This document shows, piece after piece, positions 1 to 49,478 of a stretch of DNA of 49,478 bases (position 1 is the stretch's first letter; the number at the start of each line of letters is the position of its first letter). The translations under genes and the position numbers were made by a program. The stretch is from the NCBI GenBank assembly GCA_902826885.1, contig CADEGL010000019.1, positions 7,638 through 57,115 on the forward strand, given 5' to 3'. The DNA comes from an uncultured Alphaproteobacteria bacterium. GTDB lineage: Bacteria > Pseudomonadota > Alphaproteobacteria > CADEGL01. The notes beneath the pieces were generated by a model. The model searched no databases and was not told where the DNA came from. It worked only from the letters and a program-made list of their open reading frames with translations.

Positions 1-26
1 CGGACGGCACGAGGCATGGAGGAAAG

Positions 27-1367
27 TCAGCCCGGTCGCGTTTGCCGGCCGTATTTCTTCAAGGCGCGGTCGCGGGCACCGTTGTCGCGGGCGCGGTAGT
101 ACGTGCGCGCGAGCGGCAAAATCCAATGCGGGCCGCCATGGAAAAACGGCTTGGTCTCGAAGGGCCGGTCGGCGAACACCGTTTCGGAATCCTTGGTCCT
201 GCCCAGGATGCGGTTGGCCGTCTTCCAGCCGAAATAGACGGTGGAGGGCACGCCCGTTCCCACCATGCCGAGCTGGTAATAGGCGCCGCTATCGCGGTCG
301 AAACCAAGATGGGGCAGCCAATCGAAGGTCAGCGCGAAGCTGCCGTCCCAGCAATGGCTGATCTTCACCTTGTCGAAGTCCGGCAGGATGCCCGCGACCT
401 GGGCCTTCACGTCCCGCGCGACATCTTCGACGTTGGGATAGTGGAACAAATGCCGCGCGGTCACCAACAGACGATTCTGCTCGTCCACCGTGCGCAAGCC
501 CGTATAGAGAAGAACGGATTCCAGCATCATGCGCCCCTTGGGCGTGATGGCGTCGATGATCTTCTGGTCGACCGGCTCGGTCACCGCCGTCCAGCTATAG
601 ATCGGCAGGACGCGCCGACGGAATTTGCGCAGAAGCGAGTCCTGATCGCCCGTCTGAGCATTGGTGCATAGCACCAGCTCCTTGGCCTGGATCGTGCCCC
701 GTGCGGTCTTGATCGTATGGAGGCTGCCGTCGCGGCGGAATTGGTCGGCGCGGCAATTGCTCAAGATGCGCACGCCCGCCGCTTCCGCGCGTTCGCGCAT
801 ACCGCGGAAGTAGCGGCCCGAGTGAAGCTGGCCCACATCGGCCAGGACGTGCAGGCCGAAGAACGTATCGCTGCCGATTTCCGTATGCTGCTCGGCGCGC
901 GGCACCATGAAGCCGTCTGTCGGGATATGTTTTTTTTGCAGCTCCAGGTCACGCGCCATGGATTCGTATGCCTCGGGCGTATGGGCGCCATAGAGGCGGC
1001 CCGGGCGCTGGACATTGCAGTCAATCTTCTCGTCGTGGATGAAGGCGAAGCAGAACTCCATCCACGCCTTGGCCTCGGTGAAGATGCGGATCGCCGTCTC
1101 GGTGCCCATCTGCTCCTGAAGCGTGGAAAATTTCGGGCGGATGGTGCGGCCGGCGGCGCCGAAATTGACCGTGCTGGCATGCTCGCCGGGCTTTCCCTGT
1201 TCCAGCAGCACCACGTCGCGGCCGGCGCGCGCGAGGAACAGGCCGATCGACATACCGGAATAGCCGCCACCCACGATGACCACGTCGGCCTTGGCGGGGA
1301 CGGGCGCGACCTCGCCCACGGTGACGGGCGGCGCGGCCTCCCACCAATAGGAACTGCGTTTGACCAT
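27..1367 (-). CDS. FAD-dependent oxidoreductase (DAO family)
   Basis: A 446-residue flavoprotein of the D-amino-acid oxidase/glycine oxidase fold, expected to oxidise a C-N bond of an amine or amino acid in the cytoplasm using FAD. The dinucleotide-binding site VVIVGGGYSGMSIG lies at about residues 29-42 and is followed by the strand VVLLEQ, whose acidic residue normally contacts the ribose. The length and the short sequence before the Rossmann fold resemble gamma-glutamylputrescine oxidase (PuuB)-like members, but the substrate cannot be read from sequence. It is transcribed divergently from an IclR regulator, and the AT-rich intergenic region contains an inverted repeat, so local control by that regulator is likely. 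Family is secure; substrate unknown. Confidence 0.85.
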   Translation of the reverse strand: MVKRSSYWWEAAPPVTVGEVAPVPAKADVVIVGGGYSGMSIGLFLARAGRDVVLLEQGKPGEHASTVNFGAAGRTIRPKFSTLQEQMGTETAIRIFTEAKAWMEFCFAFIHDEKIDCNVQRPGRLYGAHTPEAYESMARDLELQKKHIPTDGFMVPRAEQHTEIGSDTFFGLHVLADVGQLHSGRYFRGMRERAEAAGVRILSNCRADQFRRDGSLHTIKTARGTIQAKELVLCTNAQTGDQDSLLRKFRRRVLPIYSWTAVTEPVDQKIIDAITPKGRMMLESVLLYTGLRTVDEQNRLLVTARHLFHYPNVEDVARDVKAQVAGILPDFDKVKISHCWDGSFALTFDWLPHLGFDRDSGAYYQLGMVGTGVPSTVYFGWKTANRILGRTKDSETVFADRPFETKPFFHGGPHWILPLARTYYRARDNGARDRALKKYGRQTRPG

Positions 1368-1402
1368 GGTCTCCCCGCCCGCTTTTCTAAAGATCAGAAT
1401 AT

Positions 1403-1428
1403 GATATTATAGATCATTATCTAATATC
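1403..1428. promoter_or_regulatory. Inverted repeat, candidate IclR operator
   Basis: A perfect 7-bp inverted repeat, GATATTA at 1403-1409 and TAATATC at 1422-1428 separated by 12 bp, sits in an unusually AT-rich stretch between the divergent FAD oxidoreductase and IclR-family genes. Position and symmetry suit an operator controlling both promoters. This is an inference; no consensus for this regulator is known to me. Confidence 0.4.
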
Positions 1429-1466
1429 CTGGTCTGTCTCCGGACCGGAAGTCAACGGGCACGGCC

Positions 1467-2312
1467 ATGGCCAAGACAGCCCCCGCGCGGGGAGACGGCG
1501 GCAAGAAGAGCTTCGCGTTCGTCGCGTCGCTGGAGAAAGGTATCTCGGTGCTGCGCGCCTTCGCGGGCGTCGATGGGCCGATGCGCCTGATCGACATCGT
1601 GGCCGTCACGAACCTCGAACGCAGCGCGGCACAGCGCCTGGTCTACACGCTGGAGGAGATGGGCCTGCTCATTCAGGACACGCGCACGAAGCTCTACGCC
1701 CTGTCGCCGCGCGTGTTGGAATTCTGCTTCGCCTATTTGCGCAACGACCGGCTGGCCAGCGCGGCCCTGCCCTATCTGCTCGAAGCCAACAAGGAATGCG
1801 AGGAAGCCGTCACCCTGGTCGAGCCTTACGACACCGAGGTCTATTACGTGACGCGCTTGCCCAGCCGCCGCGCCATCGCCATGGATGTGGTACCGGGCAC
1901 TTGGTTTCCGGCCTGGTGCATCGCGGCGGGCCGCGCGATCTTGGCCTTCCTGCCCGAAGGACGGGCGCGCGACATCGTCGAACGGTCCAAGCTCGTGCGC
2001 TATACGCCCAACACGCTGACCGGCAAGGCGCAGGTCATGGATGCGCTCAAAAAAGCGCGACAGGACGGTTACGCGGTATCGAAGGAAGAGTACGGCTATG
2101 GCGACATCTCAATCGCAGCGCCCGTGTTCGACGCCGCCAACGGCGTGATCGCGGCCGTCTCGATCTCCGGCCCAACCGATCGCTGGAACCTGGCCCAAGC
2201 CACGCGCGAGCTAGCGCCCCTGGCCCAAGCCGCCGCTTCGCGCATCTCGGATTCCCTTCGCGGTGCCTCCACGCTGGCCCAACCGGGACGTTTCATCCCG
2301 CCGCGGCGCTAA
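1467..2312 (+). CDS. IclR family transcriptional regulator
   Basis: A 281-residue DNA-binding regulator. The N-terminal winged helix-turn-helix spans roughly residues 15-80 (SLEKGISVLRAF ... RSAAQRLVYTLEEMGLL), and the C-terminal IclR effector-binding domain follows, with the typical GTWFPAWCIAAGRAILAF segment. IclR proteins sense small metabolites and usually control the adjacent catabolic gene. Its divergent orientation to the FAD oxidoreductase, with a 99-bp shared promoter region, makes that gene the probable target. The Shine-Dalgarno before the ATG is weak. Its 3' end overlaps the convergent DUF202 gene by 4 nt. The ligand is unknown. Confidence 0.92.
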   Translation: MAKTAPARGDGGKKSFAFVASLEKGISVLRAFAGVDGPMRLIDIVAVTNLERSAAQRLVYTLEEMGLLIQDTRTKLYALSPRVLEFCFAYLRNDRLASAALPYLLEANKECEEAVTLVEPYDTEVYYVTRLPSRRAIAMDVVPGTWFPAWCIAAGRAILAFLPEGRARDIVERSKLVRYTPNTLTGKAQVMDALKKARQDGYAVSKEEYGYGDISIAAPVFDAANGVIAAVSISGPTDRWNLAQATRELAPLAQAAASRISDSLRGASTLAQPGRFIPPRR

Positions 2313-2695
2313 AGCTTCGAAACAAAAGCGTGGGACAGATAAAAGAACAGCGACAAGCCGAGCAACGCCATCAGGGCTGCCAGCACGATGTCCGCCCGGC
2401 GGCCCGCCCCGTTGTACAATTCCACCCGTTCGATGGCCCGCGCGTTCGCGATGAATCGTATGCCGGCTAGAACCACCATGGCCGTGCCCAAGACAATCAG
2501 CGCCAAGCCGGCCACGTTGCCGAATTTCTGACCCGGCACCGAGAGGCTTCGCCCCGTCATCGACGGGGCCGCGATCTCCAAGAACAGGTCGAACTTCTCG
2601 ACGATGAAGCCGAACGCCATGACGGCGACGGAAGTGCGCACCCAAGCCAGGAAGGTGCGCTCGTTGGCGGAATGATCGCTGAAATTCTTGATCAT
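2309..2695 (-). CDS. DUF202 (YidH-like) inner-membrane protein
   Basis: A 128-residue membrane protein of the DUF202/YidH family. The N-terminus contains the hallmark ANERTFLAWVRTSVA segment, followed by three hydrophobic helices at about residues 20-43, 60-80 and 100-120. The family's function is not known. It lies on the same strand as, and 53 nt downstream of, the array of small Cys-rich exported proteins, so co-transcription is possible. It converges on the IclR gene with a 4-nt overlap. The Shine-Dalgarno is weak. Confidence 0.88.
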   Translation of the reverse strand: MIKNFSDHSANERTFLAWVRTSVAVMAFGFIVEKFDLFLEIAAPSMTGRSLSVPGQKFGNVAGLALIVLGTAMVVLAGIRFIANARAIERVELYNGAGRRADIVLAALMALLGLSLFFYLSHAFVSKL

Positions 2696-2748
2696 GCGAG
2701 CGCCCGTTATCGTCCGGCCATGATGCTAGCGGCTCGCGATCCCGCCGC

Positions 2749-2862
2749 CTAACAGTTCGGCGCGCAGCCTTGTCCCATCGGCCCGCGCGGCTCGGCCTTT
2801 CCCGCCGGGCCGGATGCGACCGCCAAGCCCAGCACGGTCAGGAAAAGAAGCGCACGGATCAT
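2749..2862 (-). CDS. 37-aa exported Cys peptide, copy 2
   Basis: A tiny gene of 37 codons plus a TAG stop. The product starts MIRALLFLTVLGLAVASG and ends EPRGPMGQGCAPNC. A basic residue, a hydrophobic core and a small-residue AGKA site predict Sec export with cleavage before the Glu, which would release a 14-residue peptide with two cysteines as C-x3-C. It has the same length as the upstream copy and matches it over E-P-x-G-P-M-G-x-G-C-x2-N-C, so the pair arose by tandem duplication. Its ATG lies 6 nt after the stop of that copy, suggesting translational coupling. I recognise no family and assign no function. Conservation across the pair, despite divergent codons, argues that it is a real gene. 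Confidence 0.65.
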   Translation of the reverse strand: MIRALLFLTVLGLAVASGPAGKAEPRGPMGQGCAPNC

Positions 2863-2868
2863 CGGGTT

Positions 2869-2982
2869 TCAGCAGTTCGCGCCGCAACCGCGGCCCATGG
2901 GACCACCCGGTTCGGCATGGCCGGCGGTGACGGCCGCGGCGCCGATGCCAAGGGCAAGGATCAGAAAAAACACGCGCAGCAT
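2869..2982 (-). CDS. 37-aa exported Cys peptide, copy 1
   Basis: A gene of 37 codons encoding a protein that starts MLRVFFLILALGIGAAAVT and ends EPGGPMGRGCGANC. The N-terminus is a clear signal peptide; cleavage after AGHA would leave a 14-residue peptide with C-x3-C at its end. A good ribosome binding site (AAAGGAACG) lies just upstream of the ATG. The downstream gene is a duplicate with the conserved pattern EPxGPMGxGCxxNC. It shares strand and a C-terminal cysteine pair with the four small lipoproteins immediately upstream (3069-4126), from which it is separated by an 86-bp gap containing a hairpin. No known family is recognised. A metal-binding or thiol-redox role is only a guess. Confidence 0.7.
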   Translation of the reverse strand: MLRVFFLILALGIGAAAVTAGHAEPGGPMGRGCGANC

Positions 2983-3037
2983 CGTCGTTCCTTTCGCAAT
3001 GCCTCTATCCGGCACCACGACACGGTATCTTCGCCAG

Positions 3038-3067
3038 GCCGGCAGTGACCGGCGTCACAGGGCCGGC
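3038..3067. terminator. Hairpin between lipoprotein 4 and the 37-aa peptides
   Basis: Inverted repeats GCCGGC (3038-3043 and 3062-3067) and, inside them, GTGAC/GTCAC (3045-3049 and 3054-3058) form a strong stem just after the stop of the last lipoprotein gene. There is no T-run, so it may act as an attenuator or mRNA-end stabiliser rather than a classical intrinsic terminator. Confidence 0.4.
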
Positions 3068-3068
3068 G

Positions 3069-3347
3069 CTACCAGCACATGCCCGCTGGGCAGCTCGTCG
3101 ACATCATCATCTGCTGCTGCATCTGCACGGCGTTCATGTCCTGCTCCCGCTGTTTGTCGCGGTTCTGGGTGAGGGTCAGCATGCACTTGGCGAACGCGTC
3201 GCTGCCGGGTTTGTTGCCCTGCTCTTCGCAAGTTTTTTCATCCTGGGCTTTCAGCTCCGCCGACGAAGTGCAGGCCGCCAGCAGCAGTCCAGCCAGAAGC
3301 GGGGCCAGAAACCGGACCGTCCGTGCATCTCGCGCAACCTGCCGCAT
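3069..3347 (-). CDS. Small Cys/Met-rich lipoprotein, paralog 4
   Basis: A 92-residue predicted lipoprotein with a signal peptide ending in lipobox LLAAC. The mature part carries CEEQGNKPGSDAFAKCM, which fits the C-x3-G-x10-C-M motif shared by all four genes of this array. It then has a charged, probably helical stretch and a Met-rich tail ending CPAGMCW. The ATG at 3347, 7 nt beyond the stop of the preceding paralog, is preferred over an upstream in-frame ATG at 3374 that would overlap that gene. Closest sibling is the preceding gene, with the shared (N/Q)NR...DMNA-QM...MMM pattern. Function unknown; Met and Cys suggest soft-metal or redox chemistry in the periplasm, which is inference. Confidence 0.75.
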   Translation of the reverse strand: MRQVARDARTVRFLAPLLAGLLLAACTSSAELKAQDEKTCEEQGNKPGSDAFAKCMLTLTQNRDKQREQDMNAVQMQQQMMMSTSCPAGMCW

Positions 3348-3354
3348 CAGCCGG

Positions 3355-3603
3355 TCACCAGCACGCGCCGGCACACCCGGGCGCCATCATCATGCTTTCT
3401 TCCATCTGCATCGCATTCATGTCGTCGTTCCGCATCTTTGCGCGATTCTGGTCGACCACCATCATGCATTTGGAAAACGAATCCGAGCCCTGCTTGAAGC
3501 CGTAGCCCTCGCATTTCTTCTCGTCCGCCGCCTTTTGCTCGGCGGCCGTGGTGCAGGCCGCCAGCGCTAGGGCCAGCAGCAAGGAAAAAACGAGCCGTTT
3601 CAT
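3355..3603 (-). CDS. Small Cys/Met-rich lipoprotein, paralog 3
   Basis: An 82-residue predicted lipoprotein beginning MKRLVFSLLLALALAAC, with the lipid-modified Cys at residue 17. The mature chain contains CEGYGFKQGSDSFSKCM (C-x3-G-x10-C-M), a charged helix, then a methionine-rich end with MQM and MMM and the terminal C-x3-C motif CAGACW. The ATG at 3603 is chosen because GGAG lies at proper spacing before it; another ATG exists four codons upstream. It is the third of four tandem paralogs on this strand. No enzyme or domain is recognisable. The end resembles the C-x3-C terminus of the two 37-residue peptides downstream. Confidence 0.78.
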   Translation of the reverse strand: MKRLVFSLLLALALAACTTAAEQKAADEKKCEGYGFKQGSDSFSKCMMVVDQNRAKMRNDDMNAMQMEESMMMAPGCAGACW

Positions 3604-3651
3604 CAGGCACTCCATTCCCGGGTTAAGAACAACCCAGTCCCCATCGCGTCG

Positions 3652-3888
3652 TCAGCAGCAAGGCGCTCCCATCAGCGCCATGTCGTCCGCATCCATTTGC
3701 GCCTCGGAATCGTCCTCGAACTGCTGCTCCCGCGTGCTGGCGTATTTCTGCATGCAGTAATCCATGCCGTTGGTATCGGGTCGGAAGCCGTAACCTTTGC
3801 AGTAGTTCATGGCGTCCTGCCGGCGCTCCTTGTCGGATTCGCACGCCGCGAGCGCCAGGATCAGGAACGGAACGGCCAACCAGCGCAT
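3652..3888 (-). CDS. Small Cys-rich lipoprotein, paralog 2
   Basis: A 78-residue predicted lipoprotein with lipobox LAAC at residue 16. It contains CKGYGFRPDTNGMDYCM, matching C-x3-G-x10-C-M, followed by an acidic stretch with several Asp, Glu and Met residues, and ends GAPCC. It starts 7 nt after the stop of paralog 1, so the two are probably one transcript. It lacks the final Trp seen in the other three. The ribosome binding site is modest (TAGGG close to the ATG). The repeated architecture over four adjacent genes makes real coding very likely; the function is unknown. Confidence 0.78.
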   Translation of the reverse strand: MRWLAVPFLILALAACESDKERRQDAMNYCKGYGFRPDTNGMDYCMQKYASTREQQFEDDSEAQMDADDMALMGAPCC

Positions 3889-3895
3889 CCCTAGC

Positions 3896-4126
3896 CTACC
3901 AGCAGCACGCCATCATGGCGGAGTCCTGCACCTCCTGGGCATCCATCTCGTCGCTCATTTCCTTCTGGGCCTTGAGGTCGCTGTCGACCATGCACTTGTT
4001 GAAGCCGGGATCGCTTGGCATGACCCCCTTGGCGATGCACGCGCTTTCCGCGTTCGCGACCTCATCCTGCTTACTGATGCAGCCCGCCAGAGCGAGCGCC
4101 AACACAAGCGCGAGCAACGGTTTCAT
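3896..4126 (-). CDS. Small Cys-rich lipoprotein, paralog 1
   Basis: A 76-residue predicted lipoprotein, the first of the tandem array in transcription order. The signal peptide MKPLLALVLALALAGC ends in a lipobox with Cys16. The mature region has CIAKGVMPSDPGFNKCM, fitting C-x3-G-x10-C-M, then an acidic, Met-containing helix and the end MMACCW. A strong Shine-Dalgarno AGGGGGA precedes the ATG, so the promoter for the array should lie in the 123-bp gap up to the divergent SDR gene. The CxxxG...F..CM motif occurs in my memory in other alphaproteobacterial small lipoproteins of unknown role, but I cannot name a family. Confidence 0.78.
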   Translation of the reverse strand: MKPLLALVLALALAGCISKQDEVANAESACIAKGVMPSDPGFNKCMVDSDLKAQKEMSDEMDAQEVQDSAMMACCW

Positions 4127-4249
4127 CGATCCCCCTCTTCGACCCGGCGCAGCCTATCGCCAGAGGCATATCCCGTGCAATTACCGCGCCGTACAGCGGC
4201 GGATGGGCAGCTTTACGGTTAAAGTGGCCGCACGAAACCGGAGATCGCG

Positions 4250-4960
4250 ATGGATAAACCCCTTGCCGTCATCACCGGCGCCAGTGCCGGGATCGGGCGC
4301 GCCGTGGCCGATGCCTTCGGCCATGCTGGACATCCGGTCCTCTTGCTGTCCCGGCATATCGCGCCACCACCGCCAGGGACGGATCGCGTGCGAACCGCGC
4401 GCGTGGACGTGGCCGATGCCCCTGCCCTGGCCCACGCCATCGCCCAAGCCGAGGCCGTATTCGGCCCCACCGGAATTCTGATCAACAACGCGGGCATGCT
4501 CGGGATCGGCGCGTTCGAGGACCGCGCGCTGGCGGATATGGAACGGGAAATCGACGTGCTGCTCCGCGGCGTGATACACGGCATCAAGGCCGTGCTGCCC
4601 GGCATGATCGCGCGCAAGGGCGGCACGATCGTCAACATTTCGTCGATCGGCGACCGCAAACCGGGCCCCACGGGCGAGATCTACCATGCTTGCAAGGCGG
4701 CGGTGCGCTCGCTTGGCGAATCGTTGCAGCAGGCCGAGGCGCGTCACGGCGTGCGCGTCATCAACGTGGCGCCCGGCCTGATCAAGACCGGCATCCATGC
4801 CCATATGGGCATCAGCTTCGAGGAATATTCGCGGCGCTTGGGCAACCCCACCTTCATCGCGGCGGAGGAGCTGGCCGAGATCGTGCTGTTCTGCGCGACG
4901 CGGCCGCCCCATGTCTGCATCCGCGACATCGTGGTGATGCCGACCGATTCCACGTTCTGA
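4250..4960 (+). CDS. SDR family oxidoreductase
   Basis: A 236-residue short-chain dehydrogenase/reductase, a cytoplasmic NAD(P)-dependent alcohol/ketone oxidoreductase. Visible motifs are the cofactor loop TGASAGIG (residues 9-16), NNAG (79-82), the catalytic Ser around 131-132, and Y145-x3-K149. The basic residue after strand 2 (SRHI) is compatible with NADP preference. The classical SDR length and layout are intact. It resembles YdfG-like (serine/3-hydroxy acid) dehydrogenases, but the substrate is not predictable. It stands alone, divergent from the small lipoprotein array and convergent with an outer-membrane barrel gene. Confidence 0.9.
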   Translation: MDKPLAVITGASAGIGRAVADAFGHAGHPVLLLSRHIAPPPPGTDRVRTARVDVADAPALAHAIAQAEAVFGPTGILINNAGMLGIGAFEDRALADMEREIDVLLRGVIHGIKAVLPGMIARKGGTIVNISSIGDRKPGPTGEIYHACKAAVRSLGESLQQAEARHGVRVINVAPGLIKTGIHAHMGISFEEYSRRLGNPTFIAAEELAEIVLFCATRPPHVCIRDIVVMPTDSTF

Positions 4961-4969
4961 ATAAATAAA

Positions 4970-4992
4970 CCCGCCGGGCAGAGCCCGGCGGG
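4970..4992 (-). terminator. Intrinsic terminator of the barrel gene
   Basis: A perfect 10-bp stem (4970-4979 with 4983-4992, loop AGA) is followed on the minus strand by GTTTATTTAT. It serves the outer-membrane protein gene ending at 5017 and may also stop SDR transcripts from the other side. Confidence 0.8.
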
Positions 4993-5016
4993 CGAGGTTC
5001 GCAAAGTCGAGACGCG

Positions 5017-5655
5017 CTAGAAGTGGTAACGGACGCCCAGCAGCGCGTTGTGGCTCATGAACTGGGAGTCATAATTACCGCCGTTGGTGGCATTGAACGT
5101 GGGATCGAGCGTCGCGAAATAGCGGTACTCGACGAAGGCCGTGATGTTCTGAGTGAGGTCGTAGCCTAGGCCGCCGATGGCCTGATAGGCGAACACCACA
5201 TCGCTGTCGTCGACCAGCTGGGTGCCGTTGATGCGGATATCGTTGGCCGACACGCGCGCCACGCCGATGCCGCCGCCGATATAGGGCTTGATCTTCATGC
5301 CGACATCAAAGTCGTAATAGCCGTTGGCCATGAAGCTGAGGGCGGACTCGTTGCCCTCGGTATTGAATTCCGGGCCGCTATTGACTTGGGTCTTGTCGGT
5401 CGACGAATTGCGGTAGCCCAACTCGCCCTCGGCGCGGAAGCCGTTGCCGAACCGGTAGCCGCCGGCGCCCAGGAATACATAGCCCGTGTCGAACGAAGTC
5501 TCGAGCGAATTGCCGCCGTTTTCGCTGTCGGCCTGCTCGAACCAGGTCGCGCCGCCCGCACCGCTGACGTACCAGTTGGGTTCCGCGGCCATCGCGGCGG
5601 ACGATATAAGGAGAGTTGTAGCGGTCAACGCCGCCTTCATCGCGATCTTCGGCAT
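5017..5655 (-). CDS. Outer-membrane beta-barrel protein (Omp25-like)
   Basis: A 212-residue exported protein predicted to form a small eight-stranded beta-barrel in the outer membrane. The signal peptide MPKIAMKAALTATTLLISSA ends near AMAA, and the mature chain has alternating amphipathic strands (YVSGAGGATWF, YVFLGAGGYRFG, FMANGYYDFDVG, KPYIGGGIGVARV, ITAFVEYRYFA) and closes with GVRYHF, the C-terminal Phe signature for BAM insertion. The start at 5655 follows AGAGG at good spacing; an ATG eight codons earlier lacks one. Members often serve as structural or surface proteins rather than specific porins. Followed by a strong terminator, so monocistronic. Confidence 0.88.
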   Translation of the reverse strand: MPKIAMKAALTATTLLISSAAMAAEPNWYVSGAGGATWFEQADSENGGNSLETSFDTGYVFLGAGGYRFGNGFRAEGELGYRNSSTDKTQVNSGPEFNTEGNESALSFMANGYYDFDVGMKIKPYIGGGIGVARVSANDIRINGTQLVDDSDVVFAYQAIGGLGYDLTQNITAFVEYRYFATLDPTFNATNGGNYDSQFMSHNALLGVRYHF

Positions 5656-5895
5656 AACGGGAACCTCTTGGCCCAACAACGACTAAGGCCCGCGGCAATC
5701 CCCCGAAACGCCCACAGGTGCCGGGCCCAAGCCCAACGGCGCCAGATTTAGGCCGCAATTCCTCACTAACAAAGTGGAAAGTCGTGGCCTTGGGTCCCGG
5801 CCACGGACTGGTCACAGGACCCAGGCCGATATCGTGACGTTTTCGCAACGCCGTCGTATCCTCGCTCCGCCCATGCGCTTCGCCCCACACGCTTC

Positions 5896-6897
5896 ATGAC
5901 GAAACTCGACCGCTACGATGTGGCCTCCTGGCTGATGGCCGCCGTGGCTCTGTTCGCGGTCCTGAAGCTCGGGCTCTTGGCCGCGCTCCTAGCCGGGCTT
6001 CTGGTCTACGAACTTGTCCACATGCTGGCATCGAGTCATGCCCGCTTCGGCGTCAATCACCGCATGGGCAAGGCGGTGGCGGTCGCCATCCTGTCCGCCA
6101 TCATCGTCGCCGGCCTAACCTTTGGCGTGATCGGCTTGATTGCGTCGATGACCACCAACAACCTGGTCGCGCTCCTGCGCAAGATGGCGGACGTAGCCGA
6201 GACGGCGCGCCTCCACTTGCCGACAGGTGTGGCCGACTACCTGCCCTCGACCGTGGAGGAGTGGGAGGCCATGACTTCGCGCCAGTTACGCGGCCACGCA
6301 ACCGAACTGCGCGGCGCGGGCGAGCATGTCGCGCGCATCCTGATCTATATCCTGATCGGCCTGGTCATCGGCGCCTTGACCGCATTCCACGACCCGGCGC
6401 AGGCCGAGCATCGCCGCCCGCTGGCGCGGGCACTGGGCGACCGCGCCGCAATGTTTCGCCTGTCGTTCCGCAAGGTGGTCTTCGCCCAGATCCGCATTTC
6501 GGCGCTGAACACCTCGCTGACCGCCGCCTATCTGTACCTGGTGCTGCCGTCCTTCGGCGTGAACCTGCCACTCAAGCAAACCATGGTAGCCGTCACCTTC
6601 GTGGCCGGCCTGTTGCCCGTGATCGGCAACCTGATTTCCAACACCGTGATCGTGATGGTCAGCTTAAGCGTCTCGGCCTATGTGGCCGCGGCGTCGCTGC
6701 TCTACCTCGTGTGCATCCACAAGCTGGAGTACTTCGTCAACGCCCGCATCATCGGCGGCCGCATCAACGCGCGCGCGTGGGAAATCTTGATCGCCATGCT
6801 GGTCATGGACGCCTGGTTCGGCGTCGCGGGGGCGATCGCCGCGCCGGTCTTCTATGCCTACGTCAAGGAGGAGCTGCAGGCTCGCCGGGTGATCTGA
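5896..6897 (+). CDS. AI-2E/PerM-family permease
   Basis: A 333-residue integral membrane protein of the AI-2E transporter family (PF01594; YdiK, TqsA, PerM). Two hydrophobic helices at the N-terminus are followed by a third near residues 55-80, a soluble segment of about 80 residues, and a C-terminal cluster of helices including VAGLLPVIGNLISNTVIVMVSLSV, close to the family signature around P-x-x-G-x-x. Members export quorum signals or ions, and some act as Na+/H+ antiporters; which applies here is not visible. The gene is monocistronic, with 240 bp of upstream intergenic sequence and a strong terminator directly behind. Confidence 0.8.
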   Translation: MTKLDRYDVASWLMAAVALFAVLKLGLLAALLAGLLVYELVHMLASSHARFGVNHRMGKAVAVAILSAIIVAGLTFGVIGLIASMTTNNLVALLRKMADVAETARLHLPTGVADYLPSTVEEWEAMTSRQLRGHATELRGAGEHVARILIYILIGLVIGALTAFHDPAQAEHRRPLARALGDRAAMFRLSFRKVVFAQIRISALNTSLTAAYLYLVLPSFGVNLPLKQTMVAVTFVAGLLPVIGNLISNTVIVMVSLSVSAYVAAASLLYLVCIHKLEYFVNARIIGGRINARAWEILIAMLVMDAWFGVAGAIAAPVFYAYVKEELQARRVI

Positions 6898-6903
6898 AGA
6901 ATT

Positions 6904-6935
6904 AAAAAGGGGAAGGCCCTTGCCTTCCCCTTTTT
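6904..6935. terminator. Bidirectional intrinsic terminator
   Basis: A perfect 14-bp stem (6904-6917 with 6922-6935, loop CCTT) has A-runs on the left and T-runs on the right, so it works in both directions. It ends the PerM-like gene from the left and the BON lipoprotein gene from the right. Confidence 0.92.
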
Positions 6936-6956
6936 GGAGTCACCGCGCGGCAAGGG

Positions 6957-7274
6957 CTACTGCTTTACGACCAGGTTATTGTGAACCATCTTCACGCCCT
7001 CGACGCTCTGGGCGACCTGGGTCGCGCGCGTTTTTGCGACGGCGTTATCGACGAAGCCCGACAGCTGGACTTCGCCCTTGAAGGTAGTGACGTCGATCTT
7101 GAACATGTTCAGGTCCTTATCGCCCAAAAGCTGCGCGCGGACCTTGTTGGAAAGGACGGAATCGTCCACATACTCGCCCGTGCTTTCAGTCGTGCGTGTC
7201 CCTGCGCAGGCCGTCAGCGGCCCCGCGATGAAGCCCGCGATCACGAGAGCGAACAGGATGCGCATGAAGTTCAT
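6957..7274 (-). CDS. BON-domain lipoprotein
   Basis: A 105-residue lipoprotein with lipobox PLTAC near residue 23 and one BON domain (about residues 38-103; VLSNKVRAQLLGD ... FKIDVTTFKGEVQLSGFVDN ... VKMVHNNLVV). BON domains bind phospholipid and occur in OsmY and DolP, which protect envelope integrity under osmotic or stress conditions. The start follows GAGG at 5-nt spacing. It sits beside an MscS channel and cation antiporters, a context consistent with envelope and osmotic stress. OsmY has two BON domains, whereas this protein has one. Confidence 0.9.
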   Translation of the reverse strand: MNFMRILFALVIAGFIAGPLTACAGTRTTESTGEYVDDSVLSNKVRAQLLGDKDLNMFKIDVTTFKGEVQLSGFVDNAVAKTRATQVAQSVEGVKMVHNNLVVKQ

Positions 7275-7366
7275 GGATACCTCGAAGCTGCGTTGATACG
7301 AGGCCGGATCGAGTCCAGCCGTTCACCTCGATAACGTTGCAGCCGCTGCAAGGTTCCCGACGAACC

Positions 7367-8272
7367 TTATCGCGCTGTGACCACGCGGGGACGCGCACGC
7401 GAAGCGCCCGTCAAGCGGGAGGGATCGGCGGCGGCCGGCACTGTACGGACAATCTCCTTGGGCACCATGCCTTCCTCGGCGTCGAGGACGCGGCGCGCCT
7501 CCTCCAGCAGCGTGCGTTGCAGATCGGCGAACCCCCGTTGCGCCACCCAAGCCCGCACGGTCAGGACGATGCCGCCCGGCCCGTAGCTTTCGACAAACAC
7601 ATTGGGCGGCGGATCGCGCAGCACGCCGCTGTCGCGGGTAGTCAGGTCCACTAAGACATCTCGTACGCGCTTCACGTCGGCGTCGGCGGGAACAGTTACG
7701 TTGAAGCTGAGCAACCGCCCCGACGCGCGTGTGTGATTGCGCAGCGGCTGGTTCCAGATCGTGGAGTTTGGCGCGAACACGAAAAGCCCATCAAAGGTCT
7801 CGAGATGAGTTCCGAATAGCCCGATTTCACGCACCGTACCGGCCAATGCCGGAACCGCAGGCCCAACCTCGATATAGTCGCCCGCGCGAAAGGGCCGCAG
7901 CCAGAGAAGCATGATGCCGGCCGAGATGTTGGACAGCGTGCCCTGCAACGCCAAACCGATAGCCAAGCCCGCCGCACCCAGCACGGCCAGGAGAGAGGTG
8001 GTCTGTATGCCCAGTTGTCCCAGCGCCCAGACAATGGTCAGGATCAAAATACCGTAGCGAACCAGCGAGCCCAGCACCGGCGTCGCGGTTACATCCACTT
8101 GATGCGTGCGCGCGGCCACGTTGGAAATGGCGCGCCCGGCCCAGCGCGAGATTGTGATGCCGATGACCAGGATAATGACGGCGATGCCAAGACGGGGCAG
8201 GAACGCCAACGTCCACGCCCATGCCATATCGGCCAAAGCGTTGATACGTTCGGGGGTCAAACTGGTGTTCAC
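7367..8272 (-). CDS. mscS: Small-conductance mechanosensitive channel (MscS family)
   Basis: A 301-residue channel that releases solutes when membrane tension rises after hypo-osmotic shock. The three-helix transmembrane unit is visible: helices around residues 25-45 and 68-88, then the pore-lining TM3 at 93-125 with the Gly/Ala pattern LGAAGLAIGLALQGTLSNIS typical of MscS. The beta domain (FRAGDYIEVG ...) and mixed alpha/beta domain follow to about residue 265, and then a basic tail. It is downstream on the same strand from a CPA2 antiporter (69-nt gap), consistent with an ion-homeostasis group. The assignment is firm. Confidence 0.93.
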   Translation of the reverse strand: MNTSLTPERINALADMAWAWTLAFLPRLGIAVIILVIGITISRWAGRAISNVAARTHQVDVTATPVLGSLVRYGILILTIVWALGQLGIQTTSLLAVLGAAGLAIGLALQGTLSNISAGIMLLWLRPFRAGDYIEVGPAVPALAGTVREIGLFGTHLETFDGLFVFAPNSTIWNQPLRNHTRASGRLLSFNVTVPADADVKRVRDVLVDLTTRDSGVLRDPPPNVFVESYGPGGIVLTVRAWVAQRGFADLQRTLLEEARRVLDAEEGMVPKEIVRTVPAAADPSRLTGASRARPRVVTAR

Positions 8273-8341
8273 CCGAGACCTCCGTCTCTCCCCCAGGCGT
8301 TCAACCCGGAAGCGCGGCGCGAGGTTCCCGGTGGGTGGCGG

Positions 8342-10063
8342 CTAGGGAGTGGCGGGCGCTTCGCGCCGGCGTTTATTCATTTCAGCGCGCTGTGCCGCCA
8401 CCTCGTCGATGCGCGCGCGCAAGGACGGATACTTGGCGAGAAAACGGCGGAACTCGCGCTGATTGAGCACGAGAAGCTGTGAATAATCGATGGCCGTCAC
8501 GTCGGCCGAGCGGCGCGCGCCCGAAAGCAACGCCATCTCGCCGAAGAACTCGCCGGCATCCAAGCGGATCGGCGTGCCGCCCTCGACATCCACTTCGACC
8601 GAGCCCGAGGAAATAAAGAACGCCGCGTCGGCGCGCTCTCCCCTTCGGATGATGCGCTCGCCGGGTACGGCCGCGCGTGGACGGAACAAGGTCAAAAGTT
8701 CTTCCCGCTCGGCGCCATCCAACCCCTCAAACATGGGCAGCTTGCGCGCCAGGTCGCCGGTGCGGAGACCGTGGTAGGCGCCCTTCTTCTCTTCCTTTTC
8801 ATGCTGCGTGCGCTCCAGCTCGTGGCGAAGCGCGGTCAACCGCTGGTCACGCCTGCCGCCGGTGCGCGGACGCAATCGCGCCGAGAGAGCCTCCGCCGCC
8901 CAGAACATCAGAGGATTGAAGGTGATGGACAAGATGCCACCGGCCAACAGTAGGTCGCGCCCGTCGGCCGGCAAAATACCGAGCGTGAGACCAAGGCCTG
9001 CCAAGATAAAGGTGAACTCGCCGATCTGCGCCAGCGCCGCCGAAACCGTGATCGCGGTCGTGGCCGGGTAGCCCAGCGCAATCACGATGATGAAGGCGGC
9101 CAGCGACTTGCCGAACAGGATGACCGCCAGCACCGCCGCCACGGCCCACGGCTCGCGCACCAAGATCGCCGGGTCGAACAGCATGCCGACGGAGACGAAG
9201 AAGAGCACCGCGAAGGCGTCTTGCAACGGCAGCGAGTCCTCGGCCGCCTTATGACTGAGGTCCGACTCGCTGAGAATGACACCCGCGAAGAAAGCACCGA
9301 GCGCAAAGGAGACGCCGAACAGCTTGGCCGAGCCGAAGGCGATACCCAGCGCAACGGCCAACACAGAAAGCGTGAACAATTCGCGCGAGCCCGTACGCGC
9401 CACCTGTGACAGGAGCCAGGGGACGATGCGCGGTCCGATGGTGAGCGCCAGAACGACGAAGGCCACGACCTTGCCGAGCGTCACGGCCAGCGACACGAAT
9501 AGGTTTCCATCGGGTGCGCCTGCCGCCCCGTGGCCACCCATAACCTCGGCGAAGGCCGGCAGCAGGACCAAGGCCAGCACCATGGCCAAATCCTCGACGA
9601 TCAGCCAGCCTACAGCGACACGGCCATTGACTGTCTCGATCGAATTTCGCTCGTCGAGCGCGCGCAGCAACACGACCGTGCTGGCAACCGACAGAGACAA
9701 CCCCAGCACGATGCCCGCGCCGAGACTCCAGCCCCAGGACATAGCCAGCGCGGCGCCGATCGCTGTCGCGACGGCGATTTGCGCCACGCCGCCAGGCACG
9801 GCGACCCAGCGCACGGCTTTGAGATCGGCCGCGGAAAAATGCAGACCGACCCCGAACATCAAGAGGATCACACCGATCTCGGCCAATTCCAGCGCCAGAT
9901 GGATATCGCCGACAAACCCCGGCGTGAACGGTCCCATGGCGATGCCTGCCAACAGGTAGCCGACAAGCGGCGGCAAGCGCAGCTTGGTGGCCGCGAAGCC
10001 GAACGCGAAGGCAGAGACCAGCCCGACCGCGATCAAGGCGATCAAGGATGTTTCATGCGGCAT
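8342..10063 (-). CDS. CPA2 cation:proton antiporter with C-terminal cNMP-binding domain
   Basis: A 573-residue inner-membrane antiporter expected to exchange Na+ or K+ for H+. Residues 1-390 form the Kef/NapA-like membrane domain, with the ion-site segment VGWLIVEDLAMVL (E157, D158). After a charged linker (about 395-440) comes a cyclic-nucleotide-binding domain at 442-555 with phosphate-binding cassette FGEMALLSGARRSA at about 507-520. No TrkA-N/KTN domain is present, unlike KefC and YbaL, so control by cAMP or cGMP rather than NAD(H) is suggested. The ATG at 10063 is 4 nt beyond the stop of the upstream dehalogenase; the longer upstream extension has no membrane-protein character and overlaps that gene. 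Confidence 0.9.
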   Translation of the reverse strand: MPHETSLIALIAVGLVSAFAFGFAATKLRLPPLVGYLLAGIAMGPFTPGFVGDIHLALELAEIGVILLMFGVGLHFSAADLKAVRWVAVPGGVAQIAVATAIGAALAMSWGWSLGAGIVLGLSLSVASTVVLLRALDERNSIETVNGRVAVGWLIVEDLAMVLALVLLPAFAEVMGGHGAAGAPDGNLFVSLAVTLGKVVAFVVLALTIGPRIVPWLLSQVARTGSRELFTLSVLAVALGIAFGSAKLFGVSFALGAFFAGVILSESDLSHKAAEDSLPLQDAFAVLFFVSVGMLFDPAILVREPWAVAAVLAVILFGKSLAAFIIVIALGYPATTAITVSAALAQIGEFTFILAGLGLTLGILPADGRDLLLAGGILSITFNPLMFWAAEALSARLRPRTGGRRDQRLTALRHELERTQHEKEEKKGAYHGLRTGDLARKLPMFEGLDGAEREELLTLFRPRAAVPGERIIRRGERADAAFFISSGSVEVDVEGGTPIRLDAGEFFGEMALLSGARRSADVTAIDYSQLLVLNQREFRRFLAKYPSLRARIDEVAAQRAEMNKRRREAPATP

Positions 10064-10067
10064 CGGC

Positions 10068-10793
10068 TCAGGCCCGCAGATCTTCCTCGTGGAGCGCGAC
10101 CAACCCCGCAAGGCTCGTGACCAGAAAATCGGGCTTGGTGAATTCAGGCGGGGTCTGCGTGCCGCCATATCCCGACTTACCGTGACGGCGATAGACCCAT
10201 GTTGAGGCCAGACCGATTTTCCGCGCCGTGCCGATATCGTGATACTGGCTCTGCGCCACGTGCAACACGCGCTCCTTCGGCACGCCGAGTTTCGCGATAT
10301 AGCCAAGGAAGTAATCGAATGCCTTGGGATCGGGCTTGGATACGCCCATGTCCTCCTCGGTGATCACGGCGAGGAACGGCGAGCCCAGGGTCTGGGCCAT
10401 GGCGCGCGCCGATACGCGGTCACCGTTGGTGACCGCGACCAAGTGCCGGTAGTTACGCTTGAGATAGGCAAGCGCCTCGACCGAATCCGGGAACGCGGGC
10501 CAGTTGCGCGCGGACGCCAGGAACGCCGCGCCGTCGCTCGGCTGAACCTCGATGCCGTATTCCTTCGCGATGCCGGCCCAGATTTTCGGCGCGCGGCCGC
10601 TGAAGGAAAGCTTGGGCTCGGCCTTGCGCACGGCGCTTTGCGCCCGCGCATAGGCTTCCAACATCTCCTGATCGGTGGCTTCTGGCTTCGCTCGCAGAAC
10701 ACGCGGGCGCACCCAGTTGAGCACCCCCGACTCGAAGTCGATCAGGGTGCCAATGATGTCGAAGGTCAGGACGTCGAAGTCGGTCAGGCGCAT
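10068..10793 (-). CDS. Haloacid dehalogenase type II (HAD superfamily)
   Basis: A 241-residue hydrolase of the L-2-haloacid dehalogenase branch. The nucleophile is D12 in TFDIIGTLIDFE. Motif II is VAVTNGD, motif III the Lys of GVSKPDPKAFDYFL, and motif IV the Asp of QYHDIGTARKIGL. Length and the helical cap after motif I match type II dehalogenases. These release halide from 2-haloacids, but many homologs act on phosphate or other small acids, so the true substrate is open. It is only 4 nt upstream of the CPA2 antiporter gene and very likely co-transcribed with it. Confidence 0.88.
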   Translation of the reverse strand: MRLTDFDVLTFDIIGTLIDFESGVLNWVRPRVLRAKPEATDQEMLEAYARAQSAVRKAEPKLSFSGRAPKIWAGIAKEYGIEVQPSDGAAFLASARNWPAFPDSVEALAYLKRNYRHLVAVTNGDRVSARAMAQTLGSPFLAVITEEDMGVSKPDPKAFDYFLGYIAKLGVPKERVLHVAQSQYHDIGTARKIGLASTWVYRRHGKSGYGGTQTPPEFTKPDFLVTSLAGLVALHEEDLRA

Positions 10794-10835
10794 GGCGGAT
10801 CTCGCTGGCTTGGAACATCGCGGCAGGGGGCAAAC

Positions 10836-12077
10836 CTAGCGCGGCGGGTCGGGAAGATGTAGCGGATTCGGCGACGCCTCTGCCTTGAGCCGGCGCAGCG
10901 CCCGTTCGGTCAAGACCGGCCCCACGATGGCGCTGACCACGACCAGAACCAGCACGGCATTCAGCATGGCCTCATCCAGCAAACGTTCGCCCGCGGCGTT
11001 GACCGTCTCGTAGCCCACCAAGGCCACGACCAGGGTCGCCGCGACGTGGGGGAACGTGAGCGAGCCCATGAGCAGCCGGTCGGTGGCACCGAAACGCCAA
11101 GCGCGCCCCATGGCGACGGCGGCCAGCCATTTGGCTCCAAAGGCGCCCCCAAGCACAGCCAGCACCAGCAGCGTGTTGTCGGTCAGCGCCTGGATGAAAC
11201 CGCGCAGATCGATCATCAACCCGACCACGACGAAGAAGATCGGGATGAAGAAGCGGTGGCCGAAGAACTCCAGCTTTTCCTTGGCCGGTGTGTCGCGCGA
11301 AGCCCGGTTCACCGCGAGGCCCGCCAGGAATGCGCCCAAGATAGTTTCCAATTCAAAAATCTTCGCCAGCATGGCCGCGACCATGACGATGGCCAGAAGA
11401 AGCTGAAACGCCTCGCTCTCCGTTTTTCCGAAACGAGCGAACAGCCATTTGCCCGACCGGCCAAGAACGCCAAGAACCAGGACGATGAACAACGCCAGGG
11501 ACAAGAAGCGCCATGCAAACGCGGCCGGATCAAAGCCGTTCTGAAAGGTCGAGAGACAGAGAGCCAACGTCAGCAAGGCCAGGGTATCGGCCAGGACGGT
11601 GGAGCCCGCCGTGACGGTGACGGACAGGCGGTTACCCTGCTTGCCGTGATGCACGGCGGGATAGGCGATCAGCGTGTGGGAAGAAAGGAGTGCGCCAACA
11701 AGCAAGGCCGAAAGCAGGGCGTAGTGGAAAGCCACGCCGATGACGACGCCGGCCGCGAGCGGTAAAGCGAACGTGACGAGGCCGAATGCCAGAGCCTTCC
11801 TTCGGTGCTTTCGGAATTGCTCCAGATCGATCTCGAGCCCGACGAAGAACATCAAGAGGACCTTGCCCATCTCGCCGATGACCTGCGCCACCTGCGGATG
11901 ACGCGGCATGACGCCGATGAGGTGCGGGCCAAGCAGCACGCCGACCAAAATGCAGAAGACGGGTTCTGGAACCTTCAGACGAGCCGAGGCCCACGGCGCG
12001 AAGACAAGCAGTGTCGCCAAGATGGCGGCCCGCCCCATCGGCGGGATGTCGATGCCATGCGCCGCAATGATTTCCAT
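10836..12077 (-). CDS. CPA2-family Na+/H+ (or K+/H+) antiporter
   Basis: A 413-residue integral membrane antiporter of the monovalent cation:proton antiporter-2 family. About twelve hydrophobic helices are visible. The core includes GLEIDLEQFRKHR and, in helix 5-6, SSHTLIAYPAV and STVLADTLALL, where D188 of VLADT is the likely ion-site acid. There is no C-terminal regulatory domain, in contrast to the second antiporter of the cluster. The gene lies 42 nt upstream of the dehalogenase on the same strand, so dehalogenase and both antiporters may form one transcript. The ion is not predictable from sequence alone. Confidence 0.88.
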   Translation of the reverse strand: MEIIAAHGIDIPPMGRAAILATLLVFAPWASARLKVPEPVFCILVGVLLGPHLIGVMPRHPQVAQVIGEMGKVLLMFFVGLEIDLEQFRKHRRKALAFGLVTFALPLAAGVVIGVAFHYALLSALLVGALLSSHTLIAYPAVHHGKQGNRLSVTVTAGSTVLADTLALLTLALCLSTFQNGFDPAAFAWRFLSLALFIVLVLGVLGRSGKWLFARFGKTESEAFQLLLAIVMVAAMLAKIFELETILGAFLAGLAVNRASRDTPAKEKLEFFGHRFFIPIFFVVVGLMIDLRGFIQALTDNTLLVLAVLGGAFGAKWLAAVAMGRAWRFGATDRLLMGSLTFPHVAATLVVALVGYETVNAAGERLLDEAMLNAVLVLVVVSAIVGPVLTERALRRLKAEASPNPLHLPDPPR

Positions 12078-12135
12078 GGAGCCCCCGGAAGAACGTCAGT
12101 CATTGTCCCGCGCTGCGTGAGAGCGCGCCAGATCC

Positions 12136-13518
12136 CTAAAAGCCGTAGCTCATCGCGAGCTGCAAGCGGCTGGCCTCGCCATAGCCCTGCGTGCCCACGG
12201 CCGCGCGCGCCAGATAGCGCCAGCCGTACATGTATTCCAGGCCAAAACTCACGCGCGGAACCGGACTCCAGATCAAATTCACGGCCGCGTTCTGAATGTT
12301 CCGCGACAAGCCGTCCGCGCCCGCGCCCAATTGCGCCACGGGGATGTCCGCGTGCATGTATCCGTAGATCATGTTCGAGTGCCATTGGTCGGCCCAATAG
12401 TGGGTGTATTGGACCCAGCCTCCGTAGACCATGTTGACCGTCAGATCGACCGGGCAGCCCGGCGTGAAGGCCGTGCCGGGATTGCCAGGACAAACCGCGT
12501 TCGTCTCGGGTGAAGTATTCGTGGTCTGAATATAGCGGCCCAAGCCCGGCCCGCCGTTGAAGTTGAAGCCCAGTTGGCTTTTACCCCAGGTCTTCACATG
12601 CGCGCCGATATGGCCGCCGCCGCCGATCGCGGTCGATGTGCCGCCGATGCCGTCGTCATATTCGAAATAGCGCATTACGCCCGAAGCGTTTATAGCCCCC
12701 CAGCTTCCCTTGTAGCGCACGCGCAAGATCGTGTCGGGCATACGGTCGATCATGGCGGGGTTGTTATTCCGGTCGAGCCCCGTGGGCGTGGCCACGCTGG
12801 CGAAGGGATTCTCGAACGCGGCATCGATGTGGAAATTGGCGCTGAATTCGGCGATGTAGCGGATCATCGTCTGGCGTATGTCGGAATCGCCGGCGGCGCC
12901 AAAATTGTCGATCATTTCGGTATTGGTATCGGCATCCTCGAAAGTGGATTCGGTCTGCCCCGCCACCACGGGCCCCAGCCGCGCGATGGCTTGGCGCACG
13001 CGCATCGAGAACGAAGTCGCCCCCTGCTGATCGTTATTGCGGCCGAAGAAATCTCCCTCGATACGAGTCTGTAGTTTGCCCCAATCGGTCGGCGTGTCCG
13101 TCTCGAAGCGAATGCGCGATTGGCGCGAATGCATGCGGTAGTCGCCACCCTGGCTATTAGCCACGGAGCCGTTGACCGGAATGTTGGACAGGACGAACGA
13201 ATCGCCTATGACCGAAGCGGGCGCATCGAACGTGAAGAAGGCGTCCGCGCGGGCATAACCGCTGAAAGAAATCGACGTATCGGAGCCCGGCAGGCGCCAC
13301 GATCCGGGAAAACTGCCGCCCGAAACGGCGGGCGGCGGGGCGGCCATGGGTGGATCGCCGGCTTCGCGGCGGCGCTCCAAGGCATCGAGCCGCTCGCGCA
13401 GCATGTCGATCTGTTCCTTCAGGGCTTTCTTACCGTCGGGCGTCGTCTCGTCGGCCCACGCGCCTCCTACCGAGCCCAAGACCGCGCACCCGCACAAGAG
13501 AGCCGACCGACGCACCAT
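12136..13518 (-). CDS. DcaP-like outer-membrane porin
   Basis: A porin of about 460 residues. A signal peptide (MVRRSALLCGCAVLGSVGG...) is followed by a predicted coiled coil (KEQIDMLRERLDALERRRE) and a Pro/Ala linker, then by a beta-barrel starting SFSGYARADAFFTF and containing SRQSRIRFET, as in DcaP-like trimeric porins of proteobacteria. The C-terminal LAMSYGF carries the aromatic outer-membrane signature. DcaP-type porins admit dicarboxylates and other small anions. An ATG eight codons upstream (13542) is also possible; neither has a convincing ribosome binding site. The gene diverges from the KaiC-like gene. Confidence 0.87.
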   Translation of the reverse strand: MVRRSALLCGCAVLGSVGGAWADETTPDGKKALKEQIDMLRERLDALERRREAGDPPMAAPPPAVSGGSFPGSWRLPGSDTSISFSGYARADAFFTFDAPASVIGDSFVLSNIPVNGSVANSQGGDYRMHSRQSRIRFETDTPTDWGKLQTRIEGDFFGRNNDQQGATSFSMRVRQAIARLGPVVAGQTESTFEDADTNTEMIDNFGAAGDSDIRQTMIRYIAEFSANFHIDAAFENPFASVATPTGLDRNNNPAMIDRMPDTILRVRYKGSWGAINASGVMRYFEYDDGIGGTSTAIGGGGHIGAHVKTWGKSQLGFNFNGGPGLGRYIQTTNTSPETNAVCPGNPGTAFTPGCPVDLTVNMVYGGWVQYTHYWADQWHSNMIYGYMHADIPVAQLGAGADGLSRNIQNAAVNLIWSPVPRVSFGLEYMYGWRYLARAAVGTQGYGEASRLQLAMSYGF

Positions 13519-13579
13519 GCCCTTGCCGCCACCGGGGAACATAAACGCGCGGCGGAGGTTTCCTACTCCGAATCCGCCA

Positions 13580-13598
13580 CCACGGAATCATGCCGTGG
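13580..13598. promoter_or_regulatory. Short inverted repeat over the KaiC-like gene's ribosome binding site
   Basis: CCACGG (13580-13585) and CCGTGG (13593-13598) flank a 7-nt loop in the divergent promoter region. The right arm overlaps the GGGGA sequence that probably serves as the Shine-Dalgarno for the gene at 13611, so it could be an operator or mask translation. Confidence 0.3.
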
Positions 13599-13610
13599 GG
13601 AAGCTAGCCT

Positions 13611-15140
13611 ATGCCGAAAGGGGCGGCCATACCACGATCAACCGGGTCGGGCGCTTTGAAAGAGAAAAACGTGGCGAAGGGCGAGATCGAACGCCTGCCG
13701 AGTGGCGTCGAAGGGCTAGACACCGTTCTGAGCGGGGGTTTCGTGCGCGGCGCGGCATATATCGTCAATGGACCGCCCGGCGCGGGCAAGACGATTCTGT
13801 CCAATCAGTTCTGCTTCCATCATGCACGCGCGGGGCGAAAGGCGCTTTATCTGTCCCTGCTGGCCGAAGCGCACGACCGCATGCTGGCCTACATGTCGTC
13901 GATGGATTTTTTTGATCCAAGTCAGGTTCCCGAGCGTCTGTACTACATGAGCGCGTTTTCGACCCTCCGAAGCGAAGGCTTGGCCGGCGTCTTGAAGCTG
14001 ATGAACGGCGAGATCCGCCGGCACAAGGCCGAAGCCGTGGTTCTGGACGGGTTGTTCGTGATTCGCGACACGGCCGCCAACGAGGCCGAGTTCCGGCAGT
14101 TCGTTCACGAACTGCAGGGTCAGGCCGGTATCACGGATGCCACCATCCTGCTGCTAACCAACCAAACTAGGCAGGCCAATTCGTCCGAGCATACGATGGT
14201 GGACGGCTGGATCGAGATCATGGACGAGATGGACGGAGCGCGCGCGGTGCGCAGCCTGGTGGTGCGCAAGCATCGCGGCGGCGGCTTCCCGCGCGGGCGC
14301 CATGAATTCCGGATCACTGACCAGGGCATCAAGGTCTTTCCGCGCCTGGAATCGATTTTGCCGGTGAAGGCCCGCCCGCATGCCAGCATGTCACGTGTCG
14401 GCACCGGCATCGCCGCGCTCGACACAGCATTGGGTGGCGGCTATCCGGCGAATTCCACCACCGTCCTCATGGGGCCCTCGGGCATCGGCAAGACCACATT
14501 CGGCATTCAGTTTCTGGCCGGCTGCACGCCCGAAAAGCCCGGCCTTCTATTCGGCTTCTATGAGACGCCGGAGCGGCTACGCGCCAAGGCCAAGAGCCTG
14601 GGCTTCGATTTCGGCGCGCTGATCGACGCGCGCGCACTCGATATCGCCTGGCAGCCGCCGGTTGAAAACCTCGCCGACGAGCTGGGGCAGCGGCTGCTGG
14701 CCCAGGCGAAGGCGATCGGCGCCAAGCGCGTCTTCGTGGACGGCGTTGCGGGCTTCGAACAGGCGCTGCTATTCCCCGAACGTCTGTCCATGCTGCTGAA
14801 CGCCATCAATCACACGCTCGAGGGCATGGGGATCACGGTCGTCTATGCCCTGGAATCGGCCCACCTCTATCTTTCGGAGGAACTGGACATCTTCGACCTG
14901 TCGGCCATGGTCGATAACGTGATCCGGCTGCACTACGAAATGCGCGGCGGCACGCTGCGCCGTTACATCTCGGTCCTCAAGGTGCGCGACAGCGACTTCG
15001 AGCCGTTTCCGCAAGAATTTCACATCGGCCCACAAGGCGTCGCTCTCGAAGCACGGCCAGATCCATGGAAACGCGGCGGCGGCGTGAAACACAGGCTGGA
15101 GAGGCGGGGCCGCAAACGTGCGCCTCGGTCCAAACGGTGA
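13611..15140 (+). CDS. KaiC-like two-domain RecA-fold ATPase
   Basis: A 509-residue cytoplasmic protein with tandem KaiC domains. Domain 1 has Walker A GPPGAGKT (54-61) and Walker B around D146; domain 2 has Walker A GPSGIGKTT (288-296) and Walker B around D377. Cyanobacterial KaiC has paired catalytic glutamates; here each domain shows one (E86 in SLLAEAHDRM, E318 in GFYETPERL). Around the KaiC autophosphorylation site, the segment DLSAMVDN appears to keep a Ser (S431 equivalent) but has Ala in place of the Thr. The C-terminal 25 residues are strongly basic. No kaiA or kaiB is nearby, so a clock is not implied. The next gene, a response regulator, overlaps by GTGA, pointing to a joint signalling role. 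Confidence 0.9.
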   Translation: MPKGAAIPRSTGSGALKEKNVAKGEIERLPSGVEGLDTVLSGGFVRGAAYIVNGPPGAGKTILSNQFCFHHARAGRKALYLSLLAEAHDRMLAYMSSMDFFDPSQVPERLYYMSAFSTLRSEGLAGVLKLMNGEIRRHKAEAVVLDGLFVIRDTAANEAEFRQFVHELQGQAGITDATILLLTNQTRQANSSEHTMVDGWIEIMDEMDGARAVRSLVVRKHRGGGFPRGRHEFRITDQGIKVFPRLESILPVKARPHASMSRVGTGIAALDTALGGGYPANSTTVLMGPSGIGKTTFGIQFLAGCTPEKPGLLFGFYETPERLRAKAKSLGFDFGALIDARALDIAWQPPVENLADELGQRLLAQAKAIGAKRVFVDGVAGFEQALLFPERLSMLLNAINHTLEGMGITVVYALESAHLYLSEELDIFDLSAMVDNVIRLHYEMRGGTLRRYISVLKVRDSDFEPFPQEFHIGPQGVALEARPDPWKRGGGVKHRLERRGRKRAPRSKR

Positions 15141-15520
15141 CGGTTAACTGCGTCCGGAAGGTTCTCCTCGTCGAGGACGAAGTCGTCGTCGCCATGGCTG
15201 TGTGCATAACCCTGGAATCGCTGGGCTACGGCGTGTCGCTGGCGGCCGACGGGCGCGAGGGGCTGACCAAAGTCCAGGCCGATCCACCCGATATCGTGAT
15301 CACCGACTACATGATGCCCAAGATGGACGGTATCGAAATGCTGAAAGCCATGCGCGCGGACGGTTACGACAAGCCCGCCGTGCTGGTGACCTCGGTGCCC
15401 GAGGAACGCTTGCCCGACGACGCCAAGAAACTCTACCAGGCTTATCTGGCAAAGCCGTTCCGGGACGAAACGCTGGTCGCCACGATCCGCAAGCTTCTGC
15501 GCATCAACAATCCACATTAA
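15137..15520 (+). CDS. CheY-like response regulator, coupled to KaiC-like ATPase
   Basis: A 127-residue stand-alone receiver domain. The acidic pair is E13-D14 in LLVEDE, the phosphoacceptor D57 in IVITDYMMPKMDG, the switch Thr T85 in VLVTS, and the conserved Lys K106 in YLAKPF. There is no output domain, so it acts through protein partners. I chose the GTG at 15137, which overlaps the stop of the KaiC-like gene (GTGA) and leaves a normal receiver N-terminus; a longer reading from an ATG at 15065 would lie inside the ATPase gene. It has no own Shine-Dalgarno, consistent with translational coupling. No histidine kinase is present in the window. It overlaps the convergent M24 gene by 4 nt. Confidence 0.9.
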   Translation: MTVNCVRKVLLVEDEVVVAMAVCITLESLGYGVSLAADGREGLTKVQADPPDIVITDYMMPKMDGIEMLKAMRADGYDKPAVLVTSVPEERLPDDAKKLYQAYLAKPFRDETLVATIRKLLRINNPH

Positions 15521-16686
15521 TGCTCGACGCGTAACGCGCGCGGCACGGATGCCAGCGCCTCGGCCCCTCGCGCCGTGATGCGGATGGTCTCGCTGATCGC
15601 GAATCCCCAATCCTCCATCCACATCCCGAGGAACAGGTGGAACGTCATGTCCGGCGCCAGCACGGTCCGGTCGCCCGGGCGGAAGCTGGCCGTGCGCTCG
15701 CCCCAATCGGGCGGATATCCGATGCCGACCGGATAGGCGATGCGCGATTCCTTGGTGAGACCATGGCGCGCCAGGACCGCGCGCCAGACCGCCTCGACTT
15801 CCTCGCAGGCAGCGCCTGGTTTGGCCGCCGCCATGGTTTCGTCCATGCCGGCGCGCACGATCTTGTCCATCTCCACCAGCTTCGCCGGCGGTTTGCCCAG
15901 CTGCATGGTGCGCGCCATGGGCGCGTGATAGCGCAAGCGCACGCCGGAGGCCTGCAGGATGGCCGTCTCGTTGGCGCCGAAGCGGCGCGCGCTCCACGTC
16001 AGATGCGTCGTCGCCGCGTTGGGGCCGCAGGCGAAGAACGGGATCGAGGCCGGATAATCGCCCGAGAATTCGGGCGTGCCCTCGGTCGCCACCTTTTGCA
16101 CGATGGCGGCCGCATCGCATTCGCGCACGCCCGGCCGCACGGACTGGAAAAAGGCATCCATCAGCCGCTCGGTGATGCGCGCCGCGTCGCGCATATAAGC
16201 CAGTTCGGCCGGCGACTTCACCAGCCGCTCCCAGTTCACGATACCGTCGCCGTCCTTGAAGCGCGCATTCGGCAGCGCCGCCATCAGCGCGTCGCGCGAG
16301 CGGGCGGTCATGGCCTGGCAATCGCGCGCGATGCCGATTGTTCCCCTGCCCCAGCCGCGCCTCTCGATCTCGGCGGCGAAGAACTGCATGGGATGACGGT
16401 CCGCCCGCTCGAACAGGTCTTCCGGGTAGGCCAGGATGTTTTCGCGCTTGAGCCACGAAGTGAGGCGCGCGCCGTTGATGTCGAGCCCGCGCCCGATCCA
16501 CAGCGGCTCCTCTTCCCCGGCCGGCAGAATCACCGCTTGGGGAATATAGAAGCTCCAACCGTCATAGCCGCTGAGATAGAACATGTTGGCGGGGTCCGAT
16601 TCGACCAACAGGTCGATCCCCTGCCGCGCCATGCGCGCGCGGACGCGTCGCAGCCGGTCAGCGTATTCCGACGCTTCGAAAACCAT
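15517..16686 (-). CDS. M24 family hydrolase, creatinase/ectoine hydrolase (DoeA)-like
   Basis: A 389-residue pita-bread-fold protein of the M24 family. The N-terminal domain (YADRLRRVRARMARQGIDLL ... SDPANMFYLSGYDGWSFY) closely follows the pattern of ectoine hydrolase DoeA/EutD and creatinase. In the C-terminal domain the positions that carry metal-binding Asp in true aminopeptidases read ASGVRLRYHAPMARTM, so the dinuclear metal site seems absent, as in creatinase-type members that cleave C-N bonds without metal. The ATG at 16686 is preceded by GAGGGGG. It is divergent from the Rieske oxygenase, with a palindrome between them. A role in degrading a nitrogenous compatible solute is plausible but the substrate is unproven. 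Confidence 0.82.
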   Translation of the reverse strand: MVFEASEYADRLRRVRARMARQGIDLLVESDPANMFYLSGYDGWSFYIPQAVILPAGEEEPLWIGRGLDINGARLTSWLKRENILAYPEDLFERADRHPMQFFAAEIERRGWGRGTIGIARDCQAMTARSRDALMAALPNARFKDGDGIVNWERLVKSPAELAYMRDAARITERLMDAFFQSVRPGVRECDAAAIVQKVATEGTPEFSGDYPASIPFFACGPNAATTHLTWSARRFGANETAILQASGVRLRYHAPMARTMQLGKPPAKLVEMDKIVRAGMDETMAAAKPGAACEEVEAVWRAVLARHGLTKESRIAYPVGIGYPPDWGERTASFRPGDRTVLAPDMTFHLFLGMWMEDWGFAISETIRITARGAEALASVPRALRVEH

Positions 16687-16782
16687 CGCCGCCCCCTCGC
16701 CTGGCCGGGTCGTCTCCCATTCTAAGGCGATTTTCCCAAGGTTCGCGAATCGGACGGTGCCGGGTGCGCCCATCGACCCATA

Positions 16783-16796
16783 TAGTAAAGTTACTA
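16783..16796. promoter_or_regulatory. Perfect palindrome, candidate operator
   Basis: TAGTAA (16783-16788) and TTACTA (16791-16796) with a 2-nt centre lie midway between the divergent M24 hydrolase and Rieske oxygenase genes, in an AT-rich patch of an otherwise GC-rich gap. Such symmetry suits a GntR- or MarR-type regulator, none of which is encoded nearby. Confidence 0.45.
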
Positions 16797-16890
16797 AACT
16801 AACGAGGCCAAAACCCTGGCGCCCAGGTCCGGACCGTGCCATGATTTTGCTGGATGCGATGAAGTTCCGCGCGCTGGGAGGACAGCAGCC

Positions 16891-18129
16891 ATGAACATCT
16901 TCGATGCCCGCCATTACAGGAATGTGCGCAAGCCCTTGCTGGAAGCGGAGACGCTTCCGCCCTGGTGCTACACCTCGCAGGAATTCTATGACCGCGAGGT
17001 AGAGCGCGTGTTCCGCAAGTCGTGGAACTTCCTCGGCCGGGCGGACGAAATTCCGAATCCCGGCGACTACATGACCTTCGACCTATGCGGCGAACCCTTG
17101 ATCATACTGCGTGACAAGGACGGCAGTATCCGCGGCTATGCCAATACTTGCCGCCATCGCGGCGCGAAGCTGTTGGACGGCAAAGGCAATTGCCGCGCGA
17201 TCTCGTGCCCTTATCATGGTTGGGTCTATGCCCTGAACGGCGATTTGATCGGCACCGCCGGCATGGAGAAGACCGAGGTGTTCGACCGCGCCCGCTATGG
17301 GTTGGCTAAGATCTCGGTCGAGGCCTGGGACGGCTTCGTTTTTGCGACGCTGGAGCAAAACCCGATGCCGCTGCGCCAATTCCTCGGCAACCTGCCGGAG
17401 GAGATGGCGCCGTACAACTTCAAGGATTACGTCTGCGTGCGCCGGAAGGAATACGTGCTCGACTGCAACTGGAAGCTCTATCTCGAGAACGCGATGGAGG
17501 AGTATCACACGCCCGTCGTGCACCGGCAGTCGATCGGCGCGCAGAGCATGGAGGACGTCCCCTGCACGGGTGAATGGCGTGGCCTTCACATGGCGGCCGA
17601 GCGCACCATCGCGGTGCTGCCTGAGGATGCCGCGCACGCCTTTCCGGCCCCCACGAATCTGACCGGACGTCCGGCTCGCGGCACCTACTTCATGGCGATC
17701 TATCCGCAGACCTTCTTCGCCTGCACGCAAGACACGATGTGGTGGCTGCAGCAGTTCCCCATGGGTCCCGCCAAGACCAAGGTGGTGATCGGCTCGTGCT
17801 TCCCGCGCGCGACGGCGCAGCGCAACGATTTTCAGGACACCGTGAAGTACTATTACAAGCGCTGGGACAAGTCGTTGCCCGAGGACAACGACATTTCCGA
17901 AAAGCAGCAATCCGGGCTGCGATCGTCACTGTCCGCGCCCGGCCGCTATTCCTGGCATGAACCCGTGGTCCACGACATCGCGAAATGGCTGCTCGACCGC
18001 GTTCTGGACGGGCCCGCCAAAAAAGCGGCCCCGCGCCACGCGGCCGCGGCGAAATCCCGGCGCGGCGGCGCACGCAAGGCGCCGCGCGCGTCGTCAGCTC
18101 GCCCCGCGAAGAAGCGCGCGCGGCGCTAA
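16891..18129 (+). CDS. Rieske non-heme iron oxygenase, alpha subunit
   Basis: A 412-residue oxygenase. The Rieske [2Fe-2S] ligands are C87-x-H89 and C106-x2-H109 (CRHRG, CPYHGW). The catalytic domain has the mononuclear iron motif ENAMEEYHTPVVH with H206 and H211. The layout resembles choline monooxygenase, betaine demethylase and carnitine oxygenase-type enzymes more than biphenyl-type dioxygenases, so N-demethylation or hydroxylation of a small quaternary amine is a fair guess. A separate reductase would be needed and is not encoded here. The last ~35 residues form an odd Lys/Arg/Ala-rich tail. GGGAGGA precedes the ATG. The GMC oxidoreductase follows on the same strand after 114 bp. Confidence 0.88.
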   Translation: MNIFDARHYRNVRKPLLEAETLPPWCYTSQEFYDREVERVFRKSWNFLGRADEIPNPGDYMTFDLCGEPLIILRDKDGSIRGYANTCRHRGAKLLDGKGNCRAISCPYHGWVYALNGDLIGTAGMEKTEVFDRARYGLAKISVEAWDGFVFATLEQNPMPLRQFLGNLPEEMAPYNFKDYVCVRRKEYVLDCNWKLYLENAMEEYHTPVVHRQSIGAQSMEDVPCTGEWRGLHMAAERTIAVLPEDAAHAFPAPTNLTGRPARGTYFMAIYPQTFFACTQDTMWWLQQFPMGPAKTKVVIGSCFPRATAQRNDFQDTVKYYYKRWDKSLPEDNDISEKQQSGLRSSLSAPGRYSWHEPVVHDIAKWLLDRVLDGPAKKAAPRHAAAAKSRRGGARKAPRASSARPAKKRARR

Positions 18130-18243
18130 CCGATCGATCCGGCGTCCCGCTGCCCCGCGGTTGCGAGGGCAGGTAAAGCGCGCGCCTTTACTCCAACCGA
18201 TAAAGACGGCCAGACTTCCCCATCGCGGAGAGGGAGAAGCACG

Positions 18244-19881
18244 GTGGCCAGGGATACGCACGACTACGTGGTGGTGGGCGCGGGCTCGGCGGGCTGCGTG
18301 ATCGCGAGCCGCTTGAGCGAGGACCCCAACGTCTCCGTGCTACTGCTGGAAGACGGGCCGTGGGACAAGTCGCTGTTCATCACCATGCCCGGCGGCCTCC
18401 TGATGCTGAAGGACAACGCGCGCATCAACTGGCGTTTCCCGACCGAACCCGAGCCGCATTTAGACGGCCGCTCCGACACCTATCACCGCGGACGGGTGAT
18501 CGGCGGCTCGTCCTCGATCAATGGCATGGTCTATATCCGCGGCAACCGGCAGGATTTCGACGGCTGGGCGGCCAACACCGGCTTCCGCGAATGGCGTTAC
18601 GAAAACTGCCTGCCCTACTTCAAGCGCTGCGAAACCAGCGACCACAAGGACAGCCCCTGGCGCGGCACCAAGGGACCATTGGTCGTGGAAACCGCGCCCG
18701 CCAGTGATCCGCTGCATCAGGCGTTCCTGCAGGCCGGCGCCGATGCCGGCTTCGGCAGGACGGAGGACCTCAACGGCGCGCAGCAGGAGGGTTTCTACAA
18801 GGTCGACACCACCATCAACCGGGGCCGGCGCTGGAGCTCGGCCCGTGCCTATCTACACCCCGCCTTGCAACGCCCGAACCTGGAAGTCCGTACCGGCGTG
18901 CGTGCACTCAGGGTCGCCTTCGAAGGCAACAAGGCCGTGGGCATCGCCTATTCCCAGAATAGCCAAGAGTCCGTGGCGCGCGCGGGCCGCGAGGTGATCC
19001 TGTGCGCGGGCGCCGTGGGCTCTCCGCATCTCCTCATGCTCTCCGGCATCGGCGCCGCCGACACGTTGAAGCGCCACGGCATTCCCGTCGTCTCCGATCG
19101 GCCGGGTGTCGGCGAGAACCTACAGGACCATGCCGGCATGTATGTGCGCTATGCCTGCACCAAGCCGATCACCATCGGAAAGGACCTGTCGCGCGCGGGC
19201 ATGGCCAAGGTGGGGCTGCGGTGGCTTCTGACCAAGAAGGGCCAAGGCGCCTCCAACCAGTTCGAAACCGGCGCCTTCGTGCGCACGCGCGACGCCAACT
19301 ACGGCAACATGCAGTTCCAGTTCGTGCCCTTCGGCGGCGACTATCATCTGGCCGATTCGTGGCACGTGCACGGCTTCCAGGCGAAGCTGACCGTGCAGCG
19401 CCCTGAAAGCCGGGGACGCATCTGGCTCGATTCCGCCGACCCGTGGGCCAAGCCCAAGATCGTCTTCAACTATCTGGCGGCCGAGCGCGACCGGCGCGAG
19501 ACTCGCGAGGGCGTGGCCATGCTGCGCCACACCTTCGCCCAGAAAGCGTTCGACGAATTCCGCGGCAAGGAACTGTCGCCCGGACCGGACGTCAAGAGCG
19601 ATGCAGAGATTGACGCCTTCGCGCGCCGCCGCGCGGCGACCGATTTCCATGCAGCCGGGGCCTGCGCCATGGGTCCGGCCTCCGATCCCATGAGCGTCGT
19701 CGACCGCGACGGGCGTGTGCACGGTACCGAGCGCCTGCGCGTGGTCGACACCTCGATCTATCCCGCCGTCGTCACCGGCAACCTCAACGGCTCCGCCATG
19801 ATGATCGCCGAGAAGATGGCCGACATGATCCGTGGCGCGCCGCCCCTGGCGGCGGAAGATCCGGCGAACCGTCCGCGCTAA
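18244..19881 (+). CDS. GMC-family FAD oxidoreductase (choline dehydrogenase-like)
   Basis: A 545-residue flavoenzyme of the glucose-methanol-choline family that oxidises an alcohol to the aldehyde or acid. The FAD-binding VVVGAGSAGCVIASRLSE lies near the N-terminus, GRVIGGSSSINGMVYIRG is the first GMC signature, and GAVGSPHLLMLSGIG the second. The catalytic His is in DFHAAGACAMG, with a partner Asn in VVTGNLNGSAM. It starts with GTG, preceded by GAGAGGGAG. Similarity to BetA suggests choline-like or other small alcohols, but GMC substrate range is broad. It follows the Rieske oxygenase and overlaps the convergent OCD-family gene by 4 nt. Confidence 0.9.
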   Translation: MARDTHDYVVVGAGSAGCVIASRLSEDPNVSVLLLEDGPWDKSLFITMPGGLLMLKDNARINWRFPTEPEPHLDGRSDTYHRGRVIGGSSSINGMVYIRGNRQDFDGWAANTGFREWRYENCLPYFKRCETSDHKDSPWRGTKGPLVVETAPASDPLHQAFLQAGADAGFGRTEDLNGAQQEGFYKVDTTINRGRRWSSARAYLHPALQRPNLEVRTGVRALRVAFEGNKAVGIAYSQNSQESVARAGREVILCAGAVGSPHLLMLSGIGAADTLKRHGIPVVSDRPGVGENLQDHAGMYVRYACTKPITIGKDLSRAGMAKVGLRWLLTKKGQGASNQFETGAFVRTRDANYGNMQFQFVPFGGDYHLADSWHVHGFQAKLTVQRPESRGRIWLDSADPWAKPKIVFNYLAAERDRRETREGVAMLRHTFAQKAFDEFRGKELSPGPDVKSDAEIDAFARRRAATDFHAAGACAMGPASDPMSVVDRDGRVHGTERLRVVDTSIYPAVVTGNLNGSAMMIAEKMADMIRGAPPLAAEDPANRPR

Positions 19882-20855
19882 AGCGCCAGCACCTGGCCGA
19901 TCCCCTTCGCCACCGCGCGCTCGTAGATCAACGCCGCCGCGGCGACGTCGCCCAAGCCGATGCCTGAAAAGATGAGGGCTGTGCGGTCCTTGGCGCTTTG
20001 CCGGCCGGGCTTTGTTCCCGCCACCAGTTCCGAGATTTCGGAGTTGTACGGTTTGTCGTAATTGAGCCTCTCGGGCCCGCCGGGCGCACTCTGCTCGTGG
20101 TCGTCGGTCGAGACGTGATCCAGGCCCTCGATGCTCTTCGCGTCCCAGCTATAGCCGAGGTCAACCATCGCCGCGTAGCTACCGGGCGAAAGCCAGGCAG
20201 CGTCCAGCTTCAAATCGCCCACCGCCGTATGCGGCACGGAGGTGACCACGATGTCCTGGCCCTCCACGGCATCGCGCGGATCGCGCGCCACGCGGGCCTC
20301 GAAGCCGAGCGCATGCGCCTCATCGGCGAAGCGTTGCGCCGTTTCCCGGCGCCGGCTATGGCAGACGATCCGCTTGATGGGGAACTCGGCCGTCAGCGTC
20401 GCCAGATTCATGTGCGCCTGGGTGCCACAGGCGACGAAGCCGATGCTGGATGATTCTTTGCGCGCGAGCCGCTTGGCGGCAACGGCGGAAAACGCCGCCG
20501 TGCGCAGGCCCGACAGCCACGACCCGTCCATGACGCAGACGGGCATACCCGTCTCGGTCTCGTTAACGATCATGAGCGGCATGAAGTCCGGCACGCCGCG
20601 CGCGGCGTTGCCCGCGAAATAGCCGAACCATTTGATCCCGGCATAGGGCGGCGATTCCATCACGCCCGCCTTGGCGCGGAAGCTGCGTCCGCCCGGCTGG
20701 AAGAAGGCCAGCTTGGGTTTGGTCGCCGCCGTGCCCGCCGCCTTGGCCGCGAACATGGCTTCCATCGCCGCGTTCATTTCCTTGGCCGTGACCGCGCAAT
20801 GCTCCACATCCGCGCGGGAGAGATAGAGCATCTCCTTGCCGAGCTTGATCGTCAT
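19878..20855 (-). CDS. Ornithine cyclodeaminase/mu-crystallin family protein
   Basis: A 325-residue NAD(P)-binding enzyme of the OCD/mu-crystallin family. The N-terminal dimerisation/substrate domain has the conserved segment FRAKAG around the substrate carboxylate-binding Lys, and MDGSWLSGLRTAAFSAVAAKRLA leads into the Rossmann domain starting SSSIGFVACGTQAHMNL. Family members act as ornithine cyclodeaminase, delta1-pyrroline-2-carboxylate (or ketimine) reductase, alanine dehydrogenase or EutC of ectoine catabolism. An enolase-superfamily enzyme resembling hydroxyproline dehydratases lies close by, so a pyrroline-2-carboxylate reductase role is attractive but only inferred. It converges on the GMC gene. 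Confidence 0.82.
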   Translation of the reverse strand: MTIKLGKEMLYLSRADVEHCAVTAKEMNAAMEAMFAAKAAGTAATKPKLAFFQPGGRSFRAKAGVMESPPYAGIKWFGYFAGNAARGVPDFMPLMIVNETETGMPVCVMDGSWLSGLRTAAFSAVAAKRLARKESSSIGFVACGTQAHMNLATLTAEFPIKRIVCHSRRRETAQRFADEAHALGFEARVARDPRDAVEGQDIVVTSVPHTAVGDLKLDAAWLSPGSYAAMVDLGYSWDAKSIEGLDHVSTDDHEQSAPGGPERLNYDKPYNSEISELVAGTKPGRQSAKDRTALIFSGIGLGDVAAAALIYERAVAKGIGQVLAL

Positions 20856-20879
20856 CCGCCGACTCCCTTGCGGGCCTCC

Positions 20880-20939
20880 CCTTTCGACAGGTGCGGGGTG
20901 AGGGTGTTTTTTTGATCCTCATCCCGACCCTGTCGAAGG
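20880..20939. repeat. Long imperfect inverted repeat (REP/intergenic hairpin type)
   Basis: Left arm CCTTTCGACAGG (20880-20891) pairs with CCTGTCGAAGG (20929-20939), and the inner CGGGGTGAGG pairs with CCTCATCCCG. The loop holds seven Ts. The TTCGACAGG ... CCTGTCGAA core is of the type I know from dispersed intergenic palindromes in alphaproteobacteria. Only one copy is in this window. The 223-bp gap containing it holds nothing else that I can identify. Confidence 0.6.
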
Positions 20940-21078
20940 ATGACTCCCTCGGCAAGAGCCGCGCTTCTAGCGCAAAGCCGTACGCGCCGTCGCCGAAGCC
21001 GAACTTATACGCACAAGACGCGCATTAGCGCCGCTCATACATTGACAGCGCGGCGGCCCGAAACGCCATGATGGCGCC

Positions 21079-21501
21079 ATGAGCATCAACCACAAAACCC
21101 TCCTGGACCAGGCGCGCGTCGAGATCGAGGAGCTGACGCCCGTGGACGCCATGGCACGGCTGGGGCGCGACGATACGCTGTTCGTCGACCTGCGCGACTG
21201 GCTTGAGATCGAGCGCGATGGCGCCGTGCCCGGCGCCTTCCACATGCCACGCGGCAACCTGGAATTCTGGATCGACCCGACCAGCCCCTATCACAAGCCC
21301 ATCTTCGCCTCGGGCAAGCGCTTCGTCTTCTATTGCTCGGCCGGCTGGCGCTCGGCCCTGTCCGCCCAGACGGCGCAGAAGATGGGGCTGAACCCCGTCT
21401 GCCATATCGCGGGCGGCTTCGGTGCCTGGCGCGAGGCGGGCGGGCCGGTCGAAAGCGCCGCCGCGCGCAAGACACGCGAGGCCAAGGAGAAGGCGCCGTG
21501 A
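21079..21501 (+). CDS. Rhodanese-domain protein
   Basis: A 140-residue single-domain rhodanese, cytoplasmic. The active-site loop is CSAGWR with C86 and R91, preceded by the CH2A-like region LFVDLRDWLEIERDGAVPGA. Such proteins transfer sulfane sulfur from thiosulfate or persulfides to cyanide or cellular thiols. The stop codon overlaps the GTG start of the enolase-superfamily gene (GTGA), so the two are translated together, which is an uncommon pairing. The C-terminus is Lys/Arg/Ala-rich. The physiological acceptor is not predictable. Confidence 0.9.
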   Translation: MSINHKTLLDQARVEIEELTPVDAMARLGRDDTLFVDLRDWLEIERDGAVPGAFHMPRGNLEFWIDPTSPYHKPIFASGKRFVFYCSAGWRSALSAQTAQKMGLNPVCHIAGGFGAWREAGGPVESAAARKTREAKEKAP

Positions 21502-22601
21502 AGATCGCGCGCATTCGCGCCTATCGCGTGGCCCTGCCGCTGGCGGGAGGGCGCTGGAACATGTTCGGCGGCAACTCCATCGACACGCTGGATTCGACCA
21601 TCGTGCTGGTCGAGACGGACACCGGCCTGATCGGCGTGGGCGAAGCCTGCCCGCTTGGCAATTTCTACGGCCCCGCCTATGCGGCGGGCGTGCGCGCGGG
21701 TATCGCGGAGTTGGGGCCGCACCTGATCGGCGCCGACCCGCGCGAGACGGCGAAGGTCGAAGCCCTGATGGACACGGCGCTGAAGGGCCATCCTTACGTC
21801 AAAAGCGCACTGGACATCGCCTGCTGGGACATTCTGGGCCAGGAAGCGCGCACGCCGCTATCGACGCTCCTCGGCGGGCGCTTCGGCGACTCGGTCGCGC
21901 TCTACCGCGCCATCTCGCAGGACACGCCCGAAGTGATGGCGAAACGGGTGAAGGCCTTGCACGAAGAAGGCATCACCCGTTTCCAGCTCAAGGTCGGCGG
22001 CGACCCCGACGAGGACATCGCGCGCATCCGCCTGGCCGCCAAGATACTGCGGCCGGGCGACATCCTGGATGCCGACGCCAATACGGGCTGGCTGATGCAC
22101 CAAGCCGCGCGCGTGGTGCGCGCCGTGCGCGACATCGACGTCTATATCGAGCAACCCTGTCTTTCCTACGAGGAGAACCTGTCGATCCGCCGGCGCACCG
22201 ACCATCCCTTCGTGATGGACGAGTGCATCGATTCGCTATCGATGCTGCTGCGTTTGCACGAGGACGGCGCGGCCGACGTGGTGAACATCAAACTCGGCCG
22301 CGTGGGCGGCTTGACCAAGGCGCGGCGGATGCGCGACCTCTGCGTGCATCTGGGCATCCCCATGATCATCGAGGACACGTGGGGCTCGGATGTCGCCACC
22401 GCCACCATCGCGCATTTCGCCCATTCGACGCCCGAAGCGCTTCGCTTTGGCGTCTCGGACTTCAACAGCTATGTCACCGCCGTAACGGCCGACGGGGCAC
22501 CGCGCCGCCAGGGGGCCGGCATCGCGGCGACGAACGCGCCGGGCCTCGGCATCCGCCCGCGCATGGACGCGCTGGGCAAGCCGGTGGTCGAGATTGCATG
22601 A
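21498..22601 (+). CDS. Mandelate racemase/muconate-lactonizing enzyme family (enolase superfamily)
   Basis: A 367-residue enolase-superfamily enzyme that abstracts the proton alpha to a carboxylate. The capping domain begins MKIARIRAYRVALPL; the barrel contains FQLKVGG, where the second Lys of the KxK motif is kept and the first is Gln, then metal ligands in ILDADANTG (Asp), YIEQPC (Glu) and VMDECIDS (Glu), and the opposite-face Lys in NIKLGRVGGLTKA. The pattern recalls cis-3-hydroxy-L-proline dehydratase and hydroxyproline-betaine 2-epimerase. The GTG at 21498 overlaps the rhodanese stop and follows AGGAGAAGG; longer readings lie inside that gene. The exact reaction remains open. Confidence 0.85.
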   Translation: MKIARIRAYRVALPLAGGRWNMFGGNSIDTLDSTIVLVETDTGLIGVGEACPLGNFYGPAYAAGVRAGIAELGPHLIGADPRETAKVEALMDTALKGHPYVKSALDIACWDILGQEARTPLSTLLGGRFGDSVALYRAISQDTPEVMAKRVKALHEEGITRFQLKVGGDPDEDIARIRLAAKILRPGDILDADANTGWLMHQAARVVRAVRDIDVYIEQPCLSYEENLSIRRRTDHPFVMDECIDSLSMLLRLHEDGAADVVNIKLGRVGGLTKARRMRDLCVHLGIPMIIEDTWGSDVATATIAHFAHSTPEALRFGVSDFNSYVTAVTADGAPRRQGAGIAATNAPGLGIRPRMDALGKPVVEIA

Positions 22602-22708
22602 TTTCCATTAGCACGGCTGATGCGCGCGATTAGCAACCATCGCTTGAACGGGCGCGCGGAACCGGCGTTGATGGAGCCGCCCGCTGCCGCACCGGAAGGA
22701 GCCATGCC

Positions 22709-24094
22709 ATGACCTCCCTGCCCAATTCGCTGAGCGCCCGCGACCGCGCCTACACGCTGCACCCCTTCACCAACTTCAAGCGGCACCAGGCGGAAGGCTC
22801 CCTCATCATCCGCGAGGGCAAGGGCATCCGCGTCTATGACGAAAGCGGCAAGGAATACATCGAGGCCGTCGCGGGCCTATGGAGCGCATCGCTCGGCTTT
22901 GGCGGCGAGGACCGGCTGGTCGAGGTGGCGGCGCGTGAGATGCGCAAGTTGCCCTTCTATCACCAGTTCGGCGCCAAGGCGCATGAGCCCGGCATCGCGC
23001 TGGCCGAGACGCTGGTCAAGAAGGCGCCCGTGCCAATGTCGAAAGTGTTCTTCACCTGCTCGGGCTCGGAGGCCAACGACACGGCGGTCAAGCTGGTCTG
23101 GTACTACAACAACGCCATCGGCCGGCCGCAGAAAAAGAAAATCATCGCGCGGCTCAAGGGCTATCACGGCGTCACCATCGCCGCGGGCAGCCTCACGGGC
23201 CTGCCGCACATCCATAAGTTCTTCGACCTGCCGATCGCCAATATTCGCCATACGTCTTGCGCGAACCATTACGAGTTCGGCCTGCCCGGCGAGACGGAAG
23301 AGGAATTCTCGACGCGCCTGGCGGCGGAGCTGGAGAAGCTGATCCTCGACGAAGGGCCGGACACGGTGGCCGCCTTCATCGCCGAACCTGTGATGGGCGC
23401 CGGCGGCGCGGTGCCGCCACCGAAAGGCTACTTCCAGAAGATCCAGCCGGTGCTGAAGAAATACGACGTGCTGATGATCGCCGACGAGGTGATCACCGGC
23501 TTCGGCCGCACCGCCAACTATTGGGGCAGCGAAACCTTCGGCATCAAGCCGGACATGATGACCATGGCCAAGGCGCTGTCGGCCTCCTACCTGCCGATCG
23601 CGGCGGTGATGATCTCGGAGCCGATCTTCCAGGCGCTGATGGCCGTCAGCGACGAGGTCGGCGTGTTCGGCCACGGCTATACCTATAGCGGCCATCCGGT
23701 GGCCGCGGCGGTCGCGCTTGAGACGCTCAAGATCTACGACGAGCGCGACATGCTGGGCCATGTCCGCAAGATGTCGCCGCTTCTGCAGAACGGACTGCGC
23801 CGCTTCGCGGATCACCCTTTGGTCGGCAATGTGCGCGGCGTCGGGCTGATCGGCGCGGTCGAGTTGGTGAAGGACAAGGCCAAGAAGGAAAGCTTCGATC
23901 CGCGCCACGCGGTCGGCGCCAAGCTGGCCAACTTCGCCCAAGAGCGCGGCATGATCCTGCGCCCCTTGCGCGATTCGATCGCCTTCTCCCCGCCGCTCGT
24001 CATCATGGAGGACGAAATCGCCTCCGTGCTGGAGCGGTTCGGCGGTGCCTTGGACGATACGCACGCCTGGTTGCGCGGCGAAGGGCTGATCTAA
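22709..24094 (+). CDS. Class III PLP-dependent aminotransferase
   Basis: A 461-residue aminotransferase of fold type I, class III (omega-amino acid:pyruvate or putrescine-type). Features are the N-terminal HPFTNFKRHQ segment, the phosphate-binding FTCSGSEANDTAVKLVWYY, the cofactor Asp in LMIADEVITGFGRT, and the Schiff-base Lys in MMTMAKALSASYLPIAA. Substrates typically include beta-alanine, GABA, putrescine, taurine or diaminobutyrate. A taurine or other sulfonate role would fit the TSUP exporter that follows after 21 nt, whereas a diaminobutyrate role would fit the DoeA-like hydrolase; neither is demonstrated. GGAAGGAG is upstream of the ATG. Confidence 0.92.
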   Translation: MTSLPNSLSARDRAYTLHPFTNFKRHQAEGSLIIREGKGIRVYDESGKEYIEAVAGLWSASLGFGGEDRLVEVAAREMRKLPFYHQFGAKAHEPGIALAETLVKKAPVPMSKVFFTCSGSEANDTAVKLVWYYNNAIGRPQKKKIIARLKGYHGVTIAAGSLTGLPHIHKFFDLPIANIRHTSCANHYEFGLPGETEEEFSTRLAAELEKLILDEGPDTVAAFIAEPVMGAGGAVPPPKGYFQKIQPVLKKYDVLMIADEVITGFGRTANYWGSETFGIKPDMMTMAKALSASYLPIAAVMISEPIFQALMAVSDEVGVFGHGYTYSGHPVAAAVALETLKIYDERDMLGHVRKMSPLLQNGLRRFADHPLVGNVRGVGLIGAVELVKDKAKKESFDPRHAVGAKLANFAQERGMILRPLRDSIAFSPPLVIMEDEIASVLERFGGALDDTHAWLRGEGLI

Positions 24095-24114
24095 GCCGCG
24101 CCTTCCCAATCGCG

Positions 24115-24142
24115 CATGGGCGGCGCATTCTGGCCGCCCATG
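24115..24142. promoter_or_regulatory. Perfect hairpin over the TSUP start codons
   Basis: CATGGGCGGC (24115-24124) and GCCGCCCATG (24133-24142) make a 10-bp stem with an 8-nt loop 20 nt after the aminotransferase stop. Each arm contains an in-frame candidate ATG of the next gene. It could be a terminator without T-run or a translation-control hairpin. Confidence 0.4.
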
Positions 24143-24862
24143 CTCGAACTCGGCCTTTCCACCACCACCATCGTCAGCGCCTTTGCCATCATGACCGCGG
24201 CTTCGGCCATTCAGGCCATGGTCGGCATGGGGATTGCGCTCGTGGCCGTGCCCTTGCTGGCGCTGGTGGAACCCGGCTTCGTTCCCGGCCCCGTGCTGAT
24301 GTCGAGTCTGATCCTCACCCTGACTATGGCCTATCGCGGACGGCGCGAGTTGGAGAGCCGTGACCTGGGCTGGTCGGTCGCGGGCTTGGCCATCGGGACG
24401 GCCATCGGCGCGGCCCTCCTGGCCTATCTCAGCGGCCCATCCCTGCCCCGCATCTTCGGCGCCCTGATCCTCGTGGGTGTCGCGATCACGGCCTCGGGCG
24501 TGCGGTTCACACCTTCGCGGCGCGCGTTTTTGCTTGCCGGCACCGCTTCGGGGGTGATGGGCACCATGGTCGGCACCCACGGCCCGCCCATCGCGCTGGT
24601 GTTGCAAAACGCCCAGCCCTCCACCATCCGCGCCATGCTGGGCGCATATTTCACCGTGGCGGGCGCGGGCGCGGTCGCGGCGCTGGCCGCCGTCGGGCTC
24701 TTCGGTCAGCGGGAATTGATGCTGAGCGCGATCCTGCTACCCGGCATCGGCACAGGATTTTTGGCCGCGCAGGTCTTCGGTCATTTTGTCGCGGGACGCC
24801 TGATGCGCATCGCGATCCTGACCGTTTCCGCCGCGGGCGGCGCGATGCTGCTTCTGCGCTGA
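24116..24862 (+). CDS. TSUP (TauE/SafE) sulfite-exporter family permease
   Basis: A 248-residue membrane protein of the TauE/SafE family with about eight hydrophobic helices. The internal repeat typical of the family shows as IQAMVGMGIALVAVPLLAL in the first half and GVMGTMVGTHGPPIALVLQ in the second. Such proteins export sulfite, sulfoacetate or other organosulfur anions, or import some of them. It starts either at 24116 or, more consistently with the first helix, at the ATG at 24140. Close spacing behind the aminotransferase suggests co-transcription. It converges on the LysR gene. Confidence 0.85.
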   Translation: MGGAFWPPMLELGLSTTTIVSAFAIMTAASAIQAMVGMGIALVAVPLLALVEPGFVPGPVLMSSLILTLTMAYRGRRELESRDLGWSVAGLAIGTAIGAALLAYLSGPSLPRIFGALILVGVAITASGVRFTPSRRAFLLAGTASGVMGTMVGTHGPPIALVLQNAQPSTIRAMLGAYFTVAGAGAVAALAAVGLFGQRELMLSAILLPGIGTGFLAAQVFGHFVAGRLMRIAILTVSAAGGAMLLLR

Positions 24863-24865
24863 GGC

Positions 24866-25780
24866 TCAGCGCTTACGCTTGGGCTTTTGCGCGGGAGCCG
24901 GCCCCACCTCGGTCAAAAGCCAGTTGCGGAACGCCGCGATCTTCGGCCGCTGGGCGGTACTGTCCGGGCACACCAAGTAATAGGCGAGCGGCGAAGGCAG
25001 CGCGAGCTTGAACGGCTTCACCAGCCGCCCCGCCGCCAGATCGTCCACCGCGAGCGCGCCGCGCGCGAGGCCGACGCCGAGCCCGTCGACCGCGGCCTCG
25101 ATCATCATGCTGGAATCGTCGAACACCGGCCCCTGCCCCGGCGTCACGTCGGGCAGGTCCGCCGCATCGAGCCAATGGCGCCAGAAGTCGTGTGTCGCGG
25201 AGCGCAGCAGCGTATGGCGGCGTAGATCGGCCAGTGAGCGTAGCGGTGGCTTGCCGTCGCGCAAGGCGGGCGCGCAAACCGGGTAGATCTGTTCATCAAG
25301 AAACTTGGTGACCTTGAGACCGGGCCACTCGCCGTCGCCCCACAGAATCGCCACATCGACGTCAGCCCGGGCAAAGTCCGGCAGAACGGGCGATGGAAAC
25401 AGACTGATCTCGATCTGCGGATGCAAGCGCCGGAAGCGGCCCAAACGCGGCACCAACCATTTGGATGCGAAGGACGACAGCACGCTGACCACCAGCACGC
25501 GCTGCATCTCGCCGCTGTGCAGCAGGTCGAACGCCGCGCCCAGCCGGTCGAAGGAATCGCGCACCACGGGCAATAAAAGCCGCCCTTCGTCGGTCAGCGC
25601 CAGGCCGCGCGTCAGGCGGCGGAACAGCGGCACGCCGAGCTGATCCTCCAACTGCCGGATCTGCTGGCTGACGGCGGACTGGGTGACGTTCAGCTCCTCG
25701 GCCGCGCCCGTGAAGCTCAGGTTGCGTGCGGCGGCTTCGAAGGCGCGAAGCGTGTGGAGCGGCGGCAGGCGGCGCGGCAC
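24866..25780 (-). CDS. LysR family regulator (GcvA type)
   Basis: A 304-residue LysR-type regulator. The N-terminal winged helix (LPPLHTLRAFEAAARNLSFTGAA ... VTQSAVSQQIRQLE) is of the GcvA subgroup, and the rest is the periplasmic-binding-protein-like effector domain. I chose the GTG at 25780 because CTGGAGG precedes it at ideal distance and the GcvA-type N-terminus PRRLPPL begins there; an ATG at 25852 lacks such a site. It is divergent from the branched-chain-type substrate-binding protein gene and is a plausible regulator of it. The effector is unknown. The C-terminal tail is Lys/Arg/Pro-rich. Confidence 0.92.
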   Translation of the reverse strand: MPRRLPPLHTLRAFEAAARNLSFTGAAEELNVTQSAVSQQIRQLEDQLGVPLFRRLTRGLALTDEGRLLLPVVRDSFDRLGAAFDLLHSGEMQRVLVVSVLSSFASKWLVPRLGRFRRLHPQIEISLFPSPVLPDFARADVDVAILWGDGEWPGLKVTKFLDEQIYPVCAPALRDGKPPLRSLADLRRHTLLRSATHDFWRHWLDAADLPDVTPGQGPVFDDSSMMIEAAVDGLGVGLARGALAVDDLAAGRLVKPFKLALPSPLAYYLVCPDSTAQRPKIAAFRNWLLTEVGPAPAQKPKRKR

Positions 25781-25952
25781 GGGACCTCCAGGGGCATAAG
25801 CGGCCCTAATGCCGCGTATTAAAAACCATCGTTTGTTGGGGGCAAAGCCCAACCGAATAATTTCGCCACGCGCGGACCGCGAAAATGCGGCCAGCCAATT
25901 AGCTTACCTACTTAAATATTTCAAACAAACAAAGACGACGGGGAGAAGCCGG

Positions 25953-27218
25953 ATGAAAAAACGAACGCCCATTCCGCGTGCGAGCCGGTGGCTGGCCACG
26001 GCAGCGATTCTCATGGCCGCATCCATGGCGCAGGCTCAGGACGTGAAGCCGCCCACGGACCCTCTGGGCGTGGTGAAAATCCCCAAGGGCGCGCCCATCG
26101 TGATCGGCGGCTATTGGACGCTTTCGGGCTCGGAGACGGCGCTGGGCGTCGATCAGAAACGCGGCGCCGAGGTGGCGTTCGCCGACGTTGGGAACAAGGT
26201 GGCCGGCCATCCGATCCGCCTTATGGCGGAGGACAGCCAGTGCAGCGCCGAGGGTGGGCAGACGGCCGCGACCAAACTGGCCGCCAACCAGAATGTCGTG
26301 GTGGTGCTTGGCCCAGACTGCTCCAGCGCGGCGACACCAGGTGCGCCTATCCTGTGGAAGGCCGGTATCGCCAGCATCGGCACGTCGGCCACGGCGCCGC
26401 ATCTGACGGCGCCCAACCGCGGGCCACAGTTCGACGGTTTCGTACGCACGATCTACAGCGACATCTGGCAGGGCCAGGGCGACGCCAAATGGATGCACAA
26501 CGTGCTGGGCTGCAAGACGGCCGCGACCGTCCATGACGGCAGCCCCTATGCCCAGCAGCTCGTGGCCGTCTACGAGAAACAATTCAAGGAGTTGGGCGGC
26601 ACCATCGTCGCCTCCGAGGCCATCTCGCCCCAGGACGTCGACATGCAGCCCATGCTGACACGCGTGGCGACCGCTAAACCCTGCGTCGTCTATTACCCGG
26701 TCTTCGTCGCCGCGGCGGCGCAGATCACGCGCCAGGCCAAAAACGTCAGCGGCCTTAAGGGCACGAAGCTCGTGGGCGGCGGTGCGCTCATGACGCGCGA
26801 CTTCGTGGCCGCCGTGGGCAAGGACGTGATCGGCTTCCCGATCACCTATTCCGACATCTCGAAGGAAGCGCTCGGCAAGAACTACCCGAAGCTGGTGGCC
26901 GAATACACGAAGATGTTCGGCGAAGCGCCGATCCAGGGCTTCCACGCCCACGCCTATGACGGCGCGCGCATCGCGGTCATGGCGATCGAGAAGGTCGCGG
27001 TGACCGACAAGGCCGGCAACACCTATATCGGCCGCAAGGCTCTGCGCGATGCGCTGTTTGCGACCAAGGGCTATGACGGCATGGCCGGCCCCGTGGAGTG
27101 CAACGCGAACGGCGAATGCCAGAAGTTCAAGTTCGCGGTCTACGAGTTCGTCAACGCCGATCCCGCGACCTTCGAGCCCGGCAAGAATCCGAAGAAGGTC
27201 TATTCGGCCACTCAGTAA
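25953..27218 (+). CDS. Branched-chain amino acid-type ABC substrate-binding protein
   Basis: A 421-residue exported solute-binding protein of the LivJ family (type I periplasmic fold). The signal peptide MKKRTPIPRASRWLATAAIL ends near AQAQ. The mature domain starts PIVIGGYWTLSGSETALGVD, as in Leu/Ile/Val, amide and urea-type binders, and carries one likely disulfide (CSAEGG ... DCSS region). The permease and ATPase genes are not adjacent, so it is an orphan that must use components encoded elsewhere. The ATG at 25953 follows GGGGAG; an earlier in-frame ATG would add a non-signal extension. The amidase gene downstream suggests an amide or peptide-like ligand, which is inference. Confidence 0.88.
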   Translation: MKKRTPIPRASRWLATAAILMAASMAQAQDVKPPTDPLGVVKIPKGAPIVIGGYWTLSGSETALGVDQKRGAEVAFADVGNKVAGHPIRLMAEDSQCSAEGGQTAATKLAANQNVVVVLGPDCSSAATPGAPILWKAGIASIGTSATAPHLTAPNRGPQFDGFVRTIYSDIWQGQGDAKWMHNVLGCKTAATVHDGSPYAQQLVAVYEKQFKELGGTIVASEAISPQDVDMQPMLTRVATAKPCVVYYPVFVAAAAQITRQAKNVSGLKGTKLVGGGALMTRDFVAAVGKDVIGFPITYSDISKEALGKNYPKLVAEYTKMFGEAPIQGFHAHAYDGARIAVMAIEKVAVTDKAGNTYIGRKALRDALFATKGYDGMAGPVECNANGECQKFKFAVYEFVNADPATFEPGKNPKKVYSATQ

Positions 27219-27237
27219 GGCGTGCCTCCCAGCGCCC

Positions 27238-27266
27238 GCGGGGCGTCCTTCCTCGGGGCGCCCCGC
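27238..27266 (+). terminator. Terminator-like hairpin after the binding-protein gene
   Basis: GCGGGGCG (27238-27245) pairs with CGCCCCGC (27259-27266), followed by ATTCCTTTC. The weak T-content makes it a moderate intrinsic terminator candidate, about 20 nt after the stop codon. Confidence 0.5.
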
Positions 27267-27370
27267 ATTCCTTTCAGAAGCGGCGCTTATGGGTCCCGTT
27301 AGAAGCCACCGTTTGCCAAGGCCGTGCGGAGCCCGATAATTCCAGACAAACCCAGCGCGAGGAGCCTGCC

Positions 27371-28777
27371 ATGACGACCGATCCCTCCCTGATGCCGGCG
27401 GCCGAGCTTCTGAGGCTCTACCGCGCGAAGAAACTGTCGCCGGTCGAGGCCACGCGCGCGGCGCTCGACCGCATCGCGCAGTCGGACCACGCGCTGAACT
27501 CCTACACGCTGGTAACGGAAGAAGACGCGTTGCGCGCGGCACGCGAGTCCGAAGCGCGTTGGGCCAAGGGCGCGCCGGAAGGCCTGGTCGATGGCGTGCC
27601 AACCAGCATCAAGGACCTGGCCATGATGAAGGGCCTGCCCTTCCGCCGTGGCTCGCGCCTGACACCCGAGGGCGAGATCTGCCAGGAGGACGCACCACCG
27701 GTCGCGCGGCTGCGCGAGCACAACGCGGTCTTCCTGGGAAAGACAACGACGCCCGAGTTCGGCTGGAAAGGTGTGACCGACAGCGCGCTTTGCGGCATCA
27801 CGCGCAATCCGTGGGACACGACCAAGACGCCGGGCGGCTCGAGCGGTGGCGCCTCGGCCAGCGTGGCCGTCGGCATGGGCGCGTTGGCGCTCGGCACGGA
27901 CGGCGGCGGCTCGATCCGCATGCCCGCGGGCTTCACCGGCATCTTCGGCCTCTACCCCACCGCCGGACGCATCCCGTACTACCCGACCAGCGTGATGGGA
28001 ACGATGTCGCAGATGGGGCCGATGACGCGCACCGTGACCGACGGCGCGCTGATGTTCAGCGTCATGGCCGCGCCCGACGCGCGCGACTGGATCGCGCTGG
28101 AGCCGGCGGCGCACGCCTATCACGAGGGTCTGGAAGACGGCGTGAAGGGCATGCGCCTAGCCTGGAGCCCAACACTTGGCTATGCCAAGAACGATCCTGG
28201 CATCGCGGAAACGGTCGAAAAGGCGGTACGCGCCCTGGAAGCGGAGGGCGCGATCGTCGAACAGGTCGATCATGTCTTCGACGATCCGCGCGAGCCTTAC
28301 GAGCGCCTTTATAATGTCGGCCTCGCCCGCATCTACCGGACGCTGACGCCCGAGAAGCAGGCGCTGATCGATCCGGGCTTGGCGCAAATGGCCCAGAACG
28401 GCCTCAAGATCGACGTCTTCTCGTATGCGGACGCCCACGCGGCGCGGGCGCGCTATGGCGAGATCGTCAACGCCCTGTTCCAGCGCTACGACCTTCTGCT
28501 GACGCCCCAGCTTCCCCTAACGGCCTTCGAGGCCGGCGCCGAATTCCCGGCCGGGCGGGGCATGCGGCGCTGGCTCGATTGGAATCCGTTTGGCTATCCC
28601 TTCAACTTCACCAACAGCCCGGCCGCCACCGTGCCCTGCGGCTTCGTGAAAGGCCTCCCGGTCGCTCTACAGATCGTTGGCCCGCGCCATCGCGAACACC
28701 GCATCTTGAAAGCCGCGCGCGCTTACGAACGGCGCCATCCCTTCGCCTTGCCAAAGCCGCCGGCCGCAAAGGCATAA
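27371..28777 (+). CDS. Amidase signature family hydrolase
   Basis: A 468-residue amidase of the GatA/amidase-signature family. The Ser-cisSer-Lys catalytic triad is visible: the Lys in VPTSIKDLAMMKG, the middle Ser in the Gly-rich GGSSGGASASVAVG, and the nucleophile Ser in the following GTDGGGSIRMPAGFTG. These enzymes hydrolyse amides to acid and ammonia. GatA itself is unlikely because no gatB or gatC is near. It follows a branched-chain-type binding protein after 152 bp, hinting at uptake and cleavage of an amide compound. The ATG at 27371 is preceded by AGGAG; longer readings run into the binding-protein gene. Confidence 0.9.
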   Translation: MTTDPSLMPAAELLRLYRAKKLSPVEATRAALDRIAQSDHALNSYTLVTEEDALRAARESEARWAKGAPEGLVDGVPTSIKDLAMMKGLPFRRGSRLTPEGEICQEDAPPVARLREHNAVFLGKTTTPEFGWKGVTDSALCGITRNPWDTTKTPGGSSGGASASVAVGMGALALGTDGGGSIRMPAGFTGIFGLYPTAGRIPYYPTSVMGTMSQMGPMTRTVTDGALMFSVMAAPDARDWIALEPAAHAYHEGLEDGVKGMRLAWSPTLGYAKNDPGIAETVEKAVRALEAEGAIVEQVDHVFDDPREPYERLYNVGLARIYRTLTPEKQALIDPGLAQMAQNGLKIDVFSYADAHAARARYGEIVNALFQRYDLLLTPQLPLTAFEAGAEFPAGRGMRRWLDWNPFGYPFNFTNSPAATVPCGFVKGLPVALQIVGPRHREHRILKAARAYERRHPFALPKPPAAKA

Positions 28778-29248
28778 CCAACAGCCAGCGCCCGTCTGCC
28801 ACTGCCGCGACCTGCCGGTTTCCGCCCGGCGGGTCGTCACATTTCGGCAACGGCTCATGATACCGTGGTTATGTTATTAAGAATGAGTTGCATTGACCGG
28901 ACATCATTCTTATAAGCCAATGGGTTCGCGGGGTGCGTGGCAGGGGTGCCACGGTCCAGCGGCGGGGGGCGAAGGGGAAAGCCACGATGCGCGCATCGAC
29001 GGCCATACCGCGTCCGGAACGGATTCGTTCTGCCCCACGCCGGCGGAAACATCCTCGCGCGAATACGAGGACCATGCCGACGTCCGCGGCGGACGACACC
29101 GCCGAATCACATCCGTTCCGAGTGCCGCGTCCGATCTCGCATGCGCGGCACCATGCCACCAAGCCAGCCCCTTTCCGGCGCACGCCCAGGGGAGCCAGCC
29201 AGGTCCCAATGACGCGAGACCTGATGGCTCTCAGAAAAAGGTGTGCCC
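28778..29248. other. Long gap before the siderophore receptor: no convincing gene
   Basis: This 471-bp interval has several open frames on both strands, but all give Arg/Pro/His/Ala-rich products typical of non-coding high-GC sequence, and none resembles a family I know. It contains the Fur-like site near 28880. If transcription starts there, the receptor mRNA has a leader of about 350 nt, unusually long for this gene class. Confidence 0.5.
28872..28892 (+). promoter_or_regulatory. Fur-box-like site upstream of the siderophore receptor
   Basis: The 21-mer ends in AATGAGTTGCA (28882-28892) and matches the best Fur-like site of the window (35883-35903) at 16 of 21 positions. An additional perfect inverted repeat, TAAGAATGA (28878-28886) and TCATTCTTA (28904-28912), overlaps it. 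Iron-dependent repression of the receptor gene is inferred. Confidence 0.55.
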
Positions 29249-31390
29249 ATGCCGACCAATTTCCTCCCTCTTCCCAGCCACCTGCGTTCGCGGCTTCTAA
29301 GCCACGGCGTGGTCGCGGCGGTGACCTTTGGCGCAGCGGCGGCCACGCCCGGTTCCGCCGTGGCGCAACAAGCGCCCACCATGCTGCCGCCGGTTTCCGT
29401 GCAAACGCAGGGGCAGGCCGACGAGGCCTCGCCCTTGAAGCGCACCATGACCAGCCAGTCCAAATACGGCGGCGAGATCATGGACACCCCACAGTCCATC
29501 ACCGTCGTCACCGAAGAGTTGATGGACGAACAGCACGTCACCCGCATGCGTGACGCGTTGCGCAACGTGCCGGGTATCTCGCTGGGCTCGGGCGAAGGCG
29601 GTCCGCAAGGCGACAATATTTTCCTGCGCGGCTTCTCGACGCGCGGCGACATGTACCTGGACGGCGTGCGCGACTTCGGCAGCTACAACCGCGACACCTT
29701 CGCGCTGCAGTCGGTCGAGGTGTTGAAGGGCGCATCGTCGACGATCTTCGGACGCGGCTCGACCGGCGGCGTCATCAACAACGTCTCCAAGGAGCCGTTG
29801 GCGCAGAACCTGAACGAGGTCGACGTCTCCGGCGGCACCCAGCCCTCGGGCCGCGGCACCGGCGACTTCAACTATGTCTTCAATGAGACGACGGCCCTGC
29901 GCTTCAACGCGATGGCCGAGTATTCGGAAACAACCGACCGCGACTACGTGAACAGCCAGCGCTGGGGCATCTTCCCGACGTTGACCTTCGGCATGAACAC
30001 GGATCTCGAGGTCAACTTCAACTATCTGCACCAGGCGGAAAACAACATCCCCGACCTGGGTATCCCGTTCTATTTCGGGTCACCCGCACCGGTCGGCCGT
30101 CAGACCTTCTACGGCTACGCCGATTTCGACTATGAAAAGACGTATGTCGACGTCGTCACCAACCGCGTCAAGTGGAACATCGATTCGGCGGTCACGCTGA
30201 CCAACACGCTGCGCTACGGCAACGAAAGCCGCTCGCAGTCGCCGACCGCACCACGCATTCCCGCCGGCGTTACCATCAACACGCCGCAGTCCGCGGTCAC
30301 CGTCACGCGCAGTAAGCCAACCAGCGACCGCGACTATCAGAACGTCACGGACCAATCGGACTTCCTGGTGACCGCCAAGACCTGGGATATCGGCCACACA
30401 ATCAACACCGGTATCGAGCTGTCGTGGGAGACGTTCGATCAGACCAACTTCAACATCAACAACAACCCCAACGCGAACTTTCTCTTCCCCAATACCTACC
30501 AGGCGACGCCGCAGAAAGGCGCCGTCAGCAGCTCGTCCACGACCAACACCAACTCCCAAGCGTATTACATCCAAGACAAGGTCGCCGTGACCGATTGGCT
30601 GGACCTGCTGGGCGGCTTTCGCATCGACCGCTTTTCGGCGCAGTTCCGCAACAACGTGAACAGCGGCAACCTGAACAGCGTCGATCGCATCCCGAGCGGC
30701 CGCGCCGCCGCCATCGTCAAGCCGACCGAGGAGCAGAGCTACTACTTCAACTGGGGCACATCGGCGAACCCGTCGGCCGAGAACTTCACGCTCGCCAACA
30801 ACACGGCCGCGGTGAACCCGGAGACCAGCGAGATCTACGAAATCGGCGCCAAGTACGATTTGTTCGAGAAGACGCTGGGCATCCAAGCCGCGATCTACAA
30901 GCTGGAGAAAACCAACACCCGTATTCCCGACCCGACCGGCTCGTTCTTCGTCCTCGACGGACGCCAATGGGTGCAGGGCGGCGAGTTGAGCGTGGTCGGC
31001 AAGATCACGGACAAGTGGGAAACCATGTCCGGCCTGTCGGTGATGTCGTCGGACAACTCATCGACCACGCCGTCCAACAACGGCAAGGAGCTGCCCAACA
31101 CGCCGAACCTGACGTGGAATATCTGGACGACCTACGACGTCATCAAGAATCTCGAGGTCGGCGGCGGCCTCTTCTATGTCGGCGAGTACTACGCCGACGC
31201 GGCCAACCAGAACCAGATCCCGGCCTATTACCGCATCGACCTGATGTCGTCCTACAAGATCGACGAACGGTTCGGCCTGCAGGTGAACCTCCAGAACCTG
31301 CTCGACAAGCGCTACTACGAAGGCAGTGGCGGCAACGTGCTGCCTGGCGCCGGACGCACCGCCATCTTTACTGGGACGTACAAGTTCTAA
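29249..31390 (+). CDS. TonB-dependent siderophore receptor (Fiu/FhuE-like)
   Basis: A 713-residue outer-membrane receptor for ferric siderophores. The signal peptide is followed by a plug domain with DTPQSITVVTEELMDEQ, MRDALRNVPGISLGSGEGG, NIFLRGFSTRGDMYLDGVRD and VEVLKGASSTIFGRGSTGG, and then by the 22-strand barrel ending AIFTGTYKF. The plug pattern and the neighbouring piuC are typical of catecholate receptors such as Fiu/PiuA. The ATG at 29249 is favoured over a GTG two codons earlier because AAAAGG lies at proper distance. It is energised by the ExbB-ExbD-TonB complex encoded downstream. A strong hairpin separates it from piuC. Confidence 0.93.
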   Translation: MPTNFLPLPSHLRSRLLSHGVVAAVTFGAAAATPGSAVAQQAPTMLPPVSVQTQGQADEASPLKRTMTSQSKYGGEIMDTPQSITVVTEELMDEQHVTRMRDALRNVPGISLGSGEGGPQGDNIFLRGFSTRGDMYLDGVRDFGSYNRDTFALQSVEVLKGASSTIFGRGSTGGVINNVSKEPLAQNLNEVDVSGGTQPSGRGTGDFNYVFNETTALRFNAMAEYSETTDRDYVNSQRWGIFPTLTFGMNTDLEVNFNYLHQAENNIPDLGIPFYFGSPAPVGRQTFYGYADFDYEKTYVDVVTNRVKWNIDSAVTLTNTLRYGNESRSQSPTAPRIPAGVTINTPQSAVTVTRSKPTSDRDYQNVTDQSDFLVTAKTWDIGHTINTGIELSWETFDQTNFNINNNPNANFLFPNTYQATPQKGAVSSSSTTNTNSQAYYIQDKVAVTDWLDLLGGFRIDRFSAQFRNNVNSGNLNSVDRIPSGRAAAIVKPTEEQSYYFNWGTSANPSAENFTLANNTAAVNPETSEIYEIGAKYDLFEKTLGIQAAIYKLEKTNTRIPDPTGSFFVLDGRQWVQGGELSVVGKITDKWETMSGLSVMSSDNSSTTPSNNGKELPNTPNLTWNIWTTYDVIKNLEVGGGLFYVGEYYADAANQNQIPAYYRIDLMSSYKIDERFGLQVNLQNLLDKRYYEGSGGNVLPGAGRTAIFTGTYKF

Positions 31391-31392
31391 CC

Positions 31393-31438
31393 GCGGCGTG
31401 GTCCGGCGCTCCACGCGGGAGTGCCGGACCATGGCCGC
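31393..31438 (+). terminator. Large hairpin between receptor and piuC
   Basis: TGGTCCGGC (31399-31407) pairs with GCCGGACCA (31423-31431), extended inward by CTC/GAG and outward by GCGGC (31393-31397) with GCCGC (31434-31438). There is no T-run behind it. It may protect the receptor mRNA 3' end or attenuate transcription into piuC and the exb-tonB genes. Confidence 0.6.
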
Positions 31439-31460
31439 AATACCAGGAGAATAGACCCGC

Positions 31461-32144
31461 GTGCTCGTTCAAGTTCCGAATGTCCTGACGCCCGACGAGG
31501 TGGCGAAATGCCGCGCACTGATGGAACGCGCGGCCTGGGATGACGGCAAGCTCACCGCGGGCGACCAGTCCGCGGTGGTGAAGGACAACCAGCAAGTCCG
31601 CTACGGCACGCCGGAGCAAAAGGAGCTGGTGGAATTGGTCCTGATGGCCTTGGGGCGCAATCCCCTGTTCATCACCGCTTCGCTGCCGCTCAAGATCTTT
31701 CCGCCGATGTTCAGCCGCTACCACCCCGGCCAGTCCTTCGGCACCCATGTGGACAACGCCATCCGCAATGTTCCCAACACGCCGCATCGCGTCCGCACGG
31801 ACGTGTCCGCCACGCTCTTTCTGGCCGCGCCGGAGGAGTATGACGGCGGTGAGTTGGTGGTCGAGGACGTCTATGCCGCCCAACGGGTCAAGCTGCCGTC
31901 AGGCCACCTGATCCTCTATCCCACATCCAGCGTGCATCACGTGCGTGCCGTCACGCGCGGCACACGGCTGGCCGCCGTGTTCTGGGTGCAAAGCATGGTG
32001 CGCGACGACGGCCAGCGAACCATCCTGTTCGACCTCGACACCGCGATTCGGAATCTTCGCTCATCCAGCGCCGACCAAAACCCTTCGGTCGTCCAGCTGA
32101 CCGCGATCTATCACAACCTGCTCCGCCGCTGGGCGGACGCCTGA
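31461..32144 (+). CDS. piuC: Fe(II)/2-oxoglutarate dioxygenase, PKHD type
   Basis: A 227-residue cytoplasmic PiuC/YbiX-type hydroxylase. The 2-His-1-Asp iron site is H96-x-D98 (FGTHVDNA) and the distal His at 159 or 160 (SSVHHVRAVTRG), with R169 likely to bind 2-oxoglutarate. PiuC genes regularly accompany catecholate siderophore receptors, and this one follows such a receptor by 70 nt. The substrate of the family is not established. It starts with GTG; AGGAG lies about 12 nt upstream, slightly far. The exbB gene begins 32 nt after its stop. Confidence 0.93.
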   Translation: MLVQVPNVLTPDEVAKCRALMERAAWDDGKLTAGDQSAVVKDNQQVRYGTPEQKELVELVLMALGRNPLFITASLPLKIFPPMFSRYHPGQSFGTHVDNAIRNVPNTPHRVRTDVSATLFLAAPEEYDGGELVVEDVYAAQRVKLPSGHLILYPTSSVHHVRAVTRGTRLAAVFWVQSMVRDDGQRTILFDLDTAIRNLRSSSADQNPSVVQLTAIYHNLLRRWADA

Positions 32145-32176
32145 CCCCAATGATCTGTATTCGACGGAGGACTACC

Positions 32177-33022
32177 GTGTTGAATCGTCCCATCGCGACC
32201 GCAGCCGCCGGCGCCCTCTTCGCGCTTGTCTCGCCGGTCCTCGCCGCCGACACGGCGCCTCCCGCGCCGGGCACCGGCACCGGTGCCATGCCGCTCGATC
32301 CGGCGACCCCACTCAACACGGCGCCTGGCGTCCTGCCGCAAGACCTGTCGGTCTGGGGCATGTTCACGACGGCCGATATCATCGTCCAGGCCGTCATGGT
32401 GGGGCTCCTCATCGCCTCGGTCATTACCTGGACAGTCTGGTTGTCGAAGAATTTGGAGCTGCACAAAGCGCGCAAACGCGCGCTCTTGGCGCTCACCGAG
32501 GTCAGCCAATCGCGAACCTTGGCCGAAGCCGCCCAGCGCGTGGCCGACCACGACGGCCCGACCGCGACGTTGATCGTTGCCGCGCAGACCGAGTTGGCGG
32601 AATCCATGGAAGATCCGCCGGAAAGCGTGAAGGAACGCGCGGCGTGGCACTTGGAGCGGATCGAGGCCGCCGCCGGCCGGCGCATCGCGAAGGGCACCGG
32701 CATCCTGGCCACGATCGGCGCGACCGCCCCCTTCGTCGGCCTGTTCGGCACGGTGTGGGGCATCATGAACAGCTTCATCGGTATCGCGAAGTCTCAGACC
32801 ACAAACCTGGCCGTCGTGGCGCCCGGCATCGCCGAGGCGCTTTTGGCGACCGCGCTGGGTCTGGTCGCGGCAATTCCCGCGGTTGTGATCTACAACCACT
32901 TCTCGCGTTCGATCTCGGGCTACCGCCACCAGCTGGGCGACGCCTCGGCCGTGGTGCTGCGCCTGCTCTCGCGCGACCTCGACCGCCGCCAGGCCCCGCG
33001 CCTCACCAAGGCGGCGGAGTAG
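32177..33022 (+). CDS. exbB: TonB-system energiser ExbB
   Basis: A 281-residue inner-membrane proton channel subunit. A cleavable N-terminal signal (MLNRPIATAAAGALFALVSP) and a Pro/Ala-rich periplasmic extension precede the first membrane helix (AVMVGLLIASVITWTVWL). The long cytoplasmic domain follows, then two helices around GILATIGATAPFVGLFGTVWGIMN and EALLATALGLVAAIPAVVIYN, whose Thr/Ala/Gly residues line the pore. The GTG at 32177 is chosen because GGAGG precedes it at 7 nt; it leaves a normal signal sequence, unlike the ATG at 32150. It forms an operon with exbD (4-nt gap) and tonB. Confidence 0.95.
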   Translation: MLNRPIATAAAGALFALVSPVLAADTAPPAPGTGTGAMPLDPATPLNTAPGVLPQDLSVWGMFTTADIIVQAVMVGLLIASVITWTVWLSKNLELHKARKRALLALTEVSQSRTLAEAAQRVADHDGPTATLIVAAQTELAESMEDPPESVKERAAWHLERIEAAAGRRIAKGTGILATIGATAPFVGLFGTVWGIMNSFIGIAKSQTTNLAVVAPGIAEALLATALGLVAAIPAVVIYNHFSRSISGYRHQLGDASAVVLRLLSRDLDRRQAPRLTKAAE

Positions 33023-33026
33023 CGCC

Positions 33027-33449
33027 ATGGCGGTTCGCCTCGACCACGGAAAGGACGAGCTGGAGGAGACTCACGAGATCAACGTGACGCCCTTTATCGA
33101 CGTCATGCTGGTTCTCCTGATCATTTTCATGATCGCAGCGCCCTTAGCGACGGTAGACATACCTGTCGATCTGCCGACGGCCAGCGCCCAACGCCAGCCG
33201 CGTCCGGACAAGCCGCTGTTCCTCACGCTCAAGTCCGATCTGTCCCTCGTCGTGGGCGAGCAGCAGGTGGCGAACCGGGAATCGCTGGGTGCCGCGCTCG
33301 ATGCGGCGACGGCGGGCGACAAGGAAAAGCGGGTCTTCCTGCGCGCCGACAAGACGGTCGAGTACGGCGAGCTGATGGAAGTGATGAACAGCATGCGCAA
33401 CGCCGGTTATCTGAAAGTCGCGCTGGTCGGCCTGGAACAAGGACAATAG
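33027..33449 (+). CDS. exbD: TonB-system component ExbD
   Basis: A 140-residue inner-membrane protein with one N-terminal helix. It carries the essential proton-binding Asp at residue 25 in INVTPFIDVMLVLLIIFMI, followed by the periplasmic peptidoglycan/TonB-interaction domain ending near residue 135. Together with ExbB it harvests the proton gradient and transmits it to TonB. It begins 4 nt after exbB and ends 1 nt before the tonB start, so the three are clearly one operon. Family length and motif are normal. Confidence 0.96.
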   Translation: MAVRLDHGKDELEETHEINVTPFIDVMLVLLIIFMIAAPLATVDIPVDLPTASAQRQPRPDKPLFLTLKSDLSLVVGEQQVANRESLGAALDAATAGDKEKRVFLRADKTVEYGELMEVMNSMRNAGYLKVALVGLEQGQ

Positions 33450-33450
33450 C

Positions 33451-34143
33451 GTGTCGAGCGCGGCGCTCCTTCTTCACCACGACGACCACCGGGAAAAGCA
33501 CCGCTGGAGCGGTTGCTTCGCGGCCATTGTCGGCGTCCACGTGGCCGCCGCGCTTCTGTTCGTCGCCTGGAAGAACCTGGTGCCGCCGCCAGAGCCGACG
33601 CCGTCCGCGATCCTGATCGACATGGCGCCTCTGCCCGCGCCCAAGCCGGTTCCGCCGCCGCCCGCGCCCAAGATCAAACCGCCAGAGCCTAAGCCGGTGC
33701 AGAAGCCCGTCCGGAAGCCGGTGCTGCTCAAGGAAGAGTTGCCGGTCGCCCCCTCCGACGCCGAGTTGGAGGCGGCGCCGAAGCCGGCGCCGCCGGTGCA
33801 GGCCGCCCCCGCCGCCACGACGACGCCGACGCCCGCGCCCGCCGTGTCGGCAGCCGCCAAGGCCAGCTACGAAGCGCTGCTGATCGCGCATTTGGACAAG
33901 CACAAGCGTTACCCGCCGGAGGCGCGCATGCGCCGGCATCAGGGCACGGCCTACATCCAGTTCACGATGGACCGTCAGGGCAAGGTGCTGACCTACAAGC
34001 TGTACCGCAGTTCAAGCATCCAATCCTTGGACGACGAGGTCCTGGCTCTGATCGTGCGCGCGCAGCCGCTGCCGCCCATTCCGGCGGACCGGCCGGAGAG
34101 CACGCTCGAGTTCGTGGTGCCGGTTCAGTTCAGCCTGCGATAG
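33451..34143 (+). CDS. tonB: TonB energy transducer
   Basis: A 230-residue protein with a short cytoplasmic N-terminus, one membrane helix (FAAIVGVHVAAALLFVAW, with the conserved His) and a long periplasmic Pro/Lys/Ala linker (KPVPPPPAPKIKPPEPKP...). The C-terminal TonB domain is at about 145-230 (HLDKHKRYPPEARMRRHQG ... LYRSSSIQSLDDEVLALI), which touches the TonB box of outer-membrane receptors. It starts with GTG directly behind exbD. The stop codon lies inside a perfect 24-bp palindrome shared with the convergent receptor-plug fragment. Gene and role are certain; the served receptor is presumably the one at 29249. Confidence 0.95.
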   Translation: MSSAALLLHHDDHREKHRWSGCFAAIVGVHVAAALLFVAWKNLVPPPEPTPSAILIDMAPLPAPKPVPPPPAPKIKPPEPKPVQKPVRKPVLLKEELPVAPSDAELEAAPKPAPPVQAAPAATTTPTPAPAVSAAAKASYEALLIAHLDKHKRYPPEARMRRHQGTAYIQFTMDRQGKVLTYKLYRSSSIQSLDDEVLALIVRAQPLPPIPADRPESTLEFVVPVQFSLR

Positions 34144-34160
34144 GCGCCGGCGCCTATCGC
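34137..34160. terminator. Perfect 24-bp palindrome spanning two convergent stop codons
   Basis: 34137-34148 is the exact reverse complement of 34149-34160. The tonB stop (34141-34143) and the stop of the opposite-strand plug fragment (34154-34156) sit symmetrically in the two arms. Without loop or T-run it is not a standard terminator; it may still end both transcripts as a hairpin with a collapsed centre, or be a protein-binding site. Confidence 0.5.
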
Positions 34161-34453
34161 CCGACCGCCAAGACTCCCGGCACCACGCGCAGGGCCGATG
34201 TCACGGAGGTGGCGTGGCGCTGGTCCATGTTGGTCTTGGTCACCGTGATGGCGCCCGGCAGTTCATCCGCGCCGTCGCGGCCGATCTGGGAGGAGTTGCT
34301 GTCCACCATGCCGAGGCCGCGCGACTGCACACCATAGGCGACCGATGGGCTCGCATGGCTGCGCACAGCGCCCATGCCGTCCTCGGCCAGCGCGGCGAGC
34401 GGTGAGCCCGCGACGAACAATGCGGCTAGGAAAGAAGCGAGACGTACGTTCAT
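34154..34453 (-). CDS. Exported fragment of a TonB-dependent receptor (signal peptide plus start of plug)
   Basis: A 99-residue product starting MNVRLASFLAALFVAGSP with a signal peptide ending near ALAE. Its second half, LPGAITVTKTNMDQRH and SALRVVPGVLAVG, aligns with the plug of the siderophore receptor at 29249 (TPQSITVVTEELMDEQH, DALRNVPGISLG): shared P, ITV, T, MD, H, T, ALR and VPG. Translation stops where the real plug continues, so there is no barrel. It is either the 5' remnant of a lost receptor or a small stand-alone plug-like protein. The ATG at 34453 begins the signal sequence; its ribosome binding site is weak. It converges on tonB with a 10-bp gap. Confidence 0.6.
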   Translation of the reverse strand: MNVRLASFLAALFVAGSPLAALAEDGMGAVRSHASPSVAYGVQSRGLGMVDSNSSQIGRDGADELPGAITVTKTNMDQRHATSVTSALRVVPGVLAVGR

Positions 34454-34608
34454 GACGGGGCGATCCAACAATCGAGGCATCCGGCTGGCGCCTTCGTTCC
34501 CCGGGACCGAAGAGCTGGCTTTCAAGGCCGATTATCGGACAAGGCCGTCATGCGGCAAAGGGGCCTCGCCGGGGGAGGCTGAAACACTTGCCCTGTGCCT
34601 CACGCGGT

Positions 34609-34629
34609 GTTAAATGAGAATTAGTTGCA
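34609..34629 (+). promoter_or_regulatory. Fur-box-like site upstream of hemP
   Basis: The 21-mer contains AAATGAGAA and ends in AATTAGTTGCA (34619-34629), identical in its last 11 bases to the site at 35893-35903. It matches that site at 16 of 21 positions. It lies about 50 bp before the probable hemP start, the usual place for iron repression by Fur. Confidence 0.6.
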
Positions 34630-34675
34630 TTTGCATGTCTCGGCGACGCGCCCGTGCCGAGCAGCCGAAAACAGG

Positions 34676-34879
34676 GTGGGGGAATTGACGAAGGAAGACG
34701 GCCTCGCGCGTCTGAGTGATCATGGCGGCGTGTCCAAGCCGGCCGGACAGGCCCGGACGATTCGCCGGACCACCACCGACGATCTGCTGCAAGGCGGCAA
34801 CGAACTGATCATCGCCCATCGGGGCGAGGAATACCGCCTGCGCATCACTAGCAACGGCAAGCTAATCTTGAACAAATAG
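34676..34879 (+). CDS. hemP: Hemin uptake protein HemP family
   Basis: A small cytoplasmic protein of about 67 residues. The conserved HemP core lies at the C-terminus: [20 protein letters not shown] followed by [18 protein letters not shown], very close to the family pattern with its final GKLIL-K. HemP proteins are strongly iron-regulated and in some alphaproteobacteria act as activators of haem-receptor expression rather than as transport parts. No bhuR/hmuR haem receptor is in the window. The start is uncertain: GTG at 34676 or TTG at 34685 are in frame, and neither has a standard Shine-Dalgarno. A Fur-like site is 47 bp upstream. Confidence 0.88.
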
Positions 34880-34895
34880 AGACGGTCCGCACGGG

Positions 34896-34915
34896 GCCCG
34901 CCAGGGTAGGCGGGC
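34896..34915. terminator. Hairpin between hemP and tRNA-Leu
   Basis: GCCCGCC (34896-34902) and GGCGGGC (34909-34915) around loop AGGGTA lie 17 nt after the hemP stop and about 30 nt beyond the tRNA 3' end on the other strand. No T-run is present, so termination would be weak or Rho-assisted. Confidence 0.45.
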
Positions 34916-34946
34916 ACGGGCGTTTGGGCGGACGCAGGGTTCAGGG

Positions 34947-35032
34947 TGGTGCGGTCGAGAAGACTCGAACTTCCACGGGATCGCTCCCACAGCGCCCTCA
35001 ACGCTGCGCGTCTACCATTCCGCCACGACCGC
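34947..35032 (-). tRNA. tRNA-Leu (GAG anticodon)
   Basis: On the minus strand the acceptor arms GCGGTCG and CGACCGC pair perfectly, followed by discriminator A and an encoded CCA (34947-34949). The D arm holds GGTAGACGC, the anticodon stem CAGCG/CGCTG encloses loop TTGAGGG (anticodon GAG), the variable arm is long as in class II tRNAs, and the T arm has GTTCGAGTC. The product reads CUC/CUU leucine codons. The tRNA lies antisense in the gap before lipB. Confidence 0.96.
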
Positions 35033-35127
35033 ATGTCAGCCGGAACACGCATCACGCTTGCGCAATGCGGGCCTGGGAATTAGCAAATCGTATCAGGCAT
35101 ATCAAGGTGAAAGGCCCGGCACAGGCG

Positions 35128-35814
35128 ATGGCGCAGGCGATTTCTGGAACCACGGTGGAATGGCGGACCAGCCCGGTCTTCGAGCCCTATGAGACCGCGG
35201 TGGCGGCCATGGAAGCGCGCGCCGCCGCCATCCATGAAGGTACCGCGCCGGAGCTGGTCTGGCTTCTTGAGCACCCTTCCCTCTATACCGCCGGCACCAG
35301 CGCCAAGGACGCCGAACTGCTCGATCCGGGCTCCTTCCCCGTCCATCGCACCGGGCGCGGCGGGCGCTACACCTATCACGGGCCAGGTCAGCGGGTAGCC
35401 TATGTCTTGCTCGACCTTGCCACGCGCGGACGCGACGTGCGCTGCTTCGTCCACGATCTGGAGGAATGGCTGATCCGCACCTTGGCGGGCTTCGGCGTGA
35501 CGGCGGAGCGCCGCCCCGGCCGCGTCGGCCTGTGGGTCGTGCGCGGCGGCGGGCGCGAAGACAAGATCGCCGCCATCGGCGTGCGCGTGCGCCGGTGGGT
35601 CACCTATCACGGCATCTCGCTGAATGTTGCCCCCGATCTGTCCCATTTCCGGGCCATCGTGCCCTGCGGCATCGCCGAGCCAAATCTGGGCGTGACCTCG
35701 CTTGCCGATCTCGGCATCGCCGCCTCCATGACGGAGGTGGACGCGGCGCTGGCGCGTGAGTTCGATGGCGTCTTCGGGGCGGGCGGCGCCGGACGCTGCC
35801 GCCCGACGGCCTAA
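35128..35814 (+). CDS. lipB: Octanoyl-[ACP]:protein octanoyltransferase LipB
   Basis: A 228-residue cytoplasmic enzyme that moves octanoate from acyl carrier protein to lipoyl domains, the first step of lipoate synthesis. Signature [12 protein letters not shown] lies at 77-88. The catalytic Lys is K146 in [13 protein letters not shown], followed by YHGISLNV, and the catalytic Cys is C180 in VPCGI. I chose the ATG at 35128, which gives the usual length; in-frame ATG at 35065 and GTG at 35107 remain possible, and longer readings would cross the antisense tRNA. lipA is not in the window. It appears unrelated functionally to the iron genes on both sides. Confidence 0.93.
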
Positions 35815-35882
35815 CAACCATCCCAAAAGCCACGCCGTTGCGCGGTTGACAGGAGCCGCACCAAGTCCCACTCTGCGTGATC

Positions 35883-35903
35883 TGCAATTGATAATTAGTT
35901 GCA
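35883..35903 (+). promoter_or_regulatory. Fur-box-like palindrome at the start of the unknown gene
   Basis: This 21-bp site begins TGCAATTGA and ends AATTAGTTGCA; 16 of 21 positions agree with its reverse complement, with TGCAA/TTGCA arms typical of Fur-family boxes. It is the best of three related sites. It ends 1 bp before the ATG at 35905, so it must overlap the promoter or start of transcription. Confidence 0.65.
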
Positions 35904-35904
35904 A

Positions 35905-36435
35905 ATGGATCGTCTCAGCACGCTGGAACTACCCGTCCCGGTCAACGACGACAGGCCGGACGCCCCCGGCGCCGCCGCTTTGTCGGCCTGCTCGGTTTCG
36001 GATCTCGACTTTTCCGAACAGCTCGTCATCTGGGCTATGCGGCGCTGGCTGCACGAGCGCGTGGAGACCGGGGAGCAGCCGGGCCTGTCGCTCAGCCATT
36101 GCATCGAGGAGCCCCTGATCACCGCTTGCGGCAGCGAACAAGGCGAGCGGGCGGCTGTGGGCATCGCCGCCTTCATGACGCTCCTCTGCGCGTCATCCCG
36201 CCAAGCGCGCCGCCTCCATCGGCTGGAATGCACGGGCGTCAGCGTCGACGAATGCCTGTTTCTCTCGATCATCGCGGCGCTGCAGGCCGGCGACCGGTTC
36301 CTGGCGCATGGCCGCCTAGTCTGGCTGATGCCCGCGCCCGTGGCCGCCATCGCCGAGCGGAACCTGCAGATGGCGGCCGACGCGCTGACCGCCGGCGGCC
36401 GCCATCTGCCGCAACGTGCCGCCGGGCACGCGTAA
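35905..36435 (+). CDS. Hypothetical protein, probably iron-regulated
   Basis: A 176-residue protein without signal peptide that I do not recognise. It seems mostly alpha-helical, with a helix LDFSEQLVIWAMRRWLHER, several cysteines (SHC, LITAC, LLCAS, LEC, DEC) and a C-terminal alanine-rich helix (VAAIAERNLQMAADALTAGG). The strongest Fur-like site of the window touches its ATG and no Shine-Dalgarno is visible, so the mRNA may be leaderless or translation may begin further in (for example the in-frame ATG at 36037). Position at the edge of the siderophore/HemP locus and the shared site suggest a role in iron response. Function unknown. Confidence 0.75.
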   Translation: MDRLSTLELPVPVNDDRPDAPGAAALSACSVSDLDFSEQLVIWAMRRWLHERVETGEQPGLSLSHCIEEPLITACGSEQGERAAVGIAAFMTLLCASSRQARRLHRLECTGVSVDECLFLSIIAALQAGDRFLAHGRLVWLMPAPVAAIAERNLQMAADALTAGGRHLPQRAAGHA

Positions 36436-36514
36436 GCCCCTTCCCCATCGCATCTTCTGGGTTGGCGGACGCAGCCAAGCCGCCTATAAGCACGCTTACG
36501 CATTCAGGTGAGCG

Positions 36515-37141
36515 ATGAAACCATTGATCGACGGCTATCGGCGCTTCCGCGCCGGTGCGTGGCCAAATTACCGCGAGCTTTATCAGCGCCTGGCCGCAGG
36601 CGGCCAATCGCCCAAAACCATGATCATCGCTTGCGCGGATTCGCGCGTGGACCCGCAGATGATTTTCGATGCCGGTCCGGGCGAGCTGTTCGTCGCCCGC
36701 AACGTGGCCAATCTGGTGCCGCCCTTCGAGCGTGACGCGGCTTATCACGGCACCAGCGCGGCGGTGGAATTCGCCGTGCGGGTGCTGGAGGTGCGCGACC
36801 TGGTGGTGATGGGGCACGGGCTTTGCGGCGGCGTGCGCGCGCTCCTGGAAGGCACCCCGCCCACTGGGTCGGACTTCGTTTCCCACTGGGTCGACATGGC
36901 ACGGCCCGCGCGCGATCGTGCGGTCGCGACCGGCGAGACAGGCGAAGAATTGCAGCGTGCGTGCGAGCATGAGTGCGTGAAGCTGTCTCTGTCCAACCTG
37001 CTCTCGTTCCCATGGATCACGGAGCGCGTGAACGCGGGCAAGCTTCAACTCCACGGCTGCTGGTTCGCGGTCGCCAGCGGGCGGCTGATGCTGCTGGACG
37101 AAAGCGGCCAATTCGCGCCGCCCGCCGAAGGCGACGACTAG
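36515..37141 (+). CDS. Beta-class carbonic anhydrase
   Basis: A 208-residue cytoplasmic zinc enzyme interconverting CO2 and bicarbonate. The zinc ligands are C40 (in [11 protein letters not shown]), H101 and C104 (MGHGLCGG), and the D42-R44 catalytic dyad is intact. The [12 protein letters not shown] segment is typical of the family. Bicarbonate supply is useful for the biotin carboxylases, one of which lies at the right end of the window. The gene converges on fumC with a 4-nt overlap and is transcribed alone. Confidence 0.94.
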
Positions 37142-38550
37142 CCCTTCAGCGGCCGGGTCATGTCCGCCGGACGCACCCACGCGTCGAACTGCGCCTCGGT
37201 CAGATAGCCGAGCTTGAGCGCGGCCGCCTTGAGGCTGATGTCCTCGCGATAGGCCGTGAGCGAGATCTTGGCCGCCTTCTCATAGCCGATATGGGGGTTG
37301 AGGGCGGTGACCAGCATCAGCGAATTCTCCAGATGCCGTGCGATGCCCTTCTCATCGGGCTCGATGCCGCGCGCGCAACGCGCGTCGAACGAACGGCAGG
37401 CGTCGGCCAGTAACTCAATCGACTCCAGCACGTTGTGCAGGATGACCGGCTTGTAGACGTTGAGCTGGAAGTTGCCCTGCGAGCCCGCGAAGGCCACGGC
37501 CTGATCGTTGCCGAAGACCTGGACCGCCACCATGGTTAGGGCCTCGCACTGAGTCGGATTGATTTTGCCCGGCATGATGGAAGAGCCGGGCTCGTTCTCG
37601 GGCAAGTGCAACTCACCCAGCCCCGCGCGCGGGCCACTGGCGTGCCAGCGCACGTCGTTGGCGATCTTCATCAAGGCGCCGGCCAGAACGCGTAGCGTGC
37701 CGCTGGCGGCGACCATGGCGTCGTGGGCCGACAGGGCCGCAAATTTATTGGGCGCGGGGATGAACGGTTTCCCGGTCTCTCGCGCGATCTGCTTGGCCGC
37801 CGTCTCGCCAAAGCGCGGATGGGCGTTGAGGCCCGTGCCCACCGCCGTCCCGCCGATGGCCAACGCGCAAACGCCGCGCATCGCCACGCGGATGCCTTCC
37901 ATGGCATCATCCAATTGCGCGACCCAGCCCGAGATGGCCTGGCCGAGCGTCAAGGGCGTGGCATCCTGTAGGTGGGTACGCCCGACCATGACGATCGCGT
38001 CGAACGCCTTGGCCTTGGCGTCCAGCGTGTCGCGCAAGGCCCTCACCGCGGGCAGCAGCCGGTTGTCCAACTCCTCCACCGTCGCGATGTGCATGACTGT
38101 CGGGAAAGTGTCGTTGGACGACTGGCTGTGGTTGACGTCGTCGTTGGGGTGAATCGGTTTCTTCGAGCCGACCACTCCACCCGCCATCTGGATGGCGCGA
38201 TTCGCGATCACCTCGTTGACGTTCATGTTGCTCTGGGTGCCCGAACCGGTTTGGAACACGACGAGCGGAAACTCGCCGTCCCATTCGCCGTCAATCACCT
38301 CCTGCGCCGCGCGGACGATCAGATCCACCTTTTCCTTGGGCAACTGGCCCAGCTCGCCATTGGCGAGCGCCGCACATTTCTTGAGGATGCCGAACGCGCG
38401 GATGACAGGCCTTCCCCAGCGGAAGCGCGGAATGCCGATGGGGAAGTTCTCGCGCGAGCGTTCGGTCTGGGCGCCCCATAAATGCTCCGCCGGCACCTGG
38501 ACATCGCCGAGCGCATCCTCCTCGACGCGGAACCCATCCTTCTGGGCCAT
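37138..38550 (-). CDS. fumC: Class II fumarate hydratase
   Basis: A 470-residue iron-free fumarase that reversibly hydrates fumarate to L-malate in the TCA cycle. It shows the superfamily signature [17 protein letters not shown], including the mobile catalytic Ser loop, and [17 protein letters not shown] and [16 protein letters not shown] active-site segments. Argininosuccinate lyase and aspartase share the fold, but the length and the sequence around [18 protein letters not shown] fit FumC. It lies 11 nt behind the malic enzyme gene on the same strand, so its product malate and the malic enzyme are encoded together. Confidence 0.96.
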
Positions 38551-38561
38551 GGCGTTCCTCT

Positions 38562-40199
38562 TTAAACCAAGTCCGGATATTTCGGTTCGTAAAGCTTGCT
38601 TCGAATGAAGGCTTCCATGTCCTTGGGCTTGTCGACGCGTGCCAGCTTGCGCGCGAAGATCGTTTCCGCCACATGCACGGCCGCTTTCACTTCGGTCTCG
38701 AAAATCTCCGACTGCGGGGGATAGAGCGAGCCGGCGTCCAACTCCGCCTGACTCACATTCTCGGCCACGCCGCGCGCGGCGGCGATGAACATCTCATCGG
38801 TGACGCGCGTGGCTTCGGTCGCGAATACCGCCAGGCTGACCGCCGGGAATACGTAGACATTGTTTCCCTGCCCCGGCACCAGGAGCTTGCCCTTGAAGCG
38901 CACGGGGTCGAAAGGCACGCCCGAGGCGAAGAGCGCCCGGCCTTCCGACCACTTATAGGCCTCCTCGGCCGAGCATTCGGCGTGATCAGTCGGATTGGAC
39001 AAGGCGAAGATCACGGGATGCTTGTTGAGGCGCGCCATGGCCTCGATGACCTTCTGGTTGAACGCCTTGGCCTTGGTGCTGACGCCGATCAGGATCGTTG
39101 GCTTTAACGCCTCGATGGCGGCGACCAGGTCCGTCTGCGGTGCTTGGTCGTGGGCGTAGGGCTTCTGGAAATCTAGCAGGTCCGTACGCTTGGACTGGAT
39201 CAGCCCGCGGATATCGAACAGGGACACACGCGCGCGCGCGTCCTGCTCGGACAGGCCATCCTGCCTCATGGCGGTGACGATCAGATCCGCGATACCCACC
39301 CCGGCCGAGCCCGCGCCCAGGAACAAAACCCGATGATCGGACAGTTTGTTCTTGGTCACGCGCAAGGCCCCCATCAGGCCGGTCAGCGCCGCGCCCGCCG
39401 TGCCCTGGATGTCGTCGTTGTAGCAGAGGACCTTGTCGCGATAGCGCGCGAGCAGACGCACGGCATCCACGCCCGCCCAGTCCTCGAAATGGATGCAGCA
39501 TTTCGGGAAGACCTCTTGCACGGCCTCCACGAACTCCTCGACAAAGGCGTCGACCTCGGCCGTGGGCGAGCGATGGCGGCGCAGGCCCATGTAAAGCGGG
39601 TCGGCCAGGAGCGTTTCATTGTCGGTGCCGAAATCGAGCGCCATGGGCATGAGCGCGCTGGGCGGAATTCCCGCGCAGGCCGTGTAGAGTTGCAGCTTAC
39701 CGATGGCGATGCCCATGCCGTTGGCGCCAAGATCGCCCAGGCCCAGGATGCGCCCACCGGAGGTGACGCAGATGAACCGCACGTCCTTCTCCGGCCAGTT
39801 ACGCAGCGTTTCCTTCACCTTGCCCTTGCGGTCGATCGATAGGTACATGCCGCGCGCGCGCCGGAACAAATGATCAAACTTGAGGCACGCCTCACCCACC
39901 GTGGGCGTATAGACGATGGGCATGAAACGCGCAGGGTCCGACATCAGAACGCGATAAAACAGCGTCTCGTTCCTGTCCAAGAGACTCAGCAGATAGATAT
40001 AGCGCTCGATATCGAGCGTTTTGGTGCCCAGGTGCTGCAGGATGCGTTGAAGCTGCAGTTCCTCGGTCTCCGCCACCGGCGGCAAGAGACCGATCAGGCC
40101 GAGCGCCTCCCGCTCCGCCTGGGTAAAAGCCGAGCCTTTGTTCAGTCGCGTGTCGGCAAGAAGTTCGGCACCGCGTTTGGTCGTCTTGGCTGCGGCCAT
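38562..40199 (-). CDS. maeA: NAD-dependent malic enzyme
   Basis: A 545-residue enzyme that oxidatively decarboxylates malate to pyruvate, of the long SfcA/MaeA type without a phosphotransacetylase domain. Visible are [15 protein letters not shown] with the catalytic Tyr, the metal-binding [12 protein letters not shown] and [17 protein letters not shown], the Rossmann site [15 protein letters not shown] and [18 protein letters not shown]. It overlaps no neighbour and is followed after 11 nt by fumC. Together they lead fumarate to pyruvate, the substrate for the acetolactate synthase encoded upstream on the same strand. Confidence 0.95.
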
Positions 40200-40272
40200 G
40201 TGCGCGCTCCTATTGGTTAGCGCCGGTACTGTGACCCGGCTCTGTTAAGGAGGCAATCTTGCCGCGCCGTGC

Positions 40273-41286
40273 TTAGTGATACCCGATATCCGCCCTGGCC
40301 TTGCCGCGGAAGACCCAATAGGACCAGCCCGTGTACATCAGGATGATGGGCAGCAGGAACAGGGTGCCCAGCAGCATGAATTCCTGGGTCGCCGGCGTCG
40401 ACGCGGCGTCCCACAACGTAAACTGGTAGGGCACGATCATCGGGAACATGCTGATGGCCAGGCCCAAGTAAGAGAGCAGGAACAAGCCGACAGCGGCGAC
40501 GAACGGGCCGGCTTCGGAGCGGCTGTTGAGGGCGCGCCATTCCCAGAACGCCAGCGCCGCGGTCGCGATGGGCACGGGCGATAGGAACGCGATATTGGGC
40601 CAAGTGAACCAGCGCCGCGCGATCTCGTCCTGCATGAACGGCGTCCACAGGCTGACGATGGCGATCGAAATCAGCACACCCAGGAAGCATCGTTTGCCCT
40701 GGCGGCGCGCCCAATCCTGCAGCTCGCCCTCGGTCTTGATGATGAGCCAGCCCGCGCCCAAGAGGCCGTAACCGAAAACCAGGGCCACGCCCGTCAGGAG
40801 CGAGAACGGCGTCAGAAAGTCGAGCGAGTGTCCGGCGAAATGGCGTCCGTCGGTTTCAAACCCCTGGATGAAGCTGCCCAGCACCAGCCCTTGCGCGAAG
40901 GTGGCCACGGTAGAGCCATAGCAGAAGCCATAGTCCCAAAAGGTCAGATGCTCGGCGTCACGGTAGCGGAACTCGAACGACACGCCGCGGAAGACCAGCG
41001 CCAGCAACATGATGAGGAGCGGAAAATAGAGCGCGGGCAAGATGATCGCGAAGGCCAGCGGGAACGCCGCCAGAAGCGCGAGACCGCCTAGAACCAGCCA
41101 GGTCTCATTGCCGTCCCAGATCGGAGCGATGGAGTTCATCACCAGGTTGCGCGCCTCGCGGCCCGGCGCGAAGCGAAACAGGATGCCAACACCCAGGTCG
41201 AAACCGTCGAGGAGGACATAAAAGAAGACGCCGAGGCCGAGGATGCCGGCCCACAGCCAAACCAGGTCGATCAGGGGTGCGTTCAC
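40273..41286 (-). CDS. cydB: Cytochrome bd-type quinol oxidase subunit II (CIO type)
   Basis: A 337-residue inner-membrane subunit with about eight helices. The start region LVWLWAGILGLGVFFYVLLDGFDLGVGIL and PIWDGNETWLVLGG are signature CydB/CioB sequences. It partners CydA in reducing oxygen to water with quinol. It overlaps the cydA stop by ATGA. No cydX-like small subunit gene and no cydDC assembly transporter are present next to it. Length (337) and partner agree with the cyanide-insensitive CioAB subclass of alphaproteobacteria and pseudomonads. Confidence 0.94.
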   Translation of the reverse strand: MNAPLIDLVWLWAGILGLGVFFYVLLDGFDLGVGILFRFAPGREARNLVMNSIAPIWDGNETWLVLGGLALLAAFPLAFAIILPALYFPLLIMLLALVFRGVSFEFRYRDAEHLTFWDYGFCYGSTVATFAQGLVLGSFIQGFETDGRHFAGHSLDFLTPFSLLTGVALVFGYGLLGAGWLIIKTEGELQDWARRQGKRCFLGVLISIAIVSLWTPFMQDEIARRWFTWPNIAFLSPVPIATAALAFWEWRALNSRSEAGPFVAAVGLFLLSYLGLAISMFPMIVPYQFTLWDAASTPATQEFMLLGTLFLLPIILMYTGWSYWVFRGKARADIGYH

Positions 41287-42680
41287 GACTCGCCTCCTTC
41301 CCGCCGCGCGGGCGACAACGCCGCCACCGGCGCCTTGGAGCGGCCGCCTTCAATCGGCGGGGCAGGCACATCACCCGGCCCCTTTTTCACCAAACGCCAC
41401 ATCAACATCACGCCGATCGGATAGACCATCAGATAGACCACCATGTAGGCGATCAGCGAGATCAACACCTCGTGCCCCTGAAGGGAGGGCGTTACGGAAT
41501 CGGCCGTGCGCAAAAGCCCATAGACGGTCCAGGGCTGACGCCCGACCTCGGTCGTCACCCATCCCGCGAGCACGGCGATGAAGCCAACCGGCCAGGCATA
41601 CCCGCACAGACGCAGGAACCAGGGTGTCTCGTAGAGGCGGTTGCGGACACGCAGGTACCAGCTCAGCACCACGATGCCGAGCATGATCAGACCCATGCCG
41701 ACCATGACGCGGAATGAAAAGAAGACGATGGCAACCGGCGGCCGTTCGTCGGCCGGAAAGTCCTTGAGCCCCTGTACCGTCCCATCGAGGCTGTGGGTCA
41801 GGATCAAGCTACCCAACAGCGGCACCTCAATCACCGCCTTGTTCGTCTCGCCCGTCTGGTCGGGTAGCGCGAAGAGGATGAGCGGGATGCCCGAGCCAGT
41901 CTCCCAATGCGCCTCGATGGCGGCCAGCTTGGCCGGCTGGTGCTCGCGCGTGTTGAGCCCATGCTGGTCTCCGATCACCATCTGCAACGGCACCAGGACG
42001 GTCAGGAGCTTGAACGTCATGGAGAGCATCTTGCGCCCCTCCTCGACGTACCGCCCCTGGCGCATCAAGTAGGCCGCAACCGCCAGCACGACGAAGCCGG
42101 TGGTGACGAAACAAGCCACCACCATGTGAGCGAGGCGATAGGGGAAGGACGGGTTGAAGATGATCTCGATCCAACTGGTCGGAAAGAAGATGCCGTCGAC
42201 CAGCGTGTGGCCTTGCGGCGTCTGCATCCAACTATTGGCGGCCAAGATCCAGAACGCGGAGATCAAGGTACCCGTCGCGACCATCAGCGCCGCGATGAAA
42301 TGCGCCCACGGCGGCACCAGCTTGCGGCCGAACAGCAGCACGCCGAGAAAGCCGGCCTCGAGGAAGAACGCCGTCAGCCCTTCATAGGCCATCAATGGCG
42401 CGATGATGTTGGCCGTAATATCGGAGAAGCGGCTCCAATTGGTGCCGAACTGGAACGGCATGACGATGCCGGTCACCACGCCCATCCCGAACGAGATGGC
42501 GAAAATCTTGACCCAGAAATTCGAAATGCGGAGATAGAGCGGGTTGCGGGTTGCGAGATGCAACCCTTCCAGCACCGCGATATAGCTGGCCACGCCGATC
42601 GTGAAGGCCGGCATCAAAATATGCCAGGCGATGACCCAGGCGAATTGCAGCCGCGACAGGATCAGAGCATCGAGATCCAC
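41283..42680 (-). CDS. cydA: Cytochrome bd-type quinol oxidase subunit I (CIO type)
   Basis: A 465-residue haem-bearing subunit. H20 in FAWVIAWHILMPAFTIG is the haem b595 ligand, H and M ligands for haem b558 are expected near VPLQMVIGDQHGLNTREHQPAK and the following helix, and GWVTTEVGRQPWTVYGLLRT is the conserved GRQPW segment of the family. The protein is shorter than E. coli CydA (about 520 residues), indicating the short Q-loop of CioA-type oxidases. These work at low oxygen, resist cyanide and pump no protons. The gene lies 86 bp downstream of budA. The C-terminus is rich in Pro/Ala/Arg. Confidence 0.95.
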   Translation of the reverse strand: MDLDALILSRLQFAWVIAWHILMPAFTIGVASYIAVLEGLHLATRNPLYLRISNFWVKIFAISFGMGVVTGIVMPFQFGTNWSRFSDITANIIAPLMAYEGLTAFFLEAGFLGVLLFGRKLVPPWAHFIAALMVATGTLISAFWILAANSWMQTPQGHTLVDGIFFPTSWIEIIFNPSFPYRLAHMVVACFVTTGFVVLAVAAYLMRQGRYVEEGRKMLSMTFKLLTVLVPLQMVIGDQHGLNTREHQPAKLAAIEAHWETGSGIPLILFALPDQTGETNKAVIEVPLLGSLILTHSLDGTVQGLKDFPADERPPVAIVFFSFRVMVGMGLIMLGIVVLSWYLRVRNRLYETPWFLRLCGYAWPVGFIAVLAGWVTTEVGRQPWTVYGLLRTADSVTPSLQGHEVLISLIAYMVVYLMVYPIGVMLMWRLVKKGPGDVPAPPIEGGRSKAPVAALSPARREGGES

Positions 42681-42766
42681 GCGTGTGCACTCCCCTTACA
42701 CGATGATCGCAATCGATCCGCGAAATCTAGCGCAAATGACCGGGGGCCGGAACCAAGAGATTCTCC

Positions 42767-43597
42767 TTAGGTGCCGCGCTGCCGCTCCGCTTTTTCCAGG
42801 TCGGCCGAGCCATCGCGCGTCAGATCGGCTTTGAGGAAGTGAGCCGTTTCGGGGACGGCGATGCGGAAATCGGCCTCATGCTGCACCTGTGCCCGCAAGG
42901 CTTTGGCGCCGCACTCCAGCAGATGCCCTGCGACGCGCCGGTCCTTGGACAGGAAGTGCAGGTGATAGCCCGGCACGTTGACCGTTCGCGCGTACTGGGG
43001 CGTCCAGAAGCCGATCAGCGACCCCTCGACGTTTCGGTGTTCGAACTCGGCCTGATGGGCGGTCGCCACCACAAGCGGCGTATCCGGCGCGGCCTTGCAC
43101 GCGATCCGGGTTTTCACAAAATCGAAAATGCCGTCCACTCGAACGGCGAAAAACACGTTCGCGCTGTCGCGCATCGCGTTCAGCTTCGTCTCAAGCTCGG
43201 CGAGGGAAAGACACGCGATCGCCGCGTCCCGTTCGGGCTGGAAATGCGTGACCACGGCAAAAGGCACCAACGCATCGTCGGGCGATTCGACGACTGTGCC
43301 ATCCGGCCGGGCCTGGAAGACATGCCCATCCACCGCGACCATCTCGCCGTCGAGGTTGGCAAAGGTGCCCAAGCCGAAATCGCCATGCTCTTTCAGTGTT
43401 GCGACCGAGACCACGCCGTCATAGATGCCTTCCACCAGGGCTCCCGTGGTGGAAACTTGGAACAGCGTGCCATGGTCGACCTGCAACGCGTCGGCCAGGG
43501 CGCGCGAGACGACATGCGCCGCAGGCTCGCCCCCGGCCACGCGGCGTTGCAGCGCGTCCCACAAGGACTGGGAGATGTCGCAGGTCAATTCGGGCAT
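42767..43597 (-). CDS. budA: Alpha-acetolactate decarboxylase
   Basis: A 276-residue enzyme converting acetolactate to acetoin. The zinc-binding histidines are H212, H214 and H225 in GYHLHFLSKDRRVAGH; FGLGTFANLDGEMV is the other family signature with a catalytic Glu. There is no signal peptide. It lies 13 nt downstream of the catabolic acetolactate synthase, giving a two-gene acetoin pathway. Acetoin formation drains pyruvate without acidification and is well known in enterobacteria and bacilli, less so in alphaproteobacteria. No butanediol dehydrogenase is recognised next to it; the SDR at 4250 is far away. Confidence 0.93.
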   Translation of the reverse strand: MPELTCDISQSLWDALQRRVAGGEPAAHVVSRALADALQVDHGTLFQVSTTGALVEGIYDGVVSVATLKEHGDFGLGTFANLDGEMVAVDGHVFQARPDGTVVESPDDALVPFAVVTHFQPERDAAIACLSLAELETKLNAMRDSANVFFAVRVDGIFDFVKTRIACKAAPDTPLVVATAHQAEFEHRNVEGSLIGFWTPQYARTVNVPGYHLHFLSKDRRVAGHLLECGAKALRAQVQHEADFRIAVPETAHFLKADLTRDGSADLEKAERQRGT

Positions 43598-43610
43598 GCC
43601 GCTCTCCGCG

Positions 43611-45266
43611 CTATTGGATGACGCCTGGGTGCAGGCTACCCATCAAACTGGGGTTGTCGCGATAATCGACCGGTACGTCGATCAGAACCGGCCCCGGAGT
43701 GTCCATCGCCTTGCGCAGCGTGGGCGCCAGTTCGTCCGGATGATTGATGCGATATCCCGTCGCGCCGAACGCCTCGGCGTATTTGACGGCATCGATGGGC
43801 CCGAACTTGGTTCCGGTGGCGCGGCCATATTTCGCAAACTCCTGAAACGCCACCATGTTGTAGCCGCCGTCGCTCCAAATCATGTGGACCAGGTTGCATT
43901 TGAGCCGCACGGCCGTCTCGAGCTCCGCCGCGGAGAAAAGGAAGCCGCCATCGCCGGAAACCGAAAGAACCTTGCCCCCGGGGTGCGCCAGCGAAGCGGC
44001 AATAGCCCACGGCAAGGCCACGCCCAGCGTTTGCTGGCCATTCGAGGTGAGAAGCTGGCCTGGACGGAAGCTATAGAAGTAGCGCGCGATCCAGATGTGG
44101 AACGCACCCATATCGAGCGCAACCGTCATGTCTTCGGTCACGAAGTTCTGCATCTCGTGGACGATGCGCAGCGGATGGACCGGCATGCCGGAAAGGTCCG
44201 CGCCCTTCGCGCGAACATCCTCCAGCTCGCGCCGCACATGGCCCAGCAACGGGATATCCGCGGCACGGCTGGCCGGCATCAGCCGCTCCGCCAGCGCCGC
44301 GACGTTGGCCGCGATGTCACCCGTCAATTCGATCGACGGCCGGTAGCATGAGTCGTACTCCGCCGGCGTCGTGTCGATATGAATGACCGGGCGGTGCAAG
44401 TCTCGATTCCACAGGGACGGACCATACTCGATCGGGTCGAAGCCGACCGTGATCACCAGGTCCGCCGCATCCAGAAGCCGGTCGCCGGGCTGGTTATGGA
44501 AAAGCCCCACACGCCCGCCGAAGCAATCCAGATGTTTTCGCGGCACGACACCCGCGCCTTGGTATGTGCAGACCGTGGGCAAAGTATGCCGGTCGAGCAA
44601 GGTGCGCACCGCGGCCGCGTTCTCCGGCCGGCTGGCCAGCATCCCCAGAAATAGGACTGGCAGCTTGGCCGCGCCGATGGCCTTGGCCGCCTCCGCAATG
44701 ATCGCCAGATCCCCCGCTCCACCCTTGGGCGGCACGGCGGGCGTCAGCACGCGGTCCGGCGCCGGTGCGACCATCACGTTCTGCGGCAGGCTGATGAAAG
44801 AAGCGCCAGGGCGGCCGCCCTCGGCGGCGCGGAAGGCATTGGCGACCGCTTCGCCAATGGCGTCTCCGGACGTGACCTCGACACTGTATTTGCTGACGGG
44901 ACGCATCAGCGCGGCGTTGTTCAGGCTCTGATGGGCCTGCTTCAGCCGATCGGCCAACGGCACGGCACCGCCCAGCGCCACGATGGGCATGCCTTCGGAG
45001 GTCGCCGTGGCCAGGCCCGTGGCCAGGTTGGTGACACCGGGACCGCTGGTGACGAGGCAAACACCCGCCTGACCGGTCAGGTGGCCCAGACCGGCCGCGA
45101 TGAACGCCGCGTTCTGCTCATGCCGGCAGACAACCAATTCGATCTTCGAGCCGTTCAGCGCTTCATAGACCCGGTCGATCTTGGCACCTGGAATGCCGAA
45201 AATATGGGTCACGCCCTGGGCTTCCAGATTGCGGACCAGGACTTCGGCGCCGGAACGGTCTGTCAC
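43611..45266 (-). CDS. alsS: Acetolactate synthase, catabolic type
   Basis: A 551-residue ThDP enzyme condensing two pyruvates to acetolactate. The N-terminal domain has FGIPGAKIDRVYEAL, the catalytic Glu region CRHEQNAAFIAAG and TSGPGVTNLATGL; the C-terminal domain has the ThDP motif GDGGFLFSAAELETAVRLK ending in SDGGYN. Absence of a regulatory small-subunit gene, the AlsS/BudB-like sequence and adjacent budA indicate the FAD-independent catabolic enzyme, not IlvB. The GTG at 45266 follows GAGG at 5 nt. A longer reading from 45359 would overlap the divergent ohr gene. Confidence 0.93.
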   Translation of the reverse strand: MTDRSGAEVLVRNLEAQGVTHIFGIPGAKIDRVYEALNGSKIELVVCRHEQNAAFIAAGLGHLTGQAGVCLVTSGPGVTNLATGLATATSEGMPIVALGGAVPLADRLKQAHQSLNNAALMRPVSKYSVEVTSGDAIGEAVANAFRAAEGGRPGASFISLPQNVMVAPAPDRVLTPAVPPKGGAGDLAIIAEAAKAIGAAKLPVLFLGMLASRPENAAAVRTLLDRHTLPTVCTYQGAGVVPRKHLDCFGGRVGLFHNQPGDRLLDAADLVITVGFDPIEYGPSLWNRDLHRPVIHIDTTPAEYDSCYRPSIELTGDIAANVAALAERLMPASRAADIPLLGHVRRELEDVRAKGADLSGMPVHPLRIVHEMQNFVTEDMTVALDMGAFHIWIARYFYSFRPGQLLTSNGQQTLGVALPWAIAASLAHPGGKVLSVSGDGGFLFSAAELETAVRLKCNLVHMIWSDGGYNMVAFQEFAKYGRATGTKFGPIDAVKYAEAFGATGYRINHPDELAPTLRKAMDTPGPVLIDVPVDYRDNPSLMGSLHPGVIQ

Positions 45267-45337
45267 GATATCCTCACGCGATGGAGCTAGAGAGCGTAGT
45301 CTAGCCGAACGGCCCCACCCATTCCGAGGAGAGCATG

Positions 45338-45751
45338 ATGAAGATTCTTTACAAGACATCGGCCACGTCCACGGGCGGCCGCGAGGGCCGCTCGGTTTCC
45401 GCGGATGGAATCCTGGACGTGAAACTGGCGCCAGCCAAGGAGCTGGGCGGCCCGGGCGGTGCGACGAATCCAGAGCAGCTTTTCGCGGCCGGCTATTCGG
45501 CCTGCTTCCTGAGCGCCATGAAGTTCGTCGCCGGTAAGGAAAAGCTGCGCTTCCCGCCCGATACCACGGTGACGGCGGAGGTCGGCCTGGGCGAGATCAC
45601 GGGCGGGTTCGCGCTCGATGTCGAGCTGCGCATCGCCCTGCCCGGCCTGGCACGCGCGGATGCCGAGGCGTTGGCCAACAAGGCGCACCATGTGTGCCCG
45701 TATTCCAACGGCACGCGCGGCAATGTGGACGTCCGGCTCGTGATCGTTTGA
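45338..45751 (+). CDS. ohr: Organic hydroperoxide resistance protein Ohr
   Basis: A 137-residue cytoplasmic thiol peroxidase of the Ohr/OsmC family that reduces organic hydroperoxides with lipoyl-dependent recycling. The two redox cysteines are C56 in GYSACFLSAM and C120 in HHVCPYSNGTRGN, the arrangement of Ohr rather than OsmC. Two consecutive ATGs exist; the second fits the AGGAG spacing better. The gene is divergent from alsS with 71 bp between starts. An OhrR repressor gene is not visible nearby. Confidence 0.94.
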   Translation: MKILYKTSATSTGGREGRSVSADGILDVKLAPAKELGGPGGATNPEQLFAAGYSACFLSAMKFVAGKEKLRFPPDTTVTAEVGLGEITGGFALDVELRIALPGLARADAEALANKAHHVCPYSNGTRGNVDVRLVIV

Positions 45752-45755
45752 CGGC

Positions 45756-46127
45756 TTACGGCTTGGCGGCCGGATTGCCGGACACCTTCTCCGCTGCGGT
45801 GTCGTTGGACGCCGGACCGCAACGGTCCGCGTCCGGGGCATAGCCCGCCTTCCGGTACGCGCCGCCGGCGGCATAAAGCACGTCGTCCCAGCCGTCCGTG
45901 TAATAGACGCGCACGCGTCCGCCTTCCCAGCGCCAGATGCCGCGCTCCCCGCCGGCCCAATCGGTGGTCGCGGTCTGATCCGGCTTGAGCCAAGCATGAA
46001 ACGGCGTGCCGTCGGTATGATGGAACCGCCAAAGCCCGACCGGATCGAAGGGCGGTTTCGTGTCCGCCGCCACGGCCGCGCAGGGCAGCATCACGAACAG
46101 AACAGCGGCGCCGAAGCGTGCGCGCAT
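45756..46127 (-). CDS. Small exported protein of unknown function
   Basis: A 123-residue periplasmic protein. The signal peptide MRARFGAAVLFVMLPCAAVA ends at AAD. The mature chain begins PFDPVGLWRFHHTDGTPFHAW and contains a Trp-rich repeated-strand pattern (GIWRWEGGRVRVYYTDGWDD), suggestive of a small beta-barrel or lipocalin-like fold such as those starting with GxW. The C-terminus is polar. The ATG at 46127 follows GGGAGGAGG; a 15-codon longer reading has no such site. It ends 4 nt from the convergent ohr stop. I do not recognise a family with a known role. Confidence 0.75.
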   Translation of the reverse strand: MRARFGAAVLFVMLPCAAVAADTKPPFDPVGLWRFHHTDGTPFHAWLKPDQTATTDWAGGERGIWRWEGGRVRVYYTDGWDDVLYAAGGAYRKAGYAPDADRCGPASNDTAAEKVSGNPAAKP

Positions 46128-46224
46128 GGCCTCCTCCCTTTCCGAAACCGAAGACGCGCGCCAGTTTGACACGGCCTCGCCCGCCCGTCAGGGTCGATAG
46201 AACGCCCCGCCGGGAATTCGCATC

Positions 46225-47106
46225 GTGAAGCCCATCGACGTTTTCCTCGCCATCACGTTTCCGTTGTTGTGGGGCTTCGGCTTCGCGGCGGCGAAATACG
46301 GCGTCGGGCATTTCCCGCCGATCTTCCTGACCGCTTGCCGCTTCGCTCTTTCGGCGCTGCTGTTGGTGTGGTTCGTGCGGCCGCCCTGGCATCTGCTGCG
46401 GCGTATCTTTCTGATCTCGATTCTCAGCGCTTCGATCTCCTACGCGCTGATTTACACCGGCCTCCAAGGCATCGATGTCTCGACCGCCGCGCTCCTGACC
46501 CAGATCGAAGTGGTCAGTGCCGCGATCACGGCGGCGATCTTTCTGAAGGAAAAGTTGAGCTGGAAAAGCATGGCCGGCATGACGGTGTCTTTCATCGGCC
46601 TGATGTTCATTTTTGGCGAGCCCAAGGTGCAGAGCAATCTGCTGCCCGTATTCATGGTGTTGGCCGGCGGCCTGTCATGGGCAACCGGGCAGGTTCTGGT
46701 TCGCACCCTGGGTCAGGTCGGTGGGTTCACCCTGTTGGCTTGGATGGCCGTGATGGCCGCGCCGCAGCTTTTCGTCTCGTCCTTCATCCTGGAAAGCGGA
46801 CAGATCGAGGCCGTGATGACGGCCGACTGGCTGAGCTGGGCCACCATCCTCTATCTCGGACTGATCATGAATGGGCTTGGCTACGCGATCTGGTACCACC
46901 TGCTGGGCCGTCATCCGGTGAACCGGGTGATGCCCTACGTGCTTCTGGTACCGGTCGCCAGCGTGGCGGCGGGCGTGGGATTGATGGGCGAGACCATGAC
47001 GTGGCCGGTCGCCATCGGCGGGGTGATCGTGATCGCGGGCGTGGCCGTGATGACCGTCGACTGGTCTCTCTTTCTTCGCGCGCGCGCGACCAAGCCCCGC
47101 GCGTAG
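46225..47106 (+). CDS. EamA/DMT superfamily transporter
   Basis: A 293-residue inner-membrane permease with ten predicted helices in two EamA repeats (LAITFPLLWGFGFAAAKYGV ... and VLAGGLSWATGQVLVRTLG ...). Members export amino acids, nucleosides or other small metabolites, such as RhtA and YdcZ relatives. It starts with GTG at 46225, with only a weak ribosome binding site. The gene stands alone between a small exported protein and a lipoprotein gene. The substrate cannot be deduced. Confidence 0.88.
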   Translation: MKPIDVFLAITFPLLWGFGFAAAKYGVGHFPPIFLTACRFALSALLLVWFVRPPWHLLRRIFLISILSASISYALIYTGLQGIDVSTAALLTQIEVVSAAITAAIFLKEKLSWKSMAGMTVSFIGLMFIFGEPKVQSNLLPVFMVLAGGLSWATGQVLVRTLGQVGGFTLLAWMAVMAAPQLFVSSFILESGQIEAVMTADWLSWATILYLGLIMNGLGYAIWYHLLGRHPVNRVMPYVLLVPVASVAAGVGLMGETMTWPVAIGGVIVIAGVAVMTVDWSLFLRARATKPRA

Positions 47107-47139
47107 GCGCGGGGCTTGGCAACGGCTCGGTAGACCGTC

Positions 47140-47598
47140 TTAGGGTTTGGTCGTGGTGTCCGACGGGGCCGGCGTGCCGGGAACCGGCGCAGGCGCGGGC
47201 GTCGTCGTATCGCTGGCCGGCGGGGTCGCGGGCGTCGCGTCCGTGGACGGTGGCGTGGTGGTGTCCGTCGTCGCCGGAGCCGGCGTGGTCGTATCGACCG
47301 GCGGCGCGGCGTTGGCGAAATTGCCATCGCCCTGCTTGGTCAGCGCGCACTCCAACGTGCCGGGCGCGTTGTCCAGGACGTAGGGGATGCTGACCGTATA
47401 GGACGTATCGGAAGCCTTGGTGATGGCCGACTTGCCCTTGCTCTCGAACTTGGCCGCCGGATAGCGATCCTTGCCGATCGCGAGACAGGCATCGTAGGCC
47501 TTGCTCTCGTCCTTGTTGCCGCACGCGGCCAGGAGGAGGCCAGAGGCCACGACGACGATTCCGCCGCGCAGAACGGCATGACGCCGGATGAAGGTCAT
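47140..47598 (-). CDS. Lipoprotein with Thr/Pro/Ala-rich C-terminal tail
   Basis: A 152-residue predicted lipoprotein with lipobox LLLAAC (Cys about residue 26). The folded part, about residues 30-90, contains two more cysteines (DACLAIGKDRYPAAKF and TLECALTK) and reads like a small secreted domain of unknown type. The last 60 residues are a low-complexity Thr/Pro/Ala/Asp tail (TTTPAPATTDTTTPP...) that probably spans the periplasm or cell wall. The low-complexity tail is encoded by imperfect GC-rich repeats. Function unknown. Confidence 0.75.
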   Translation of the reverse strand: MTFIRRHAVLRGGIVVVASGLLLAACGNKDESKAYDACLAIGKDRYPAAKFESKGKSAITKASDTSYTVSIPYVLDNAPGTLECALTKQGDGNFANAAPPVDTTTPAPATTDTTTPPSTDATPATPPASDTTTPAPAPVPGTPAPSDTTTKP

Positions 47599-47635
47599 GG
47601 TGTTAACTCCAAATTTATTATGAGCTCACGGTAGG

Positions 47636-47659
47636 ACAACGGCGGAACCCGCCTGTTGT
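47636..47659. terminator. Hairpin downstream of the acylphosphatase gene
   Basis: ACAAC-GGCGG (47636-47645) pairs with CCGCCTGTTGT (47649-47659) with one bulge. It lies about 50 nt after the acylphosphatase stop on the minus strand. There is no T-run in that direction, so the terminator assignment is tentative. Confidence 0.4.
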
Positions 47660-47707
47660 TTCAGGATTTCTTCATGAATTTGAGCCGGAAGATATGAGGG
47701 AAACCGC

Positions 47708-47988
47708 TTATTCGGTGGCTGTTTGGCGGAAGCTCTTGCTGCCGTCGTCTTGGCCCGGATGCTCGATCACGTTGGTGACGCGCGCATCGGGCGGCCCCAC
47801 CCGGCAGGCTGTGACCATGCCGGTCACAGCGTCGCCCGGGCCGATGAACAGGGCTTCGACGGTGCCGTCGGCGCGGTTGCGAACCCAGCCGCGCAATCCC
47901 CTGCGCGTGGCCTCTTCGGTCGTCCAGGCGCGATACCAGACGTTCTGGACCTTGCCCTCGATACGAACATGAACGGCGTGCTCCGCGC

Positions 47989-47992
<4 letters not shown>
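47708..47992 (-). CDS. acyP: Acylphosphatase
   Basis: A 94-residue enzyme hydrolysing carboxyl-phosphate bonds. The signature GKVQNVWYRAW contains the phosphate-binding loop with catalytic R21, and GLRGWVRNRADGTVE contains N39. The ATG overlaps the stop of the acyl-CoA carboxylase gene (ATGA), so the two are translated together. The pairing is seen in other alphaproteobacteria; a role in removing carboxyphosphate or related acyl phosphates is an inference. Confidence 0.94.

Positions 47993-49478
<1,486 letters not shown>

Follow-up and report, generated by a model that had tools for sequence, protein, structure and literature searches.

Paired genes for 37-residue peptides with a conserved Met/Cys tail in a genus of freshwater Alphaproteobacteria: possible soft-metal ligands of the cell envelope

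CutF is a small exported protein whose CxxxC sequence, a putative Cu-binding motif, is required for the copper response; the mature protein has about 90 residues and a proline-rich C-terminus, and its gene closely precedes one for a metal response (PMC9973294). Bufferins and other MNIO-modified Sec precursors are encoded together with the MNIO enzyme, usually with a DUF2063 partner (PMC12452194). Here we compare with these systems two very short peptide genes found in a stretch of 49,478 nucleotides, called the window below. To our knowledge, bacterial secreted peptides of such shortness are almost never annotated, and the two genes are probably unannotated.

Two adjacent peptide genes and an unlinked third copy

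A sequence-only reading of the window had described two genes of equal length for exported 37-residue peptides, 6 nt apart, and this description was confirmed (Table 1); that reading had missed the minus strand, a third copy and four adjacent lipoprotein genes with Cys-containing tails. The 6 nt between the stop codon of peptide 1 and the start of peptide 2 occupy positions 2863-2868. The ribosome binding site noticed earlier for the first gene is an AAGGA Shine-Dalgarno about 7 nt 5' of the ATG, so a translation signal is present; for peptide 2 a Shine-Dalgarno is practically absent, and its translation is probably coupled to that of peptide 1. A GTG start further upstream of peptide 1 (3018, 49 aa) was rejected: the frame is open, but it has no Shine-Dalgarno and is unmatched in copies 2 and 3. 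Both N-termini carry a basic residue followed by a hydrophobic core, with small residues at -3/-1 (GHA and GKA, by eye), and the cleavage site after Ala23 was likewise assigned by eye; Sec export is strongly suggested by these features. Searches of Pfam and NCBIfam with peptides 1 and 2 returned no family at E <= 1, and Rfam and PDB gave no match.

Table 1. Features of the peptide gene region, in window coordinates
Feature	Coordinates	Strand	Description
DUF202 membrane protein	2309..2695	minus	downstream of the peptides; same neighbour in the sister species; part in the system unproven
Peptide 2	2749..2862	minus	37 codons and stop; putative Sec signal 1-23 (MIRALLFLTVLGLAVASGPAGKA), mature EPRGPMGQGCAPNC
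Peptide 1	2869..2982	minus	37 codons and stop; putative Sec signal 1-23 (MLRVFFLILALGIGAAAVTAGHA), mature EPGGPMGRGCGANC
Hairpin	2994..3020	minus	10-bp stem, 7-nt loop, ends directly before the Shine-Dalgarno of peptide 1; predicted in both species
CRP-like palindrome	3043..3059	minus	TGTGACGCCGGTCACTG; identical in the sister species within a diverged spacer
Lipoprotein A	3069..3347	minus	C-terminal tail MMMSTSCPAGMCW
Lipoprotein B	3355..3603	minus	tail SMMMAPGCAGACW; alternative ATG at 3615; stop codon interrupts the sister orthologue
Lipoprotein C	3652..3888	minus	tail MALMGAPCC
Lipoprotein D	3896..4126	minus	tail DSAMMACCW; gene run begins here

When peptide 1 (copy 1) was used as a query within the genome, it matched copy 2 (E = 3.4e-7) and a third paralogue, copy 3 (E = 6.2e-7), over the full 37 aa; matches of this extent show that the open reading frames are not due to chance, and peptides 1 and 2 are real genes. 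Copy 3 is unlinked: it maps to a different contig (G000:C1:222573-222686) and encodes exactly 37 residues (signal MIRVLLLLALIAVSASGIGQTAA, mature EPRGDMGRGCGANC). It stands alone, with a divergent FAD (flavin) monooxygenase gene on one side and a convergent DUF3309 gene on the other, neither of which gives a hint of metal, and with a strong GC hairpin at its 3' side.

Conservation and distribution of the peptides

The 14-residue C-terminal parts of the paralogues share the consensus EPxGxMGxGCxxNC. Twelve columns are invariant in the four complete sequences (M1, R3, A23, E24, P25, G27, M29, G30, G32, C33, N36 and C37), and the last residue is the second Cys in every complete copy. When the three paralogues are compared with each other, pS in the mature part is 0.75-0.92 and pN 0.10-0.17.

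The same pattern was seen in a sister species (G001), whose peptide sequence matches JAPLOM010000054, from a Lake Pavin alphaproteobacterial metagenome-assembled genome. The copy 1 orthologue lies at the same place and differs by 14 nucleotides, 10 of them at third codon positions (P = 0.002 against random placement); all three residue changes fall in the 23-residue signal, and the mature part is identical at 14 of 14 positions. The copy 3 orthologue adjoins the same monooxygenase gene and is cut by the contig end after residue 35. It shows 29 nucleotide changes, 17 at third codon positions (P = 0.0008 against random placement), with 10 residues changed in the signal, while the 12 visible mature residues are all identical despite four silent changes. 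The sequence-only reading had named conservation of GPMG and the Cys pair in relatives as a check, and breaks in frame as a refutation: copies 1 and 3 have mature parts without amino-acid change in the sister species, and no frame-breaking difference was found. These results show that the mature part is under strong purifying selection and the N-terminal signal-like segment is variable; this evidence for selection is direct, the product being frozen while the signal peptide drifts.

Copy 2 is cleanly absent from the sister species, without a frame break. Silent sites differ more between copies 1 and 2 (pS 0.64) than between the two species (0.36), and a recent duplication was therefore rejected; a loss of copy 2 in the sister species appears more likely. 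Between its IclR gene and DUF202, the sister species has a 3.3-kb stretch that is not in the window (L054:2911-6141) and carries two large frames that look autotransporter-like by eye.

Within the searches made, the peptides were found only in one genus of little-known freshwater Alphaproteobacteria. A degenerate DNA pattern for the tail (G-x-M-G-x-G-C-x-x-N-C-stop), strict enough that it may miss more divergent relatives, was run against contigs of at least 3 kb from approximately 85,000 species genomes and gave 25 loci with no independent relative outside the genus. One of the 25 is the sister species. Another lies on a contig from Lake Pavin that had been assigned to a Verrucomicrobia bin (JAPLTE010000071.1) and was rejected as an independent homologue: over 1.5 kb around the peptide its identity with the sister species is 99.5-99.7%, this part is joined to unlike sequence, and the contig is probably chimaeric or mis-binned. 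The remaining loci were discarded as frames too short or as matches within long frames, for the most part those of a single Burkholderiaceae protein or of the alternative frame to it. Profile searches of 385 genomes of the class and 398 of the phylum (overlapping samples) gave weak matches only, mostly inside long frames, and plasmids and viral contigs yielded no peptide match. Other in-frame matches to an M-x3-C-x3-C-stop pattern, run over the family, were rejected, as they had no exported open reading frame.

Neighbouring lipoproteins and candidate control sequences

The peptide pair, at first seen as isolated, makes up with its neighbours a series of six short genes for exported products, each with a Cys-pair tail. 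Directly upstream on the same strand (from 4126 down to 3069) lie four small paralogous lipoprotein genes, each encoding a lipobox, an internal Cys pair and a tail at the C-terminus that contains Met and two Cys. In the order of the gene run the tails are MMACCW, MALMGAPCC, MMMAPGCAGACW and MMMSTSCPAGMCW; their ends read MAPGCAGACW (lipoprotein B), STSCPAGMCW (A), GAPCC (C) and MMACCW (D), with vicinal CC in lipoproteins C and D. At the sequence level the end of lipoprotein B aligns with MGRGCGANC of the peptide as M-x2-G-C-x3-C. By a simple hydrophobicity rule, the window holds 35 short open reading frames with a signal-like N-terminus; a Cys pair terminates exactly six of them, namely the consecutive genes at 2749-4126, and none of the other 29, against a background of 4.4% of frames. 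The other stretches scanned contained no further Cys-pair-tailed short exported frame besides copy 3 and the sister orthologues.

In the sister species, 0-1 residue is changed in the last 12 of the lipoprotein tails. The lipoprotein B orthologue (L004:1980-2231, minus) is otherwise well conserved and contains an in-frame TAA, reflecting either a pseudogene, the gene being lost, or a sequencing error. An AF2 model of lipoprotein B (pLDDT 68, a modest value), used for this point alone, predicts a helical hairpin with a low-confidence tail. The lipoprotein group of the window gave no Pfam match; its body, C-x3-GF-x-PGT-x(n)-C, is found again in other Alphaproteobacteria, where the tails differ (WPWYRSRYRYPYRYW and the like). 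Two of these outside relatives (L089, L090) also end near Cys pairs, in another arrangement, so that the mere presence of Cys in the tail may extend beyond this genus; Met-rich CC, CxxxCW and CxxxxCW tails were seen in this genus only. Lipoproteins with a C-x3-GF-x-P-x-T body form tandem pairs in several alphaproteobacterial genomes (L088, L091, L096, L097, L112, L114), and within 1.5-kb flanks none was seen beside DUF202 in other genomes.

Paired Cys on six neighbouring exported products, together with the CC tails of lipoproteins C and D, could also point to a redox or structural role, in which the Cys pair would close a disulphide loop at the C-terminus, or link peptides and lipoprotein tails by mixed disulphides, and act as a thiol buffer or cross-linker. 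We consider this unlikely, as it leaves unexplained why Met is invariant and why the tails are rich in Met (MMM, MM), and no Dsb-type gene is adjacent. Lower still do we place a secreted signal or antimicrobial peptide, for which a short secreted product and paralogous copies differing at few positions can be cited: no gene for a dedicated outer-membrane exporter, a receptor, a protease or immunity lies alongside, the mature part is more conserved among the paralogues than the signal, and comparable tails occur on anchored lipoproteins. For the peptide signal that the sequence-only reading had offered, we found no positive evidence.

The 86-nt spacer before peptide 1 has diverged between the species except for two elements. 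The first, TGTGACGCCGGTCACTG, is a CRP-like TGTGA-N6-TCAC site, the sole such site in the window, or alternatively a small GUGAC-GUCAC hairpin; the second is the predicted hairpin at 2994-3020, whose pairing is kept through two one-sided changes (in two sequences only). In both species the spacer folds better than shuffled sequences (z = -2.65 and -2.38). The palindrome and the hairpin abutting the ribosome binding site suggest that peptide 1 is separately regulated inside the gene run; coming from two sequences, these candidate elements are a lead and not proof. No site for a metal-responsive regulator was identified.

A structured leader 5' of peptide 1, a small Sec-exported CxxxC product and a membrane-protein gene downstream would also suit a nascent-chain sensor of the CutF/CruR kind, in which a CxxxC leader senses metal during export and controls the downstream DUF202 gene, and genes of the CutF type (DUF2946) do occur elsewhere in the genome. 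However, the Cys pair sits at the extreme C-terminus with no proline-rich stalling segment behind it, the absence of Pfam matches at E <= 1 includes DUF2946, and no unusual degree of structure is seen in the spacer that precedes DUF202 (z = +1.54). Moreover, copy 3 is followed directly by no same-strand gene, only by the strong hairpin and the convergent gene, and conservation spans the mature product, including residues ahead of the Cys pair. We thus hold such a sensor to be improbable. The DUF2946 genes of this genome are two, about 3.2 kb apart (L163, L164; G000:C6:55235-59120).

Putative metal binding and comparison with known systems

The sequence-only reading had also entertained a modified peptide while seeing no modifying enzyme adjacent. 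None indeed lies beside the pair, nor beside copy 3, and the idea itself has been weakened. A distant enzyme, such as YcaO, would have to modify the Cys of the Sec precursor before export; MNIO RiPPs provide examples of Sec-signal precursors that contain Cys (PMC12452194), and the genome has a YcaO gene and SPASM proteins. Nevertheless, these genes are either on separate contigs or at distances above 80 kb, and a search of the assembly (96.9% complete) for MNIO (DUF692, PF05114) gave no match, while two control genomes were positive. With no MNIO found anywhere in the assembly, a modification of the bufferin or methanobactin type is unlikely, and we give modified peptides in general little credence. 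The single YcaO (784 aa; L159:1387-3741), on another contig, shows no link to the peptides; with the ABC-transporter-like gene next to it, it may belong to a cluster for a thiazole/oxazole peptide.

Taking into consideration the Met/Cys ligand type, the CxxxC motif of CutF and the coincidence of the peptide and lipoprotein tails, we infer that the peptides may bind soft metals. The precursor would be exported by Sec and cut by signal peptidase I after Ala23, giving a 14-residue periplasmic peptide, in which the Met29 thioether and the thiols of Cys33 and Cys37 would bind a soft metal, Cu(I) being the most plausible and Ag, Hg or Zn possible. A similar ligand tail would be displayed on the lipoproteins at the membrane surface of the envelope system, and the cluster would form a two-part envelope metal buffer, soluble and anchored, without post-translational modification. 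That the peptides and lipoproteins are unmodified thiol/thioether ligands of the envelope for soft metals is our best explanation, offered tentatively and at somewhat less than an even chance; the narrower proposal of a genus-specific two-part system, with free 14-residue ribosomal peptides and lipoprotein tails serving as an enzyme-free metallophore or buffer, is more doubtful. Neither a copper gene nor any other metal gene adjoins the peptides, and the periplasm could oxidize or degrade a 14-residue product with its two Cys; both points speak against metal binding. As for the metallophore suggested by the sequence-only reading, it is possible, but a periplasmic metal buffer fits better because no dedicated exporter or receptor lies alongside and a similar tail is found on anchored lipoproteins.

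If metal binding is true, the peptides would stand beside methanobactins and bufferins as a counterpart that is encoded directly and carries no modification, inexpensive to make and test, and a first functional hint would be at hand for the alphaproteobacterial C-x3-GF-x-PGT lipoproteins. Compared with bufferins and other MNIO-modified precursors, the peptides have a putative Sec signal (with a cleavage site placed by eye), the Cys motifs and a proposed periplasmic metal binding in common, but have no MNIO in the cluster or the assembly. They resemble CutF/CruR (DUF2946) in being small and Sec-exported with CxxxC in the mature part, and differ in having 14 mature residues, ending at Cys and not matching DUF2946. 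From the C-x3-GF-x-PGT lipoproteins of Alphaproteobacteria they are set apart by lacking that body entirely, whereas their four neighbours are members of this group by body sequence.

Follow-up and report, generated by a model that had tools for sequence, protein, structure and literature searches.

A four-gene array of predicted hairpin lipoproteins, with methionine- and cysteine-rich tails, from an unnamed alphaproteobacterial family

The nearest relatives of the locus described here are unnamed alphaproteobacterial lipoproteins with two cysteines separated by 14 residues (C-x14-C). These share with our array their size, lipobox, hairpin, cysteine spacing, charged second helix, and frequent occurrence as tandem pairs. 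Unlike the array, most have no cysteine in the tail, none was found with a methionine-rich cysteine tail, and the loci that we read contain two genes rather than four. Members of a further group, the f50-type (L036, L037, L041, L046, and L047, all in small alphaproteobacterial genomes), combine the hairpin with a C-terminal cysteine pair, mostly ending CW, as in the array. However, they are single copy at the loci read, their tails have no methionine, and their neighbours are different; upstream, we recognised by eye a gene for a MoxR-like ATPase and another that is vWA-like. The Cor/Llp superinfection-exclusion lipoproteins (PMC13164509) are also small, with paired cysteines, but the Cor proteins of N15 and T1 have no C-x14-C motif. 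Finally, bufferins and other MNIO-modified peptides (PMC12452194) are short, secreted, and contain cysteine. In this they are like two 37-codon peptides flanking the array, although neither genome of the source genus encodes an MNIO enzyme.

The window analysed is a 49,478-nucleotide stretch of DNA from an uncultured alphaproteobacterium. According to the original prediction, it contains a tandem array of paralogous lipoprotein genes. Four adjacent genes, of 76, 78, 82, and 92 codons, are indeed found between positions 3069 and 4126, all on the minus strand and transcribed in the order A, B, C, D. The conserved same-strand run reaches past the array, to two genes for secreted peptides (2749-2982), and closes with a DUF202 gene. 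The features are listed below; dN/dS values are from comparison with a second species of the genus.

3896..4126, minus strand: lipoprotein A, 76 aa; hairpin CIAKGVMPSDPGFNKC; tail SAMMACCW; ortholog dN/dS 0.114, 5 of 5 cysteines kept
3652..3888, minus strand: lipoprotein B, 78 aa; hairpin CKGYGFRPDTNGMDYC; tail MALMGAPCC; ortholog dN/dS 0.115, 5 of 5 cysteines kept
3355..3603, minus strand: lipoprotein C, 82 aa; hairpin CEGYGFKQGSDSFSKC; tail SMMMAPGCAGACW; ortholog dN/dS 0.049, 5 of 5 cysteines kept
3069..3347, minus strand: lipoprotein D, 92 aa; hairpin CEEQGNKPGSDAFAKC; tail QMMMSTSCPAGMCW; ortholog dN/dS 0.170, 5 of 5 cysteines kept
3045..3059, no strand assigned: palindrome TGTGACGCCGGTCAC, between D and the peptide 1 gene, upstream of peptide 1; identical in both species
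2869..2982, minus strand: secreted peptide 1, 37 aa; predicted mature part EPGGPMGRGCGANC; ortholog dN/dS 0.078, the two species agreeing fully in the predicted mature part
2749..2862, minus strand: secreted peptide 2, 37 aa; predicted mature part EPRGPMGQGCAPNC; paralog of peptide 1, absent from the locus in the second species
2309..2695, minus strand: DUF202 membrane protein (PF02656, E 2.6e-17), closing the conserved same-strand run

Genes A and B, like C and D, are separated by 7 bp, and the gap between B and C is 48 bp. Note that C could also start at an ATG at position 3615, giving a protein of 86 aa. By inspection, each protein has a lipobox (LAGC in A; LAAC in B, C, and D), in agreement with their proposed lipoprotein nature. 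The mature proteins are 61-67 aa long and have four mature cysteines each. Their C-termini are ACCW, APCC, CAGACW, and CPAGMCW, for A to D respectively. Hence, spacing of the tail cysteine pair is 0, 0, 3, and 4. In C and D, the sequence MMM occurs a few residues ahead of this pair. The four proteins are mutually homologous, so the array is paralogous as claimed; identity is 57% between C and D, and 30-38% when A or B is compared with C. A tree did not resolve the relation among A, B, and C/D (69 columns, weak forks). Synteny and the shared tails suggest that a single origin, via duplication within the genus lineage, is likely. A C-x3-G-x10-C-M motif, described earlier as invariant, is present in all four proteins. 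However, its glycine is not strictly invariant, since the ortholog of B in the second species has CKGFS. Among the family members that we read, the ‘CM’ is a feature of the source genus only, barring one or two others.

Genome comparisons leave little doubt about the genes themselves. The source genome (G000; 3.87 Mb in 134 contigs) contains A-D and no further confident family member; two extra, weak matches failed to recur in a later search. Homologs are found in related genomes. All four genes, in the same order, are present in a second species of the genus (G001), the only one of five genomes from the taxonomic family to carry them, and there is a wider family, described below. For A-D pooled, dN/dS between the two species is 0.115 (Nei-Gojobori), with individual values of 0.049-0.170. 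All 20 cysteines, and 27 of 28 methionines, are kept between A-D and their orthologs. Because gene order is the same, dN/dS is low, and every cysteine is kept, we conclude that A-D are real genes under purifying selection. Two outcomes that would have refuted the original prediction, a lack of homologs and a dN/dS near 1, were thus not seen. Note that the second species’ copy of C has one in-frame TAA, at the tyrosine of CEGYGF. Besides this ortholog of window positions 3355-3603, premature stops occur there in those of 5017-5655 (an outer-membrane protein, with its TAA likewise at tyrosine) and 8342-10168. Comparison of the whole contig found nonsense codons of several kinds in orthologs of clear genes: TAA at tyrosine, TGA at serine and cysteine, and TAG at tryptophan. 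The last two kinds speak against recoding of TAA as tyrosine. Hence, these in-frame stops are probably consensus errors in the metagenome-assembled genome, rather than a changed code.

The wider family has the motif C-x3-G-[FYWH]-x2-[GDE]-[TS]-x2-[FY]-x2-C. We searched with a hidden Markov model built from the four array proteins and five relatives. Of 387 alphaproteobacterial genomes, 76 gave a match at E 0.01 or better, although chance may account for the weakest of these. A search of 397 genomes from across Pseudomonadota gave matches in 35, only three of them from outside Alphaproteobacteria. The proteins A-D, themselves rows of the model, score between E 6e-11 and 2e-17. Spacing of the cysteines is exactly 14 residues in all 56 motif-fitting members; as the search pattern admitted just 14 or 15, this describes a regularity but does not test it independently. 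Four members are off pattern: in three, the turn is longer by one residue, and in the other, K replaces G. Spacing is 14 in each of A-D. Protein C matches the family motif in full, and A, B, and D each deviate from it in one to three places (F replaced by V or N; G by S together with T by D; F/Y by M). Tandem pairs are frequent in the family (for example L034, L067, L070, and L073), and some members are two hairpins in one protein. In two Rhodobacterales-like genomes (L034:9148-9405 with the next gene, and L070:1225-1823), a tandem pair lies, by eye, between imuB-like and imuA-like genes.

In the members scanned, the family part stayed below the cut-off of every Pfam and NCBIfam model; one member passed the generic lipid-attachment model LPAM_1 only. 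Annotated members are hypothetical proteins (e.g. Sinorhizobium meliloti UIJ95852.1) and we found no paper describing the family in the open-access literature. Known lipoproteins were rejected as matches. For YgdI/YgdR, D scores 13.2 bits against the NCBIfam cut-off of 42. For the Lpp/OprI alanine-zipper, a distant homolog scores 14.5, against a cut-off of 43, and A-D have no match. For VirB7-like type IV secretion lipoproteins, the score is 13 bits, against a cut-off of 60, and there is no type IV secretion gene among nine neighbours scanned. Family members also occur in unexpected places and forms. A homolog is found on Serratia plasmids; the S. marcescens copy (L160:2992-3207) is a clear hairpin lipoprotein, in a gammaproteobacterium and so outside the family’s usual hosts. 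A member at L048 has, on the same hairpin, a histidine-rich tail (RNHWHHHH), another possible metal ligand. Eight distant family loci, read by eye, have mixed contexts with no conserved neighbour, and hence context does not pin down the function of the scaffold. We conclude that a widespread family of predicted hairpin lipoproteins, as yet without a name, has genuinely expanded to four genes in the array.

An AlphaFold2 model, built on seven sequences, has helices at residues 4-17 and 25-56, joined by a turn and followed by a disordered tail. Cysteines 15 and 30 flank the predicted turn. Over residues 1-40, local confidence is good (pLDDT 78-88; for the whole model, mean pLDDT 72.5 and pTM 0.45). 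With only seven sequences, and this pTM, pairing of the two predicted helices is not certain. Foldseek searches of PDB and BFVD returned nothing below E 0.2, which is to be expected of so small a helical hairpin, and no credible homolog of solved structure was found. In 55 members with a recognisable lipobox, which are related sequences and not 55 independent observations, mature cysteines besides the lipobox cysteine number two (35 members) or four (20 members), and never an odd number. Similarly, there are zero or two cysteines after the first hairpin, in the tail, and never one. Note that the four-cysteine class owes part of its number to double hairpins, and that the tail pair is seen in several distant lineages. 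Both the source genome and the second species encode DsbB. As the compartment is oxidising, cysteine numbers that are always even favour oxidised pairs, acting as structural staples. Overall, the case for a hairpin lipoprotein scaffold is strong.

What might these proteins do? We infer that A-D would be secreted and anchored, via the lipidated N-terminal cysteine, facing the periplasm. The anchoring membrane is most likely the outer membrane, because aspartate is not found at position +2. Each mature protein would consist of a short helix, a C-x14-C staple over a tight turn, a longer charged helix, and a flexible tail, in which the second cysteine pair would normally be oxidised. In this reading, the hairpin is a generic alphaproteobacterial scaffold and the tail its variable working part. 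In the source genus, tails appear to have turned rich in methionine and cysteine, and the gene to have been amplified to four. The last 25 residues contain six methionines in each of C and D, four in A, and three in B, against a background of 2.4% in neighbouring proteins; in both C and D, this enrichment reaches significance (P 2e-5 for either protein). Just one other family member reaches three. Among the sequences compared, the methionine-rich cysteine tail is specific to the source genus, with the cysteine pair itself found also in a few distant lineages. Judged by this methionine and cysteine composition only, the tails may bind copper or other soft metals, as the original prediction proposed. 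Our preferred reading is that the array proteins are stapled hairpins at the outer membrane, whose tails most likely buffer soft metals, Cu(I) among them, or oxidants, in a passive manner. We put the probability of this at about 0.4. Against the soft-metal part, the neighbours scanned with Pfam include no metal-handling gene. Furthermore, distant members with the same cysteine tail (e.g. CNRFYCW) have no methionine, so the cysteine pair alone is no sign of metal.

A purely structural role is an alternative that we consider almost as probable. Here, the hairpin and second, tail disulfide would make a compact, protease-resistant envelope protein, the C-terminal aromatic residue would contact an outer-membrane protein or peptidoglycan, and methionines would be helix-formers rather than ligands. 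The even cysteine counts suit such a role, as does the absence of conserved neighbours at the distant loci inspected. Furthermore, a terminal W or F occurs in 22 of 58 sequences, from several separate clades, with and without tail cysteines. Terminal tryptophan in members with no tail cysteine suggests a different, protein-contacting job for the tail end, and this residue may make contacts in its own right. However, a structural role leaves unexplained the MMM runs and four-fold amplification, both confined to one genus. Nor does it sit well with the strong methionine enrichment in C and D, or the near-complete retention of methionine between species.

Disulfide chemistry was considered in the original prediction as a relay. 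The oxidised pairs are supported, by even cysteine counts and DsbB, but nothing indicates a relay, and staples are the better description. In a thiol-redox relay, tail pairs would cycle between dithiol and disulfide, exchanging electrons with outer-membrane partners and, for instance, aiding their disulfides. Conserved and exposed pairs near the C terminus, spaced as CC or C-x3/4-C, would fit. Conversely, their spacing differs between paralogs and does not match CxxC, as found in known thiol oxidoreductases. The predicted structure has no thioredoxin fold, and no Dsb or Ccm gene is among the scanned neighbours; we consider a relay improbable. Least probable is exclusion or receptor masking, from the periplasmic side of outer-membrane receptors, as for phage Cor or Llp: C and the Serratia plasmid homolog match PHROG 1119 (Cor superinfection exclusion; E 9e-5 and 0.001), but just 1 of 20 family members does so, no phage genes lie beside the array, the lipoprotein has no match in a phage collection, and homology to Cor is ruled out, since translated N15 and T1 Cor lack the hairpin and align in the lipoprotein leader (signal peptide and lipobox) only.

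Turning to the surroundings of the array, both 37-codon peptides end GC-x2-NC. A third paralog is elsewhere in the source genome (G000:C1:222576-222686; L124:9574-9687), giving three copies there; the second species has peptide 1 and a match to a copy at a contig end. Among genomes searched, this peptide family is found only in the source genus, and peptide 1 is under purifying selection. The palindrome TGTGACGCCGGTCAC occurs exactly once, as an exact match, in either genome; in form, it is a putative Crp/Fnr-like site. The DUF202 ortholog in the second species is 77% identical and adjoins the array, whereas the other three genomes from the taxonomic family gave no match. An SDR gene, upstream in the window, was not seen at that place in the second species. 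None of nine neighbours scanned with Pfam is a copper or metal-homeostasis gene. A search for an MNIO gene (DUF692, PF05114) gave no match in either genome of the genus, and matches in two relatives of other genera. On this ground, we rejected bufferin-type, MNIO-modified products for the flanking peptides. The array, the two cysteine-ending peptides, and the DUF202 protein could together be an envelope cassette, specific to the genus, that buffers soft metals of the copper type, independent of MNIO chemistry, although we regard this broader proposal as unlikely.

The family is present in about one in five sampled alphaproteobacterial genomes, rhizobia included, yet has no Pfam or NCBIfam entry. 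With a clean motif, even cysteine counts, and clear purifying selection, it is a class of envelope protein well open to testing. Within it, the array would be a natural experiment, where one scaffold has been copied four times and given soft-ligand tails. If the cassette proposal is correct, it would employ lipid-anchored methionine/cysteine tails on a disulfide-stapled scaffold for which metal carriage has not been described.

Follow-up and report, generated by a model that had tools for sequence, protein, structure and literature searches.

The window, a stretch of 49,478 nucleotides that forms part of contig C19 (source genome 3.87 Mb, 134 contigs), contains a Ton locus with the gene order receptor, PKHD hydroxylase, exbB, exbD, tonB, small gene, hemP, tRNA, and lipoyl ligase (lipB). 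On the plus strand, the full-length TonB-dependent receptor (29243–31390; Plug E = 2e-25, barrel E = 2e-39) is followed by the gene of a PKHD-type (PiuC-like) hydroxylase (31461–32144; PF18331, E = 3e-20), exbB (32150–33022; PF01618, E = 6e-32), exbD (33027–33449; PF02472, E = 9e-31), and tonB (33451–34143; PF03544 (TonB_C), E = 3e-13). The small gene lies on the minus strand at 34154–34453, consists of 99 codons and ends with TAG; translation and coordinates confirmed both the 99-residue frame and its convergence with tonB, as proposed in an earlier, sequence-only reading of this DNA. Between its end and the stop codon of tonB, which runs on the other strand, lie 10 bases. On its other side, the divergent neighbour is hemP (34685–34879, plus strand; PF10636, E = 4e-17), the start codon of which is uncertain.

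The N-terminus of the small protein is MNVRLASFLAALFVAGSPLAALA, followed after the likely cleavage site by ED. By inspection, residues 1–23 (34385–34453, minus strand) form a putative signal peptide of the textbook Sec type, cut after ALA, which leaves a mature protein of 76 residues; the whole sequence contains no cysteine. The mature part can be divided into residues 24–63 (34265–34384, minus strand), conserved in a congener (genome G001) and in alignments and shuffles without demonstrable similarity to receptors, and a plug-like stretch, residues 64–95 (34169–34264, minus strand), assigned by the Pfam Plug family and by alignment with the receptor, for which a resemblance to thioredoxin competes. 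No C-terminal beta-barrel is present in the 99 residues, Plug being the sole Pfam match. The AlphaFold2 model of the small protein, made with no alignment, was uninformative (pLDDT 56, pTM 0.19).

A perfect 24-base palindrome, GCGATAGGCGCCGGCGCCTATCGC, at 34137–34160 spans the two convergent stop codons, and since both lie inside it, the small protein and TonB both end with Arg-stop. Congener G001 is without this palindrome, and another small inverted repeat is apparently found there (by eye).

Conservation and distribution of the small gene

The orthologue in G001 is identical in 90 of 99 residues, without indels, ends with the same TAG, and has tonB and hemP as neighbours in the same arrangement. 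The earlier reading advised a search for the same short gene next to tonB in related species; it is present in G001, the sole relative with this locus. The Nei–Gojobori comparison of the two gene copies gave dN 0.058 and dS 0.401, i.e., dN/dS 0.14, and for the flanking genes dN/dS values of 0.10 (exbB), 0.19 (hemP), and 0.13 (lipB); exbD and tonB were left out of this set because of a gap in their alignment. The 37 substitutions in the small gene, the coding sequence of which is 88% identical between the two species, are distributed over the three codon positions as 5, 6, and 26. Nine residue changes are seen versus a neutral mean of 24 and minimum of 13, and none of 20,000 simulations gave nine or fewer. 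A plus-strand frame across the small-gene region is open in G001 and is not open in the window. Judged from these substitution patterns, the small gene is a functional protein-coding gene under purifying selection at the protein level, although the selection is read from one comparison, because only two species were available. The intactness of the frame, noted before, was thereby borne out and extended to selection.

The sequence-only reading had also considered a decayed receptor, in which the gene would be an N-terminal stub left by truncation, its frame open by chance. Such a truncation would leave exactly a signal peptide and the start of a plug, and the end of the small gene coincides with the end of tonB on the other strand. 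However, the dN/dS value together with the neutral simulations indicates that the small gene is not a decaying receptor, and indels are absent. The stop codon is shared despite a synonymous divergence of about 0.4 per site; being common to both species, it makes the short form older than their split, and a decaying stub should by now have lost its coding signature. Moreover, the three minus-strand frames downstream of the stop hold no plug remnant, a trace for which the earlier reading had advised a search. A full-length receptor at this place in relatives, which that reading regarded as refuting its proposal, was not seen either; this is a thin test, with G001 as the only relative. The decayed-receptor explanation is thus largely refuted and is considered very improbable.

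The distribution of the gene is narrow. In 60 relatives searched, two hold it (the window's genome and G001). A search of 385 genomes of the class gave 104 with a match at E ≤ 0.5, mostly by chance, with the gene itself only in the two congeners, and no orthologue outside the genus was found in the genomes searched (385 of the class, 398 of the phylum). None of the other three genomes of the family has this tonB or this hemP (0/3 for each), so there is no outgroup for the ancestral state. At 28 loci (L017–L044) no equivalent was found downstream of tonB, the best open reading frame reaching 7.9 bits over residues 19–48, outside the plug-like part. The 80 ExbB loci taken from named genomes include a TonB match in 64 and a hemP match in none, and the small gene was not found among their 6226 open reading frames (best E 0.52). 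No match was obtained in the genome_contigs, plasmids, and viral_contigs sets, and no stand-alone plug-start gene was found in the titles and abstracts of open-access papers.

Resemblance of the C-terminal stretch to receptor plugs and to thioredoxins

Alignment of the small protein with residues 81–112 of the nearby receptor gives 15 identities in 32 positions with one gap, and the ITV, MD, H, ALR, and VPG identities listed in the earlier reading are all found there; the E value of 5e-6 applies to a single comparison. When the mature protein was compared with the receptor by Smith–Waterman, the score was 68, which none of 5000 shuffles reached (maximum 65); the other long frames of the window, used as controls, gave 43 at most. 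Pfam reports no family but Plug for either orthologue, with E = 0.004 and 18.1 bits for the window protein and E = 0.01 and 16.8 bits for that of G001, both under the curated cut-off of 23.9 bits, and with 33–34 of the 107 profile positions covered. A local plug profile of 19 sequences, from which the gene itself was kept out, gave 18.3 bits, exceeded by none of 19,862 scored shuffles (maximum 14.0). When a profile of the two orthologues was run against the 398 phylum genomes, six of these genomes matched at E ≤ 0.001, one of them the window's own; the matches in the other five are all receptors (Pfam Plug in 5/5, barrel in 4/5), a result to which the many receptors per genome contribute, as this helps receptors to reach the top of such a search. 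The best non-self match in the class set is likewise a receptor (L045). HMA and BON domains, considered for the same motif, were dismissed, as neither appears in the Pfam results at E ≤ 10.

As in the plug of TonB-dependent receptors (PF07715; siderophore type TIGR01783), the small protein shows a counterpart of the first strand and the helix, matched at profile positions 4–36 of 107, with a putative signal peptide before them and a Ton locus around the gene. The plug-like stretch starts 40 residues past the likely cleavage site; in the receptor nearby the distance, counted by eye, is about 39. Putative signal peptide, 40-residue linker, and plug start thus reproduce the layout of that receptor's N-terminus. 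Unlike these receptors, the small protein lacks the rest of the plug, the barrel, and a recognisable TonB box; its first strand is one residue shorter than that of the receptor plug, and its score stays below the Pfam cut-off.

The same stretch also resembles thioredoxin. Residues 60–95 match residues 45–80 of Thioredoxin TrxA (NF006898) about as well as they match the plug, and in NCBIfam TrxA (0.018) ranked above TonB-siderophor (0.14). A PDB profile search returned thioredoxins only (44 sequences, E 0.078–1.8). The local thioredoxin profile gave 20.9 bits, versus 18.3 for the plug, and none of 16,822 scored shuffles was higher (best 10.4), although this score is flattered, as the members of the profile were chosen for resembling the small gene. 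Since the thioredoxin likeness also beats all shuffles, beating shuffles is no proof of homology, and as the gene cannot descend from both of two unrelated folds, the shuffle tests overstate either case. Unlike thioredoxin, the small protein has no cysteine, thus no CXXC active site, and most of the fold is missing; the thioredoxin resemblance is more likely a local coincidence. An apparent family of free plug starts, composed of class-set matches to about residues 60–96 in frames of 98–139 codons, was rejected: two of these short frames (L052, L061) proved on reading to be thioredoxins, and of 12 fetched short-frame loci, among which those two places are included, 9 (L073–L079, L083, L084) contributed a sequence to the local thioredoxin profile. 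Of the earlier description of the gene as a plug start, the match to the receptor stands; it accounts for no more than 32 of the 76 residues of the mature protein, the Pfam evidence is marginal, and thioredoxin fits about equally.

The part that precedes the plug-like stretch is conserved as well, with 4 changes in 40 residues (24–63) versus G001 and 1 change in 21 for residues 43–63, yet it shows no demonstrable similarity to receptors. Its score against the linker of the receptor nearby was reached by 1232 of 2000 shuffles; over 35 linker rows, three of which are the gene itself, the median p was 0.48, and the other rows with a small p are receptors that had been selected beforehand as best matches. 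No convincing TonB box is evident in the small protein; PSVAYG (residues 36–41) sits roughly where one would be expected, in a linker alignment that is at shuffle level. As the first 40 mature residues are conserved and not receptor-like, a plug start leaves roughly half of the mature protein, conserved as it is, unexplained. This conservation, together with the comparable thioredoxin fit to the same residues, is consistent with a lineage-specific orphan periplasmic protein, in which the 32-residue plug match would be a coincidence of a strand–helix–strand pattern. This explanation is a serious one, though it falls well short of an even chance: Plug is the sole Pfam family for both orthologues, all five strong non-self matches in the phylum are receptors, the gene lies within a Ton locus and has the layout of a receptor N-terminus, and the thioredoxin profile was built from sequences picked for likeness to the small gene.

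The small protein might also complete, as one half of a split receptor, a barrel without a plug start of its own. There is a precedent in FhuA, for which a cork and a barrel made separately reportedly assemble. However, no plug-less barrel was found: Pfam detected two barrel genes in the window's genome (G000) and two in G001, and all four have a complete plug, so that a split receptor is extremely improbable. Contig C21 breaks off within a further receptor start (L189, 1585–1920), which is very similar to that of the window receptor; the receptor set of G000 is therefore incomplete, with at least three receptor starts.

Upstream region, origin, and possible role

Upstream of the small gene, a putative promoter, TTGCCG-16-GATAAT (34531–34558, minus strand), has both hexamers identical in G001 and a diverged spacer, with changes at about half of its positions (a count by eye). 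The leader between the −10 element and the ATG (34454–34530, minus strand) is 95% identical to that of G001 over 74 of 77 bases and thereby more conserved between the two species than the coding sequence. A riboswitch or other structured leader was considered and rejected, as Rfam gave no match for the leader and its folding is no better than that of shuffles (z 1.1 and 1.3); beyond short chance matches, no copies of the leader occur elsewhere in either genome. Leader conservation, the short gap to tonB, and the failure to find an intrinsic terminator with a T-run would fit a function of the RNA, in which convergent transcription regulates tonB by antisense or collision and the protein is secondary. 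However, the constraint acts at the protein level, as the substitutions by codon position indicate, and inverted repeats lie between both genes in both species (verified in the window, by eye in G001). A regulatory RNA is thus quite improbable as the main function.

Between the small gene and hemP, a motif, AATGAGAATTAGTTGCATTTGCA (34613–34635, plus strand), is unchanged in G001; we take it to be a Fur-type iron box, a candidate site proposed from sequence. The site lies about 50 bases upstream of the −35 element of the small gene and hence may serve only hemP.

Our preferred interpretation, held as a whole tentatively and at somewhat less than an even chance, starts from a real, selected small gene in an iron-uptake locus, so far restricted to the genus; its product would be periplasmic, perhaps derived from a receptor, and perhaps tuning TonB. 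The separate question of origin leans slightly towards descent from a siderophore receptor of the TonB-dependent type, whose N-terminus would have been kept, and barrel lost, before the two species separated. As for function, it could be proposed by analogy that under iron limitation the small protein is made and exported to the periplasm, where it would stay, largely unfolded, as a mimic of a receptor start. The mimic would contact the C-terminal domain of TonB (or a receptor), and this contact would adjust the amount of TonB available for pulling on genuine receptors. As a convincing TonB box is absent, this competition for TonB is regarded as rather unlikely. The fuller version of the proposal, in which a domesticated plug start acts as a free, iron-regulated periplasmic regulator, a natural decoy competing with receptors for TonB, is doubtful to a greater degree.

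Parallels come from pieces of receptors. According to PMC13253070, the N-terminal region of FusA fused to GFP binds the C-terminal domain of FusB, a TonB homologue, and the isolated FepA plug is described, in a citation within the review PMC11658791, as unfolded and binding ferric enterobactin weakly (Usher 2001). These pieces show that the N-terminus of a receptor, even with the barrel missing, is able to bind a TonB homologue or, weakly, a ligand; they are laboratory constructs with a TonB-box-like segment or a whole plug. Unlike them, the small gene is natural and is without an evident TonB box. A periplasmic role independent of TonB, e.g., that of a small hemP-linked accessory for iron or haem, has about the same probability as the tuning of TonB. 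To our knowledge, the rationing of a limited TonB pool among receptors is an open question. A free receptor start kept by natural selection next to tonB would offer direct genetic access to this rationing; should the gene prove unrelated to receptors, it would be one more orphan small protein in an iron locus, of an ordinary kind.

The core of the Fur-box-like motif, with one mismatch allowed, is found at four places in the genome, versus none for the reversed control: at 34613–34635, at 35889 in the window, before an imelysin gene, and before the receptor start at the end of C21. The second copy in the window (35889–35903) is located at the start of a 178-codon open reading frame (35899–36435), for which Pfam gives nothing at E ≤ 0.01. 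The imelysin (Peptidase_M75) gene (L190, 1583–2857; E = 1e-90) stands directly behind its one-mismatch copy of the motif.
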